Source of the DNA: a virus
IMG/VR virus record: IMGVR_UViG_3300035698_018551
Span: 1 to 41,591 of that record
Strand: one strand, 5' to 3'
Length of the DNA: 41,591 nt
Every line of letters begins with the position of its first letter. The first letter of the stretch is position 1. The notes beneath the pieces were generated by a model that ran no database searches, was not told where the DNA came from, and saw only the letters and a list, made by a program, of their open reading frames with translations. This document shows positions 1 to 41,591 of the stretch, one piece after another. The position numbers were made by a program, and so were the translations under genes.

Positions 1-525
1 AAGGCCATCTTTTTGATGTGGTTTTACGGAGCATTCAGACGAAGCGAGGTGGCGGCTTTAAAAGTCGAGAATATTGAGTACTCGATCCAGGGGATTTCTG
101 TCCTCATTGAAACATCTAAATCAGACCAGTACAAAGAGGGTCGCGTCGTAGGAATACCATACTACAAAGAAAAACCAGCAGAATGCCCCGTGAACGCTTT
201 AAAGGCATGGATAGAGGCATCAAAGATTACAGAAGGCGCAGTGTTTCGTAAGATCGAGAAAGGCGGTAACATCTACGCCTCAGGACTCCAGCCGTCATCT
301 CTGGCGCTGATACTAAAAAAGCGTGTTGCTCCATTTGGAATAGGAAGGGAAATATCGGGTCACAGCATGAGAGCTGGGCACGTAACATCTGCGATCGAGA
401 GAAAGGTTCCTGAGTCGGCTATAATGAAACAGACAGGGCATTCACGAGTGGACACCATGCTTAAATACAGAAGGCCATTGTCTGAATTCACTGAGAATTC
501 TTCTGGGTATTTAATGAATGCCTAA
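1..525 (+). CDS. int: Tyrosine recombinase (integrase), C-terminal catalytic part; continues from 41006-41464 across the circular join
   Basis: These codons continue in frame from 41464, giving a 327-residue protein (153 codons before the join, 174 here). The catalytic set of a tyrosine recombinase is visible: Arg166 in GAFRRSEVAAL, Lys193 in TSKSDQ, His274-x-x-Arg277 in GHSMRAG, His300 in TGHSRVD and nucleophile Tyr309 in MLKYRR. The GHS-x-R and downstream helix wording resemble Cre more than lambda Int. The family cuts and rejoins DNA at inverted-arm core sites for integration or for resolution of circular dimers. The stop codon overlaps the convergent RusA gene by 15 nt, leaving no room for an attP site on this side. 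Confidence 0.95.
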   Translation, partial: KAIFLMWFYGAFRRSEVAALKVENIEYSIQGISVLIETSKSDQYKEGRVVGIPYYKEKPAECPVNALKAWIEASKITEGAVFRKIEKGGNIYASGLQPSSLALILKKRVAPFGIGREISGHSMRAGHVTSAIERKVPESAIMKQTGHSRVDTMLKYRRPLSEFTENSSGYLMNA

Positions 526-951
526 TTCTTTATGAAGTTGCAGGGTTCTTTTCATTGTAAACGGCAGCCGTTCGACATCAAGAATCTCTGGGACCTCTTC
601 AATGAAGATGTGCAGTCCTGGGTCACGTGATTTCAAACGAATCACTGGGCCTAGTTCTGCTTTTTGGTCACCGTCGAAAAATATCTCATCAAGGCAATCC
701 ATGTAGAATTTAGCCAAGTTGTCAGCATCGGGCTTACTTGTATGACGAACGAAGTTTTCGTCTATTTTTTTCAGTTCTTTTTTAGAGGTTCCCTTCGGAA
801 CTTTCATGTAGAATACAAAAGAAATTTTTGGAATATTAAAATAAGGAGCTTCACGGTTTCCGAATCCATCAGTAATCTCTACTAGTTTTCGTTTTATTTC
901 TATTTTGTCTTTAGAATTGGGGTTATAAATACCAGGAAATTTTCCTTTCAT
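511..951 (-). CDS. RusA-family Holliday junction endonuclease
   Basis: A 146-residue protein of normal length for the family. The core HTSKPDADNLAKFYMDCLDEIFFDGDQ-type segment (residues 70-96) carries the RusA signature: KPD-x-DN at 73-78, with Asp75 and Asp77, then Asp93/Asp95 before a VxLxxxK-like strand. RusA resolvases are small dimeric metal-dependent nucleases that cut Holliday junctions, and phages use them to debranch DNA before packaging. The gene is the last of the minus-strand recombination and replication group and converges on the recombinase gene with a 15-nt overlap. Confidence 0.85.
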   Translation of the reverse strand: MKGKFPGIYNPNSKDKIEIKRKLVEITDGFGNREAPYFNIPKISFVFYMKVPKGTSKKELKKIDENFVRHTSKPDADNLAKFYMDCLDEIFFDGDQKAELGPVIRLKSRDPGLHIFIEEVPEILDVERLPFTMKRTLQLHKELGIH

Positions 952-1001
952 GGTAATACGACCCCGTTTTTGATAAATTGGGTTGCCCTTCAGATGGAGG
1001 A

Positions 1002-1331
1002 CTAAAATGGCAGCGTCTCCTCGTCTGGGATAACTGGCTCATTACCTGCGTCTGGGTTGTCTATCAAGAATTGTTCTACAACATCTTTCAGCTGAGACTT
1101 GAATCGATGAGAGACAGCATTGGAGTCAAACTCAAGAATGTCCTCGTATTTTTTACCTGATGAAGTTTCGGTTACTTTAGTCGGAAGAGAGACCCACGAT
1201 TTGATCCCATCGCTAAAGATTTTAACTTCATGAATTTTAAGATGCCACGTAGTTAGGTATACCGTACAAACTGCTTGTAGGGACCCTTTGTTGATTGGGT
1301 GATAATTTTCTATTTGTATTACATTTGCCAT
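1002..1331 (-). CDS. Small SpoVG-like / candidate ssDNA-binding protein
   Basis: 109 residues. The pattern KGSLQAVCTVYL, IHEVKIF, WVSLPTK, GKKYEDILEF resembles the beta-rich SpoVG-like nucleic-acid-binding fold found in many phage recombination modules. The acidic tail ending EETLPF resembles the C-terminal protein-docking tip of SSB proteins. Its place between a resolvase and an initiator-like protein fits a DNA-binding role. This assignment is by pattern only. A good ribosome-binding site (AAGGAG, about 6 nt before the ATG at 1331) fixes the start. Confidence 0.55.
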   Translation of the reverse strand: MANVIQIENYHPINKGSLQAVCTVYLTTWHLKIHEVKIFSDGIKSWVSLPTKVTETSSGKKYEDILEFDSNAVSHRFKSQLKDVVEQFLIDNPDAGNEPVIPDEETLPF

Positions 1332-1388
1332 AAAAGCTCCTTTTCCTAACCAATGACATATATATTTTTTTACGTAAAGTTTTTTCTC

Positions 1389-1416
1389 TTGAAAATAATA
1401 TGATATGATTTATGAT
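1389..1416 (+). promoter_or_regulatory. Sigma70-type promoter for a small plus-strand RNA
   Basis: TTGAAA at 1389-1394 and TATGAT at 1411-1416 are separated by 16 bp, predicting a start near 1422. No plus-strand gene follows before the terminator at 1502-1533, so the promoter appears to serve a non-coding transcript. Confidence 0.55.
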
Positions 1417-1421
1417 GAGGA

Positions 1422-1533
1422 GATATCATTGTTACCTCTGTGATATGTGCGATTGTTAGATCCCTCCTCTCGGGGACGAATAAAAACATACGTGAGGATT
1501 TGAGGCTTCGTTAGTTCGGTGCCTCTTTTTTTT
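1422..1533 (+). ncRNA. Candidate small regulatory RNA, about 110 nt, with C-rich loops and its own terminator
   Basis: A promoter and an intrinsic terminator bracket a transcript with no credible ORF. Three hairpins can be drawn. ATATCA 1423-1428 pairs with TGATAT 1441-1446 around a loop containing ACCUCU. UCCC 1461-1464 pairs with GGGA 1473-1476 around a UCCUCUCG loop. A terminator has GAGGC 1502-1506 paired with GCCTC 1521-1525, followed by eight T residues. CCUCCU loops match the anti-Shine-Dalgarno sequence, as in C-rich-motif sRNAs that cover GGAGG sites on target mRNAs. The terminator overlaps the 3' end of the convergent gene at 1511-1669. Function is inferred and no known family was recognised. 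Confidence 0.5.
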
Positions 1534-1669
1534 CTTCAAAAATTGGACTGAAATATCTCAGAAGGAGAGCGCACTTCAGGCAAACATCTTCTTCGTGTCG
1601 TTTTCTTTCTGGCTCTTTAGAAACGTAGTTCTCCTTGCAGGTTTCACACCGCACAACTCTCTCTTTCAT
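1511..1669 (-). CDS. 52-residue zinc-ribbon-like protein
   Basis: ATG at 1669 follows AGGA by about 7 nt. The product has two CxxC-type pairs (Cys8-x-x-Cys11 and Cys30-x-x-Cys33) with His25 between, and a lysine/glutamate-rich tail. This is the layout of a single treble-clef or zinc-ribbon module that may bind DNA, RNA or protein. It lies in the minus-strand replication operon between the initiator-like gene and the SpoVG-like gene. Function is unknown. Confidence 0.65.
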   Translation of the reverse strand: MKERVVRCETCKENYVSKEPERKRHEEDVCLKCALLLRYFSPIFEEKKEAPN

Positions 1670-1769
1670 AAAATTCCTATTTTAAGGCACCCTGAGGGCT
1701 TTGTTTTTATTTCAGAAGCCCCACACACCAGAGTTGTGCTTACAGGCCTCTCTGTGTTACTTAAAACTC
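1670..1769 (-). other. 100-bp intergenic spacer between the initiator-like gene and the zinc-ribbon gene
   Basis: No ORF or T-tailed terminator is visible. A GGGCTT / AAGCCC inverted repeat can form a weak hairpin upstream of the zinc-ribbon gene's ribosome-binding site. Confidence 0.3.
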
Positions 1770-2855
1770 TCACAGGGACTCCAAAATGCCAGCTGGTATC
1801 CAACTAATGTTGTTTAGGAACTTTTCCAGCCTTTCTGTGAAGTCGGGATCGTGATAGTTGAATTCTTTTACTTTCATGGTTTTTCGGATGGTAAATGAAA
1901 TAGAAGATTGTCCGGCTGAAACTTTTATCCCCTGGGCTGCTCCAGAGTCAGATATTTTCTCCTTCAGCTTCTCGGATATTCTCTCGTGACGTTTTGAAAA
2001 GTGCTCCTGATTTGCTGGGGATGATTGCATTTTGACCTCAATCTGATCGAAGTTTTTTCGGATAATGGCAGCAGGATTTTTGTTAAACATAAGAGGCCTC
2101 CAGAAATCATGATGGTCTAGTGCCCAATTCAGTATTTTCATGATCTTCTCTGGTGGTCTCTTGTCCAACCTAAGCAGCCCGTCGGTTGCGTTATGTATAT
2201 TTTTAAGATTTTTAGGAATCTTGTAGTCAGGTTTCTCACCTAGAATCTTCTCCAGGATGTTTTTTGTCATGTCTGTGACTTCTTCAGAGAATTCTTTTGG
2301 AGGGGGTTTCTCTTCAGGAGCTTTAGCTCCGTCCTCAGTATGAGGAGATATAAGAGGAGTATTCTTACCCTCTGTTTCAGTCTCTCTCTTTATTGGTAGT
2401 GCATCGTTTCCGAAGGTTGGGGTACCGAGATGTCGAAAACCGGTGTGTCGGAAAGATTTTTTGAAAATCTCTGTTTCAGTCTCCTTTTCTTCGACTGTTG
2501 CTGGAAACTCAAATATCACATACTCAACGACTTTTGCGCTCATTCGACCGTCTTCTTCTTTTATGTAGCCATCAAGACGGAGTACGTAGTCATATTTGAT
2601 AAGCTCTTTCATAGCATTGGATATACAGGCGCGACCTTCTTTGCATGAATCGGCCAGCTGAGCTATTGAAAACTTCCAGTCATCTGGTTTAGACAGGCAT
2701 CTTGCCCAAAGCCCGGTGGCCTTCAGTGATAGGTTTTTGTCCCAAAGAGCACCCTTGTTTAGCTGAACAAATGGGTTTTCTCGGTTGTGTCGTACTCGAC
2801 AAATTGTTCTAGAGGATTGTTTTTTGTTGACGTTTTGTTGAAGTTCTCTTATCAT
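1770..2855 (-). CDS. Initiator-like winged-helix replication protein (phage O / replisome-organiser type)
   Basis: 361 residues. Residues about 25-120 form a winged-helix reading FVQLNKGALWDKNLSLKATG, then LSKPDDWKFSIAQLADSCKEG and NAMKELIKYDYV. This is the standard N-terminal domain of phage replication initiators and organisers. A proline- and glutamate-rich linker (about 125-200) leads to a C-terminal domain containing MKILNWALDHHDFWRPLMFN, as in O-like and DnaD-like proteins. Such proteins bind origin iterons and recruit host helicase. It is the only recognisable replication gene in the genome. The start is supported by AAGGTG upstream of the ATG at 2855. Confidence 0.75.
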   Translation of the reverse strand: MIRELQQNVNKKQSSRTICRVRHNRENPFVQLNKGALWDKNLSLKATGLWARCLSKPDDWKFSIAQLADSCKEGRACISNAMKELIKYDYVLRLDGYIKEEDGRMSAKVVEYVIFEFPATVEEKETETEIFKKSFRHTGFRHLGTPTFGNDALPIKRETETEGKNTPLISPHTEDGAKAPEEKPPPKEFSEEVTDMTKNILEKILGEKPDYKIPKNLKNIHNATDGLLRLDKRPPEKIMKILNWALDHHDFWRPLMFNKNPAAIIRKNFDQIEVKMQSSPANQEHFSKRHERISEKLKEKISDSGAAQGIKVSAGQSSISFTIRKTMKVKEFNYHDPDFTERLEKFLNNISWIPAGILESL

Positions 2856-2887
2856 ACGATCACCTTTTGCTGAGGATTATTGAATAC

Positions 2888-2916
2888 TAAAAAGGGCCTC
2901 TGGTTGGGCCCTTTTT
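2888..2916 (-). terminator. Strong symmetrical terminator hairpin in the leader of the initiator-like gene
   Basis: AAAAAGGGCC (2889-2898) and GGCCCTTTTT (2907-2916) form a perfect 10-bp stem with an 8-nt loop. It has A and T runs on both sides, so it could terminate on either strand. It lies only 33 bp before the start of the gene at 1770-2855. The gene is therefore either read through from upstream or regulated by attenuation at this hairpin. Confidence 0.65.
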
Positions 2917-2960
2917 CTTTTGCATGTCAACAGGTCATATCACAAATAAAATTTACTGTG

Positions 2961-2985
2961 TAATAAAAAGAGCAAAAGCTCTATG
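2961..2985 (-). terminator. Intrinsic terminator after the 3.0-3.8 kb minus-strand operon
   Basis: On the minus strand AGAGC, a TTTT loop, then GCTCT run into TTTTTATT. The 5-bp stem with U-tract follows the stop of the gene at 3035-3358 by about 50 nt. Confidence 0.55.
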
Positions 2986-3034
2986 CTATTGGCGCGTATG
3001 TTCTAGGTGTATCGGATGTTTTTGGATGTCTGGT

Positions 3035-3358
3035 TTACTGGGGTGAGTCGTTCTTTTTGAATGGCTCATTTTTTTTTGATTGCATATATTCCTTGTAGTA
3101 CCATCTATGAGAATCGTTGAACTGTTTCCTGTAGGACGAGAACTTGTCTTTGTTTTTGGCGTAATATCCTCTTCGATATTCTCTTCGTTTCTCGGGGTCT
3201 ACGTCGCGAGCCAGCCATTCTTTATTTTTACGCTGGTATTCTACATTTTTTCTATTTGTGCAGGTCTTGCACTCAGGTCTAGTTTTTCCAGAGCAAATGT
3301 AGAAATCTGAACGTTCTTTAGCTTTCTGGCACTGGCTGCACGTTTTTAGATCTTTCAT
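3035..3358 (-). CDS. Zinc-finger protein with basic tail
   Basis: 107 residues. The N-terminal CSQCQKAKERSDFYICSGKTR / CKTC arrangement holds two CxxC pairs (Cys7, Cys10, Cys30, Cys33), a treble-clef finger of the kind seen at the front of phage HNH or endonuclease-VII-like proteins. No HNH catalytic motif follows. The remainder is highly charged and tyrosine-rich (YRRGYYAKNKDKFSSYRKQF), suggesting nucleic-acid binding. The start overlaps the end of the upstream gene by 41 nt. Confidence 0.7.
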   Translation of the reverse strand: MKDLKTCSQCQKAKERSDFYICSGKTRPECKTCTNRKNVEYQRKNKEWLARDVDPEKRREYRRGYYAKNKDKFSSYRKQFNDSHRWYYKEYMQSKKNEPFKKNDSPQ

Positions 3359-3656
3359 AACAATTTTGAGGGCAAGCCAAAAGGCCTTTATTTATTTTTA
3401 AAATTCCTAGAGGTTTAATTAAAACTGATGATTCGTCATATTCTGTAGTTAATATATAATTGTCTTTCTCAAGGCTTTGAATAATTTTTTCAGCTGACAT
3501 GTCCATTGGTTGATATATTAAAATCCCATCAGAAACGAAAGTGTTACAAATGTTTATCCAAGCGAGGTAATAGTCAGTAGATTTTTTTTGTGCCTGAGAA
3601 ACGCATTTTATGCAAAAACACAGATTTGAACTTGTATCGTCAGTCGACATCGTCAT
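3318..3656 (-). CDS. Hypothetical cysteine-containing protein
   Basis: 112 residues of unknown function. An N-terminal CFCIKC cluster and a later CPQNC could form a metal site. Methionines at positions 1 and 3 are both possible starts. It overlaps the gene upstream (3640-3798) by 17 nt and the gene downstream (3035-3358) by 41 nt. Such compact packing is typical of early phage operons, but the 41-nt overlap lowers confidence. Confidence 0.5.
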   Translation of the reverse strand: MTMSTDDTSSNLCFCIKCVSQAQKKSTDYYLAWINICNTFVSDGILIYQPMDMSAEKIIQSLEKDNYILTTEYDESSVLIKPLGILKINKGLLACPQNCYERSKNVQPVPES

Positions 3657-3798
3657 AATAGTCCTCTAACTCAATAGATTTGTTTTCATCATTATGAAAA
3701 GTTGCTTCCAGAATCATTGTGTTTCTAAACAATTCATCTGTCTTTTTTGTTGTTTCATCATGATATGGTTTAATTTGCACTATTTTTCTTTCTTTCAT
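3640..3798 (-). CDS. Hypothetical 52-residue acidic protein
   Basis: ATG at 3798 opens the minus-strand operon driven by the promoter at 3845-3873. The product begins MKERKIVQIKPYHDE and ends in an acidic ELEDYYDDVD tail. AGGGA lies about 9 nt before the start. It overlaps the next gene by 17 nt. No family was recognised. Confidence 0.55.
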   Translation of the reverse strand: MKERKIVQIKPYHDETTKKTDELFRNTMILEATFHNDENKSIELEDYYDDVD

Positions 3799-3844
3799 AA
3801 AATTCGGTCCCTTGAAGTATTTCTCTATTCTCTATTTAATTTTT

Positions 3845-3942
3845 TGTATAGCATTTTTTTTTAAATGATTCAAACGTCAACTTATAAAAAACTTCTTGTC
3901 ACGTGTTAAATATTTTGATAGTGTGAAAAATATATTTATAAA
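3845..3942. promoter_or_regulatory. Divergent promoter pair between the two recombination/replication operons
   Basis: Minus strand: TTGAAT (3873-3868), 17 bp, TATACA (3850-3845), firing toward the gene at 3640-3798. Plus strand: TTGATA (3915-3920), 16 bp, TATAAA (3937-3942), firing toward the exonuclease-RecT operon. A CACGTG element lies between them at about 3900-3905. This is likely an early control region. Confidence 0.55.
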
Positions 3943-3965
3943 CAATAGGCAACATAAGAATTTTA

Positions 3966-4571
3966 TTGGAAGAGCTTAAGAAACAAAGAGAAGATTATGC
4001 AAGAGTTAGTACCGTTCTTTATCCGTACTCAGGACTGCAACACGTTGACCCCTATATTTTAGAACGAGCTGCCAACAGAGGAACTAGAGTTCATAAAATA
4101 TGCGAAGGCGTTCTAAGAGGTCTTGGAGAACACGGTGGAGACGATGAGACAGAGCCTTACATGAAGTCATTTCGGCAATGGTATGACCCAAACATGAAGA
4201 TTCTAGAGATAGAAAAGAGGTTTTGGGACGATGAACTTCAAATTACTGGACAATGTGATGCAATTGTAGAGGAAAACGGAGGACTGTCACTGATCGATTT
4301 TAAGACGTCTTACAGCCCCTCAAAGACCTGGGCAGTACAAGGAGCTGCTTATGCCTATTTGGCTGCTCAGGACGGCTTTAAAATAAGCTCAATTAAGTTC
4401 ATTCATCTAAGAAGACGAGGAACCGCTGCAAAAGTGTACGAATACCCTATTAACCCTGAGTTATTTTTATCATGTGTGAAAATCCACGACTATTTTTTCA
4501 AAAAAATCCCGAAGACCAAGACGAAGATTATTACGACGAGTGGGGAGATGATATCAGAGATTTCGAAATGA
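3966..4571 (+). CDS. PD-(D/E)XK-family exonuclease (RecB/RecE-like), partner of RecT
   Basis: 201 residues. Motifs of the nuclease superfamily are in order: RGTRVH (His43), GQCDAI (Asp98), IDFKTS (Asp111-Phe-Lys113) and QGAAYAYL (Gln125). These make the metal-dependent active site used by RecE/lambda-Exo/Cas4-like nucleases to resect dsDNA ends. It sits directly upstream of a RecT annealase, the usual exonuclease-annealase pair for single-strand annealing recombination. No ATG is available near the N-terminus. TTG at 3966 is the best start, about 24 nt after the -10 box. The last 25 or so residues are overlapped by another frame. Confidence 0.85.
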   Translation: MEELKKQREDYARVSTVLYPYSGLQHVDPYILERAANRGTRVHKICEGVLRGLGEHGGDDETEPYMKSFRQWYDPNMKILEIEKRFWDDELQITGQCDAIVEENGGLSLIDFKTSYSPSKTWAVQGAAYAYLAAQDGFKISSIKFIHLRRRGTAAKVYEYPINPELFLSCVKIHDYFFKKIPKTKTKIITTSGEMISEISK

Positions 4572-4615
4572 AACAAGAAAGATTAAACCAGAGAGAAGGA
4601 GATAAATGGCTATAG
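4472..4615 (+). CDS. Overlapping 47-residue acidic protein
   Basis: An ATG at 4472 opens a frame inside the 3' end of the exonuclease gene and runs 10 nt into the RecT gene. The product is strongly acidic in the middle (NPEDQDEDYYDEWGDDIRDF) and ends in a charged helix. Its composition looks more protein-like than the low-complexity lysine/threonine tail of the exonuclease frame it overlaps. No clear ribosome-binding site is seen, so it may be translationally coupled. Confidence 0.4.
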   Translation: MCENPRLFFQKNPEDQDEDYYDEWGDDIRDFEMKQERLNQREGDKWL

Positions 4616-5388
4616 CAACCACACCGACAATACCTAGCGACCATGAAATGATGGTTTTTACCACGATGGCCACGCAGGCTGTAGAAAGTAAGATGTATAA
4701 AGGCATAGGGGATCAGGCTGGGGTTATGATGGTAATGCTGGCAGCTAGGGAACTAGGGATTGCTCCTATGCAAGCTCTCAATGGAGGTCTTAATATAATT
4801 CAAGGCAAGGTTGAAATATCTGCAAGAATGATGGGGGCACTCATCCGAAAAGCTGGTCACTCTATTTCTATGATAGAATCCAATGACTCAATATGCACGC
4901 TAAAGGGTGTGAGAGCCGACAATGGTGACACCATAGAGGCATCCTACTCTGTCGTAGAAGCTCAGAAAGCTGGCATCGTCAGGAATGGTGGTGGATGGAC
5001 TAAGTTCCCTAAAGACATGTGTTATGCCCGTGCTATTAGCCGTCTGGCTAGACAGTTGTTTGCCGATGTTATTGGAATTGGATATGTCGAGGGAGAAATA
5101 AAGGCCAACGATGATATTCCGTCCATAGCGTTTAAAGAGCCAGAAAAACACACCGCAAAAGAATTGCTACAAACATATCTTAACTATTTTGAAAAAGAGG
5201 ATAGGGTTTTAGCAGTTAAATATATGAAATCAATTGGAAAGGTTTGGAATTATAATGAAAGAGAGGTGCTTGATTATATGTTAATTCGATTGGTTGACGA
5301 TGATAGCGCTTTAGCTTCAGACTTTAACCGATGGAAAGATAAACAGAATGAATCAAATACAAAAGATACCAACAAACCTTCCTCTTAA
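4606..5388 (+). CDS. recT: RecT-type single-strand annealing protein
   Basis: 260 residues. The conserved block GGWTKFPKDMCYARAISRLARQLFADVIG (about residues 125-153) with GIGYVEGEI after it, and an earlier ALNGGLNIIQGKVEISA segment, are typical of phage RecT-like annealases. These proteins coat ssDNA left by the upstream exonuclease and anneal it to complementary DNA, helping recombination, genome circularisation or concatemer formation. The ATG at 4606 follows GAAGGAG by about 6 nt. The C-terminal 90 residues form a more variable helical tail. Confidence 0.85.
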   Translation: MAIATTPTIPSDHEMMVFTTMATQAVESKMYKGIGDQAGVMMVMLAARELGIAPMQALNGGLNIIQGKVEISARMMGALIRKAGHSISMIESNDSICTLKGVRADNGDTIEASYSVVEAQKAGIVRNGGGWTKFPKDMCYARAISRLARQLFADVIGIGYVEGEIKANDDIPSIAFKEPEKHTAKELLQTYLNYFEKEDRVLAVKYMKSIGKVWNYNEREVLDYMLIRLVDDDSALASDFNRWKDKQNESNTKDTNKPSS

Positions 5389-5656
5389 CATTCCTAGGGT
5401 CGGAGTTCGCAGCAAGATATCAAGGGGAAAATATAAAAGATACACCTACACGACAGCTAAGATGTTTGCAGATTCTAATGGGTGGATCTCCGCACTAAAA
5501 GCACTTCCTGAGGAACTAGAACTTGTCCAGCTAAAAACAGCTGTTCATGGAATGGTTAATGGATGGCTTTCTGGAAATCACTGGAATGGTACAAGGCTTA
5601 AAGATGTTATGGAAATAACAAGTTGGAAACTAATACCACAAAATGTGTGTCACTAA
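5348..5656 (+). CDS. Hypothetical protein at the end of the exonuclease-RecT operon
   Basis: 102 residues, unknown function. The start lies 41 nt inside the 3' end of recT with GGAAAG upstream. The N-terminal third is basic (VRSKISRGKYKRYTYTTAKMF); the rest has an ELVQLKTAVHGMVNGWLSGNHWNGTRL segment that looks helical. Co-transcription with recT suggests a role in recombination or DNA metabolism. Confidence 0.65.
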   Translation: MNQIQKIPTNLPLNIPRVGVRSKISRGKYKRYTYTTAKMFADSNGWISALKALPEELELVQLKTAVHGMVNGWLSGNHWNGTRLKDVMEITSWKLIPQNVCH

Positions 5657-5716
5657 AACCTGAATTCAATAACGAATTCAATTCCTGCATCCATTGTTTC
5701 TAAATAGAACATTGGC
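5657..5716. other. Convergent intergenic region with a GAATTC dyad
   Basis: Between the plus-strand recombination operon and the minus-strand lipoprotein gene lies TGAATTC, a 6-nt spacer, then GAATTCA. It is a possible weak bidirectional terminator without a T-tract. Nothing else is seen. Confidence 0.3.
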
Positions 5717-6043
5717 TTAATCTTGAACGAATGATCCAGCCCAATCAACCCATGACTGGATGTTGTTATTCTCTTTAGATCCGTCTTTATCGTCGTTTGA
5801 TGTTGACTCTGATTGTTTTCTAGGTGGTTTGTTTTCGTTGGTATCTGACTTTGTACCATCGGAAGGTGACTTAGTGGCATCATCTGGCAACTTGTCAGTA
5901 TGGCGAGATTTAGTAGCATGTTTATGGTGCTTCTTTGTTTTTTTAGGATGCACTTTCTGGTACATGTATGTACATCCTGTAAATGAAATTACAGAAATAC
6001 AGAGGAAGGCACACAATAGGTATCTTGATAAGGTTTTGTTCAT
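5717..6043 (-). CDS. Small lipoprotein
   Basis: 108 residues from the ATG at 6043. Residues 1-23 are a signal peptide (basic MNKTLSRY, hydrophobic LLCAFLCISVIS) ending in lipobox FTGC with Cys24 as the lipidated residue. The mature part is a long polar, lysine/serine/threonine/aspartate-rich linker ending in a short amphipathic NIQSWVDWAGSFVQD. Lipoproteins of this size in phages act as o-spanins or as lysogenic-conversion/superinfection-exclusion proteins, and the sequence does not decide between these. A TTGACA-17-TATTAG promoter places the transcript start at the ATG, so the mRNA may be leaderless. Confidence 0.7.
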   Translation of the reverse strand: MNKTLSRYLLCAFLCISVISFTGCTYMYQKVHPKKTKKHHKHATKSRHTDKLPDDATKSPSDGTKSDTNENKPPRKQSESTSNDDKDGSKENNNIQSWVDWAGSFVQD

Positions 6044-6050
6044 GTTCCTA

Positions 6051-6079
6051 CTAATATTTTTTATTAAATTTAATGTCAA
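6051..6079 (-). promoter_or_regulatory. Promoter of the lipoprotein gene, leaderless spacing
   Basis: TTGACA (6079-6074), 17 bp, TATTAG (6056-6051). The ATG at 6043 is 7 nt beyond the -10 box, exactly where transcription should begin. Confidence 0.55.
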
Positions 6080-6084
6080 TAATT

Positions 6085-6444
6085 TTATGGACTCAGATCG
6101 CCATATATTCTAGTTACATAAAATGATCCTGATGTAGGACTAACGGCCCCTGCTCTTTTTACTGAGATTTGAGTCCCCTTAACTAAATGGAAACCATCTG
6201 GTGTGTTTTTGTTAGCACTAAGGTCGTAGACTACTCCACTATTCGCAGGAACGATATCATGGTTGGTGCTTGCGTCTGTAGATACTAATGCATCTTGGTT
6301 AGTTCCGTTGTAAAACTTTACTACTCTTATCACTGCAAGACTTGCTGATCCTACAGAGGCATAAGAATCTGTAATGCTTCCAAAAGCAAGAGATGCTAGG
6401 GTTTCAAACGCAACTCTATTTTTATAGGTTGGTGAACGTGTCAT
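6085..6444 (-). CDS. Virion-associated protein, last gene of the structural operon
   Basis: 119 residues, beginning MTRSPTYKNRVAFETLASL. The composition is beta-rich and low in charge (VIRVVKFYNGTNQDALVSTD, KGTQISVKRAGAVS), like small head or tail decoration proteins. The segment VSPTSGSFYVTRIYG resembles end strands of neighbouring fibre proteins. It lies 16 nt after the 631-residue fibre gene and is co-transcribed with it. Confidence 0.6.
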   Translation of the reverse strand: MTRSPTYKNRVAFETLASLAFGSITDSYASVGSASLAVIRVVKFYNGTNQDALVSTDASTNHDIVPANSGVVYDLSANKNTPDGFHLVKGTQISVKRAGAVSPTSGSFYVTRIYGDLSP

Positions 6445-6460
6445 TATTGCTTTCCTTTTA

Positions 6461-8356
6461 TTATAATATTTCTGTAATAGTTAATAATGTTGATGCCACA
6501 CCGCCAAATAGACGTGCGCCACCTGAACCACCATTAATATGAAATGATCCTGTACTAGGACCAACGTGTACTTTGTAAGTTCTGGCTGTTTTGGATACAG
6601 ATGCTACCGTATATCGTATAGACAGATCGGAGCCACTAGTTGAACCTGAATTATCTCTAATAGCTGCTACGGCATTTTCAGTTGAATCTACAAAAACAGC
6701 CACTGAGGTAGCATTAAGAGCTCCAGGAGTTCCAAAAGACGTGAACTCAATTAGCAGTGTAGAAGATGCGCTCTTAGGAGTAATTGCCAACGAGAGAACC
6801 AAATCCCCCTCGGTGGATTGCTGAGGAATCGTATCATCATTTGGAATTACAGTGGTACATGTCACCACATCCGACCTGCTTGTGAATTCAAATGATCCAA
6901 AGTTTCCGCCAGGTCCCCACGCAGGAATTCCTGCCACGACTTGAAGTACGTCGTCTGTATCACCAACAGGTAGTTTCTCTATAGAATTGGCAGCATCTGA
7001 ATACAGCATATCTCCAGTTGTGTATGTTGTCTGAGCAGTTCCACCGTTAACCTCAGTTACAGGTACTGTTAGATCAACAGACAACGTATTAGGTCCTGGA
7101 GTTACCGTAATACCTGTTGTAGTTGTTAGGGCGGCAGGAGCAGGATTACCTGCTCCACTGCCTATCCATAGCTCTCCATCTCCATCTAGTGTAGAGGTGC
7201 CCTGATCAAAGGTGATGTTGGTTGCGTCTAGGGTTCCTACAAGCGTGTATCCTCGAATTGCATTCCCTGTAAGGTTTGTGCCGCCTAAAAGCTCTAAACC
7301 TGAAACCGCCAGAGTTCCACCCCCAGCTCCTGCAATAGCATCGGGATTAGAGGACTCAAGTATGCAATTAGCAATCATCGAATTTCCAATAGAGCTGAAT
7401 GTGATTGGAGAAGAGGCTCCCGAACTAATCTTTGTATTAGTTATAGCTCCTGATGAGCTTCCTGACATAGTTATGGGAGCTGTTACAGATGTAAATTCAA
7501 CAGAAAATGTAGAAGTCCCCTGGAAATCTATTGGCGCACCAAACTGAGCCCCATCGCAGACTAGAGAGCCAGCTATAATCATAGTATTTCCCGTTCCAGC
7601 CCCAAATGCTCCATCAAATGCTGATACTGTAGCTGATCCTGTAACATTGTTTACCCATCCGTCATCTGTAGAACCTCTGTCATTAACATCAAAAGACTCT
7701 AGTATTCCTGTCCAGTTAGGTAGATTAAATGTGTACCCGTTAGTTACAACAATTGCCGCATCAATAATTATAAGATGAGAGCTTCCAGATACTGATGAAT
7801 CAAAAATATGAGTCGCAGAGTTAAGTTGAACGTTTCTGAACACAAACCCTCCAGTTTCAGGAGGTGTGTGCTTACCAGTGATTGTAACGCCACCAGTCAC
7901 ATCCGAGAGGCCGACAGCCCCTATTACTTGAGTGCCGCTGTAGCAGACAAGGTCTTCAACATAAGAAGATCCATTAGGTTGTACAAAAACCATACCACCA
8001 CCACCAGCATTTGCAGCATCGAGTCCTGCTTGTATTGTCTGGTAACCAGCCTCTCCAACAGGTCCTACTACATAGGGAGTAATAGGAAAATCTGTGACAA
8101 CTGTTGCAGTTTCGACTTGCAACCAAACTGCAAGTCCGTTGCCGTCAAATCTTGAAAGGTAATACATATCACCTTCCAGTCCCGTTTGAGGGTTCTTTGA
8201 GATAACTAAATGCGTTCCTGCAGGGAAATGTTTATCCGTACTGAGTGGTATACGTGGATAGCCAGATAGAGGTGCTACACTCATTTTACGACCAAGGTAC
8301 TTGGTTGGGCTATTAGCTGGTAATCCGAATTGTGTCATTATGTTATTATAGTCCAT
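6461..8356 (-). CDS. Tail fibre / tailspike-like protein with right-handed beta-helix
   Basis: 631 residues. After a short N-terminal adaptor (about 1-90), the segment SPYVVGPVGEAGYQTIQAGL-like (about 93-115) begins a pectate-lyase-type beta-helix region (about 110-400) with repeated short strands (ITGKHTPPETGGFVF, NCILESSNPDAI). A GGTAQTTYTTGDMLYSD neck follows near 440. A C-terminal jelly-roll-like domain (about 490-631) contains DDTIPQQSTEG and ITPKSASSTLLIEF, common at the tips of phage fibres. It probably forms a trimer that recognises or cleaves host surface glycan. The 496-residue protein at 10887-12377 shares the PYVVG..GQAGYQTI entry motif, so the two are paralogous in that domain. 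Confidence 0.8.
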   Translation of the reverse strand: MDYNNIMTQFGLPANSPTKYLGRKMSVAPLSGYPRIPLSTDKHFPAGTHLVISKNPQTGLEGDMYYLSRFDGNGLAVWLQVETATVVTDFPITPYVVGPVGEAGYQTIQAGLDAANAGGGGMVFVQPNGSSYVEDLVCYSGTQVIGAVGLSDVTGGVTITGKHTPPETGGFVFRNVQLNSATHIFDSSVSGSSHLIIIDAAIVVTNGYTFNLPNWTGILESFDVNDRGSTDDGWVNNVTGSATVSAFDGAFGAGTGNTMIIAGSLVCDGAQFGAPIDFQGTSTFSVEFTSVTAPITMSGSSSGAITNTKISSGASSPITFSSIGNSMIANCILESSNPDAIAGAGGGTLAVSGLELLGGTNLTGNAIRGYTLVGTLDATNITFDQGTSTLDGDGELWIGSGAGNPAPAALTTTTGITVTPGPNTLSVDLTVPVTEVNGGTAQTTYTTGDMLYSDAANSIEKLPVGDTDDVLQVVAGIPAWGPGGNFGSFEFTSRSDVVTCTTVIPNDDTIPQQSTEGDLVLSLAITPKSASSTLLIEFTSFGTPGALNATSVAVFVDSTENAVAAIRDNSGSTSGSDLSIRYTVASVSKTARTYKVHVGPSTGSFHINGGSGGARLFGGVASTLLTITEIL

Positions 8357-8622
8357 GTTACAAGCAGATCTGTTGTTCGACTTGTCATTAACCAGCCACT
8401 ATTGCTGGCTGTATTTACCCAAATATCACCTATGTTTAGCGTTCTATTTATTAAGTTAGAAGTTGCGCTGTTCGGTGGGTTTACATTAGTTATGTGTTTT
8501 TGTACTTTCTCATTTATTGCGGTGGCTAGGTCTGTGTAAATTGTAGTAAGTTGTCTAAGTAGTTCTGGATTTTCTGATGAAAGTTTACTTCCAAAGTTGA
8601 ACTTTGTTATTATCCTACTCAT
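8338..8622 (-). CDS. Small virion / fibre-associated protein
   Basis: 94 residues. An N-terminal helical stretch (LSSENPELLRQLTTIYTDLATAINEKVQK) resembles a trimeric coiled-coil stem. A C-terminal NIGDIWVNTASNSGWLMTSRT segment resembles the peptidoglycan- or fibre-attachment motif found near other fibre proteins. It overlaps the downstream fibre gene by 19 nt and the upstream paralogue by 8 nt. Confidence 0.6.
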   Translation of the reverse strand: MSRIITKFNFGSKLSSENPELLRQLTTIYTDLATAINEKVQKHITNVNPPNSATSNLINRTLNIGDIWVNTASNSGWLMTSRTTDLLVTWTIIT

Positions 8623-9172
8623 TCAACCCATACCATGTGAATGTAACTGATATCATGTTGCCGCTGTTTAGTGAAAATCTAATGGAGTTGTTTACCTCTG
8701 CGGCCGTAACATAACTTCCTACTGAAGTCGTGGAAACACATTGAGAAGTAGCTCCTCCAGCCATATACGCTCCCTGATTTAGGTAGTTGGTACGCAGGTC
8801 TGCTCTTGTGGGTCCATAGAGAATTAGATGAGAGTTGTATAACTCACCAGTAGCGTTTCCTATTCCTATACTCACTCCCGACAAAGATAATACCATTTCA
8901 GAATCTAGCCTGGAGGTAATAAATGAGCTAGACATAGTTGTTGAATTATTTAAATAACCGCTTGTGTGAAAAGAAGAGCCATTGTCATTAGATAAAAAAC
9001 TTCTCAAGCGAACGTCGTCGTTAGCAACCTTTAGACCGTTTATGTAAACCAAATAGTTCAGATACTGTCCGTTTAAAACTGTGTTGTCAAAAACCACCTC
9101 TGATACGTTTGAAAAAGTATTTTTGGTAATTAAAGTAGAGGCAATAGTTGTTATTTCTCTTGCATCACTCAC
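8615..9172 (-). CDS. Tandem fibre-type paralogue 3
   Basis: 185 residues, third of three adjacent related genes. Shared elements: VVFDNTVLNGQYLNYLVYINGLK near residue 30, SNDNGSSFHTSGY near 65, and the end SGNMISVTFTWYGLN. A beta-sandwich fold is likely. It may bind receptor or carbohydrate, or decorate the tail. The start at 9172 overlaps the stop of paralogue 2 by 8 nt. Confidence 0.7.
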   Translation of the reverse strand: MSDAREITTIASTLITKNTFSNVSEVVFDNTVLNGQYLNYLVYINGLKVANDDVRLRSFLSNDNGSSFHTSGYLNNSTTMSSSFITSRLDSEMVLSLSGVSIGIGNATGELYNSHLILYGPTRADLRTNYLNQGAYMAGGATSQCVSTTSVGSYVTAAEVNNSIRFSLNSGNMISVTFTWYGLNE

Positions 9173-9725
9173 TATTCAACCCATACCATGTGAAAGTTCC
9201 CGTTACTATGTTTCCTGAGCTCATCTCAAACTTGATAGCGTCATGGGCTTCTGCTGATAAATAACACCCTCCTAAAGACCCCATTGTGCCTACAGAAGAA
9301 GGATTTATATACGAAGACCTGTTGGTGTAATAGGTGTAGGACGTAGCATTTGTAGGATCAAATATCAGCAGATCATTACAATAAAAATGAGAGGCGTCAT
9401 TGCTAAGTCCATGGGTAGCTACCTGACCAGCTAAAGGAATGTTAAAATCTACGTTAGAGCCAGTCTCTCCTGCATCCCAAGATTGGTTGCTCCCCTCATA
9501 CCCTGTCACACGAAATGTGGCTCCGTTGTCGTTAGAAAGAGTCGCGAAAAGGAAGGTGTCATCCGTAGCGGGTTGAAGTTGATTGATTTTCAAGAGGTAG
9601 TTTTTAAACCGTCCGTCTAGTACTGAGTTATCAAATATCACGCTAGCCACGTTGGAGACGGTCGTTGAACTTATCACCTCAATTCCATCTTTGATTCCAC
9701 CTTTCATTGTGCTGATATCACCCAC
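9165..9725 (-). CDS. Tandem fibre-type paralogue 2
   Basis: 186 residues. It carries the family marks VIFDNSVLDGRFKNYLLKINQLQ, LSNDNGATFRVTGYEG and SGNIVTGTFTWYGLN. It is closest to paralogue 3 at the C-terminus. The centre (SHFYCNDLLIFDPTNATSYTYY) is the most variable part, as expected for a specificity surface. It overlaps both neighbours by 8 nt. Confidence 0.7.
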   Translation of the reverse strand: MGDISTMKGGIKDGIEVISSTTVSNVASVIFDNSVLDGRFKNYLLKINQLQPATDDTFLFATLSNDNGATFRVTGYEGSNQSWDAGETGSNVDFNIPLAGQVATHGLSNDASHFYCNDLLIFDPTNATSYTYYTNRSSYINPSSVGTMGSLGGCYLSAEAHDAIKFEMSSGNIVTGTFTWYGLNSE

Positions 9726-10266
9726 CTGTCCCGTATACAGTGATAGTTCCGCTCACCATGTTTCCTGAAGATAGTTGAAACCTGATCGCATCATGTTTCT
9801 CAACTGTTGTTGGATAGCTACCACCTCCCCAAACTGACCAAGCTGTATTAGAGGTATGCCTAATATAAGTAGCTGTCGTGCTGCTATAGGTAAAAGCAGA
9901 AGGAGAAAGAAGGTCGTAAAATGTAATAACCCCATTCCAATATTTCCCTGATCCACTTCCTAAGGGAAACGATGATTGAGTAAAAACCATATTTGTTGTC
10001 GATAATGTAGCAGCATATCCTGTACCCGCTATACAGCAAAAACTTTGGTATCCCGTGGATATAAAGGAAGCTCCATTGTCGTTAGACAGGTTGGCGTCAA
10101 GCCTAACACCATTGTTTTGGGACTTAAGCGAATTTATAACAAATATGAAGTTCTGGTAGGGACCATTCAGGAGAGTTTTGTCTATTACAACAGTCGCATC
10201 ATTACTGATCTCTACACTGCCTAACAACTTGGCGCCCGTACTTGGTCCTACAAAGATAAAGCTCAT
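9718..10266 (-). CDS. Tandem fibre-type paralogue 1
   Basis: 182 residues. Family marks are VVIDKTLLNGPYQNFIFVINSLK, LSNDNGASFISTGYQ and LSSGNMVSGTITVYG. It differs most in the middle and C-terminus. It is first in the tandem set, directly after the 198-residue virion protein (1-nt gap). The three copies probably arose by duplication and then diverged in their central loops. Confidence 0.7.
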   Translation of the reverse strand: MSFIFVGPSTGAKLLGSVEISNDATVVIDKTLLNGPYQNFIFVINSLKSQNNGVRLDANLSNDNGASFISTGYQSFCCIAGTGYAATLSTTNMVFTQSSFPLGSGSGKYWNGVITFYDLLSPSAFTYSSTTATYIRHTSNTAWSVWGGGSYPTTVEKHDAIRFQLSSGNMVSGTITVYGTGG

Positions 10267-10267
10267 A

Positions 10268-10864
10268 TTAAGTTTGTTTTACAATAAAATATTGAACTGC
10301 TGAAGTGTCTGTTCCGCTGTTTGAATTAATTGCAAAAGCTGAACCAGCAGCGATTTCATATGTTAGATCTCCAACAGTTCCACCAATACCAACTCTTTGT
10401 AGAAATATCTTGTCATTATCTGCGATGTTAGTATTAGCTACAGTTACTGTTCCACCTACAAGAGTTGCTTCTCCAATAGTATCTGTAACCGCTCCGCCAT
10501 TTACTTGTAGGCCAGTTCCAGCTAATGCTATATGAAGGTTTCCGTTAATAACACATGGATTAACTGCGGAGGTAATCGTAACGCCACCAGCAGTAGCTGC
10601 AATATTTACAGCATCGACAGCAGCTTTAGTGCTGATTAGGTTAATTTGCTCTGGAGTGATTCCTGACCCCAGGAGTGACCAAATAGCATTTCCAGAAACG
10701 TTCTTACCACCATATGAATAGAAGTTAGATGCTGTATTACTAACTCTGTAAATATATACTTGACCTATTTTTTTAGCGAAATCGGAATTACCCGGTGCTT
10801 TATTTCGTTCTATTGGGGATGGAAATACGTCTATTAACCCCTTTTTAAGTGCATATGCTTTCAT
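10268..10864 (-). CDS. Virion / fibre protein with C-terminal domain shared with its upstream neighbour
   Basis: 198 residues. The N-terminal part (DFAKKIGQVYIYRVSNTASN) looks like a fibre base. The C-terminal 75 residues (GTVTVANTNIADNDKIFLQ, GTVGDLTYEIAAGSAFAINS, DTSAVQYFIV) match the C-terminal domain of the 496-residue protein at 10887-12377, including its GELNIL and SADTSSIAWFF strands. A small beta-sandwich tip domain is likely. Confidence 0.65.
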   Translation of the reverse strand: MKAYALKKGLIDVFPSPIERNKAPGNSDFAKKIGQVYIYRVSNTASNFYSYGGKNVSGNAIWSLLGSGITPEQINLISTKAAVDAVNIAATAGGVTITSAVNPCVINGNLHIALAGTGLQVNGGAVTDTIGEATLVGGTVTVANTNIADNDKIFLQRVGIGGTVGDLTYEIAAGSAFAINSNSGTDTSAVQYFIVKQT

Positions 10865-10886
10865 TGATTTTATCTTTTGTTTTTAT

Positions 10887-12377
10887 TTATGCTGGATCTA
10901 TGAAGAACCAAGCGATGCTTGATGTGTCCGCTGAGCTCATGGACTCTATTGTGAAGGAAGTCCCTACGACTCGACTCAGAATATTTAACTCGCCGTGAGT
11001 TCCTGATCCGTTGTTTTGAGATGTTAAAAATATTCCAGTATTAGCGGCAACTGCGGTAGTAGGTACGACAGCACCTCCAGCAGTTAAAGTGACTACACCA
11101 AATCTAGCGTTAGTCCCCTGCGCCATCTTAAGTCCAGATCCTAGGGTACTTAAAACAACAGATCCTGTGCCTTTAGTATCTAAGTCTATATCAATGTTAG
11201 TGTCTGTACCGTCCGCCGCAATTGTATTAGCAGATATAGTCACACCTGCATCTGCTGAAGATGTTTCAAACGAGTCGGCAATAAAATCTCCACCTGTTAG
11301 ATCACCTGTTTGTGCTCGTGCTCCAGTAATACCTACATTTGCTCCGATAGCGTTGTTGGCTAGGAAGTGGACGTCTTCAAGTATTACCGTGCCTTTTCCC
11401 GCACTACCATCAATGACGGGGACGGAAGTACTTGTAATGCTAACTGTGCTAAATGATGGTGAGTTGTTTGAGTTTTGAATAATTGCAGGAAGAACTCCTG
11501 ACAAAATACTGCAGTTAGAAATCTCGCCTGTGGATTCTCCAGTAAAATTGACCTGAGCCAATACTGAATTATTTACAACCAGTATATTTTCATTACTAAC
11601 ACCGATAATGTTAATAGGACATCCAATTATAGAGCTTTGAACAGTAAAAGTTCCTGAAGAGAAAGCTGATCCAGCACCTATTCCTATTTGAGAGTTAATA
11701 ATAGATACGTCAATAGATCCAATAGTATTAGTTATAATAGCTCCAGCATTAGAAAAATCTGTGCAATTACGGATGAAAAGCGATCCAGTTCCCGAAACCA
11801 TATTTAGAATAACTCCGCTAGAAGAGTTGAATCTGCAATTTTCAAGCACAATGTTAGTTTCTGTCGTTTCTGCGCTAGTGAAAATATCTGTAGCTGAGGA
11901 AAATGCAATTTCAGAAAATGATGTAGTAGTTCCGTTCAGAGGAGGAGTATGGATTCCAGCTATAACTACTGACTGTGGGAATGAAGAGGCAGCCACCCCT
12001 ACAAAGTTAACTGTTCCAACTGATAAATCTAAATTCTCACTGTAGAAGCCCCCCTGGATGTATACAGTGCCACCTCCATCTGCTAGAGCGGCTGCGTGTG
12101 CATCACCAATAGTTTGATAGCCAGCTTGCCCCGACAATCCTACAACATACGGGGAAATTGGATATCCACTATCTCCACCTAACAGATCCCATTGGGGTAC
12201 TCCTCCAGTCTCATTTACTAATGCAAATAAGTCACGAGCAGCAAAATCTACCCATAGTTGTCCAAGAGGGTAGCCTCTATCATTTGCTGTTGGAGGTCTA
12301 GGTTTTGCTATTGGAGTTGGGGCAAGTCTTGTACGACCAGGAGGCCCCATAGTATATGTTTGGAGTGCTTTATTCAT
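10887..12377 (-). CDS. Beta-helix tail fibre / tailspike-like protein
   Basis: 496 residues. Residues 1-75 form an adaptor with GYPLGQLWVDFAARDLFALVN. PYVVGLSGQAGYQTIGDAH (about 78-96) opens a beta-helix (about 95-330) of short repeating strands such as FNSSSGVILNMVSG and NCRFNSS. The final 75 residues form the tip domain shared with the 198-residue neighbour. Parallel beta-helix fibres typically bind or depolymerise surface polysaccharide. It is first in the fibre operon, with promoter TTGATA-17-TATTTT at 12475-12447 and an AGGAAT ribosome-binding site. Confidence 0.75.
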   Translation of the reverse strand: MNKALQTYTMGPPGRTRLAPTPIAKPRPPTANDRGYPLGQLWVDFAARDLFALVNETGGVPQWDLLGGDSGYPISPYVVGLSGQAGYQTIGDAHAAALADGGGTVYIQGGFYSENLDLSVGTVNFVGVAASSFPQSVVIAGIHTPPLNGTTTSFSEIAFSSATDIFTSAETTETNIVLENCRFNSSSGVILNMVSGTGSLFIRNCTDFSNAGAIITNTIGSIDVSIINSQIGIGAGSAFSSGTFTVQSSIIGCPINIIGVSNENILVVNNSVLAQVNFTGESTGEISNCSILSGVLPAIIQNSNNSPSFSTVSITSTSVPVIDGSAGKGTVILEDVHFLANNAIGANVGITGARAQTGDLTGGDFIADSFETSSADAGVTISANTIAADGTDTNIDIDLDTKGTGSVVLSTLGSGLKMAQGTNARFGVVTLTAGGAVVPTTAVAANTGIFLTSQNNGSGTHGELNILSRVVGTSFTIESMSSADTSSIAWFFIDPA

Positions 12378-12446
12378 TTATTATTAATTCCTGTTGTATG
12401 AAAACGAGTGCAGAGCGCATCGCGGGGAAATTCCATCTCTACTATT

Positions 12447-12475
12447 AAAATATTATTTTACTAGAAATATATCAA
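12447..12475 (-). promoter_or_regulatory. Promoter of the fibre operon
   Basis: TTGATA (12475-12470), 17 bp, TATTTT (12452-12447), in the only sizeable gap inside the structural block, between the ejection protein and the fibre genes. Confidence 0.5.
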
Positions 12476-12488
12476 GAAACATATAATA

Positions 12489-14927
12489 TTATTTTGAAAG
12501 TGAATTGATGTATGATCGAGACTTGCCTTTTCTTTCTAGGTCTTCTCTCATCTTTCTTTTGCCAGTGGCGTCTTTAGATTTATATCTTCTTCTTGTGTCC
12601 CATTTTGCAATTGCTTTAAGAGTGAAAAACCCTGGAACAGTTCCTGTAACAGAAAATTTAATTCCTTTTTTGCTCCAAGTAGCAATTTTCCTAACTGTTC
12701 CAGGAGACATTTTAATGCCTCTTTTTTTCAATTTATCGCTAATTATTTTATAAACTCTAGGGATGTCTAAATTCTTAAGTTCTTCTGGAGTAAGATCAGG
12801 AAATTCTTCTTCTCCAATTGCATCGGCAATCGTGTCTTCAGTTTTTTTGCTGGATTTTTCAGACTCTTTAGATTTACTTGTCTTTTCTCCGCTTGTTTTT
12901 GCAGATTCTCTAGCCTTCGTGCCTTCTTTAGAAGATCGAAGCCCACCCTTTTCTCGAATATCTCTAGCTCGTCCCGACTCGGAAAGTACTTCTGATTTTC
13001 CAGGCTCGAATTTTTCTTTAATTCTTTTGCTTTTCTCCATTCTTTGAAGGGCTTTTCTTCTCATCTGAATGTTGATTTTTGCTTGTGTATCTTTAACAGC
13101 TAGTTCTAAAACTTCTTTTTGTTTCTGCAGGATTTTTCTTTCAGCATCTTTAAGAGCAGGGTTTTTCAACTTCTCTCTGACTTCTGATAAGGCACTTTTA
13201 TACTTTTGGTTGTATACTCGATTTGCTCGAATCATTTGATCCTCACGCATACCTCGTCCCATACCAACGCGACCTTTTAATCCCTCCCCAGTTTTGATCC
13301 TATCTTTGCTGATTCTATTCTCTTTAAGCATCTCATCGACGGTCATTGTCTTGGAATCTTTAGCCATCTTATCAACAGAGACATCAGCCTGATTTCTTGT
13401 TTGATTTAGTGTTTGTCTAGTTTCTCCTGAAGTTGCTGATCTTTGAGCTGCAAACAGTTCTTCTTCTGCCGCCATAAGCTCACGTTCTGCTCTAATTAAG
13501 TTCCTGTCTAAGGTAGCTTTATTTGCTGGACTCTGTTTGGGTCCTTGTCTTTTAATTCTACGACGAAAATCATCTAGTTTAGCCCATTTTTGGTGTAACT
13601 CATTAACTCGTTTCTCTAAACCTGGTAACTCTTTCTGGTAATATTCTTTTGTCTGCTCTTTACCTCGTGGTCGACGTGCGTTTAATCTGTCAGTTTCTGC
13701 TTTTACTTCTGCTGCATTAGCATTGAAACTACGAACTTCACTTTCAAACTGTTTTACTAATTCTTTTGGAGGAGTAGGAGTTGATACTTCTTTAACTCTT
13801 TGTGTTTTTTCAACTCCTCTAGACAGCTCTTTAGATGTATCTTCTGAAACGTTTCTGGTTATGTCTTTCCACTGTCTAAGACTTGCTTTATCCCCGTTAG
13901 CTGCTGCCTCTAAATCTACACCTGCTTTCTCAGCTTGTTGAGTTGCTTTTTTAAATTGATTTGAAGTGAGATCTTCACGTCCTAGGCCTTTACTTTTAGA
14001 TACTTTTGGACCGCCTCCTGCTTTTCCTAAAGACCCTTTCTTTAATAAATTCATAAGCCCTGCTGCACCAGTAGGACCTAGCTCTGCAACTGTTTGGGCT
14101 GTTTCTCCTCCTCCCAAACCCTCCACTGCCTGGCCTAATGCTCCCCCTGCAATAGCAGCAGCCGGGTTAACTCCATATGAACTCAAAACCCCAAACCTCT
14201 CTAGCATCTTTTCTATTGCAGTTTGAGATTCTCCAGTAAACTTTTTTGCAAGCTCTGTCATAGGTGTTTTATCTGAGCTAATAAAAGGGTTGTCTGAATT
14301 ATCCGATAAATTTCCTGTGAGATCTAAAAGTTCTAATTCTTTTCTAAGTTGATCGGAAATTCCAGCAGCACCTTTAACGATTCCTCTTCCTGGTGCCGCA
14401 GCCAGAGACATAATGTTAGGCCCTAGACTTTGAAAAAACCCTGGCTGTTCTGGTTCTTTAAGTCCTGCTTCTTCTAGTTTTTTGTTAACTATGCTATTAG
14501 TGTCAGACAGATTTTTAGATACCCATTTCTTATATTCCGCAGGAGGTAGGCTATCTTTTGCGATCTTGTTCTCTTTTTCTGAGATGCCAACACTCTTCAA
14601 AGCATCAACTATTTTTTTATTAGTAAGGGCCTTTGTATATTGAGCACCTCTGCTCTTCACATCACTAATAAGCCTAACTCTATTTGAGTTTGAAATATTA
14701 GGATCTTGATTTATCTGACTTAACGTATTGGCTACGCTTGTCTCTGGATCAGACGCATCAAAGTTTGACTGAAAGTTATTCAAGATATTAGACATATTAT
14801 CTTGCTGTCTTCTAGATTGTATGTTTTCAGTCGTTCTAGTCCCAAAAGCATCTAAGATTTTCTCTAAGCTAGTAGGGGTGTTATCTTGTTGAGGGTTGAA
14901 ATTGAACTGAGGTACTCTTCCTGTCAT
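12489..14927 (-). CDS. Large internal virion / DNA-ejection-type protein
   Basis: 812 residues, by far the most charged virion protein. Residues about 250-300 contain glycine/alanine-rich hydrophobic segments (NPAAAIAGGALGQAVEGLGGG), flanked by long lysine/glutamate coiled-coil stretches (about 400-700). A basic C-terminus reads RKMREDLERKGKSR. This layout is typical of podovirus internal proteins ejected with the DNA to form a trans-envelope channel. No lytic transglycosylase or peptidase motif was recognised. The stop of the next gene overlaps its start by 4 nt. Confidence 0.65.
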   Translation of the reverse strand: MTGRVPQFNFNPQQDNTPTSLEKILDAFGTRTTENIQSRRQQDNMSNILNNFQSNFDASDPETSVANTLSQINQDPNISNSNRVRLISDVKSRGAQYTKALTNKKIVDALKSVGISEKENKIAKDSLPPAEYKKWVSKNLSDTNSIVNKKLEEAGLKEPEQPGFFQSLGPNIMSLAAAPGRGIVKGAAGISDQLRKELELLDLTGNLSDNSDNPFISSDKTPMTELAKKFTGESQTAIEKMLERFGVLSSYGVNPAAAIAGGALGQAVEGLGGGETAQTVAELGPTGAAGLMNLLKKGSLGKAGGGPKVSKSKGLGREDLTSNQFKKATQQAEKAGVDLEAAANGDKASLRQWKDITRNVSEDTSKELSRGVEKTQRVKEVSTPTPPKELVKQFESEVRSFNANAAEVKAETDRLNARRPRGKEQTKEYYQKELPGLEKRVNELHQKWAKLDDFRRRIKRQGPKQSPANKATLDRNLIRAERELMAAEEELFAAQRSATSGETRQTLNQTRNQADVSVDKMAKDSKTMTVDEMLKENRISKDRIKTGEGLKGRVGMGRGMREDQMIRANRVYNQKYKSALSEVREKLKNPALKDAERKILQKQKEVLELAVKDTQAKINIQMRRKALQRMEKSKRIKEKFEPGKSEVLSESGRARDIREKGGLRSSKEGTKARESAKTSGEKTSKSKESEKSSKKTEDTIADAIGEEEFPDLTPEELKNLDIPRVYKIISDKLKKRGIKMSPGTVRKIATWSKKGIKFSVTGTVPGFFTLKAIAKWDTRRRYKSKDATGKRKMREDLERKGKSRSYINSLSK

Positions 14928-15631
14928 CTGTCACCGAACCCAAAATCGAATTCTCCTGAGTCTCCTGGAGATGTTGGCGACGGCAATCCTGGTTTTCCTC
15001 CACGAGATCCTAGATAGTCTGCAAGCCATCCTGCGGCATGAGGTCCAAGGCTCCCTAGAATCTGATCTAGCATCCCCTTACCCTGACCGCCAGGAGTGTC
15101 GTACCCGAAAGTTTTCTGTCCTAATAGGCTATCTATGCCCCTGAGTTGTCTATTCTGAGCACCTTGTTGGCCTTGAAACATCATTTGCGCTCTCTGAGCG
15201 TTTAGAGCCTCTGTGACGTCACGACCAGAGTTAGCAAGGGCTTCACCTGCGTAAGTGCTATTGCCAAGTCCTGTGCCTCTGAATTGGCCTGTAATTTGAG
15301 GCACAACGTTTTCTCGGTAACTTCTTTGAGCTGGATTGGCAACATTCTGATCGAACGATGAATTTGCTTGGTCTGCATCGAAATTGAAGAGATTAGATAG
15401 GGGTCCCTGTCCTTGTACGCCTTGTTGGTATTGGTTGTACAATTCTTGCTGTTGGGGGTCAAATAGACTAACTCTGTTAGGACCTTTTTGACGATTTGAT
15501 CCGCCACCAAAAAGACCTGCTAACCCACCGACGCCAGCACCGATAGCCGTGCCAATTCCTGGTGCAATTGTAGACCCTATACCTGCGCCTGTCATAGCTC
15601 CGCTTGCCGCTTGTCCAAAATTATATGCCAT
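14924..15631 (-). CDS. Glycine-zipper DNA-transfer / ejection protein
   Basis: 235 residues. Residues about 10-45 are an uninterrupted glycine-zipper (GAGIGSTIAPGIGTAIGAG, then GVGGLAGLFGGG), the membrane-inserting motif of podovirus ejection proteins such as those of the P22 gp7 type. The middle is glutamine/asparagine-rich (QQQELYNQYQQGVQGQG). The adjacent 812-residue protein probably acts with it to pass DNA across the envelope. Confidence 0.7.
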   Translation of the reverse strand: MAYNFGQAASGAMTGAGIGSTIAPGIGTAIGAGVGGLAGLFGGGSNRQKGPNRVSLFDPQQQELYNQYQQGVQGQGPLSNLFNFDADQANSSFDQNVANPAQRSYRENVVPQITGQFRGTGLGNSTYAGEALANSGRDVTEALNAQRAQMMFQGQQGAQNRQLRGIDSLLGQKTFGYDTPGGQGKGMLDQILGSLGPHAAGWLADYLGSRGGKPGLPSPTSPGDSGEFDFGFGDR

Positions 15632-15640
15632 ATTAGTTTC

Positions 15641-18331
15641 CTATAAAAGTCGTCCGACAGGCTGAAACCCTGGCATGATTGCGTGCACTTGGATTTGTGC
15701 CCCTGCCTGTTTGTTTCGTAACCTGAATTGAATAAATCTGCCTACTTGATTGACGTAGACTTTGTACCATTTCTTGATACCTTCTTCTGAAGGTAAGTTT
15801 GTGCAATTAACTTGAAGCTGTTTGTTAAGTTGAATTCCTTCTTCTTTATCATTTGTTATGATATCAACTTCAATTGTAGCGTTTTCACCAACAGCCGCAT
15901 AACCACCAGATGTGTATGCTGCGAAGGCTGTAGAGTCTACATTGTCGAGTGCAAATGTATTTGGTGTTAACACAGTGATAGGATATTCATTTCCATTAAT
16001 CTCGGTCATGCCACCAACGGAGAAAATGTTTACAATATTTGTGCTTGTTAGATTGTGGTTAACATTTGTAGTAATAACGCACGTAGTAGCTTGAGTAGCA
16101 TTTGAAATGCCTATGTTTCTGGTGAGAGAAGTATTAGTTGTCGACAGGTAGAAATATATCCAACCACATCGGACCTTCTTGTCTTGGGTTACAAACGGGT
16201 TGAATTTCTTGAACTTGGCAACAAACGGGATTACTCTTAATGCGCATCCTCCGCTAGTGTATGCTGAGAACCCAACAGTCGAGGGCACTTTGACTCTAAA
16301 TGTGTATCTATCAGTTAATGATATGATGGCATACTGTTTGTTGTTTGCCTCTACCATTCCCGAAATTCCAGACAGGTAGATCACATCCACTCCCAATTCA
16401 GCATCCAGAGAATTCAAAGAGAAGTTGTTGAAGTCAGTTGTGATTTCTAAAGTATTAGAATCAATTACTGTAATATTTCTGATTCTCTGTGGGTTGTCCT
16501 CTAGCTGAGTAACAGACATTCTCCAAACTTCACCATCGTGGCCGCCACCTACGGTAAAAGGAGTTCCTTTAGAGTATGGAAAACTGTTCCAATCGCCGTA
16601 CTGAGCGGCAAAGTCAGCCCAATTATCATAAACAAGAAGATCAGACCAAATAACTCCAAATGGTTGCTCATACCTGCCAAGGCACGATAATGCAATTCTA
16701 GAAATATTAAAGTTGTCTTCTTCGTAATTAGTGACCAGTATTCTTTGAGATTTTTCATTTCCTGTTGCTTGTCCTGGTGTTGGGTATAGTAAATAGTGGT
16801 CTCTTTTTTCATCGACTGTCCCAGCAAAACACAGTTCAAAGTTTTGAGGATCTATCTCATTTATTGTGAACTCAGGAATTTTATCATCCATTCGCTCGAC
16901 ACTGTAGCCGTCTGTCATTATCATCCCGCGACGGGAAAGAGCACTCGTGCGATTTAGATATGTAATAACTCCAAAAGTAGCATTTGATCCTCGTGTTGAA
17001 TCGAGACGATCTATAGTGAATGGGACTACATCATTATTAGTGTATTTTAAGATCCACAATGCTTCTTCTGTAAGAACGATCATGTCGTCTTTGTTGAATG
17101 CAGAACCAGAGATCCACCCCTCAGACGATATGTCTACAAAACCTGCTCCCGTAGTCGCTATTCGAAAATCGTCAGAAGAAGATCCAGTTCCTGATATGCG
17201 AAGTCTTTTTGGTTTAACAATTAAGTTCTCGGTGGTTCTTTGTAGAATGAGTCTGTCTTTATTCTCTTTCATTTGAGCACACTTGATAGACGTTATTGCA
17301 GTGGAGCCGTCATCTTGGAACATGAAAAATTCAGGAGCAGCAGCTGTGGGATAGTGAACGTAATTTCCTACTGCATTCGATAGGTGAGGAGCGTAGTACT
17401 GTATTTCATCCTGGTTATTAGAGAAAAGTATTCTTGGATTTCCATCTTTATCCTGGTAGTTTAGCCAAGACCAGAAGTTAGCCTTCGCTCCACTATATAT
17501 TAATTCAGCAGTTCCTACAGAGGTATAGGCGGTAAATGCTGTGGTATCTACTCCAATGCTAAAGGTCGTTGCTGTGAGAACCGTAATGGTATATTCATTG
17601 TTGTTTACCTCATCCATCCCTAGAACACCGTATATGAAAAGAGTGCCTCCAGTGCTAAGATTATGGGGCGCAGATGTGGTTATTACTCCAGGGGAAGCTT
17701 GTGTTATTGCATTAATAGTTAATGTTAAATTAATAGACTCTAAAATATTTGTAGATAGATTAAGAGCTGCTATCCTTTTTGTATCAGCTATTAGCAACAC
17801 CTTGGAGTTGTCAGCGGCTACAAATTGCATTGCTCCCATTACTGGATCACCAGAATGGTAATCGTATGCTATAAAGATCTGCACTCCAATTGCAACAGTA
17901 GCAGTGAAGGTTACTACTACGTCCCCTGTGGTATAATTAATTGTTCCTGTTCCATCTCCAGAAAGAACGCCTAGACCATTATCTACCACCGTTTGAGCTG
18001 CTGCGGTTATTGAGACCGTCCCTCGTCTTACGGGTAAATTTTGCATTCTAAACGAATAAGGTCCCGTTGTCCCATCGCCTTTAACTAAAGAACTTCCGCT
18101 GTCTTGAGCAGGCTCTCCGCTGATATGGCCAATCATCCTAGACTCGCAGTAAGGCTGGCCTCCTCGCAGTCCGTTACACAGAGGATTGTACCCGTCACGC
18201 TTGTTTAAGACCCCTTTATAGGCATAGCCATCGAAAAGAGTGTCTTGGGCGTCATCAGGGACAAGCCACGGCTGTAGGCCCTTATCTAGTGCCGTACCGA
18301 TATTAGCGATTAGGTATGGTTGGTAACTCAT
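15641..18331 (-). CDS. Large virion structural protein with three FCCH-like repeats (tail hub / needle region)
   Basis: 896 residues. Three copies of a roughly 70-residue beta module occur at about 207-275, 624-700 and 740-810. They are marked by PHNLSTG..IFI, GM.EVNNNEYTI.VLT..TF.I and TAFTAYTSGG, and resemble the FCCH-like domain often found in phage structural proteins. The first 60 residues (IANIGTALDKGLQPWLVPDD) and the middle WILKYTNNDVVPFTIDRL segment resemble podovirus tail-tube or stabilisation proteins. Position between the adaptor and the ejection proteins fits a tail hub. Confidence 0.65.
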   Translation of the reverse strand: MSYQPYLIANIGTALDKGLQPWLVPDDAQDTLFDGYAYKGVLNKRDGYNPLCNGLRGGQPYCESRMIGHISGEPAQDSGSSLVKGDGTTGPYSFRMQNLPVRRGTVSITAAAQTVVDNGLGVLSGDGTGTINYTTGDVVVTFTATVAIGVQIFIAYDYHSGDPVMGAMQFVAADNSKVLLIADTKRIAALNLSTNILESINLTLTINAITQASPGVITTSAPHNLSTGGTLFIYGVLGMDEVNNNEYTITVLTATTFSIGVDTTAFTAYTSVGTAELIYSGAKANFWSWLNYQDKDGNPRILFSNNQDEIQYYAPHLSNAVGNYVHYPTAAAPEFFMFQDDGSTAITSIKCAQMKENKDRLILQRTTENLIVKPKRLRISGTGSSSDDFRIATTGAGFVDISSEGWISGSAFNKDDMIVLTEEALWILKYTNNDVVPFTIDRLDSTRGSNATFGVITYLNRTSALSRRGMIMTDGYSVERMDDKIPEFTINEIDPQNFELCFAGTVDEKRDHYLLYPTPGQATGNEKSQRILVTNYEEDNFNISRIALSCLGRYEQPFGVIWSDLLVYDNWADFAAQYGDWNSFPYSKGTPFTVGGGHDGEVWRMSVTQLEDNPQRIRNITVIDSNTLEITTDFNNFSLNSLDAELGVDVIYLSGISGMVEANNKQYAIISLTDRYTFRVKVPSTVGFSAYTSGGCALRVIPFVAKFKKFNPFVTQDKKVRCGWIYFYLSTTNTSLTRNIGISNATQATTCVITTNVNHNLTSTNIVNIFSVGGMTEINGNEYPITVLTPNTFALDNVDSTAFAAYTSGGYAAVGENATIEVDIITNDKEEGIQLNKQLQVNCTNLPSEEGIKKWYKVYVNQVGRFIQFRLRNKQAGAQIQVHAIMPGFQPVGRLL

Positions 18332-18873
18332 TATCCGTTAAATATTCTCAGATATCCCTTGTCTGGATCAGCAAGGTTTCCACTACGAGTAAATCTCATT
18401 ATAAAAACAGTTGTAGTTGCAGATTGCAAATAACTTATTGTAGAAGGTCCTAAAGCATTGTAAGACGTAACTCCGTTTAAATCTGGTAATGCATCTGTAA
18501 GAGTAATTGTAAATTGCCCTACTCCATTCCTGACTACTGAAGCAATGTTTATAGACGATAGAATAGTTCCTGTATTGTCAAACGCAACAGAAGCTAGCAT
18601 TTGAGGAACGAAGTAAGAGTTAGTCCCGTCATACATCTTCCCATTGCCGTCAGAGGAATAGTACATATAGTTAGTCCCAGCTGGCAACGAAACAGGGTCC
18701 GCTCTGTCTACTGTAGTCATCTGCCTGTGAACACCATCATCCGCAGCCGCGGTGTCATTGAAGACATGTTCTGCATTTATGACGGCCTTGGCTCTGGTAA
18801 AGTTTGTACTTCCTTGATTAGGAAACAACCCTGGAGATTCACCAGAATTAGGTACGTTTTGATTATATGACAT
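18331..18873 (-). CDS. Virion protein
   Basis: 180 residues. It begins MSYNQNVPNSGESPGLFPNQGS and has a beta-rich centre (GTNYMYYSSDGNGKMYDG, QFTITLTDALPDL). The C-terminal FIMRFTRSGNLADPDKGYLRIF resembles small tail or head completion proteins. The stop and the next start share one nucleotide. No family name can be given. Confidence 0.6.
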   Translation of the reverse strand: MSYNQNVPNSGESPGLFPNQGSTNFTRAKAVINAEHVFNDTAAADDGVHRQMTTVDRADPVSLPAGTNYMYYSSDGNGKMYDGTNSYFVPQMLASVAFDNTGTILSSINIASVVRNGVGQFTITLTDALPDLNGVTSYNALGPSTISYLQSATTTVFIMRFTRSGNLADPDKGYLRIFNG

Positions 18874-18889
18874 GTATTAAACCTTATCT

Positions 18890-19153
18890 TTAATTAGTTA
18901 AACCAAATAAACATCTGTGTTGGGAACTTATTTTTGTACCAGTCCTACGAGGCATGTCATCCCATTGACCTATCTCATTAGGATTTCTGTATTCCCAGCT
19001 AGTTGCTGTCTCGTGAGTTGGACCTACATTTACAGCCAGGCTGCCTTCAATCTCTACGAATTCACCTTCACATTCATCTCCCCCTGTGTCATAGAAAAGT
19101 TTTACTGTTCTCATTTTGTCGGGTTTTTGTGATCTGAAGTTTTTTCGTGCCAT
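18890..19153 (-). CDS. Hypothetical small virion-operon protein
   Basis: 87 residues. The basic N-terminus (ARKNFRSQKPDKMR) is followed by a compact beta segment (FYDTGGDECEGEFVEIEGSLAVNVG). It starts immediately after the adaptor gene stop. Function is unknown; a small head-completion role is plausible from position. Confidence 0.55.
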   Translation of the reverse strand: MARKNFRSQKPDKMRTVKLFYDTGGDECEGEFVEIEGSLAVNVGPTHETATSWEYRNPNEIGQWDDMPRRTGTKISSQHRCLFGLTN

Positions 19154-19819
19154 TTAAAAGTCTGGATTAGAGCGTTGATTTTCGTATTGAGAGTATGTGC
19201 GTGCATACACAAGAGCACGGTGACGTTTGAACACAGGGAATATCTCTGCGTACTTATCTAGCTCTCCTGCATCACTAAATATGTTTAATGCAGCCCCATA
19301 AACAACGTATCTAAATAAGTAATCTACGGGAATATTACCCTCTGCATTTATTTGTAACTCTTCTTGGTAAGCTTTAATCTTGATATGGTACTGCTGATCT
19401 GGAGGACTCCTAAAAATTAGTTCGTTATTGTAGTAAAGAACATGTGTAGGCCGTTGGGGTGAATAATTATTGCCATTCTCTGGCCATATCGCAAAGAATT
19501 GCGTAGGATCTTGATACCAAAACATTTCAAATGATCCATTAGTAGGATCTGTTAGGTATTGCACATATGCTGGAGGTCCGATAGTAGATAAAGACAAATC
19601 TTGTAAATCTACTGGATATGGATCAGCAGTAGTAGTATCAATATTAAATTCGTACCAAGTATAGTTTTTAAAAAGTCTTACGTCCGATGTTGCTTCTTGA
19701 GAAATAAAATCATTAAGAAAAGTAAGCATTACCGTATTGGTATACAAAGGGTCAGATTCATCTACCCTTCCTGTTACGTTTCTAAGAGCGTTTATAGCAT
19801 CGGTTGCAGACTTAGCCAT
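19154..19819 (-). CDS. Head-to-tail adaptor (P22 gp4 / SU10-adaptor type)
   Basis: 221 residues. The helical N-terminus with DPLYTNTVMLTFLNDFISQEATSDVRLF is the recognised opening of podovirus adaptors that attach under the portal. A beta segment (TWYEFNIDTTTADPYPVDLQD) and a C-terminal helical LFRYVVYGAALNIFSDAGELD region follow. Length and order (portal, scaffold, capsid, adaptor) agree with the call. Confidence 0.75.
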   Translation of the reverse strand: MAKSATDAINALRNVTGRVDESDPLYTNTVMLTFLNDFISQEATSDVRLFKNYTWYEFNIDTTTADPYPVDLQDLSLSTIGPPAYVQYLTDPTNGSFEMFWYQDPTQFFAIWPENGNNYSPQRPTHVLYYNNELIFRSPPDQQYHIKIKAYQEELQINAEGNIPVDYLFRYVVYGAALNIFSDAGELDKYAEIFPVFKRHRALVYARTYSQYENQRSNPDF

Positions 19820-19820
19820 C

Positions 19821-20255
19821 TTAGGCTACCATCTCGGTCATGAAACATGAGAATCGGTTTTCTTCACCAACTTGCTTCGTTTCTTTTAGAGTTTCACCAT
19901 CATCAATAACATCCACTTCTTTGTAGATAGGTATAGACAGGCTGTTTATAAACTTAATTACGGGTAAGGGCAGATTGTAAACTTTAGAAGGTTTTAATTG
20001 GCCTTCCCAATGAATGTCTGCATTTCTCAAAAAGATCTTAAGCACGTTGTGAGGCTGGTCGAATCTTTGAAATTTTACTTTTATTTTTTTATAGAAAGAT
20101 TCGTCTGGAACTTTAATTTTAATTTTCTTTTTATCATCTACGTTACGATTAAAGTTTCTTGCATAATCGTTGTAGGTTTTAAAATCTTCGAGAGTTTTAA
20201 ACTCAAAGGTATCAAAATCAAATGCCTTTTTTTCTTTTGGTTTTAGTGTAGTCAT
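19821..20255 (-). CDS. Hypothetical structural-operon protein
   Basis: 144 residues. The N-terminal 70 residues are highly charged (KPKEKKAFDFDTFEFKTLED, then VDDKKKIKIKVPDES). The C-terminal half is beta-like with a LPLPVIKFINSLSIPIYK core. It is the first gene after the terminator that follows the capsid group, so it is probably expressed at a lower level than capsid. Function is unknown. Confidence 0.55.
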   Translation of the reverse strand: MTTLKPKEKKAFDFDTFEFKTLEDFKTYNDYARNFNRNVDDKKKIKIKVPDESFYKKIKVKFQRFDQPHNVLKIFLRNADIHWEGQLKPSKVYNLPLPVIKFINSLSIPIYKEVDVIDDGETLKETKQVGEENRFSCFMTEMVA

Positions 20256-20267
20256 ATTTTCCTTTTA

Positions 20268-20299
20268 TTAGATAAAATTGGGGAACCGAAGTTCCCCTG
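20268..20299 (-). terminator. Terminator / attenuator after the capsid genes
   Basis: On the minus strand GGGGAAC and GTTCCCC (20297-20291 and 20286-20280) enclose a TTCG tetraloop and run into AATTTTATC. It lies inside the structural operon, just after the gene at 20304-21008. It would reduce expression of downstream tail genes relative to capsid. Confidence 0.75.
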
Positions 20300-20303
20300 T
20301 TTA

Positions 20304-21008
20304 TTAGGTAATGTCGCCTAGATTTACATAGTTATTGAACTGAGTAGCGATAAGTTGAATTTTATCACCATCTGCGCCAATTACTGCTGTTCCTAGTGTC
20401 AATTGATACTGAAGTGGAATGTTTTCTGTTCCTAGAGTAGGACCAGTTTTGTTTAGCTGACCACCAGAGGTATAAGCCCCAACGGTAGTGATAGCCACTC
20501 CATGTACGTCATACAACGCGAATGTGTTTACAGTTAAAACCTGAACTACATATTCTTTATTATTGATTTCAGCTGCCATTGTACCAACTACCTGACTTAT
20601 GATAATTCTAGAATTATTACTAAGTCCGTGAGCAGTTGCAGTTACTACGGCAGGAGTTGCTGTAGTAATACCAGTAATTGTTACTTGTGTGGCAGCGAAG
20701 CCTCCAGTGGTGTTTGCCACTGTTACGCCATTAGTAGCTTCAAGTGTTGATGTAAGGGTAGTTGTCGCTCTATTGATGATTAATGAATCACCAGCGGGAA
20801 AGTCCCTGAACCAAACGCCTTGAAGGTTATTTGTATCTGTTCCGTACTTAGTATAATTGAACCATTCAAGCTTATCGGCCTGAAAGGGCAGTACCAAGGT
20901 GTATGCAACGCCAGCTGATGTTAAATAGGCGCCGTATGTATTAGTTACTGAGGATAGTTGACTAATCCCAGTAAATCTGTTTTCTGATGTTCCAATTGGT
21001 GCAGTCAT
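20304..21008 (-). CDS. Capsid-associated (decoration-like) protein with one FCCH-like module
   Basis: 234 residues, directly after the major capsid gene. The N-terminal 80 residues (YGAYLTSAGVAYTLVLPFQADKLEW) are beta-rich. Residues about 110-185 form one FCCH-like module (TAHGLSNNSRIIISQV, INNKEYVVQVLTVNTFALYDV) of the kind repeated in the 896-residue protein. Position next to capsid and before a strong terminator suggests a high-copy head protein. Confidence 0.6.
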   Translation of the reverse strand: MTAPIGTSENRFTGISQLSSVTNTYGAYLTSAGVAYTLVLPFQADKLEWFNYTKYGTDTNNLQGVWFRDFPAGDSLIINRATTTLTSTLEATNGVTVANTTGGFAATQVTITGITTATPAVVTATAHGLSNNSRIIISQVVGTMAAEINNKEYVVQVLTVNTFALYDVHGVAITTVGAYTSGGQLNKTGPTLGTENIPLQYQLTLGTAVIGADGDKIQLIATQFNNYVNLGDIT

Positions 21009-21017
21009 AATTTCTCC

Positions 21018-21965
21018 TTAACCTTTTGTGCTTCGGACATTCGCAGCCCAACTATCATCGAGCAAAGAGGCGGCAAAACGTCCCTTCCAACCCATAGTTT
21101 GTTTTTGATTAAGCGGATCGTAGCCACTTTCTCCTAGTGGTTTAATTATCATCTGCATTGACTGGTCATCAATAGAAAGAGTTCCATATGCATTAGCTGC
21201 AAGTAGAAAATTGCTATAGACGGCAGGTGATACAGTAGTGTCGACAAAACCCTCGGAGGTTCTGACAACTCTGATTTCATCAATTGACCCCAATTCAGAC
21301 TGAAGCACTGAGCCTTCTTGTGAATAAGAAGCTACTGGTAAGAATGTACTAAGACCTTTAATATCGCTTCTTAATGCAGTGTTAATTATCATCCAGTAAG
21401 CTGCCCAAACTGGAGCTGTTCCAAAATTGGGAGCTGGTTGAACTACGGGAGTCATTTTTTTGCCGTTTTGTGTTTCTATATAGTCAAGAGCGATCTCAAA
21501 ATCTATAATAGAAATGTCTGTAATAGCATTACCATTAGAACCGTTAACACAATCGATTTGTGTTGCTGTGCTATTTAGCATATTACGAACAATTTTATCG
21601 TAAGTACTATTTGCGTTCTGAGCTAAAATGTCCGCAGTCTCGTTACTTGTCGAATCCTGTACGGTGATAACAATATCATCGGTTAATGAAACTACTTTTC
21701 CGTATTGGGATACGACAGCAGTGATGTCTAGTTTGCTGATCTTTTCTGAACTCGGAGCGACGCCCTCTTCGAGGGGCGTCAATGAATCAGAAAGATTGTC
21801 GAAACGACGGAAGATAGCCGTCTTAGAGTTCTTCTGTGGAATTCGTCTTTGTTGCCCAAAAAGCATGTGGACGAAATAAGGCTGGTGCCTGTCCAAAAGA
21901 ACATTGTCAAAGTAGCGGCCGACTTCCGGGTCAACGTCTACAGTGGTTGATATACCTGTAACCAT
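21018..21965 (-). CDS. Major capsid protein, N4-gp56 family
   Basis: 315 residues. Markers of the N4-gp56-type HK97-fold capsid are seen. These are an N-terminal VGRYFDNVLLDRHQPYFVHM, the E-loop region FRRFDNLSDSLTPLEEGVAPS, the spine helix SNETADILAQNANSTYDKIVRNML and the end QKQTMGWKGRFAASLLDD. It is preceded by scaffold and followed by a decoration-like gene, with a ribosome-binding site AGGAG before the ATG at 21965. Confidence 0.9.
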   Translation of the reverse strand: MVTGISTTVDVDPEVGRYFDNVLLDRHQPYFVHMLFGQQRRIPQKNSKTAIFRRFDNLSDSLTPLEEGVAPSSEKISKLDITAVVSQYGKVVSLTDDIVITVQDSTSNETADILAQNANSTYDKIVRNMLNSTATQIDCVNGSNGNAITDISIIDFEIALDYIETQNGKKMTPVVQPAPNFGTAPVWAAYWMIINTALRSDIKGLSTFLPVASYSQEGSVLQSELGSIDEIRVVRTSEGFVDTTVSPAVYSNFLLAANAYGTLSIDDQSMQMIIKPLGESGYDPLNQKQTMGWKGRFAASLLDDSWAANVRSTKG

Positions 21966-21976
21966 TTTTCTCCTAA

Positions 21977-22606
21977 TTAACGGCCACTACGCATATCCTC
22001 TCTAACTTTTGCCCAATCGCTAGTCCCAGCTACTTTTCGTAAAAATTCCCCTCTAGACAGGTTTTCTGACTTACCGTTCTCTACTGGAGATCTCGGCTTC
22101 TGAGAATTTCGAATTATTCGCTGAGCATCGTTGCTTTTTTGAGGTTGTGATTTTGGCTCAATTAAATGAGCGTGATCTTGTACAACTTCGAATGCTGTTC
22201 GATATCTATTATTGGCATTGTCAATATAGGATTTTAGTTGTGGTCGTATTTCTAAAATTTGTTCTAGTTTGTTGTTTATCTCTCGAATTGCTTCAGGATT
22301 GTTATCAACGAAGCTTTGCTCAGTGCTTTCGCGCTTTGCTAAGGCAATCATTTGATGCAATGTTTTGTTATCTACGTAATCATCTGGATCGTAGTCATCT
22401 TGCTCTTCCTGAACCTGTGATTTAGATTGTTGCAGCATGTTCTCTGCTTCTTGACGCTTGCGTCTTTCGGCTTCTAAGGCTGCGAGAGGAACCATTTTTT
22501 TCGGTTCATCTTCTACAATTTCTTCTTGAGGTATTTCGTTATCTAGCTCCTCGGAGGCAGGTACATCTTGGACAACTTCTTGCGGTTCGATTTCTTCTTT
22601 TTTCAT
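21977..22606 (-). CDS. Capsid scaffolding protein
   Basis: 209 residues, acidic at the front (about 1-40 rich in Glu/Asp/Pro), followed by a long helical charged region (AALEAERRKRQEAENMLQQSK) and a basic C-terminus (GEFLRKVAGTSDWAKVREDMRSGR). This composition and the place directly before the major capsid gene are those of podovirus scaffolds. Confidence 0.8.
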   Translation of the reverse strand: MKKEEIEPQEVVQDVPASEELDNEIPQEEIVEDEPKKMVPLAALEAERRKRQEAENMLQQSKSQVQEEQDDYDPDDYVDNKTLHQMIALAKRESTEQSFVDNNPEAIREINNKLEQILEIRPQLKSYIDNANNRYRTAFEVVQDHAHLIEPKSQPQKSNDAQRIIRNSQKPRSPVENGKSENLSRGEFLRKVAGTSDWAKVREDMRSGR

Positions 22607-22645
22607 TTTTAAACTCCCGTTTACGCCCGATACTTCGGCGACAAG

Positions 22646-22993
22646 TTAAGCGCCCTTATTGCTGGCGACGCGTATAGATTTTTGTAATGTTGGGAAAACT
22701 AATTCTCCATCTGGATGCATGACCCAGAGCAGTGTTTTCACCCCTCGCTTGTTATCTACTTCATAGACGAAGGAATCTTTGATAAGCCCTGGCTTCTCAC
22801 AGCACGCCTCTAAGAAGGGACGAACTACTTCAACTCCATTGCTGTTTTCTATTTTTGTCTTTCCCAAAATCCAGTACTTTTCAATTGCACTGTTTTTGTT
22901 CAAGATCTTTTCAAGAAGATCATTAAAGTGAGACTTAATCCCCTCTCTTGATTCTTGAAACTTACGCTTTGTTTCGGCGCTTGGTGCTAGCAT
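22646..22993 (-). CDS. Hypothetical protein between portal and scaffold
   Basis: 115 residues with a helical N-terminal half (AETKRKFQESREGIKSHFND) and a beta-like second half (VYEVDNKRGVKTLLWVMHPDG). The start overlaps the end of the upstream gene by 7 nt. Such portal-scaffold spacers often assist head assembly, but this one is not recognised. Confidence 0.55.
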   Translation of the reverse strand: MLAPSAETKRKFQESREGIKSHFNDLLEKILNKNSAIEKYWILGKTKIENSNGVEVVRPFLEACCEKPGLIKDSFVYEVDNKRGVKTLLWVMHPDGELVFPTLQKSIRVASNKGA

Positions 22994-23244
22994 GCCTGTC
23001 CGCGTAGACTTTCTTTTTTAGCCTGAGCTTCTTCTAGGCCACTGACTTTCTGAGCGTCTGGATTTCTATAAGAACCCATCATTCCAGAACCCATTAGCTG
23101 AGAGCCTTTTTTAGGTACAGGACGAGGATTGTATTTGGTGCTATATTGACCAACTCCCTCCTTGCCAGCAGAACCACTTGGTTCTTTGTAGCCAGAATTT
23201 TCTTGGCCGCCAGATGTGCTCATGTAGGGCATCATTCTTTTCAT
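22987..23244 (-). CDS. Hypothetical low-complexity protein after portal
   Basis: 85 residues, rich in glycine, serine and lysine (STSGGQENSGYKEPSGSAGKEG). No fold is evident. It follows the portal stop by 7 nt and has AGGAA before the ATG. It is possibly an intrinsically disordered head-assembly factor. Confidence 0.5.
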   Translation of the reverse strand: MKRMMPYMSTSGGQENSGYKEPSGSAGKEGVGQYSTKYNPRPVPKKGSQLMGSGMMGSYRNPDAQKVSGLEEAQAKKESLRGQAC

Positions 23245-23251
23245 ATCTTTC

Positions 23252-25285
23252 CTATTGTTGTTTTGGTTTCAGGGCTTCCCCCTTTTGCATGTCACGAAGA
23301 AGCTGTCTTTCGGCGGTTTCTTCGGACCTTTTTTTAACTTCAGTTGCCATAGTCAGAACGTCCATTAGTCGTCTGTTGTCGATGTCTTTAATTTCGGTTA
23401 CTGTTTTGGCCTGATCGAGAAGCGCTTTAGCATAGTTTTGTTCGCTCTCAGAGATCCTTTCTCTTGCAAGACCAATGTCAGATAGGACACGAGCACGACG
23501 CTCTTGAGCTAGCGCAGTGTTTTGGTCGATGTCAGCAAGCTTGGTTTCTTTTTCAACCTGAGCTGCTTCTAGTTCTGCTTGTTGTTGTTGCTGTTGTTGT
23601 TGCTCTTGCTCTTGAATCATCTGGACAAGCTCTGCTTTACCCTGAATCGGAGCCGCTTCAAGAATTTTAGACCAAGGTATAGGTGCTCCCATTTCGGCTA
23701 ATTGTAAAATTTGGTAGTAGTATGCTTCTCTTTGAGTAACTGTTTTAATTGCTTGTTTTATAACACTGTCATACTCACCAAATTGACCAGAGAAAAACTC
23801 TTCAGTTGGTTCTTTCTTAGTGATTCTGTGTATCTTTCCAGGACTATAATTCTTCTGAATAGCTTCAATTACTAATGCACCAAGATATTTCTTAGTCTGT
23901 TCTACATTATCAAATACGCCTCTATTTCCTTTAAGTCCGTTAGATGCTCTAACCTCTGCTAACTTGCCAGACGTTTGGCTGTCTCCTGTCTTAGAGATAC
24001 CTAAAAGCTCTTCTGAACCACCAGGAATTTCCATGATGTTTTGATCGAGAATGTCTTGGTATTGCAGGTACCCAGGAGGGATGTTTGGAGGAGCCAATTG
24101 CCTGATGTCTGAATTAACATCATAGCCATCATTCATTACGATCTGCTTGCCTTGTCCAGCTTGATATAGCATTGAAGGGTCAAGAACAGAACCGTTTGTT
24201 ATAATAAAACCTGTGTTTAAAACAGACTCCATCAAATCTATAATCTGAGAATGCCTTCTATTATACTGTCTTTGTGCGTCCCTAACTGATCTAATTATTC
24301 CTTGTATCTTTAATTCAAATCTGCTAATTAACGGCTCAAAGCTAATTAACAAAGGTATAAACGGGTACGTGTCAAGTTCCGTTGGGTCAGGCCCTTTATA
24401 TAAAAGTCTGCCCCCCACAATTATGTGTAATTCTACGCTCTCTTTTGAAGAGTGTATGAGCTTTAGTTGAGGGGCATATTTAAGTGTTTCTAGTAGTTCC
24501 TTTTCTTCCTGACGGGTTCCTTCCCATTCCTCAGTAGATCCAGTTTCTTCATCGATTAAGAACTTTTGAAATTTAGTTACTCTTGTCCAGTACTGATCAT
24601 AAGTTAATAGATCTTTAGCATATGTAGTGTTGTATTGATTATACTGCCCTAAGTATTGATACTTGTTGTCTCTAATGCCAGTAGGTATGTTATCTATTTC
24701 CTCAGGTGACACCTCTGGAAGAAGAGCTTTTACTCTTGACTTAGACAAATATTCTCTTGTAGAGGCCTTGTCGCAGTCACTTAAATCTCTTTTCGTAAAA
24801 TAAGGGTCCAGCAAAATGGCGTTAAAAGGTTTCCAATAAAACTTTATATCGCCATTTACTTTATCTTTTGAGTAATCAAAGTATATTCCAATGATAGCGA
24901 GGCCAGTTTTAAGAGCATGTTCAAATGCTTCGGAGATTATGTAGTCAGCATTTCCCTTCTCGTATACGTAGTACATGACGTCAGAGAGAAGGTCTGCGGT
25001 CATTTCGTCGGATGCCTCTACAGGTCCAGCCACGGTGGAGGTTCTGTTCTCCCTCTCGTATCCGCTATAAAGATTTACTACTCGCCTGACCTTATTTAGC
25101 TCCAGAACCATTCTATTTTGCTGAATGAGCTTTTGCTTCTCTTTAGCCGTCCAATTGTCCCCTGCATAGGATAGTAAATCTTTGTAGGCTTCTGATTGCC
25201 ATACTCCCCATGTCCTATACGCATTGAAATAGAATTGGTCGAACTCACTAACGATAGAGGAATTTTCAGGGAGATTATATGCCAT
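23252..25285 (-). CDS. Portal protein, P22 gp1-like
   Basis: 677 residues. It shows the P22-type portal outline: an N-terminal helical wing (QNRMVLELNKVRRVVNLYSGYERENR), a core with GIYFDYSKDKVNGDIKFYWKPFNAILLDPY, and the stem region FELKIQGIIRSVRDAQRQYNRRHS. The motif ELLGISKTGDSQTSG comes next. A long C-terminal coiled coil with a glutamine tract (about residues 545-560) probably forms the barrel inside the head. Twelve subunits make the DNA channel. It lies 35 nt after TerL. Confidence 0.85.
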   Translation of the reverse strand: MAYNLPENSSIVSEFDQFYFNAYRTWGVWQSEAYKDLLSYAGDNWTAKEKQKLIQQNRMVLELNKVRRVVNLYSGYERENRTSTVAGPVEASDEMTADLLSDVMYYVYEKGNADYIISEAFEHALKTGLAIIGIYFDYSKDKVNGDIKFYWKPFNAILLDPYFTKRDLSDCDKASTREYLSKSRVKALLPEVSPEEIDNIPTGIRDNKYQYLGQYNQYNTTYAKDLLTYDQYWTRVTKFQKFLIDEETGSTEEWEGTRQEEKELLETLKYAPQLKLIHSSKESVELHIIVGGRLLYKGPDPTELDTYPFIPLLISFEPLISRFELKIQGIIRSVRDAQRQYNRRHSQIIDLMESVLNTGFIITNGSVLDPSMLYQAGQGKQIVMNDGYDVNSDIRQLAPPNIPPGYLQYQDILDQNIMEIPGGSEELLGISKTGDSQTSGKLAEVRASNGLKGNRGVFDNVEQTKKYLGALVIEAIQKNYSPGKIHRITKKEPTEEFFSGQFGEYDSVIKQAIKTVTQREAYYYQILQLAEMGAPIPWSKILEAAPIQGKAELVQMIQEQEQQQQQQQQAELEAAQVEKETKLADIDQNTALAQERRARVLSDIGLARERISESEQNYAKALLDQAKTVTEIKDIDNRRLMDVLTMATEVKKRSEETAERQLLRDMQKGEALKPKQQ

Positions 25286-25320
25286 TTAAAATAATTACTT
25301 GATAGTTAGGATAAATTTTT

Positions 25321-26826
25321 TTAGACCCATTGTTGTCTTAGTCTTTGCCATTGCTCAGCGGTCATTCCTGCGGTTCCGCCGACCTTTTGCAATCCCTCTG
25401 CTGCGTATATGAGAGACTTAGATGCATGTGATGCCCAGTCGTGCAAGCTTCTTTGTCGGAAGCATCCCAACTTCTCGTTCCACTCTTTTCGGAAGTTCTC
25501 TAGAGATTTAATGCCTTTGGCGCATTTTGTCTCATCGAAAAACATTCGAGATAGTGTTGTTCTTAGGCACTCAATGCCAAATAGCTCATTTGAATCTTTC
25601 TCAAGAACGTGAACCTTTAGCCCTTTGCTCCTCGCGAGGTCCGCGAAGCTTTTGCCAGAACCTTTTTCGCGGGCAGCCGCGTCATGGGGCATGATGTGAG
25701 CGTCGTAGAAGTACGGCCTTTTTTTGAGCCAGTTGACGTAGTGTGAGAGACCTTCGTCCGAGTTTTCGTAGAAGTCGATGACGTGGATTTCTTTGCCAAC
25801 GGGCTGGAAGACCCACAATGAGCATGCGTCCTCGATTCCGATGTCCCAGCTAACGTACGTTTTAGCATTCTCATCATAAGGCAAGTAGCAGATACGCTTT
25901 CCTTTACGAGCTTCTGTAATTTGCTTAACAAAGTAAAATCCTTCATTGGCCGCTTCGAAAGCTTCTTCAGGGTAAGAAGGATATTCTCGCTTCATATATT
26001 CCCCTTGAATAGCATGCTTTCCTATGTACCAACATTTTTGTTCGAGAGTTAAAAAAATATCTTTACCCTCTAATACTTCAAAATAATCTCCCATCTCTTT
26101 TGTTATCAAGACATTTTTTGAATTAACTGAATAAACGGGGTCGTCTTGCCAAGGGAAAAACCAAAACTTCCAATCAAGCACTCCCAAAGACTCTCCGCTA
26201 TCTCTCTTTATTTGGGCTTGTTTACATAAATTGTAGAAATGTCCCTCTTTACCCCTTGCAGTCGATTCTATGCATACGAACTGTCCTGCCTCTACCGTGT
26301 TTAAAGCTCCGGAGATGATCTCGTTTGCTTTAGATGGATCTTCCTGGCATATTTTAGCAAATTCGGTCACATGGAGCATATTAAGAGTTCCTCCCCGAAG
26401 AGACGTTGAAACTCTATAGACAGATCCGTTTGAGAATCTGATTTGATTTACGTTGTCTCGGGTAGCCACGACGGAATCTCTAACAAACTGAGGAAGGTTG
26501 TCGTAGGCAAATTTAACCTTGTCTATAAATATTTCCTGAGCTACTGGTTGTGAGTCAGCCACAATAGCCGCAGCAGTATTATCATTGAATAGACAACAAT
26601 CCAGGAATATCAAACTGAACAAAGTAGTACATCCTAACTGCCTAGCCTTAACTATAATATTAAGATAATGAAGATTAGCTAACAATTTCCGTTGAGTTTC
26701 GTTTAACTTAAAATCAACAACGATACCTTTTTTGTTTTTTATTTTATAAAGATTATTCAATCTCCAATTTCTATCTTGTAGGTATTGGCATGCATCTTCA
26801 GTTGTATGAGAAATTTCCATAGTCAT
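25321..26826 (-). CDS. terL: Terminase large subunit
   Basis: 501 residues. ATPase: Walker A-like KARQLGCTT at about 60-68 and Walker B region NMLHVTEF at 149-156, followed by coupling residues. Nuclease: SWDIGIED (Asp328) and a later HIMPHDAAARE-type segment (about 377-387), consistent with the RNase-H-fold terminase nuclease. The protein packages DNA into the prohead using ATP and cuts concatemers. It is first in the structural operon, driven from a promoter that shares its -35 region with the divergent gene at 26928. Confidence 0.9.
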   Translation of the reverse strand: MTMEISHTTEDACQYLQDRNWRLNNLYKIKNKKGIVVDFKLNETQRKLLANLHYLNIIVKARQLGCTTLFSLIFLDCCLFNDNTAAAIVADSQPVAQEIFIDKVKFAYDNLPQFVRDSVVATRDNVNQIRFSNGSVYRVSTSLRGGTLNMLHVTEFAKICQEDPSKANEIISGALNTVEAGQFVCIESTARGKEGHFYNLCKQAQIKRDSGESLGVLDWKFWFFPWQDDPVYSVNSKNVLITKEMGDYFEVLEGKDIFLTLEQKCWYIGKHAIQGEYMKREYPSYPEEAFEAANEGFYFVKQITEARKGKRICYLPYDENAKTYVSWDIGIEDACSLWVFQPVGKEIHVIDFYENSDEGLSHYVNWLKKRPYFYDAHIMPHDAAAREKGSGKSFADLARSKGLKVHVLEKDSNELFGIECLRTTLSRMFFDETKCAKGIKSLENFRKEWNEKLGCFRQRSLHDWASHASKSLIYAAEGLQKVGGTAGMTAEQWQRLRQQWV

Positions 26827-26841
26827 AGTGTCTTATTCAGT

Positions 26842-26907
26842 TAAATAACATTAAAGAAATTATTTGACAAGATTGTTGTTAAAAAATAACCATGGATGAG
26901 TTACAAT
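26842..26907. promoter_or_regulatory. Overlapping divergent promoters, TerL operon and 62-residue gene
   Basis: Minus strand: TTGTCA (26870-26865), 17 bp, TATTTA (26847-26842), toward terL. Plus strand: TACAAT at 26902-26907 with TTAAAA at 26879-26884. The element TTGACA at 26864-26869 is the mirror image of the minus -35. Only one of the two directions could be occupied at a time if both use this element. Confidence 0.5.
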
Positions 26908-26927
26908 AGTTTCAAACAGGAGGCAAT

Positions 26928-27116
26928 ATGCTTAAGAGAAACAAAATTAATCAGACCGAAACTTTCTTCATGTGGAAGTGTTTTGAAGATATGATTACAT
27001 TTGGAAAGGTGCAAGAAGATACTATTTGTAACTCGCCATATAAGAACAGTTCATCGGTTAAGGACAAGATGAAGTTTTACTTTGGAGAGTACGACAAAGA
27101 ATTTAATATATTTTAA
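26928..27116 (+). CDS. Hypothetical 62-residue protein divergent from TerL
   Basis: The ATG at 26928 follows a strong AGGAGG by 6 nt. The product (LKRNKINQTETFFMWKCFED...) is basic at the front, with an acidic EYDKEF end. It is a single-gene transcript placed head-to-head with the late operon, a position often held by a late-switch regulator, but no DNA-binding motif is visible. Confidence 0.65.
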   Translation: MLKRNKINQTETFFMWKCFEDMITFGKVQEDTICNSPYKNSSSVKDKMKFYFGEYDKEFNIF

Positions 27117-27124
27117 TATCTACA

Positions 27125-27156
27125 CAAAGAAAAAGACGGACATTTTATGCCCGTCT
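27125..27156 (-). terminator. Intrinsic terminator of the accessory minus-strand operon
   Basis: On the minus strand AGACGG pairs with CCGTCT, extended by a G-U pair and CAT/ATG around an AAA loop, then TTTTTCTTT. It closes the transcript that ends with the gene at 27200-27391. Confidence 0.7.
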
Positions 27157-27199
27157 ACTGGATTATCATCGAACTGGAAACGACGATTTGCAACCTTTT

Positions 27200-27391
27200 T
27201 TAGACATCTTTTACAACAACTTCTACTTTAACCATATTTTCTTCTGACATCTTAAATATTTTAACTTCATCAGGGTTTGAATAATCATTAAAAAGTGATT
27301 TTTTAAGACTTTCTAAATCTAAATAAAGTCTGCATCTATAGAATACATCTGAGCAACCTATTTGACCAGATTTATAAAATAATTGATACAT
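27200..27391 (-). CDS. Hypothetical 63-residue protein
   Basis: Begins MYQLFYKSGQIGCSDVFYRCR, with AAGGAAG before the ATG. Composition resembles its upstream neighbour (27393-27599), with which it forms a pair separated by 1 nt. It lies downstream of tRNA-Asp. Function is unknown. Confidence 0.6.
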   Translation of the reverse strand: MYQLFYKSGQIGCSDVFYRCRLYLDLESLKKSLFNDYSNPDEVKIFKMSEENMVKVEVVVKDV

Positions 27392-27392
27392 G

Positions 27393-27599
27393 TTAATCTT
27401 CCTTAACTTCGCAGATAACTTTTACATCTATTTCTTTTCCATCAGAATGTCTAATGACTGTAAATTCTGATGTTGCTGAATAATGACATCTAATATAATT
27501 CTCAAGATCTTCTAATGATAGGAATGTTTCATGCGCATTCTTATATTTCACCTCCTCACCATTTCTATAACAATGATTATCTGAAAAAATTGTATACAT
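27393..27599 (-). CDS. Hypothetical 68-residue protein
   Basis: The start is set at the ATG at 27599, which has AAGGAG 6 nt upstream. An upstream in-frame extension would run through the tRNA gene and is rejected. The product (YTIFSDNHCYRNGEEVKY..., LSLEDLENYIRCHYSA) has a small alpha/beta composition. Function is unknown. Confidence 0.65.
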   Translation of the reverse strand: MYTIFSDNHCYRNGEEVKYKNAHETFLSLEDLENYIRCHYSATSEFTVIRHSDGKEIDVKVICEVKED

Positions 27600-27628
27600 A
27601 TACTTCTCCTTTTTGGTTTTATTTTTTC

Positions 27629-27660
27629 TCTGTGAGGATAAACCGCTCTGCCATACCCTC
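27629..27660 (-). pseudogene. Possible tRNA relic (5' half), directly after tRNA-Asp
   Basis: Eight nucleotides after tRNA-Asp the minus strand reads GGGTATGGCAGAGCGGTTTA, which looks like the acceptor 5' strand and D-arm of a serine- or leucine-type tRNA. No anticodon arm, T-loop or 3' acceptor strand follows; instead the ribosome-binding site of the next gene begins. Confidence 0.35.
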
Positions 27661-27668
27661 TTAATAAG

Positions 27669-27740
27669 CGGACGTACGGGGAATCGAACCCCAATCACCT
27701 GAGCGACAGTCAGGCATAATAGCCGTTATACGATATGTCC
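27669..27740 (-). tRNA. tRNA-Asp (anticodon GUC)
   Basis: 72 nt without encoded CCA. A cloverleaf can be drawn: acceptor GGACATA / TACGTCC with one A-C mismatch at the fifth pair, D-arm with A14 and G18-G19, anticodon stem CCTGA / TCAGG around loop CTGTCGC (anticodon GTC), T-arm GGGG-TTCGATT-CCCC, and discriminator G73 as expected for aspartate. It lies downstream of the RNA-ligase genes on the same strand. Confidence 0.93.
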
Positions 27741-27799
27741 ATCTAAAGCCTATTAATTGTTTTGTTGACCGTTTAAAGTGATTTTTGTAACGTGAAGAC

Positions 27800-27901
27800 A
27801 TGTTTAAAATCCTTAAAAAAATTCTGTACACAACAATTATTATAGCCTCTTTTCTTTGTATGATGGCTGGAGTTGGTGCTTTATTTCTCTTTTGTGCCTA
27901 A
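27800..27901 (+). CDS. Possible 33-residue membrane peptide
   Basis: An ATG at 27800 opens FKILKKILYTTIIIASFLCM and continues as one hydrophobic helix after a lysine-rich start. A TTGACC-17-TAACGT element lies just upstream. The stop overlaps the convergent gene at 27881-28090 by 21 nt. It resembles small toxic or regulatory membrane peptides by shape only. Confidence 0.35.
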   Translation: MFKILKKILYTTIIIASFLCMMAGVGALFLFCA

Positions 27902-28090
27902 CTCAGAATCTTTCTGTAGACGTTTTCTCCGTTTCTTTGTTGCCATATCGTACATAACATCTTTATAGATTCCTCTTACTGTTATCAAAAAGAAAATGCA
28001 CAGGCAAATTTTCCAACCTACAATTAGAATAGAAATTATTAGTAGCGAGCACATTATTGATATATTCGCTAGTTGTTCGTCTTTTTTCAT
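27881..28090 (-). CDS. Small membrane protein, two hydrophobic segments
   Basis: 69 residues. Residues about 8-24 (NISIMCSLLIISILIVGW) and 26-40 (ICLCIFFLITVRGIY) are hydrophobic. The tail is strongly basic (TKKRRKRLQKD). Size and layout are holin-like, but no lysis partner is adjacent. AAGGAG precedes the ATG. Confidence 0.55.
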   Translation of the reverse strand: MKKDEQLANISIMCSLLIISILIVGWKICLCIFFLITVRGIYKDVMYDMATKKRRKRLQKDSELGTKEK

Positions 28091-28141
28091 AAAAACTCCT
28101 TTTCACAAGATTTATCATTTAGTCGATAACCTGTAAAGAGT

Positions 28142-28170
28142 TTGTTTTTTAAAACATATTTCAGTATGAT
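28142..28170 (+). promoter_or_regulatory. Promoter of the gene at 28180, near-leaderless
   Basis: TTGTTT (28142-28147), 17 bp, TATGAT (28165-28170). The ATG at 28180 is 9 nt beyond the -10 box. A TGTAAAGAG element at 28132-28140 recurs at 34889, 35041 and 35173. Confidence 0.5.
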
Positions 28171-28179
28171 ATTTTGATA

Positions 28180-28416
28180 ATGAACATTGGACTTTCAATA
28201 TCATACAAGGGAACTATAACCCATTATCCTATTGCAAATGGGGGGAGATTTTCTCTTGAGCAGTACGATCCTATTATCCAGAAATGTGCACGAGCATTCG
28301 TATACCACATAAAAGGACTTGAAAATAATTCTGAACAATATGTCACATTTACTATAATAGCCACAGACAAAGGTAGATCAGAACCAATTAGACAATTCTT
28401 CTTTAATTGCAAATAG
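28180..28416 (+). CDS. Hypothetical 78-residue protein
   Basis: Begins MNIGLSISYKGTITHYPIANG at the ATG at 28180, with no Shine-Dalgarno sequence. The product looks like a small alpha/beta domain (FVYHIKGLENNSEQYVTFTIIATDKG). It is a single plus-strand gene facing the RtcB gene 3' end. Function is unknown. Confidence 0.6.
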   Translation: MNIGLSISYKGTITHYPIANGGRFSLEQYDPIIQKCARAFVYHIKGLENNSEQYVTFTIIATDKGRSEPIRQFFFNCK

Positions 28417-28422
28417 TTATAG

Positions 28423-29607
28423 TTAGTCCTTGTAGGGATCGTATTCTCTAGCAGAAGCCATGCACACACCCATAGGTTTTAGCCTATGAAGGATCTTGAT
28501 CGTTTCCTTATGAGCTGCTAAGACTTCATCTATACGTTTATAAGCGAACGGAGATTCATCAAGGTCGCTGCCTCTTAGCTCAATGCCTGCTGAATCAATC
28601 CATTTATCATGAGCTGCTCTGCACACCATAGGCTGTTTTATCCGTATGCCCGTTTTTCGGTGTATTTTCCCTTTGGCTTGCGTTCTTCCCATGACTCGAC
28701 CTGCACCATGAATCGTAGAGTAAAGGGCTGACTTTGACTCTTGTGAATCTACGCCTTCAATTATGACTGACGGCTCTCCCATTGAGCTTCCAACAAAACC
28801 TTTTTGCCCTGGAAATGCTGGAGTCGCCCCTTTTCGTACGACCCAAAGATCTTTGTCGAAATGAGTTTCTTTCCATGCAAAATTATGATGATTATGTATT
28901 TCCTCAACAATTTCACCCTGGAGAATCTTAGCCACACGCTGACACACCCAGTCTCTACCTGCGTATGCGTACTGTCCTGCAATATCCATGCACTTGAGGT
29001 ACTGCTCTCCTAGATCTGAATTCTCATCGAGGATTACTGACTCTGCGTGCACTCCGTCTTTTCCCCCTGCTTGTTTTACGAAATGAGTGCATATACTATG
29101 ACCCAGGCCACGACTCCCAAAATGAACGCCAACCCAAACCCGATCAAGCTCATCTGTAAAGATATCCACGTAGTGGTTTCCCGAACCGACTGTTCCAAGC
29201 TGAGACGCCGCCTTGTCCTTGAGATTGCGTAAAACTTCGATGTCTGTCCATTTAGGGTCAGAAAATAGGTCGTGATCCACTTTCTCATTATTCGTTCTCC
29301 CAACTCCAAAGCTGATGTACTTTTGGACTTCATTCATGTTTCGATATATGTTTTTTCTCACTTCGTCAGCGTCCACGTCGAGCCTGACAGCCTTATTACC
29401 GCAAGCAATGTCAAAGCCCACCCCGTTGACGTTAATGGCTCCTTCATAGGCTACAACGCCTCCTACTGGCACTGAGTAACCTATATGATGGTCAGCCATC
29501 AATGCAGTGAATACAGGGGGTGTATCGTTTTTAGTTATGGCCAACATTTGAGCTACTGCCTCTGACATTGGCTCTCCCCACACTAGGATTCCTTCAACTA
29601 TTTTCAT
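28423..29607 (-). CDS. rtcB: RtcB-type RNA ligase
   Basis: 394 residues, a typical length. All RtcB hallmarks are seen: GVGFDIACG with metal-binding Cys69, GTVGSGNH (His145), GVHFGSRGLGH (His162), HNHHNFAWKE (His238-241), KGATPAFPGQKG, and STIHGAGRVMG with the guanylylated His300. The end is DESPFAYKRIDEVLAAH...LKPMG. RtcB uses GTP and manganese to join 3'-phosphate or 2',3'-cyclic phosphate ends to 5'-OH ends, the ends left by most tRNA-cutting toxins. GGAG precedes the ATG; it is translated 3 nt after the gene at 29611. Confidence 0.95.
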   Translation of the reverse strand: MKIVEGILVWGEPMSEAVAQMLAITKNDTPPVFTALMADHHIGYSVPVGGVVAYEGAINVNGVGFDIACGNKAVRLDVDADEVRKNIYRNMNEVQKYISFGVGRTNNEKVDHDLFSDPKWTDIEVLRNLKDKAASQLGTVGSGNHYVDIFTDELDRVWVGVHFGSRGLGHSICTHFVKQAGGKDGVHAESVILDENSDLGEQYLKCMDIAGQYAYAGRDWVCQRVAKILQGEIVEEIHNHHNFAWKETHFDKDLWVVRKGATPAFPGQKGFVGSSMGEPSVIIEGVDSQESKSALYSTIHGAGRVMGRTQAKGKIHRKTGIRIKQPMVCRAAHDKWIDSAGIELRGSDLDESPFAYKRIDEVLAAHKETIKILHRLKPMGVCMASAREYDPYKD

Positions 29608-29610
29608 TTT

Positions 29611-29889
29611 TTATTCTCCACTTATGTCTAACATCATTTCTTGAAAAGTAAATTCTTTGTCATCCTTAAAATATCGAATTCCTTTTCCCCTAACCATCCT
29701 GGCAGGATAAGATTCTAATTTATTTTTAATAGGGTCAAAAGCTTCACTAACTCTTATTATACTGTCTAATATTAGGTCTGCAATCCTGCATGCAGGACAT
29801 TCACTTCTCTCTTTTGCAGACATTTCTCCCATTTTCTTAAGCATTTTATGATCAAAAAAGTCGGATACTTTGTCACCTCTTTGAAACAT
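29611..29889 (-). CDS. Hypothetical protein in the RNA-ligase operon
   Basis: 92 residues. It contains a CPAC motif (about residues 34-37), a helical ADLILDSIIRVSEAFDPIKNK segment and an ARMVRGKGIRYFKDDKEFTFQE end. The stop is 3 nt before rtcB. It could be a regulator or accessory factor of the ligases, but that is only suggested by operon position. Confidence 0.6.
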   Translation of the reverse strand: MFQRGDKVSDFFDHKMLKKMGEMSAKERSECPACRIADLILDSIIRVSEAFDPIKNKLESYPARMVRGKGIRYFKDDKEFTFQEMMLDISGE

Positions 29890-29966
29890 AAAACCTCTTA
29901 AACTTACGCCAATTGTTTTTAGACTGGTCTTTTAATTGCCTGAATAGTTTTCTTAGTATTTTCACT

Positions 29967-30638
29967 CTACGTCCGTTCATAATTCCATATCTCCTGGCCT
30001 TCTTTAAAATACTTCCCGTCTTCTTTATGAGCATGAATGTATTTTGCGATAACCTTTAAATCACCTTTCAATTCTAATCTAAAAACAAGCCCCTCATTTT
30101 CGTAAGGACACTTATCGGACAATCTCTTGAGTAACGTTTGTAAGGAAAGGTTGCCACCTAGATGGATAAGTTTAGGTATTTCAAATCTATAAGGAAGAAC
30201 TTTATGAAGAAAGTCATGGTAACACACTCTATTTTGACCTTCGAAAAAATCAAAAGCAAAAAACATAGAAGGCAAGTTCTTGTAAATAGTGCCATGTGCC
30301 AGAGCGCACCACTCACCTACAATTCTATCCCCGTCGTTTCTTAATAGATGTTCAAAAGTAGCTATACTTTTCATTACCCATTTGTGAAACAGCAAATGTT
30401 GTTGTTGATTAGAATACTTTAAATCAAAACCACTTCTGCCAAGACATACAATTTCATTATTCCATCTGACAACACAGACATTAGAGCCGTCCATTTTCTC
30501 CTGCACAATGAGAAGGGACTGTTTCTCAGTAAAATCCTTGAAGATCTGTCCCTCACTCCTAAGGTCAATATGCCTATCTCCTTCTCCTAGACGTGACTTA
30601 GAAACGTGCCCTATCTTGTTATACGTCTTATAAGGCAA
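29967..30638 (-). CDS. RNA ligase, covalent nucleotidyltransferase family (KxDG type)
   Basis: 223 residues. Motif I is EKMDGSN (nucleotidylated Lys48). Motif III is IVGEWCALAHG (Glu109). Motif IIIa is FFAFDFFE, motif IV NEGLVFR (Glu182) and motif V VIAKYIH (Lys199). This is the complete catalytic set of the RNA ligase / Rnl2-like superfamily, which adenylylates itself and joins 3'-OH to 5'-phosphate ends. No separate RNA-binding domain is present. The best start is TTG at 30638 (AGGA about 12 nt upstream); a stop codon lies in frame just upstream, so no ATG is possible. Confidence 0.85.
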   Translation of the reverse strand: MPYKTYNKIGHVSKSRLGEGDRHIDLRSEGQIFKDFTEKQSLLIVQEKMDGSNVCVVRWNNEIVCLGRSGFDLKYSNQQQHLLFHKWVMKSIATFEHLLRNDGDRIVGEWCALAHGTIYKNLPSMFFAFDFFEGQNRVCYHDFLHKVLPYRFEIPKLIHLGGNLSLQTLLKRLSDKCPYENEGLVFRLELKGDLKVIAKYIHAHKEDGKYFKEGQEIWNYERT

Positions 30639-30681
30639 AATCTTTTTAAGTCCTAACTATTCTGGGTCTTCTTCAATTAAT

Positions 30682-30900
30682 TCAATGTATTTCATTAACT
30701 TTCCTCAATGAATGGCACGAATGCCTTTCTGTGTTTATCTCGTCTTTTGGGACATCTCTATCACTTATCTTATCAATTGTCCACTCCGAATCGTCTTCCT
30801 TCAGAGTAACCATCATCCCAACCTTTAACTTCCTATTCTTGCTGTCATCTAGCCAGCACACAGTTTTTAAATCTCCTCGGGATAAAGTAGCTTGTCTCAT
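30682..30900 (-). CDS. Hypothetical small protein between the two RNA ligases
   Basis: 72 residues. It contains LKVGMMVTLKEDDSEWTIDKIS, a small SH3-like beta-barrel pattern, with a histidine/arginine-rich end. It starts directly after the upstream ligase stop (TAAATG) with GAGGA as ribosome-binding site. It is possibly an RNA-binding accessory of the ligases. Confidence 0.65.
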   Translation of the reverse strand: MRQATLSRGDLKTVCWLDDSKNRKLKVGMMVTLKEDDSEWTIDKISDRDVPKDEINTERHSCHSLRKVNEIH

Positions 30901-31539
30901 TTATTCCTCCTCATACCAATCAAACATGTCTCTTCTAAGTTTAGCCATAAGTGGCTTTGTTGGGTGGTAAAAAATAAGACCTTCAGCTTGTACCTTCTTC
31001 TTCCCTATTCTCTGCGTAAAAAGAGAAGGCAAGTCCTTGAACCATTCCCTCAATGAATCATAAGTTTTAGGATAGTCCCCACGAATGTAACTTTTCCAAT
31101 GACACTTAGATTTCAGATAGTCAAAAGGAACAAACAAAGGTTTTTCAACTCCATGAAGATTTTTATTCATAGTTGGTCCGATTAGCTCTCCGTAGACCTT
31201 CCCAGTGATATTGGAGAGGATATAGTCTTTCCCTATGGCGGATATGATGCCTTCCAGCATTCTAGCGTGTGGCGGATGCAAGTCAGTGGAAATAGATGGG
31301 TTTTTGAGAATGCGGTTCTCTCGATTGTCTACAGCTACTAATTCACCTTTAGTGAAGGTACAACATATGTTGGTGCCATGGAGCTTATCAACAGCTCTAA
31401 CGCCTTTTCCCTCGAATACCCAGTCGTATCCCTCGGCTATCTCAGGCGTTACGATATAACGACCATTTATGGTCTTTCTCACAAATGGACTCTTAATCTT
31501 AGGGAAGTCCTTTATCTCTAGGTGATCTTCGTTTGACAT
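30901..31539 (-). CDS. RNA ligase, Rnl2-like (KxHG type)
   Basis: 212 residues. Motif I is VDKLHGTN (Lys52; the KxHG form is typical of T4 Rnl2-like enzymes). Motif III is VYGELIGP (Glu118). Motif IIIa is FVPFD, motif IV AEGLIFYHP (Glu186) and motif V MAKLRRDMFDW (Lys200). It should seal nicks or ends in RNA with 3'-OH and 5'-phosphate. It is clearly a different lineage from the ligase at 29967, since the motifs and intervening segments differ. It starts at TAAATG behind the gene at 31540. Confidence 0.85.
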   Translation of the reverse strand: MSNEDHLEIKDFPKIKSPFVRKTINGRYIVTPEIAEGYDWVFEGKGVRAVDKLHGTNICCTFTKGELVAVDNRENRILKNPSISTDLHPPHARMLEGIISAIGKDYILSNITGKVYGELIGPTMNKNLHGVEKPLFVPFDYLKSKCHWKSYIRGDYPKTYDSLREWFKDLPSLFTQRIGKKKVQAEGLIFYHPTKPLMAKLRRDMFDWYEEE

Positions 31540-31896
31540 TTACTTATCCAACCTATATTGATCTAAAACATCTTCTGACGTTTGAAGTCTAGGAGTTAAA
31601 TCTCCAGGAAAATCTCTTCTAATACGCATTTTTACTCCCAATGTTTTTTTATACATGCAAAGTGGACTTATTGGATTTAAATGAGCATATGGATTTGTTT
31701 TTGCCAACTCTTCATAATCGTTTTCTATTATTTTTTCTGAAACTATTCTATATTCATACTCGGATTTATTAATCTTTCTCATAAAAAACTTTTTCCAGCT
31801 ATTTAAATAAGAATTTGCTTCCGCTCTTTCATCTTCTGTAAAATTCACGTATTCTCCAACAAAATATGATTTATAATCTTCTTTTCCCATCTTCAT
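31540..31896 (-). CDS. Hypothetical protein upstream of the Rnl2-like ligase
   Basis: 118 residues, with a helical charged N-terminal half (TEDERAEANSYLNSWKKFFMRK) and a beta-like end (KMRIRRDFPGDLTPRLQ). It abuts the ligase gene and overlaps the membrane-protein gene upstream by 4 nt (ATGA). No family was recognised. Confidence 0.6.
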   Translation of the reverse strand: MKMGKEDYKSYFVGEYVNFTEDERAEANSYLNSWKKFFMRKINKSEYEYRIVSEKIIENDYEELAKTNPYAHLNPISPLCMYKKTLGVKMRIRRDFPGDLTPRLQTSEDVLDQYRLDK

Positions 31897-32120
31897 TTAC
31901 CTATTCCTTTCTTTTTCCAATTAAAGTAACCATAAATGTGCATTCCCATGCTAAACACACACCCTATCGTTTGGACCTTAAGCCCTAGCGACAGGTTCCT
32001 GAAACACCAATAAGACAGACATACCATCCAGACGAGGAAGCAAATTTTCTTGCCTTGAACATTTAATACCCTTCCAAACTTTCCAAGGACGGTAAATACT
32101 AAGTCAGTAAGCTCTCCCAT
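31893..32120 (-). CDS. PnuC-like two-segment membrane protein
   Basis: 75 residues. GRVLNVQGKKICFLVWMVCLSYW... followed by VQTIGCVFSMGMHIYGYFNWKKK matches the repeat signature of short phage membrane proteins related to one PnuC unit (GxxLNVxGxxxCFxxW, then YGYxxW). PnuC moves nicotinamide riboside into cells. A 75-residue piece could not transport alone but could oligomerise. Link to an NAD-salvage or anti-NAD-depletion role is inference. Confidence 0.6.
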   Translation of the reverse strand: MGELTDLVFTVLGKFGRVLNVQGKKICFLVWMVCLSYWCFRNLSLGLKVQTIGCVFSMGMHIYGYFNWKKKGIGK

Positions 32121-32123
32121 TTT

Positions 32124-32390
32124 TTACTTTTCGTCCAAAAATATATAATATTTAGCATCTCTCTCGTCCTCTTTTAAAATAAAGTGAAATCCAAGAACAC
32201 GTTTATAAATAAATTCATTTTCTGTGCCCCTGTCAAATATACTTTTCTTATAAAAAGGTAAAATCTCGTGAGTTATTCTCTCTTTACTTTTTCCAAAAAA
32301 CGTGGACTCTTTTCCCTCTGGAGTTATAAATTTAATAAGATATCTCCCTTCTTTGCTTGGAGGGTTTTCTTTAATGTCTATCCATTCCAT
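32124..32390 (-). CDS. DUF551-like small protein
   Basis: 88 residues starting MEWIDIKENPPSKEGRYLIKF, the W-I-x-x-x-x-x-P-P-x-x-G-x-Y-L opening of DUF551-like proteins, common and of unknown function in phages. Overlaps its upstream neighbour by 13 nt. Confidence 0.6.
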   Translation of the reverse strand: MEWIDIKENPPSKEGRYLIKFITPEGKESTFFGKSKERITHEILPFYKKSIFDRGTENEFIYKRVLGFHFILKEDERDAKYYIFLDEK

Positions 32391-32560
32391 TCTAAATCCT
32401 TTTCAACTTCAGAGTCTAAAGACTCTTTAATAAGCCTGTGCTCATTTACAATCTCTTCCATTCTATCTGAAATACCAGGGATTCTATGCCAATAAGAGTC
32501 GTGTACATATAATAATATAATCCCAATAAAAATTGTCCTCACTCTTCCTTCCTTTTCCAT
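32378..32560 (-). CDS. Hypothetical 60-residue protein with one hydrophobic segment
   Basis: Starts at the ATG at 32560 (MEKEGRVRTIFIGIILLYVH); an in-frame extension upstream is possible but lacks a ribosome-binding site. The first 20 residues are a possible membrane segment, and the rest is an acidic helix (EEIVNEHRLIKESLDSEVEKD). It overlaps the genes on both sides. Confidence 0.5.
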   Translation of the reverse strand: MEKEGRVRTIFIGIILLYVHDSYWHRIPGISDRMEEIVNEHRLIKESLDSEVEKDLEWNG

Positions 32561-32778
32561 GATTTCTGTACCCCTGAGCGCGCACCCATGCATGTTGATG
32601 ATAGGAACGCCTTTTTAAGGCGCCATCTCACAATACTGAAAGCCCCCGCCTCCCTTCCAGCCCACCTGCGAAGATTGTCGCCGTAGATGAGGAGATTGTC
32701 GTCTTTCCCCTTCTTCTCGCCTTGATAAACCTCTTTCTCCTCTGGTGTTTCATCCTTGACGCTAATCCATTTACTCAT
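32539..32778 (-). CDS. DUF551-like protein
   Basis: 79 residues starting MSKWISVKDETPEEKEV, the usual DUF551 opening, with a later WRLKKAF strand. The C-terminal 25 residues are basic and overlap the next gene. One of at least three related short proteins in this region. Confidence 0.55.
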   Translation of the reverse strand: MSKWISVKDETPEEKEVYQGEKKGKDDNLLIYGDNLRRWAGREAGAFSIVRWRLKKAFLSSTCMGARSGVQKSWKRKEE

Positions 32779-32786
32779 GACTATTC

Positions 32787-33026
32787 CTATTCTGTAACTA
32801 TTAAATACGTAGCAAGTATGCTTAATTCCATCTGTATATCACAAGGATCTAAAGGGTACATTAGAAATTTCTTGATCTTTTCATAAGACCATGAGGCCCT
32901 TATCGCACTTTTCATCCAGCCCTTTACGTCAAATGAAAGACATCTGTCTCTAAGCGATTCGATTATGTAATCAAATGGCAATCCATGAGTGTCATGAAGT
33001 TGGAATATCTTATGTCCGTCTATCAC
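32787..33026 (-). CDS. Alanyl-tRNA-synthetase-like fragment
   Basis: 79 residues. The segment IFQLHDTHGLPFDYIIESLRDR, followed by DVKGWMKSAIRASWSYEKIKK, closely follows the AlaRS block that reads F-x-L-Y-D-T-Y-G-F-P-x-D-L, then D-x-x-G-F-x-x-A-M-x-x-Q. That block sits near the end of the synthetase aminoacylation domain, so the protein is far too short to aminoacylate tRNA. It may be a stand-alone RNA-binding or decoy module. Its start abuts the gene at 33026 by a shared nucleotide. Confidence 0.55.
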   Translation of the reverse strand: MIDGHKIFQLHDTHGLPFDYIIESLRDRCLSFDVKGWMKSAIRASWSYEKIKKFLMYPLDPCDIQMELSILATYLIVTE

Positions 33027-33673
33027 TATTTATTGTAGTATCTCCATTGACAATCTGTATTAATGTTAAAATCATCACATATGCTATGACTCCCAAACGC
33101 AGACCTTTGTATAAATTTTCCAGACATAAACGCTACATTTCCTTCAGTTCCTACTTGGATAAAAGCATGAGTGCACATCTTTTTTCTTAAAATAATTTTT
33201 CTATGAGAAAGAGGAAGTGCTTCTTTCAACTCATACCATTCAGTTGAATCACTTTTGGCAGAAAGTTGCTTCTTAATATCTCTTATGTCATCAACTAATG
33301 GTTGTAGTCTGTCCTCAATCTGGTCCTTAACTTCCCATTCTATATCTTCAGAAATTCTGCCTTGATCTATAATGTCTCTAAGATGTTGGATTTTATTGTA
33401 AGAACTACGTGGAGTAGAACCATATTCAGCGAAATAGTGTGCCCATAAGCCTTCAGAAAGTACAGCGTCACGTTCGTGTGCCTCTTTAAGTGATTCCCAA
33501 GCTTTTTCAGCCTCTAAAAGTGCATCTTCATGTGCTTGGTTAGCATCATGTTTAACTAAAGCTTGGTTAATCATTCTCAAACAGCTACTAACGCTTCCAT
33601 CACCGTATTGTCCTTCTAACATATCTAAATGAACTCTTATAAAATCAACTTCTTGTCTAGTAAATTCTATCAT
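33026..33673 (-). CDS. Hypothetical protein with helical centre and DUF551-like tail
   Basis: 215 residues. Residues about 45-135 are a long charged helical region (DALLEAEKAWESLKEAHERDA; VKDQIEDRLQPLVDDIRDIKKQL). The last 70 residues (EWYELKEALPLSHRKIILRKK ... WRYYNK) resemble the small W/P-rich domain of its DUF551-like neighbours. AAGGAG precedes the ATG at 33673, inside the preceding gene. Confidence 0.6.
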   Translation of the reverse strand: MIEFTRQEVDFIRVHLDMLEGQYGDGSVSSCLRMINQALVKHDANQAHEDALLEAEKAWESLKEAHERDAVLSEGLWAHYFAEYGSTPRSSYNKIQHLRDIIDQGRISEDIEWEVKDQIEDRLQPLVDDIRDIKKQLSAKSDSTEWYELKEALPLSHRKIILRKKMCTHAFIQVGTEGNVAFMSGKFIQRSAFGSHSICDDFNINTDCQWRYYNK

Positions 33674-33815
33674 CTTCTTCTCCTTTTTTAATTATTCCAA
33701 ATTTCTTTTGCGTTAACCACTGTCTATGTCTTCCAATCAGACAATCACAATATTGATCTTTGTCTCGGCAGAATTTGCACTTTCCGCGTACTTTACAATA
33801 CATCTTCTTGGTCAT
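33657..33815 (-). CDS. 52-residue cysteine-rich zinc-finger-like protein
   Basis: The ATG at 33815 follows GAGG by 4 nt. Cysteines at 7, 13, 16, 23 and 25 (CKVRGKCKFCRDKDQYCDC) make a compact metal-binding knot in a basic protein. It ends 17 nt inside the next gene. Too short for most ORF callers. Confidence 0.6.
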   Translation of the reverse strand: MTKKMYCKVRGKCKFCRDKDQYCDCLIGRHRQWLTQKKFGIIKKGEEDDRIY

Positions 33816-33820
33816 TGACC

Positions 33821-33997
33821 TCATGTCATGTTTAAACAGGCTAAGAAAAATAAAATAGAACCCACAATGCTACAAAAAACAACCCCTGGAGTTGTAGTGT
33901 ATTTCATCTCCTTGTTTGGATAAGAAATGTAAACAACTGACAAAAATATCTTAAACCCGCAATAGATCCAAAAATACCAAAAACAATAACTGCTCAT
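33821..33997 (-). CDS. 58-residue membrane protein, first gene after the structured RNA
   Basis: The ATG at 33997 follows AAGGGAAGG by a few nt. Two hydrophobic segments are present (about 4-27, CFWYFWIYCGFKIFLSVVYI, and 39-56, VVFCSIVGSILFFLACL) with a short polar loop. It is the first gene of the long minus-strand accessory operon and lies 21 nt after the three-way-junction RNA at 34019-34133. Confidence 0.65.
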   Translation of the reverse strand: MSSYCFWYFWIYCGFKIFLSVVYISYPNKEMKYTTTPGVVFCSIVGSILFFLACLNMT

Positions 33998-34018
33998 AAC
34001 CTTCCCTTAATTTAAATG

Positions 34019-34133
34019 GTGGGATGCATATACTCCAACAGCACGGGCAGTTCCAAGCTTAATGTCGCCAAGGCGCTGAATAGGAATATACAGACGTGCA
34101 CATCTGAATATTAACCACGTATACGCATCCCAC
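34019..34133 (-). ncRNA. Candidate structured leader RNA / riboswitch-like three-way junction upstream of the RNA-repair operon
   Basis: Read on the minus strand, a 15-bp stem P1 (34133-34119 with 34033-34019) closes two hairpins. P2 (34112-34101 with 34096-34085) has 12 positions around a TGCA loop. P3 (34078-34073 with 34044-34039) has 6 bp and a 28-nt inner part. Linkers are GUGGUU, CCUAUU and UUGGA. All non-Watson-Crick positions in P1, P2 and P3 except one U-U are G-U pairs on this strand; on the plus strand they would be A-C mismatches. That favours a minus-strand RNA. It ends about 8-10 nt before the ribosome-binding site of the operon's first gene. No known riboswitch or ribozyme core was recognised. 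Confidence 0.6.
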
Positions 34134-34184
34134 TTCTAGCAATATCATATAACTAAATTTAATAGGGAAATATTTTATGAGTTG
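34134..34184 (-). promoter_or_regulatory. Probable promoter region for the structured RNA and accessory operon
   Basis: On the minus strand a TATGAT box sits about 20 nt before P1, predicting a start near 34140. The -35 region is poor, so the promoter may need an activator. No other minus-strand promoter was found before the first gene. Confidence 0.35.
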
Positions 34185-34193
34185 TGGTATCTT
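34185..34193 (+). promoter_or_regulatory. Extended -10 promoter, leaderless spacing
   Basis: TGGTATCTT: an extended -10 (TGn) with TATCTT at 34188-34193, then 6 nt to the ATG at 34200. The same TGn-TATCTT arrangement precedes the gene at 35251. Confidence 0.45.
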
Positions 34194-34199
34194 TAGAAA

Positions 34200-34502
34200 A
34201 TGGAACCAAATCCAACATCAATAGTGACAGTAAAAGTTACGTCTTTTTCTTTCAACATGTGGCTTCATGTCAATAACAAAAGGCCATGGTGGAAAACTAG
34301 AAGAGCTGTAATGATGTTCGGAAAAGGTATGGAATATTTATTAGAAGACTTTTGTACAATGGAATATCTAGAAACACTTTTTGTCAGAATTGAAGGTCAC
34401 GAAGAAGTCTATCCTCTAAAAAATGCAGCACATGTTTTTTTTACGGAAAATGGAAAACAATTTACCATGCCACCAGATAGAGGTTTATGGTTTATGGTTT
34501 GA
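34200..34502 (+). CDS. Hypothetical protein, leaderless candidate
   Basis: 100 residues starting MEPNPTSIVTVKVTSFSFNM with no Shine-Dalgarno. It contains a tryptophan- and arginine-rich stretch (NNKRPWWKTRRAVMMFGKGM) and a beta-like end (VFFTENGKQFTMPPDRG). A short alternative frame begins at 34178 behind AGGGA but stops after 15 codons. Function is unknown. Confidence 0.6.
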   Translation: MEPNPTSIVTVKVTSFSFNMWLHVNNKRPWWKTRRAVMMFGKGMEYLLEDFCTMEYLETLFVRIEGHEEVYPLKNAAHVFFTENGKQFTMPPDRGLWFMV

Positions 34503-34509
34503 CTTGTCG

Positions 34510-34857
34510 TCATTCATCATCAGGCCAATCAACTTGCATCTCAAGGTTCTCGTCCCAATACACCTCGGCTCCTGTCTGCTCTTCAAAGTCTTCAATGCCT
34601 CGGCCATTGTCAGTATGATCGTCGTCCTCTAGCCCAAATAGAGCAGGAAACATGTTCATGCTAAATACTGTGACAATTAGAAAAACGGCCATTGCAAAAA
34701 ATGTATTTGTCACTATTCTATCCTTCTTTTTTAACGATTCTATGTATGCTTCTATGCTTGTATTTTCTGATACCCCATACGTCACTAAATAACGATCGTG
34801 CTCAGGCAACGGTGTACTCCTGCCAGCAATAGATGTCTTTGAAATTCTTGGCTTCAT
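34510..34857 (-). CDS. Single-span membrane protein with acidic tail
   Basis: 115 residues. The N-terminal 50 are cytoplasmic-looking (basic start, then EAYIESLKKKDR). One transmembrane helix follows at about 53-72 (FFAMAVFLIVTVFSMNMFPA), then a strongly acidic C-terminal 40 residues (EDDDHTDNGRG, DWPDDE). Convergent with the gene at 34200. Function is unknown. Confidence 0.6.
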   Translation of the reverse strand: MKPRISKTSIAGRSTPLPEHDRYLVTYGVSENTSIEAYIESLKKKDRIVTNTFFAMAVFLIVTVFSMNMFPALFGLEDDDHTDNGRGIEDFEEQTGAEVYWDENLEMQVDWPDDE

Positions 34858-35000
34858 GTCTACACATATATCACACGTGAAATCTACATGTAAAGAGATT
34901 CACTATGATAAAAATGGATAGAATTTTTTGGGGGTGTTAAAATTGGGCTCCGAGAAGGGTCAGTAATCGTGCCATTATGACAAACCGAGAACTGATAACC
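34858..35000. other. Non-coding region with a promoter-like element
   Basis: TGTAAAGAG at 34889-34897 is followed by TATGAT at 34904-34909 and an ATG at 34914 that opens only 8 codons. No gene is supported. It may be a decayed copy of the promoter unit seen at 28132-28180. Confidence 0.35.
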
Positions 35001-35072
35001 CTCCCGAAACATCTTAACCCATATAACTACTGGTATTTTTTGTAAAGAAATTTATTTTCTCTGAAATGGGCC
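35001..35072 (+). repeat. Diverged repeat unit A
   Basis: Begins CTCCCGAAACATC and contains TGTAAAGAAATTTATTTTCT. It aligns with unit B over about 70 bp, including LP(K/R)H-x-N-x-Y-x-x-W when translated, but has a 1-nt deletion and a stop, so it looks decayed. Confidence 0.5.
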
Positions 35073-35131
35073 GAGGAAATAGAATGACCATATGGGCGAC
35101 CATGTCTAAAAAAACACAACCTCATTACATA

Positions 35132-35218
35132 CTTCCCAGGCATCCTAATCTATATCTTTTATGGTCTTATTATGTAAAGAAGTTGCTTTTTCTTAAAGTG
35201 ACGTCCGCTTGGGGTTGA
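35132..35218 (+). repeat. Diverged repeat unit B
   Basis: Begins CTTCCCAGGCATCC and contains TGTAAAGAAGTTGCTTTTTC and CTTGGGGTTGACG. It covers the end of a 43-codon open frame (from an ATG at about 35082). Its end supplies the -35 box of the gene at 35251. Confidence 0.5.
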
Positions 35219-35243
35219 CGTTTCTCATAAGCAGTGATATCTT
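35215..35243 (+). promoter_or_regulatory. Promoter of the gene at 35251, leaderless spacing
   Basis: TTGACG (35215-35220), 17 bp, TATCTT (35238-35243) with a TGn extension. The ATG at 35251 lies 7 nt after the -10, at the expected transcription start. Confidence 0.6.
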
Positions 35244-35250
35244 TTAATGA

Positions 35251-35538
35251 ATGTTTAAAATACGACCAATCAACCTTCCTGATCTTGAAAATGGAAACGT
35301 AAGAATTTGGGTGAAATGTGCGGGATTCGGAAATCCTACAAATCCTGTCTACTCCGATATGAGCCAAATAAGCTACTCTAAAGAAAATCCAGTATTAAAA
35401 GAACTTGTGATGATGGTGCTGTTTACAACTAGAGTATTTGAAAAAAATGTTTTTAATGAAAATATTACTGTTGTTATTGAAGAAGAAAATAAAAATACAC
35501 AAATAGATATGGGACCATTGAAAAACTACTCTAAGTAA
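35251..35538 (+). CDS. Hypothetical protein, leaderless candidate
   Basis: 95 residues starting MFKIRPINLPDLENGNVRIWV with no Shine-Dalgarno. A beta-strand N-terminal half leads to a helical LVMMVLFTTRVFEKNVFN segment and an acidic EEENKNTQIDMG stretch. Repeats B and C bracket the gene. Function is unknown. Confidence 0.6.
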   Translation: MFKIRPINLPDLENGNVRIWVKCAGFGNPTNPVYSDMSQISYSKENPVLKELVMMVLFTTRVFEKNVFNENITVVIEEENKNTQIDMGPLKNYSK

Positions 35539-35585
35539 TGTATGAAAGTTTATTTTTCTGAAAATGATCCGTCCTTGGGGTTGGG
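35537..35585 (+). repeat. Diverged repeat unit C
   Basis: Contains TGTATGAAAGTTTATTTTTC and CCTTGGGGTTG, matching the second half of unit B with small indels. It overlaps the start of the 50-codon ORF at 35564, so B and C share both a leader and the opening codons of this ORF. Confidence 0.5.
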
Positions 35586-35716
35586 GTTCCCGCGAACAAT
35601 CACAAGTACCAGTACCAATTAAGGATCGCCCCTTTTTTCTTTTCAAATATCAATTACTAGTCTGGGACCCCTACTTTTTCGTCACCACATTCGATAATGC
35701 TCATTATAGAGTGTAA
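35564..35716 (+). CDS. Possible 50-residue protein
   Basis: Starts MIRPWGWGSREQSQVPVPIK, continues with RPFFLFKYQLLVWDPYFF and has a protein-like composition, but no ribosome-binding site. The repeat-B counterpart of its start is truncated by a stop after six codons. A CCCCTTTTTTC tract inside it could instead be the tail of a terminator for the gene at 35251. Confidence 0.35.
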   Translation: MIRPWGWGSREQSQVPVPIKDRPFFLFKYQLLVWDPYFFVTTFDNAHYRV

Positions 35717-35851
35717 AACATTCGTTGATCTTGCACACTTCCAAATGTATAGTCTTTATTTGAACGGAGGGGGAGACACGAGGGGTGACAGGTGGTGACA
35801 CAAACCCTCACATCCACTACACTGGACTAAACAACAACGGAGCATAAGATC
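35717..35851 (+). other. Spacer with short GGTGACA repeats
   Basis: Two GGTGACA units lie 10 bp apart near 35784-35802, followed by CCCTCACATCC. They could be a regulator or initiator binding site before the gene at 35852. No gene is seen. Confidence 0.3.
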
Positions 35852-35998
35852 ATGAGGTTATACATTGAAGGCATCATAGCTGGGTTACTATGGTGTGGAG
35901 GCGCATTTATGAACGGCATGCCATGGCCGTGGATAATACTTGGATGCACATTGTTAGGAGACGTAGTAATACTGCGGAACAGGCACATACCTAGGTGA
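35852..35998 (+). CDS. 48-residue membrane protein
   Basis: ATG at 35852 with GGAG about 10 nt upstream. Two hydrophobic stretches (YIEGIIAGLLWCGGAFM and WPWIILGCTLLGDVVIL) are joined by NGMP and end in a basic RNRHIPR tail. A holin-like or small regulatory membrane protein is possible. A perfect AGGTGA / TCACCT dyad overlaps the stop. Confidence 0.5.
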   Translation: MRLYIEGIIAGLLWCGGAFMNGMPWPWIILGCTLLGDVVILRNRHIPR

Positions 35999-36092
35999 CC
36001 TCACCTCTCATCAACAGTCCACCTCCATAATATATACCAGGGTACGTATTGCGCATTAATCGTTGATGATGTAGTACAATGACATGGTAGAC

Positions 36093-36290
36093 ATGAAGTA
36101 CATCCCTGAGAAGGACCTATGGATCAGCACGGGTCGTGGTGACAAGGTATACATCATCGGGGAACACTTCAAACACCTTCTGTCTTTATACCACGTGTCT
36201 ATGATCAGTAACGGAAATCACTGGCCGCTTGGTGTATTCACAACCTACGGGAAAGCCATTAAATGTATTGAGAATCTATTCCCTTCTTGA
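36093..36290 (+). CDS. Hypothetical 65-residue protein
   Basis: Two in-frame ATGs (36084 and 36093) are possible. The -10-like TACAAT at 36075-36080 favours 36093 (MKYIPEKDLWISTGRGDK). The sequence YIIGEHFKHLLSLYHVSMISNG and GVFTTYGKAIKCIENLF looks like a small alpha/beta fold. No Shine-Dalgarno is seen. Confidence 0.55.
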   Translation: MKYIPEKDLWISTGRGDKVYIIGEHFKHLLSLYHVSMISNGNHWPLGVFTTYGKAIKCIENLFPS

Positions 36291-36292
36291 CC

Positions 36293-36520
36293 CCTTATAT
36301 ATACAAGGCGAGCAGCTACCTCCAAGACTTACGCAACACGTCATCACACATTTTCAGGTGCAACTCTTCCCGATCTTGATCCCATTCAGTTCCTTTATAG
36401 AACTGTTCGTCTAGTTGTTGTTTCAGACGTTGTGACGCACAATCGCAATCCACAATATCGCAGACACATTTATTTTCATCCATGCTCTAACCGATACCAC
36501 AATGCTCCTTATATATACAA
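36293..36520 (-). repeat. 14-bp direct repeat bracketing a minus-strand gene
   Basis: CCTTATATATACAA occurs exactly at 36293-36306 and 36507-36520, just outside the ends of the gene at 36316-36483. On the minus strand the upstream copy reads as a TATA-rich promoter-like box, and the downstream copy forms a CCTT/AAGG dyad. Confidence 0.5.
36316..36483 (-). CDS. 55-residue cysteine-rich acidic protein
   Basis: ATG at 36483. Cysteines cluster in the first 15 residues (NKCVCDIVDCDC), followed by a charged helix (LKQQLDEQFYKGTEWDQDREE). This may be a metal-binding head with a helical tail. Its codons are consistent with a real gene although longer frames on both strands overlap it. It is the only minus-strand gene in the plus-strand cluster and sits between 14-bp repeats. 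Confidence 0.5.
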   Translation of the reverse strand: MDENKCVCDIVDCDCASQRLKQQLDEQFYKGTEWDQDREELHLKMCDDVLRKSWR

Positions 36521-36535
36521 CGGCTGAGATACCCC

Positions 36536-36564
36536 TTGACACCAAACACCTTTTATTATATAAT
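36536..36564 (+). promoter_or_regulatory. Perfect consensus sigma70 promoter
   Basis: TTGACA (36536-36541), 17 bp, TATAAT (36559-36564): both boxes match consensus fully at the optimal distance. Drives the operon 36596-37402. Such strength suggests immediate-early expression or a repressed promoter. Confidence 0.85.
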
Positions 36565-36595
36565 ATGAGTATAACAAACGCACCAGGAGGATAAG

Positions 36596-36832
36596 ATGAA
36601 CAATGTTTTAGCAGAAAGAGTACACAAAGCCAGACGATACAGAGTATTTTTCGATGAGGACGGGTATAACTTGATGACACCGATACAGCGTGATGTTTTG
36701 TCATGTTTCTATATCACAGAGAGCATAAAGTGTGAGGGTTGTGGCCAATGGGAAGAGACAGATGCACTAGGAGACATTCAATTAACAGATCCAGAAGTCG
36801 CCCTACGTTATTTCATAAACACAAAAGATTAG
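36596..36832 (+). CDS. Hypothetical protein with CxxC motif
   Basis: 78 residues, first gene after the consensus promoter, with AGGAGG 6 nt before the ATG. Basic N-terminus (AERVHKARRYRVFFDED), then ESIKCEGCGQWEETDALGD with a CxxC pair and an acidic end. Possibly a small regulator; function is unknown. Confidence 0.7.
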   Translation: MNNVLAERVHKARRYRVFFDEDGYNLMTPIQRDVLSCFYITESIKCEGCGQWEETDALGDIQLTDPEVALRYFINTKD

Positions 36833-36857
36833 AACAAACGCACAGAGGAGAGGTAAG

Positions 36858-37160
36858 ATGAAGATAGTAACTAAACACATGATGAAGACAACACCATCAC
36901 TTGGATCAACTGAAAATGTATCGATGAGCGAGAAGATACTACACACGAAGTTATTCACCCCGTGGGGAAATTGGACATGGTACATATGCGAGGCCAACTT
37001 TGAAACTGGCGAGTGTTTTGGATTAGTAGAAGGTTTTGAAAAAGAGTGGGGATACTTCAATCTCTTCGAACTTCAACAGATCAGAGGACCAATGGGACTT
37101 AAAGTAGAGCGAGAGAGAGCATTTCAGCCACGAAAATACGGACAAGGAGAGGCAACATAA
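36858..37160 (+). CDS. DUF2958 domain protein
   Basis: 100 residues. LFTPWGNWTWYICEANFETGECFGLVEGFEKEWGYFNLFELQQIRGPMGLKVERE (about 32-86) is a clear DUF2958 signature: KLFTP, WTWY, FGLV-GFE-E-GYF-L-EL, RGP-GL-VER. The family is common on plasmids and phages and has no established function. GGAGAGG precedes the ATG; its stop overlaps the next start (TAATG). Confidence 0.85.
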   Translation: MKIVTKHMMKTTPSLGSTENVSMSEKILHTKLFTPWGNWTWYICEANFETGECFGLVEGFEKEWGYFNLFELQQIRGPMGLKVERERAFQPRKYGQGEAT

Positions 37161-37402
37161 TGGATGACATAGAAATGATGATTGGTGAGATGAGTGACGA
37201 AACAAATGTTAAGATAAACACATTTCTTAAAATGGTAGGAAAGTGGGGCATTGACCACAAAGTAACACCCCGCGAAGTATTCCAGACGGTGACTGTATTT
37301 TTCCACTATTGTATTTCGAAAAAGGTATTGACTAAAGAGCACATCCTTGCTGCATTAGAATTATCTGACAAGGTTAGGTTTGAGCCAGAAGATTGTACTT
37401 AA
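37160..37402 (+). CDS. Hypothetical helical protein
   Basis: 80 residues, translationally coupled to the DUF2958 gene. All-helical pattern (NVKINTFLKMVGKWGID, PREVFQTVTVFFHYCISKK, EHILAALELSDKV) resembling a small dimeric regulator or accessory subunit. Function is unknown. Confidence 0.65.
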   Translation: MDDIEMMIGEMSDETNVKINTFLKMVGKWGIDHKVTPREVFQTVTVFFHYCISKKVLTKEHILAALELSDKVRFEPEDCT

Positions 37403-37442
37403 CCTAGTTGCGCTAAATGCTTATGTTGTATATTGGTAGTGA

Positions 37443-37859
37443 ATGAGCGATAAATTCTACAGTCTTTTATTCAACAAGATTATTAGATGTCCTGACCTCA
37501 AGAGTGGACAGCTAAAATTCAATCGTTTTTCAGCACTATCAACACTAGGAGAAGAAAATATGTTTAACCCACCCCTTAACTGCACACCAGGCCGACACGA
37601 CAAGCGTTGTCCGTACAGTAGACGTGTTAGGAGTAACCCACTCGAAGATGAGGATGGTTGGGTTGATGTTGAGAAAGCTATTCCATCTTGTGAATGGGAA
37701 GGCGAGATCATGTTAGGAGACGGCACTATTGTAGCTGCAAAAAAGCCTAAGGATAGTGGGAGTTGGAAGACCTGGCAATTTAGCAAAAGTAGACCCATGA
37801 ATGAATCATCATATTTAAAACTTTATGACGACAACGTACAAAGCTGGAGAAACTTCTAA
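37443..37859 (+). CDS. Hypothetical protein with DUF551-like C-terminal half
   Basis: 138 residues from the ATG at 37443; an internal ATG at 37561 has a better ribosome-binding site (AGGAG) and would give 99 residues. The C-terminal part GWVDVEKAIPSCEWEGEIMLGDGTIVAA resembles the W-x-x-V-x-x-x-x-P domain of the DUF551-like proteins at 32-33 kb. A cysteine pair (CTPGRHDKRC) lies before it. TTGCGC-17-TATTGG upstream gives 6-nt spacing to the first ATG. Confidence 0.6.
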   Translation: MSDKFYSLLFNKIIRCPDLKSGQLKFNRFSALSTLGEENMFNPPLNCTPGRHDKRCPYSRRVRSNPLEDEDGWVDVEKAIPSCEWEGEIMLGDGTIVAAKKPKDSGSWKTWQFSKSRPMNESSYLKLYDDNVQSWRNF

Positions 37860-37963
37860 TGCACACAATCACCCCTGAGAAAGCTTTGGAGTTTTTGGTG
37901 CCACAGATTGAGCTTACGGCATTCCTGACTGTTCTCAATTACCGAATCGGTAGCAACTGGTAG
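37859..37963 (+). CDS. 34-residue coupled peptide
   Basis: The ATG overlaps the stop of the preceding gene (TAATG), with GGAG 8-9 nt upstream. Product begins MHTITPEKALEFLVPQIEL and looks helical. Its 3' end runs into the operator-like repeats before the XRE gene. Confidence 0.45.
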   Translation: MHTITPEKALEFLVPQIELTAFLTVLNYRIGSNW

Positions 37964-37977
37964 CACATCGGTAGTTG
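37940..37977. promoter_or_regulatory. Candidate operator array before the XRE regulator
   Basis: Three GGTAG units at 37949, 37959 and 37970 are spaced one helical turn apart. The first lies in a perfect TACCGA-A-TCGGTA dyad (37940-37952), and CAACT (37954-37958) mirrors AGTTG (37973-37977). The array overlaps the -35 box of the XRE gene promoter, so binding would block transcription; autoregulation is likely. Confidence 0.55.
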
Positions 37978-38003
37978 ATAATAAAACTCCATTTCGTTAA
38001 AAT
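37975..38003 (+). promoter_or_regulatory. Promoter of the XRE regulator, leaderless
   Basis: TTGATA (37975-37980), 17 bp, TAAAAT (37998-38003). The ATG at 38010 is 6 nt further, so transcription should start at the initiation codon, as for lambda cI from PRM. Confidence 0.65.
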
Positions 38004-38009
38004 ATTCTG

Positions 38010-38207
38010 ATGAGAACATTAGGACAGAGGTTAAAGGCTGCAAGGGAGGCTAGAGGCATTACACAGCAAAAGTTAGCTGAGTTAGCATTTCAGGGCATCA
38101 ATTCAATTTCCAACTACGAGAGAGGCAAGGTAACACCTACCATATACAATCTAGGTAAGTTAGCGAAGATTTTAAATGTAAACTACGGAGAGTTATTAGA
38201 TGAGTGA
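38010..38207 (+). CDS. XRE/Cro-type helix-turn-helix regulator
   Basis: 65 residues, a stand-alone HTH domain: LGQRLKAAREARGITQQKLAE, then ISNYERGKVTPTIYNLGKLAKIL. It has no C-terminal peptidase, so it is Cro-like or an antitoxin-like repressor rather than a full CI. It has no Shine-Dalgarno and a leaderless promoter. The operator-like array lies immediately upstream. Overlaps the following gene by 8 nt. Confidence 0.9.
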   Translation: MRTLGQRLKAAREARGITQQKLAELAFQGINSISNYERGKVTPTIYNLGKLAKILNVNYGELLDE

Positions 38208-38361
38208 CAAGACATACGATATAAAAGAAATAGTGTTGAAAGAAATGGAACTTAAGTTAGACAAAATCCTGGCAGATGTTATGACTATTTCCGTTGATAT
38301 TGCCACACTCAAGATAGAGCTACGAGTATCAACTGGTTGTTATGGGAGTACAGATGAGTAA
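38200..38361 (+). CDS. 53-residue coiled-coil protein coupled to the XRE regulator
   Basis: ATG at 38200 inside the end of the XRE gene. A single long amphipathic helix (YDIKEIVLKEMELKLDKILAD) with heptad spacing. Could be an oligomerising partner or anti-repressor of the upstream regulator. Its 3' end carries CAACTGG, and a CAGTTG-AAC-CAACTG dyad follows at 38365-38379. Confidence 0.55.
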   Translation: MSDKTYDIKEIVLKEMELKLDKILADVMTISVDIATLKIELRVSTGCYGSTDE

Positions 38362-38363
38362 GT

Positions 38364-38567
38364 TCAGTTGAACCAACTGTATACAAAAAAGTAATAGGTT
38401 AAGAGAACGACAACCACATAAAATTTAACATCTGACAGCAGGCATTTAACTTTCTCAATATCCTGAACTACATGTCCCAAATAAACCGTTACCAAAACCA
38501 GAAAAAGAAATGCAATGTAGCATAACATCCAAATGAATACTTTATCCGTCGTCTTCCTCAAATTCAT
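38364..38567 (-). CDS. Small membrane protein, two hydrophobic segments
   Basis: 67 residues from the ATG at 38567. Hydrophobic helices at about 11-29 (FIWMLCYIAFLFLVLVTVY) and 48-63 (FYVVVVLLTYYFFVYSW). Layout is holin-like. It overlaps the end of the gene at 38542 by 26 nt and has no clear ribosome-binding site, so translational coupling is likely. Confidence 0.5.
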   Translation of the reverse strand: MNLRKTTDKVFIWMLCYIAFLFLVLVTVYLGHVVQDIEKVKCLLSDVKFYVVVVLLTYYFFVYSWFN

Positions 38568-38928
38568 CAATTGAACGATTTAGTATTTTCATTTCTGACA
38601 AAATACCTGATATAGTCAGGCTTAGATGATTAAATTTATGGTCAAGTTTTGATATATCCATTGAATAGTTATTCATATGGTATTCAATTCCAGAAAAGTG
38701 GGATACCGTTCTAATAGTACCTTTCAGAAGATTTTCATTTGAGTTTTCTAGATATCTTGAATGTTGCCATTTCCCTATTAGAAGACCAATCGCAAAAGAT
38801 CCTATGATATTATTATATTGGGGATAAAAATTCATAACAATAGGCATAGATATAATTACAACTACACTGGCTAAAATAGGCCAAAAGTTTTTCATTTTTT
38901 TAAATTCTAGATCTTCCCTATATTCCAT
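38542..38928 (-). CDS. Membrane protein with helical C-terminal domain
   Basis: 128 residues. Two membrane segments (about 15-33, WPILASVVVIISMPIVMNF, and 40-52, IIGSFAIGLLIGKW) precede a cytoplasmic helical region (LDHKFNHLSLTISGILSEMK) and acidic tail. AGGATAATATC precedes the ATG. Together with the overlapping 38364 gene it might form a holin/antiholin or an exclusion pair, but this is only suggested by size and membrane topology. Confidence 0.55.
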   Translation of the reverse strand: MEYREDLEFKKMKNFWPILASVVVIISMPIVMNFYPQYNNIIGSFAIGLLIGKWQHSRYLENSNENLLKGTIRTVSHFSGIEYHMNNYSMDISKLDHKFNHLSLTISGILSEMKILNRSIDEFEEDDG

Positions 38929-38998
38929 GATATTATCCTAAGTTGGTTATAGCCTTATGATAATTCATTATGTATTTTATAGGGTAGTTGTATTTATT

Positions 38999-39478
38999 TT
39001 ATGAGAGTTTTGGATTGTCAGGAACAAGAGTATCATCCTGATTTACTGGGGATTTGGTTTTATTAAACACAAATTCAATAGCAGCGCGAGCGATATCCTG
39101 AGCTACAGAGGAGTTATCATTTTGAGAGTAGCCGCGATCTTTCATACGAGTTTTAGCGAGGAAGATTTGCAGGGTGGTATCTTGCCCTTTAATGGCTCTA
39201 CTCCACATGTTATCCTCTAAATAATCTTTAGCACGTTCACGAGCATCTTCTAGTCGTTGTGCTAGGTCTGCATCGTTTTTGATACGTCTATGAATAGCAT
39301 AGCGAGTACATCCTAAAGTAGCAGCAATATGAGAGACGGTGCCATGAGTTTTTTCGATAAGGTCTACAATACTTTCACGCGGAATAGGGACACCTGGGTG
39401 AGGATTTGTAGCAATTTCACCCGTTTGAAGTAATAATTTCTTAGTATTTTTCTTAGTAGTTGTAGTAGATTTTTTCAA
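38999..39478 (-). CDS. Terminase small subunit-like DNA-binding protein
   Basis: 159 residues. IEKTHGTVSHIAATLGCTRYAIHRRI (about 41-67) is a helix-turn-helix. EDARERAKDYLEDNMWSRAIKGQDTTLQIFLAKTRMKDRGYS (about 77-118) is the characteristic continuation of TerS-like phage proteins. TerS recognises the packaging site and loads TerL. Here it is 12 kb from terL, unusual but workable. TTG at 39478 is the start; the gene has a promoter at 39595-39567 and an 80-nt structured leader. Confidence 0.7.
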   Translation of the reverse strand: MKKSTTTTKKNTKKLLLQTGEIATNPHPGVPIPRESIVDLIEKTHGTVSHIAATLGCTRYAIHRRIKNDADLAQRLEDARERAKDYLEDNMWSRAIKGQDTTLQIFLAKTRMKDRGYSQNDNSSVAQDIARAAIEFVFNKTKSPVNQDDTLVPDNPKLS

Positions 39479-39566
39479 TAGAAATTGTCCGCTCTAAGCC
39501 ACGGATCTTGGCTGTTGTTATGCGTGGGGAAAAGGGGACCTTCCCCCTCAGCAATTATAACATCAA
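39479..39566 (-). other. Structured leader of the TerS-like gene
   Basis: On the minus strand the leader can form GGGGAA / TTCCCC (39546-39541 with 39531-39526) and AGCCA / TGGCT around a 7-nt loop, just before the GAGCGGAC ribosome-binding site. No T-tract follows, so these are not terminators. They may control translation or form a packaging-site structure. Confidence 0.4.
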
Positions 39567-39648
39567 TCTATAGAGGGGCTAAAAAACCTTGTCAAGACAT
39601 TTCTTTAATTTATTTTATTTTGACACAAAAGATCTAATCTGTTAAGAT
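39567..39648. promoter_or_regulatory. Divergent promoters, TerS-like gene and recombinase operon
   Basis: Minus strand: TTGACA (39595-39590), 17 bp, TATAGA (39572-39567). Plus strand: TTGACA (39620-39625), 17 bp, TAAGAT (39643-39648), start near 39655. Both -35 boxes are consensus and lie 24 bp apart, so a single bound regulator could affect both directions. Confidence 0.7.
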
Positions 39649-39688
39649 GAGATATCGAAACAAGAACAACACATAAAAGAGGCATGAA

Positions 39689-39928
39689 ATGACTAAAGAG
39701 GAATACGAAAAATGCGGAAAAAGAGCGTACAGCGATCTAACAGATCTATTAAAAAAGTATGAGACTGAAGAGGAATTTCCTTTTGCTATTGCCGAGGCAT
39801 TTATACAAAAAGCTTTCTGCGTTACTTTTTGCGTACATGAAGGAGAAAATGATGATGCCATGGTATTTATCTTAGATCTGTTAAGAAGTTCTTTGATAGA
39901 GCATCACCCAAAAAAGCTTATAAAATAA
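39689..39928 (+). CDS. Hypothetical acidic helical protein, first of the recombinase operon
   Basis: 79 residues (KEEYEKCGKRAYSDLTDLLKKYETEEE...). The sequence is helical and includes HEGENDDAMVFILDLLRSSL. AGAGG precedes the ATG. Composition resembles several 80-140-residue proteins of the same operon; none is recognised. Confidence 0.65.
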   Translation: MTKEEYEKCGKRAYSDLTDLLKKYETEEEFPFAIAEAFIQKAFCVTFCVHEGENDDAMVFILDLLRSSLIEHHPKKLIK

Positions 39929-39943
39929 ACAAGGAGGCACAAA

Positions 39944-40078
39944 ATGGATTGGTGGCAAGTGATAATAGTGTGGGGAGTAGCAATGTATGCACTGCACCAA
40001 ATTGAGAAAATAAAAGAAAATCAAAGACTTCTTAAGAAGATATTATCAATCTTGAGACAACCAGGAGTTATAAAATGA
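39944..40078 (+). CDS. 44-residue membrane-anchored peptide
   Basis: Strong AAGGAGG ribosome-binding site before the ATG. One N-terminal hydrophobic helix (WWQVIIVWGVAMYALHQI) leads to a basic coiled coil (KIKENQRLLKKILSILR). The stop overlaps the next start (ATGA). Resembles small spanin- or exclusion-type membrane peptides by layout. Confidence 0.6.
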   Translation: MDWWQVIIVWGVAMYALHQIEKIKENQRLLKKILSILRQPGVIK

Positions 40079-40497
40079 CTGATAAAAAAGAGGACAAATG
40101 TGCTGATTCAGTAAGATTCGTATCCAAAGAATTAACTGAGGAGGCAATTAAACTACTTTCAAAAGTATTTGAAATGAACGGATCAACCTATCCTATTTCC
40201 AAGGAAGGAATGATGCATGCAATGTGTGCTATAAATACAATTTATATTCAAGTTATGTTTGGTTCAATGAAAAAACAATTATCAATAATGTCTTACCAGG
40301 ATTTTCGTGATCAATTTCTTTCAGAATTATTTAGTATGATAGACGTTAATGGAAAAATAACGTTTAACTTTATAATTAAAGGAGATTTCGAAGAAATTAA
40401 GGTTAAAGCTAACGAGGAAAAGTCGATAAACCCACAAGACGGAGACGAGATTGACGAATATGTTGCTCAATTAATGAAAGAATGGGGCAAGTCATGA
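40075..40497 (+). CDS. Hypothetical protein of the recombinase operon
   Basis: 140 residues. Helical N-terminal two thirds (TEEAIKLLSKVFEMNGS, YQDFRDQFLSELFSMID), then a beta segment (GKITFNFIIKGDFEEIKV) and an acidic C-terminus. No family was recognised. Coupled by ATGA overlap to the preceding gene and by an overlapping start to the next. Confidence 0.65.
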   Translation: MTDKKEDKCADSVRFVSKELTEEAIKLLSKVFEMNGSTYPISKEGMMHAMCAINTIYIQVMFGSMKKQLSIMSYQDFRDQFLSELFSMIDVNGKITFNFIIKGDFEEIKVKANEEKSINPQDGDEIDEYVAQLMKEWGKS

Positions 40498-40736
40498 AAT
40501 TATCAATTAAACACGTTAAGAGAAACCAATACCACCTGTTTGCTCCTAAAGACGAGTTCTCAGAGCTATTATTATTTGCCTGCAACCCAATAAGGGCAGC
40601 CAAGCATTTCACACTATCTCAGGTGAGTGCATTTAAGATGACGGGCATGGAGGTAGAGATATTTGACATGCCAGAAGATGTAGAAGATTTTGTAATAACA
40701 ACTTTGGGAGACATAGATGAGATACACTACGCTTAA
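40494..40736 (+). CDS. Hypothetical 80-residue protein
   Basis: Start taken at the ATG at 40494, which overlaps the previous stop (ATGA); an upstream in-frame ATG at 40482 is less likely. Contains KLSIKHVKRNQYHLFAPKDEF and an acidic EIFDMPEDVEDF stretch; likely small alpha/beta. Function is unknown. Confidence 0.6.
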   Translation: MKLSIKHVKRNQYHLFAPKDEFSELLLFACNPIRAAKHFTLSQVSAFKMTGMEVEIFDMPEDVEDFVITTLGDIDEIHYA

Positions 40737-41037
40737 GGAAATAAAAACTCTTGAAAACTATGCAGGAGTTCTCGTAGAGTCGATACTGACATTAAAAGTA
40801 TTAAGCGATTTGCAAATAAAAGCTGTTAACGAGGGTCTTTTACCTGAAAACGATCAGGTTGCGTGCCACCTCATTTGTTCTAACCTGAAGCAAACTTGGA
40901 GTTCATTTCAACAACAGATAAAAAACCTAGAGAACATGCTCCCCGATTTTGATCCAGAAGAGATGGGGGTGAAAATATTAGAAGATTACGAAAAGGAGGA
41001 AGAAAATGACAACATTGATGATAACCCACAAGAATAA
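40717..41037 (+). CDS. Hypothetical helical protein directly before the recombinase
   Basis: 106 residues, all-helical (LKEIKTLENYAGVLVESILTLKVL; LICSNLKQTWSSFQQQIKNLENML), with a strongly acidic C-terminus. It overlaps both neighbours (20 nt before, 32 nt with the recombinase). Position is that of an excisionase or directionality factor, but it is acidic and lacks a winged-helix signature, so that role is unsupported. Confidence 0.6.
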   Translation: MRYTTLKEIKTLENYAGVLVESILTLKVLSDLQIKAVNEGLLPENDQVACHLICSNLKQTWSSFQQQIKNLENMLPDFDPEEMGVKILEDYEKEEENDNIDDNPQE

Positions 41038-41591
41038 TATTGCAAAACAGGCTGGTAGATATGCTAGCCTAGTTATTAAGAACATTAATAACTCACACTC
41101 TCCAACGTCCATAAAGGCATATAAAAACGCATGGAAGATGTTTAAGAAATGGTGCCATTTAAACCTAACTCGTGAAGAGATGGACGAGTCTCCCGAGTTT
41201 TTAGTTGCACAATTTTTATCAGACAGAGCGGACAAGAAAGGTCTAAAGTATTCTTCAATAAACGCATACTTATGCGGTATATCATACTACTATAAAAAGG
41301 AAGTTGGTTACAATTTCAATAACAGAGATAATTTTCTAAGATCATGCATGTCAGGAATACGAAGAGATCTTGGATCAAGAACAGTTCAAAAGGCCCCGAT
41401 ATTACAGTCAGAGCTAAGCGGTTTAGTCGGGTCTATGGACAATTCACTCGCAGGACTGAGGGACAAGGCCATCTTTTTGATGTGGTTTTACGGAGCATTC
41501 AGACGAAGCGAGGTGGCGGCTTTAAAAGTCGAGAATATTGAGTACTCGATCCAGGGGATTTCTGTCCTCATTGAAACATCTAAATCAGACC
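41006..41591 (+). CDS. int: Tyrosine recombinase, N-terminal and first catalytic part; continues at 1-525
   Basis: The ATG at 41006 follows AGGAGG by 6 nt. Residues 1-120 form the SAM-like core-binding domain (SHSPTSIKAYKNAWKMFKKW; FLSDRADKKGLKYSSINAYLC; MSGIRRDLG). The catalytic domain then opens (APILQSELSGLVGSM) with Arg166 in the repeated end segment. From 41465 the sequence duplicates positions 1-127; the protein should be read 41006-41464 then 1-525 (327 residues). Last gene of the operon from 39689. Confidence 0.95.
   Translation, partial: MTTLMITHKNNIAKQAGRYASLVIKNINNSHSPTSIKAYKNAWKMFKKWCHLNLTREEMDESPEFLVAQFLSDRADKKGLKYSSINAYLCGISYYYKKEVGYNFNNRDNFLRSCMSGIRRDLGSRTVQKAPILQSELSGLVGSMDNSLAGLRDKAIFLMWFYGAFRRSEVAALKVENIEYSIQGISVLIETSKSD
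41465..41591. repeat. 127-bp exact terminal repeat of positions 1-127
   Basis: Identical to the first 127 bases and inside one continuous gene, so it marks circular closure of the assembly rather than a biological repeat. 127 is a common maximal assembler k-mer. Confidence 0.97.

Follow-up and report, generated by a model that had tools for sequence, protein, structure and literature searches.

A stable noncoding structure directly in front of an RNA-ligase operon in a phage genome, with its signal in the closing stem

What is the function of a strongly folded noncoding segment that lies directly in front of a phage operon carrying RNA ligase genes? The window analyzed here, i.e. a whole virus record of 41,591 nt, has a direct repeat of 127 bp at either end and is therefore probably a complete phage genome of ~41.46 kb. 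Searches with PHROGs identified terminase, portal and major head protein. Tightly packed leftward (minus strand) genes form an operon that runs from 33997 via two RNA-ligase-family proteins to RtcB (Table 1), and PHROGs, Pfam and the ORF calls agree with a first-pass annotation that had described this operon as carrying RtcB and two further RNA ligases. A search for relatives of the protein encoded by the first operon gene found none. The folded segment is flanked by divergent ORFs, one running rightward from 34200 and the operon running leftward from 33997. The rightward block 34200-38361 (+), which includes a DUF2958 protein at 36858-37160, splits a small terminase-like gene (38999-39478) from the remaining leftward operon, an arrangement in which most relatives differ.

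The first-pass annotation had placed a 115-nt RNA element at 34019-34133 (-), closed by one stem and carrying two internal hairpins. These coordinates are correct, and as far as pairing is concerned all three helices are present as drawn: P1 with 15 bp including one G-U, P2 with 11 pairs plus a U-U, and P3 with 6 bp. The linkers drawn between them as unpaired are only partly so, as UCC of one linker pairs with GGA next to P1 in the minimum free energy (MFE) fold, which reaches -45.8 kcal/mol compared with -43.0 kcal/mol for the version drawn originally. The argument that G-U pairs reveal the RNA strand holds in that all four of them are on the minus strand, but the bias is weak, with just 3-4 informative positions, and the plus strand is stable too (z -2.95 to -3.1). 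An ORF scan detected no frame of at least 40 aa across the element; a 29-codon open frame (MILLEVGCVYVV..) crosses it without a Shine-Dalgarno sequence (SD).

Table 1. Coordinates of the element, the operon and recurring features of related phages.
Feature	Position	Strand	Basis
P1 5' arm, GTGGGATGCGTATAC	34119..34133	-	pair probabilities 0.96-1.0
P2 hairpin, also a near-perfect DNA palindrome, AATATTCAGATGTGCACGTCTGTATATT	34085..34112	-	p 0.01 alone
P3 hairpin, CAGCGC..GTGCTG, inner GGCG/UGCC	34039..34078	-	predicted; p 0.26 against shuffles
P1 3' arm, GTATATGCATCCCAC, 14/15 inverted repeat of the 5' arm	34019..34033	-	sequence
SD, AAGGGAAGG, 10 nt after P1	34000..34008	-	sequence
Possible anti-SD/anti-start segment, CTCATAA + TTCCCT	34164..34181	-	predicted pairing
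First operon gene, 58-aa membrane-like protein	33821..33997	-	ORF
RNA ligase family protein, KLHGTN motif	30901..31539	-	relatives at 46-58%
Second RNA ligase, PF09414, KMDGS motif	29967..30638	-	domain match
RtcB RNA ligase	28423..29607	-	PF01139, E 3e-68
Conserved noncoding element in relatives	L096:2411-2545, L097:1360-1496, L118:3823-3962, L098:2930-3070, L103:2626-2770, ~15 more
Recurrent long hairpin in relatives	L118:6173-6254, L135:11457-11537, L060:10715-10796 (-), L062:1771-1847; weaker in L013, L101

The stability of the element was compared with that of shuffled sequences. The minus strand of 34019-34133 yielded a z of -4.28, and a repeat with 1000 shuffles gave z -4.61 (p 0.001); the minus strand folded better than the plus strand, and among all 115-nt windows on both strands of the genome the element ranked first in GC-corrected stability. 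No stem of this kind elsewhere in the genome is stronger than P1, and stems of its strength are expected 0.027 times per shuffled genome strand, i.e. ~0.05 times per genome when both strands are counted. Once P1 was removed, the 85-nt interior was at the level of its shuffles (z -0.53, p 0.26), as was P3 alone (p 0.26), so that stability beyond that of shuffles was not found in the helices throughout the element; within the interior it was limited to P2 (p 0.01). Since the interior including P3 folds no better than shuffles, the proposal that the element is a compact three-way junction acting as a unit is not established. The signal above chance is narrower than had been claimed and consists of the closing stem P1 and the palindromic hairpin P2. 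We rejected a longer inverted repeat reaching past P1, as its alignment was non-significant and was matched by 70 of 500 shuffles, and transposon-like ends, as the flanks show no target duplication.

Comparison with known RNAs assigned the element to no Rfam family. Searches of Rfam 15 at gathering and relaxed thresholds (E up to 10 in one run) returned nothing over the element, and a tRNA search found none there. An intrinsic terminator was rejected, as the GC stem lacks a T run and P1 is followed by CATTTAAATT. Phi29-type packaging RNA (pRNA) is similar in size (~115-120 nt) and in its closing helix with two hairpins; however, the element has no Rfam match to it, lies at another genomic position, in a phage that encodes terminase subunits, and lacks a complementary pair of P2 and P3 loops, UGCA and ACAUUAAGCUUGGAAC being complementary over a few bases at most by inspection. 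Y RNAs can occur in bacterial rtcBA operons (PMC7790460), and the element resembles those of rsr-yrl-rtcBA operons in being a noncoding structure beside an RtcB operon, but differs from them in that it has no Rfam match and no tRNA-like module was found in it. No Rsr/Ro60 (TROVE) domain was matched among the proteins scanned, a set that covered part of the small ORFs of the genome. The closest likeness in layout is to bacterial and phage mRNAs with a structured 5' leader, in which a stable stem-loop lies directly before an SD for which alternative pairing is possible; unlike these, the element is without homologues and is known from its sequence.

Homologues were sought among relatives of the phage and in large collections. 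RtcB, terminase and one ligase used as baits retrieved ~130 related phage loci, most at 55-73% protein identity, while proteins 33026 and 34510 and ligase 29967 retrieved no close relatives, and the small proteins adjoining the element were absent from the related loci except that the 55-aa gene at 33657 was weakly matched. A single-sequence covariance model run over 154 sources (2.1 Mb of related loci) matched the element itself alone. Pattern scans gave zero matches for the P1 arms in viral and genome collections and for the P3 loop in the viral collection, so that the patterns used found no homologue in 2.9 million viral contigs; blastn against phage and plasmid records and nhmmer found none either. 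Ranking of stable noncoding structures in the relatives gave an estimate of about one comparable site per genome equivalent, some of them likewise consisting of a closing stem and two hairpins. None of these has sequence in common with the element. Analogues such as L062:1806-1977, L103:2829-2939 and L100:7150-7270 resemble it and were considered as a shared structured leader, which we rejected, as they too lack any sequence in common with it and as the relatives showed no enrichment of structure at the leader position, with z below -2 in 4/19 loci vs 3/19 controls. The further claim that RNA selection had shaped a three-way junction is thus not supported, because the interior is at chance level, no homologue provides covariation, relatives with RtcB operons have neither the element nor an excess of leader structure, and P2 may equally be a DNA palindrome or an RNA hairpin.

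What does hold is that a stable, noncoding, Rfam-negative structure lies directly before the ribosome-binding site (RBS) of the gene at the head of the ligase operon, ending 10 nt before the SD as had been noted. Our preferred reading, put forward tentatively, is that the element serves the leftward operon as a structured 5' leader or an intergenic control segment specific to this phage; a DNA-level regulatory site ranks behind it and chance third. Most likely it is no new RNA class but a control region of an ordinary sort, particular to this phage, because the parts above chance are the outer stem and a small palindrome only and no relative shares it. We infer that in a leftward transcript the P1 arms would close over the interior, with P2 and a weakly defined P3, leaving the spacer and the SD accessible beyond the stem; the stem may stabilize the mRNA at its 5' end and hold the SD open. 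In the predicted fold of a transcript that begins just before P1 the SD was mostly unpaired (pairing 0.08-0.21). If transcription started farther upstream, the CTCATAA/TTCCCT segment could pair with the SD and the AUG across the stem, closing both: the two motifs are complementary to TTATGAG and AGGGAA, found where the 33997 gene starts, and in transcripts starting above 34181 the predicted pairing probability was near 1 over AGGGAA and UUAUGAG. Counted in favor of a structured leader are the rank and z of the fold, the rare P1, the noncoding site before the SD, the tight operon, the SD that is open unless the upstream flank is included and then becomes paired, the better fold of the minus strand and the lack of a terminator. 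Counted against it are the interior and P3 at chance level, the absence of a homologue and of leader enrichment in relatives, the lack of a convincing promoter immediately upstream, and anti-RBS pairing that varies with the bounds: of three sets of bounds, one gave z -3.05 when the flank was shuffled and the others -1.5 and -1.3. Because z depends on the bounds chosen, a switch by upstream pairing with the SD and AUG is suggestive only.

The same segment could act as DNA, its inverted repeats, chiefly the 28-bp palindrome P2, being protein-binding dyads in a divergent promoter region and the RNA fold a by-product. We consider this unlikely, although it is the strongest competitor. The palindrome of P2 continues across its loop (TGCA), a symmetry not required of an RNA hairpin, and by its sequence P2 would suit a DNA-binding dyad or a loop-loop contact no less than a hairpin; it is bracketed by a weak promoter match, TTAATA-18-TATATT at 34114-34085 (-); both strands fold, and divergent ORFs lie on either side. 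However, the genome has no second copy of a P1 arm or of the P2 palindrome at operator-like identity, promoter matches occur here at chance frequency, and ORF 34200 lacks an SD and may not be a real gene. Slightly less probable still is that a functionless 15-bp inverted repeat, arisen by chance or left as a relic in AT-rich, fast-evolving intergenic phage DNA, was singled out because it is the best of its genome. The interior at chance level, the lack of homologues, the occurrence of comparable, mostly unshared structures about once per genome in relatives and the above expectation for P1 are in line with this, whereas the top rank of the fold argues against it, as does the finding of P1 and P2 together in one short noncoding gap that immediately precedes an RBS. 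Processing of the leader into a small RNA that acts in trans, or into a substrate or decoy of the RNA ligases, is improbable: the compact, closed form of the structure, the three RNA ligase genes next to it and the Y RNAs possible in rtcBA operons would suit it, but no Rfam match at E up to 10, no tRNA, no conservation and, among the proteins scanned, no Rsr/Ro60 domain was found. A ligand-binding riboswitch of a new class, compatible with the site before the RBS and the multibranched predicted fold, is marginally less probable still, given that no conserved residues are demonstrable, the junction is not above chance and the viral contigs yielded no homologue with the patterns used.

Other noncoding features were observed in the genome and its relatives. 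A family-wide conserved element is present at 35596-35670 (-), 1.5 kb upstream of the structured leader candidate on the same strand, where it was matched at E 4.9e-6 by a model built without this genome; in relatives it lies just downstream of the small terminase-like gene and has the core CCTTAAnTAGTACCGGTACTATG..TATATATATCCCA. It showed no consensus RNA structure and no match in known phages, and for the former reason looks like a DNA site, possibly one for packaging or replication. Being conserved, unlike the leader fold, it is possibly the more interesting of the two. Upstream of the small terminase-like gene, 39478-39600 (-) carries promoter-like TTGACA and TATAAT that recur in relatives, spaced ~28-30 nt apart instead of 17 and followed in the relatives by CTTGA and a GC hairpin. 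Another stable noncoding hairpin region, 34905-35025 (-), ranks within the top dozen when the windows of the genome are ordered by GC-corrected stability. A related RtcB operon is headed by a strongly folded (z -2.5), largely noncoding region of ~500 nt (L062:1678-2175 (+)) directly after a canonical promoter, TTGACA-17-TATAAA, for which no Rfam match and no full-length homologue were found. A long hairpin, GAAGAAGAAG..TATATA..CTTCTTCTTC flanked by CCACAC/GTGTGG, recurs at varying positions in related phages and was not found in the 41,591-nt genome.

As the evidence stands, the structured leader candidate is one sequence-unique structure and mainly a calibration case, in which a striking fold without homologues has its signal in the closing stem. 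There is a small chance that the stem brings the anti-SD/anti-start strand from upstream into contact with the RBS that serves the RNA-repair operon. Transcripts from an upstream start would then be silent and those starting at the element translated, and ligase expression would depend on which promoter is used or on whether RNA-cutting defenses cleave the leader. If so, the phage would respond to the cutting of its own leader by switching on RNA repair, which would provide a testable link between RNA-cutting defenses of the host and the ligases of the phage.
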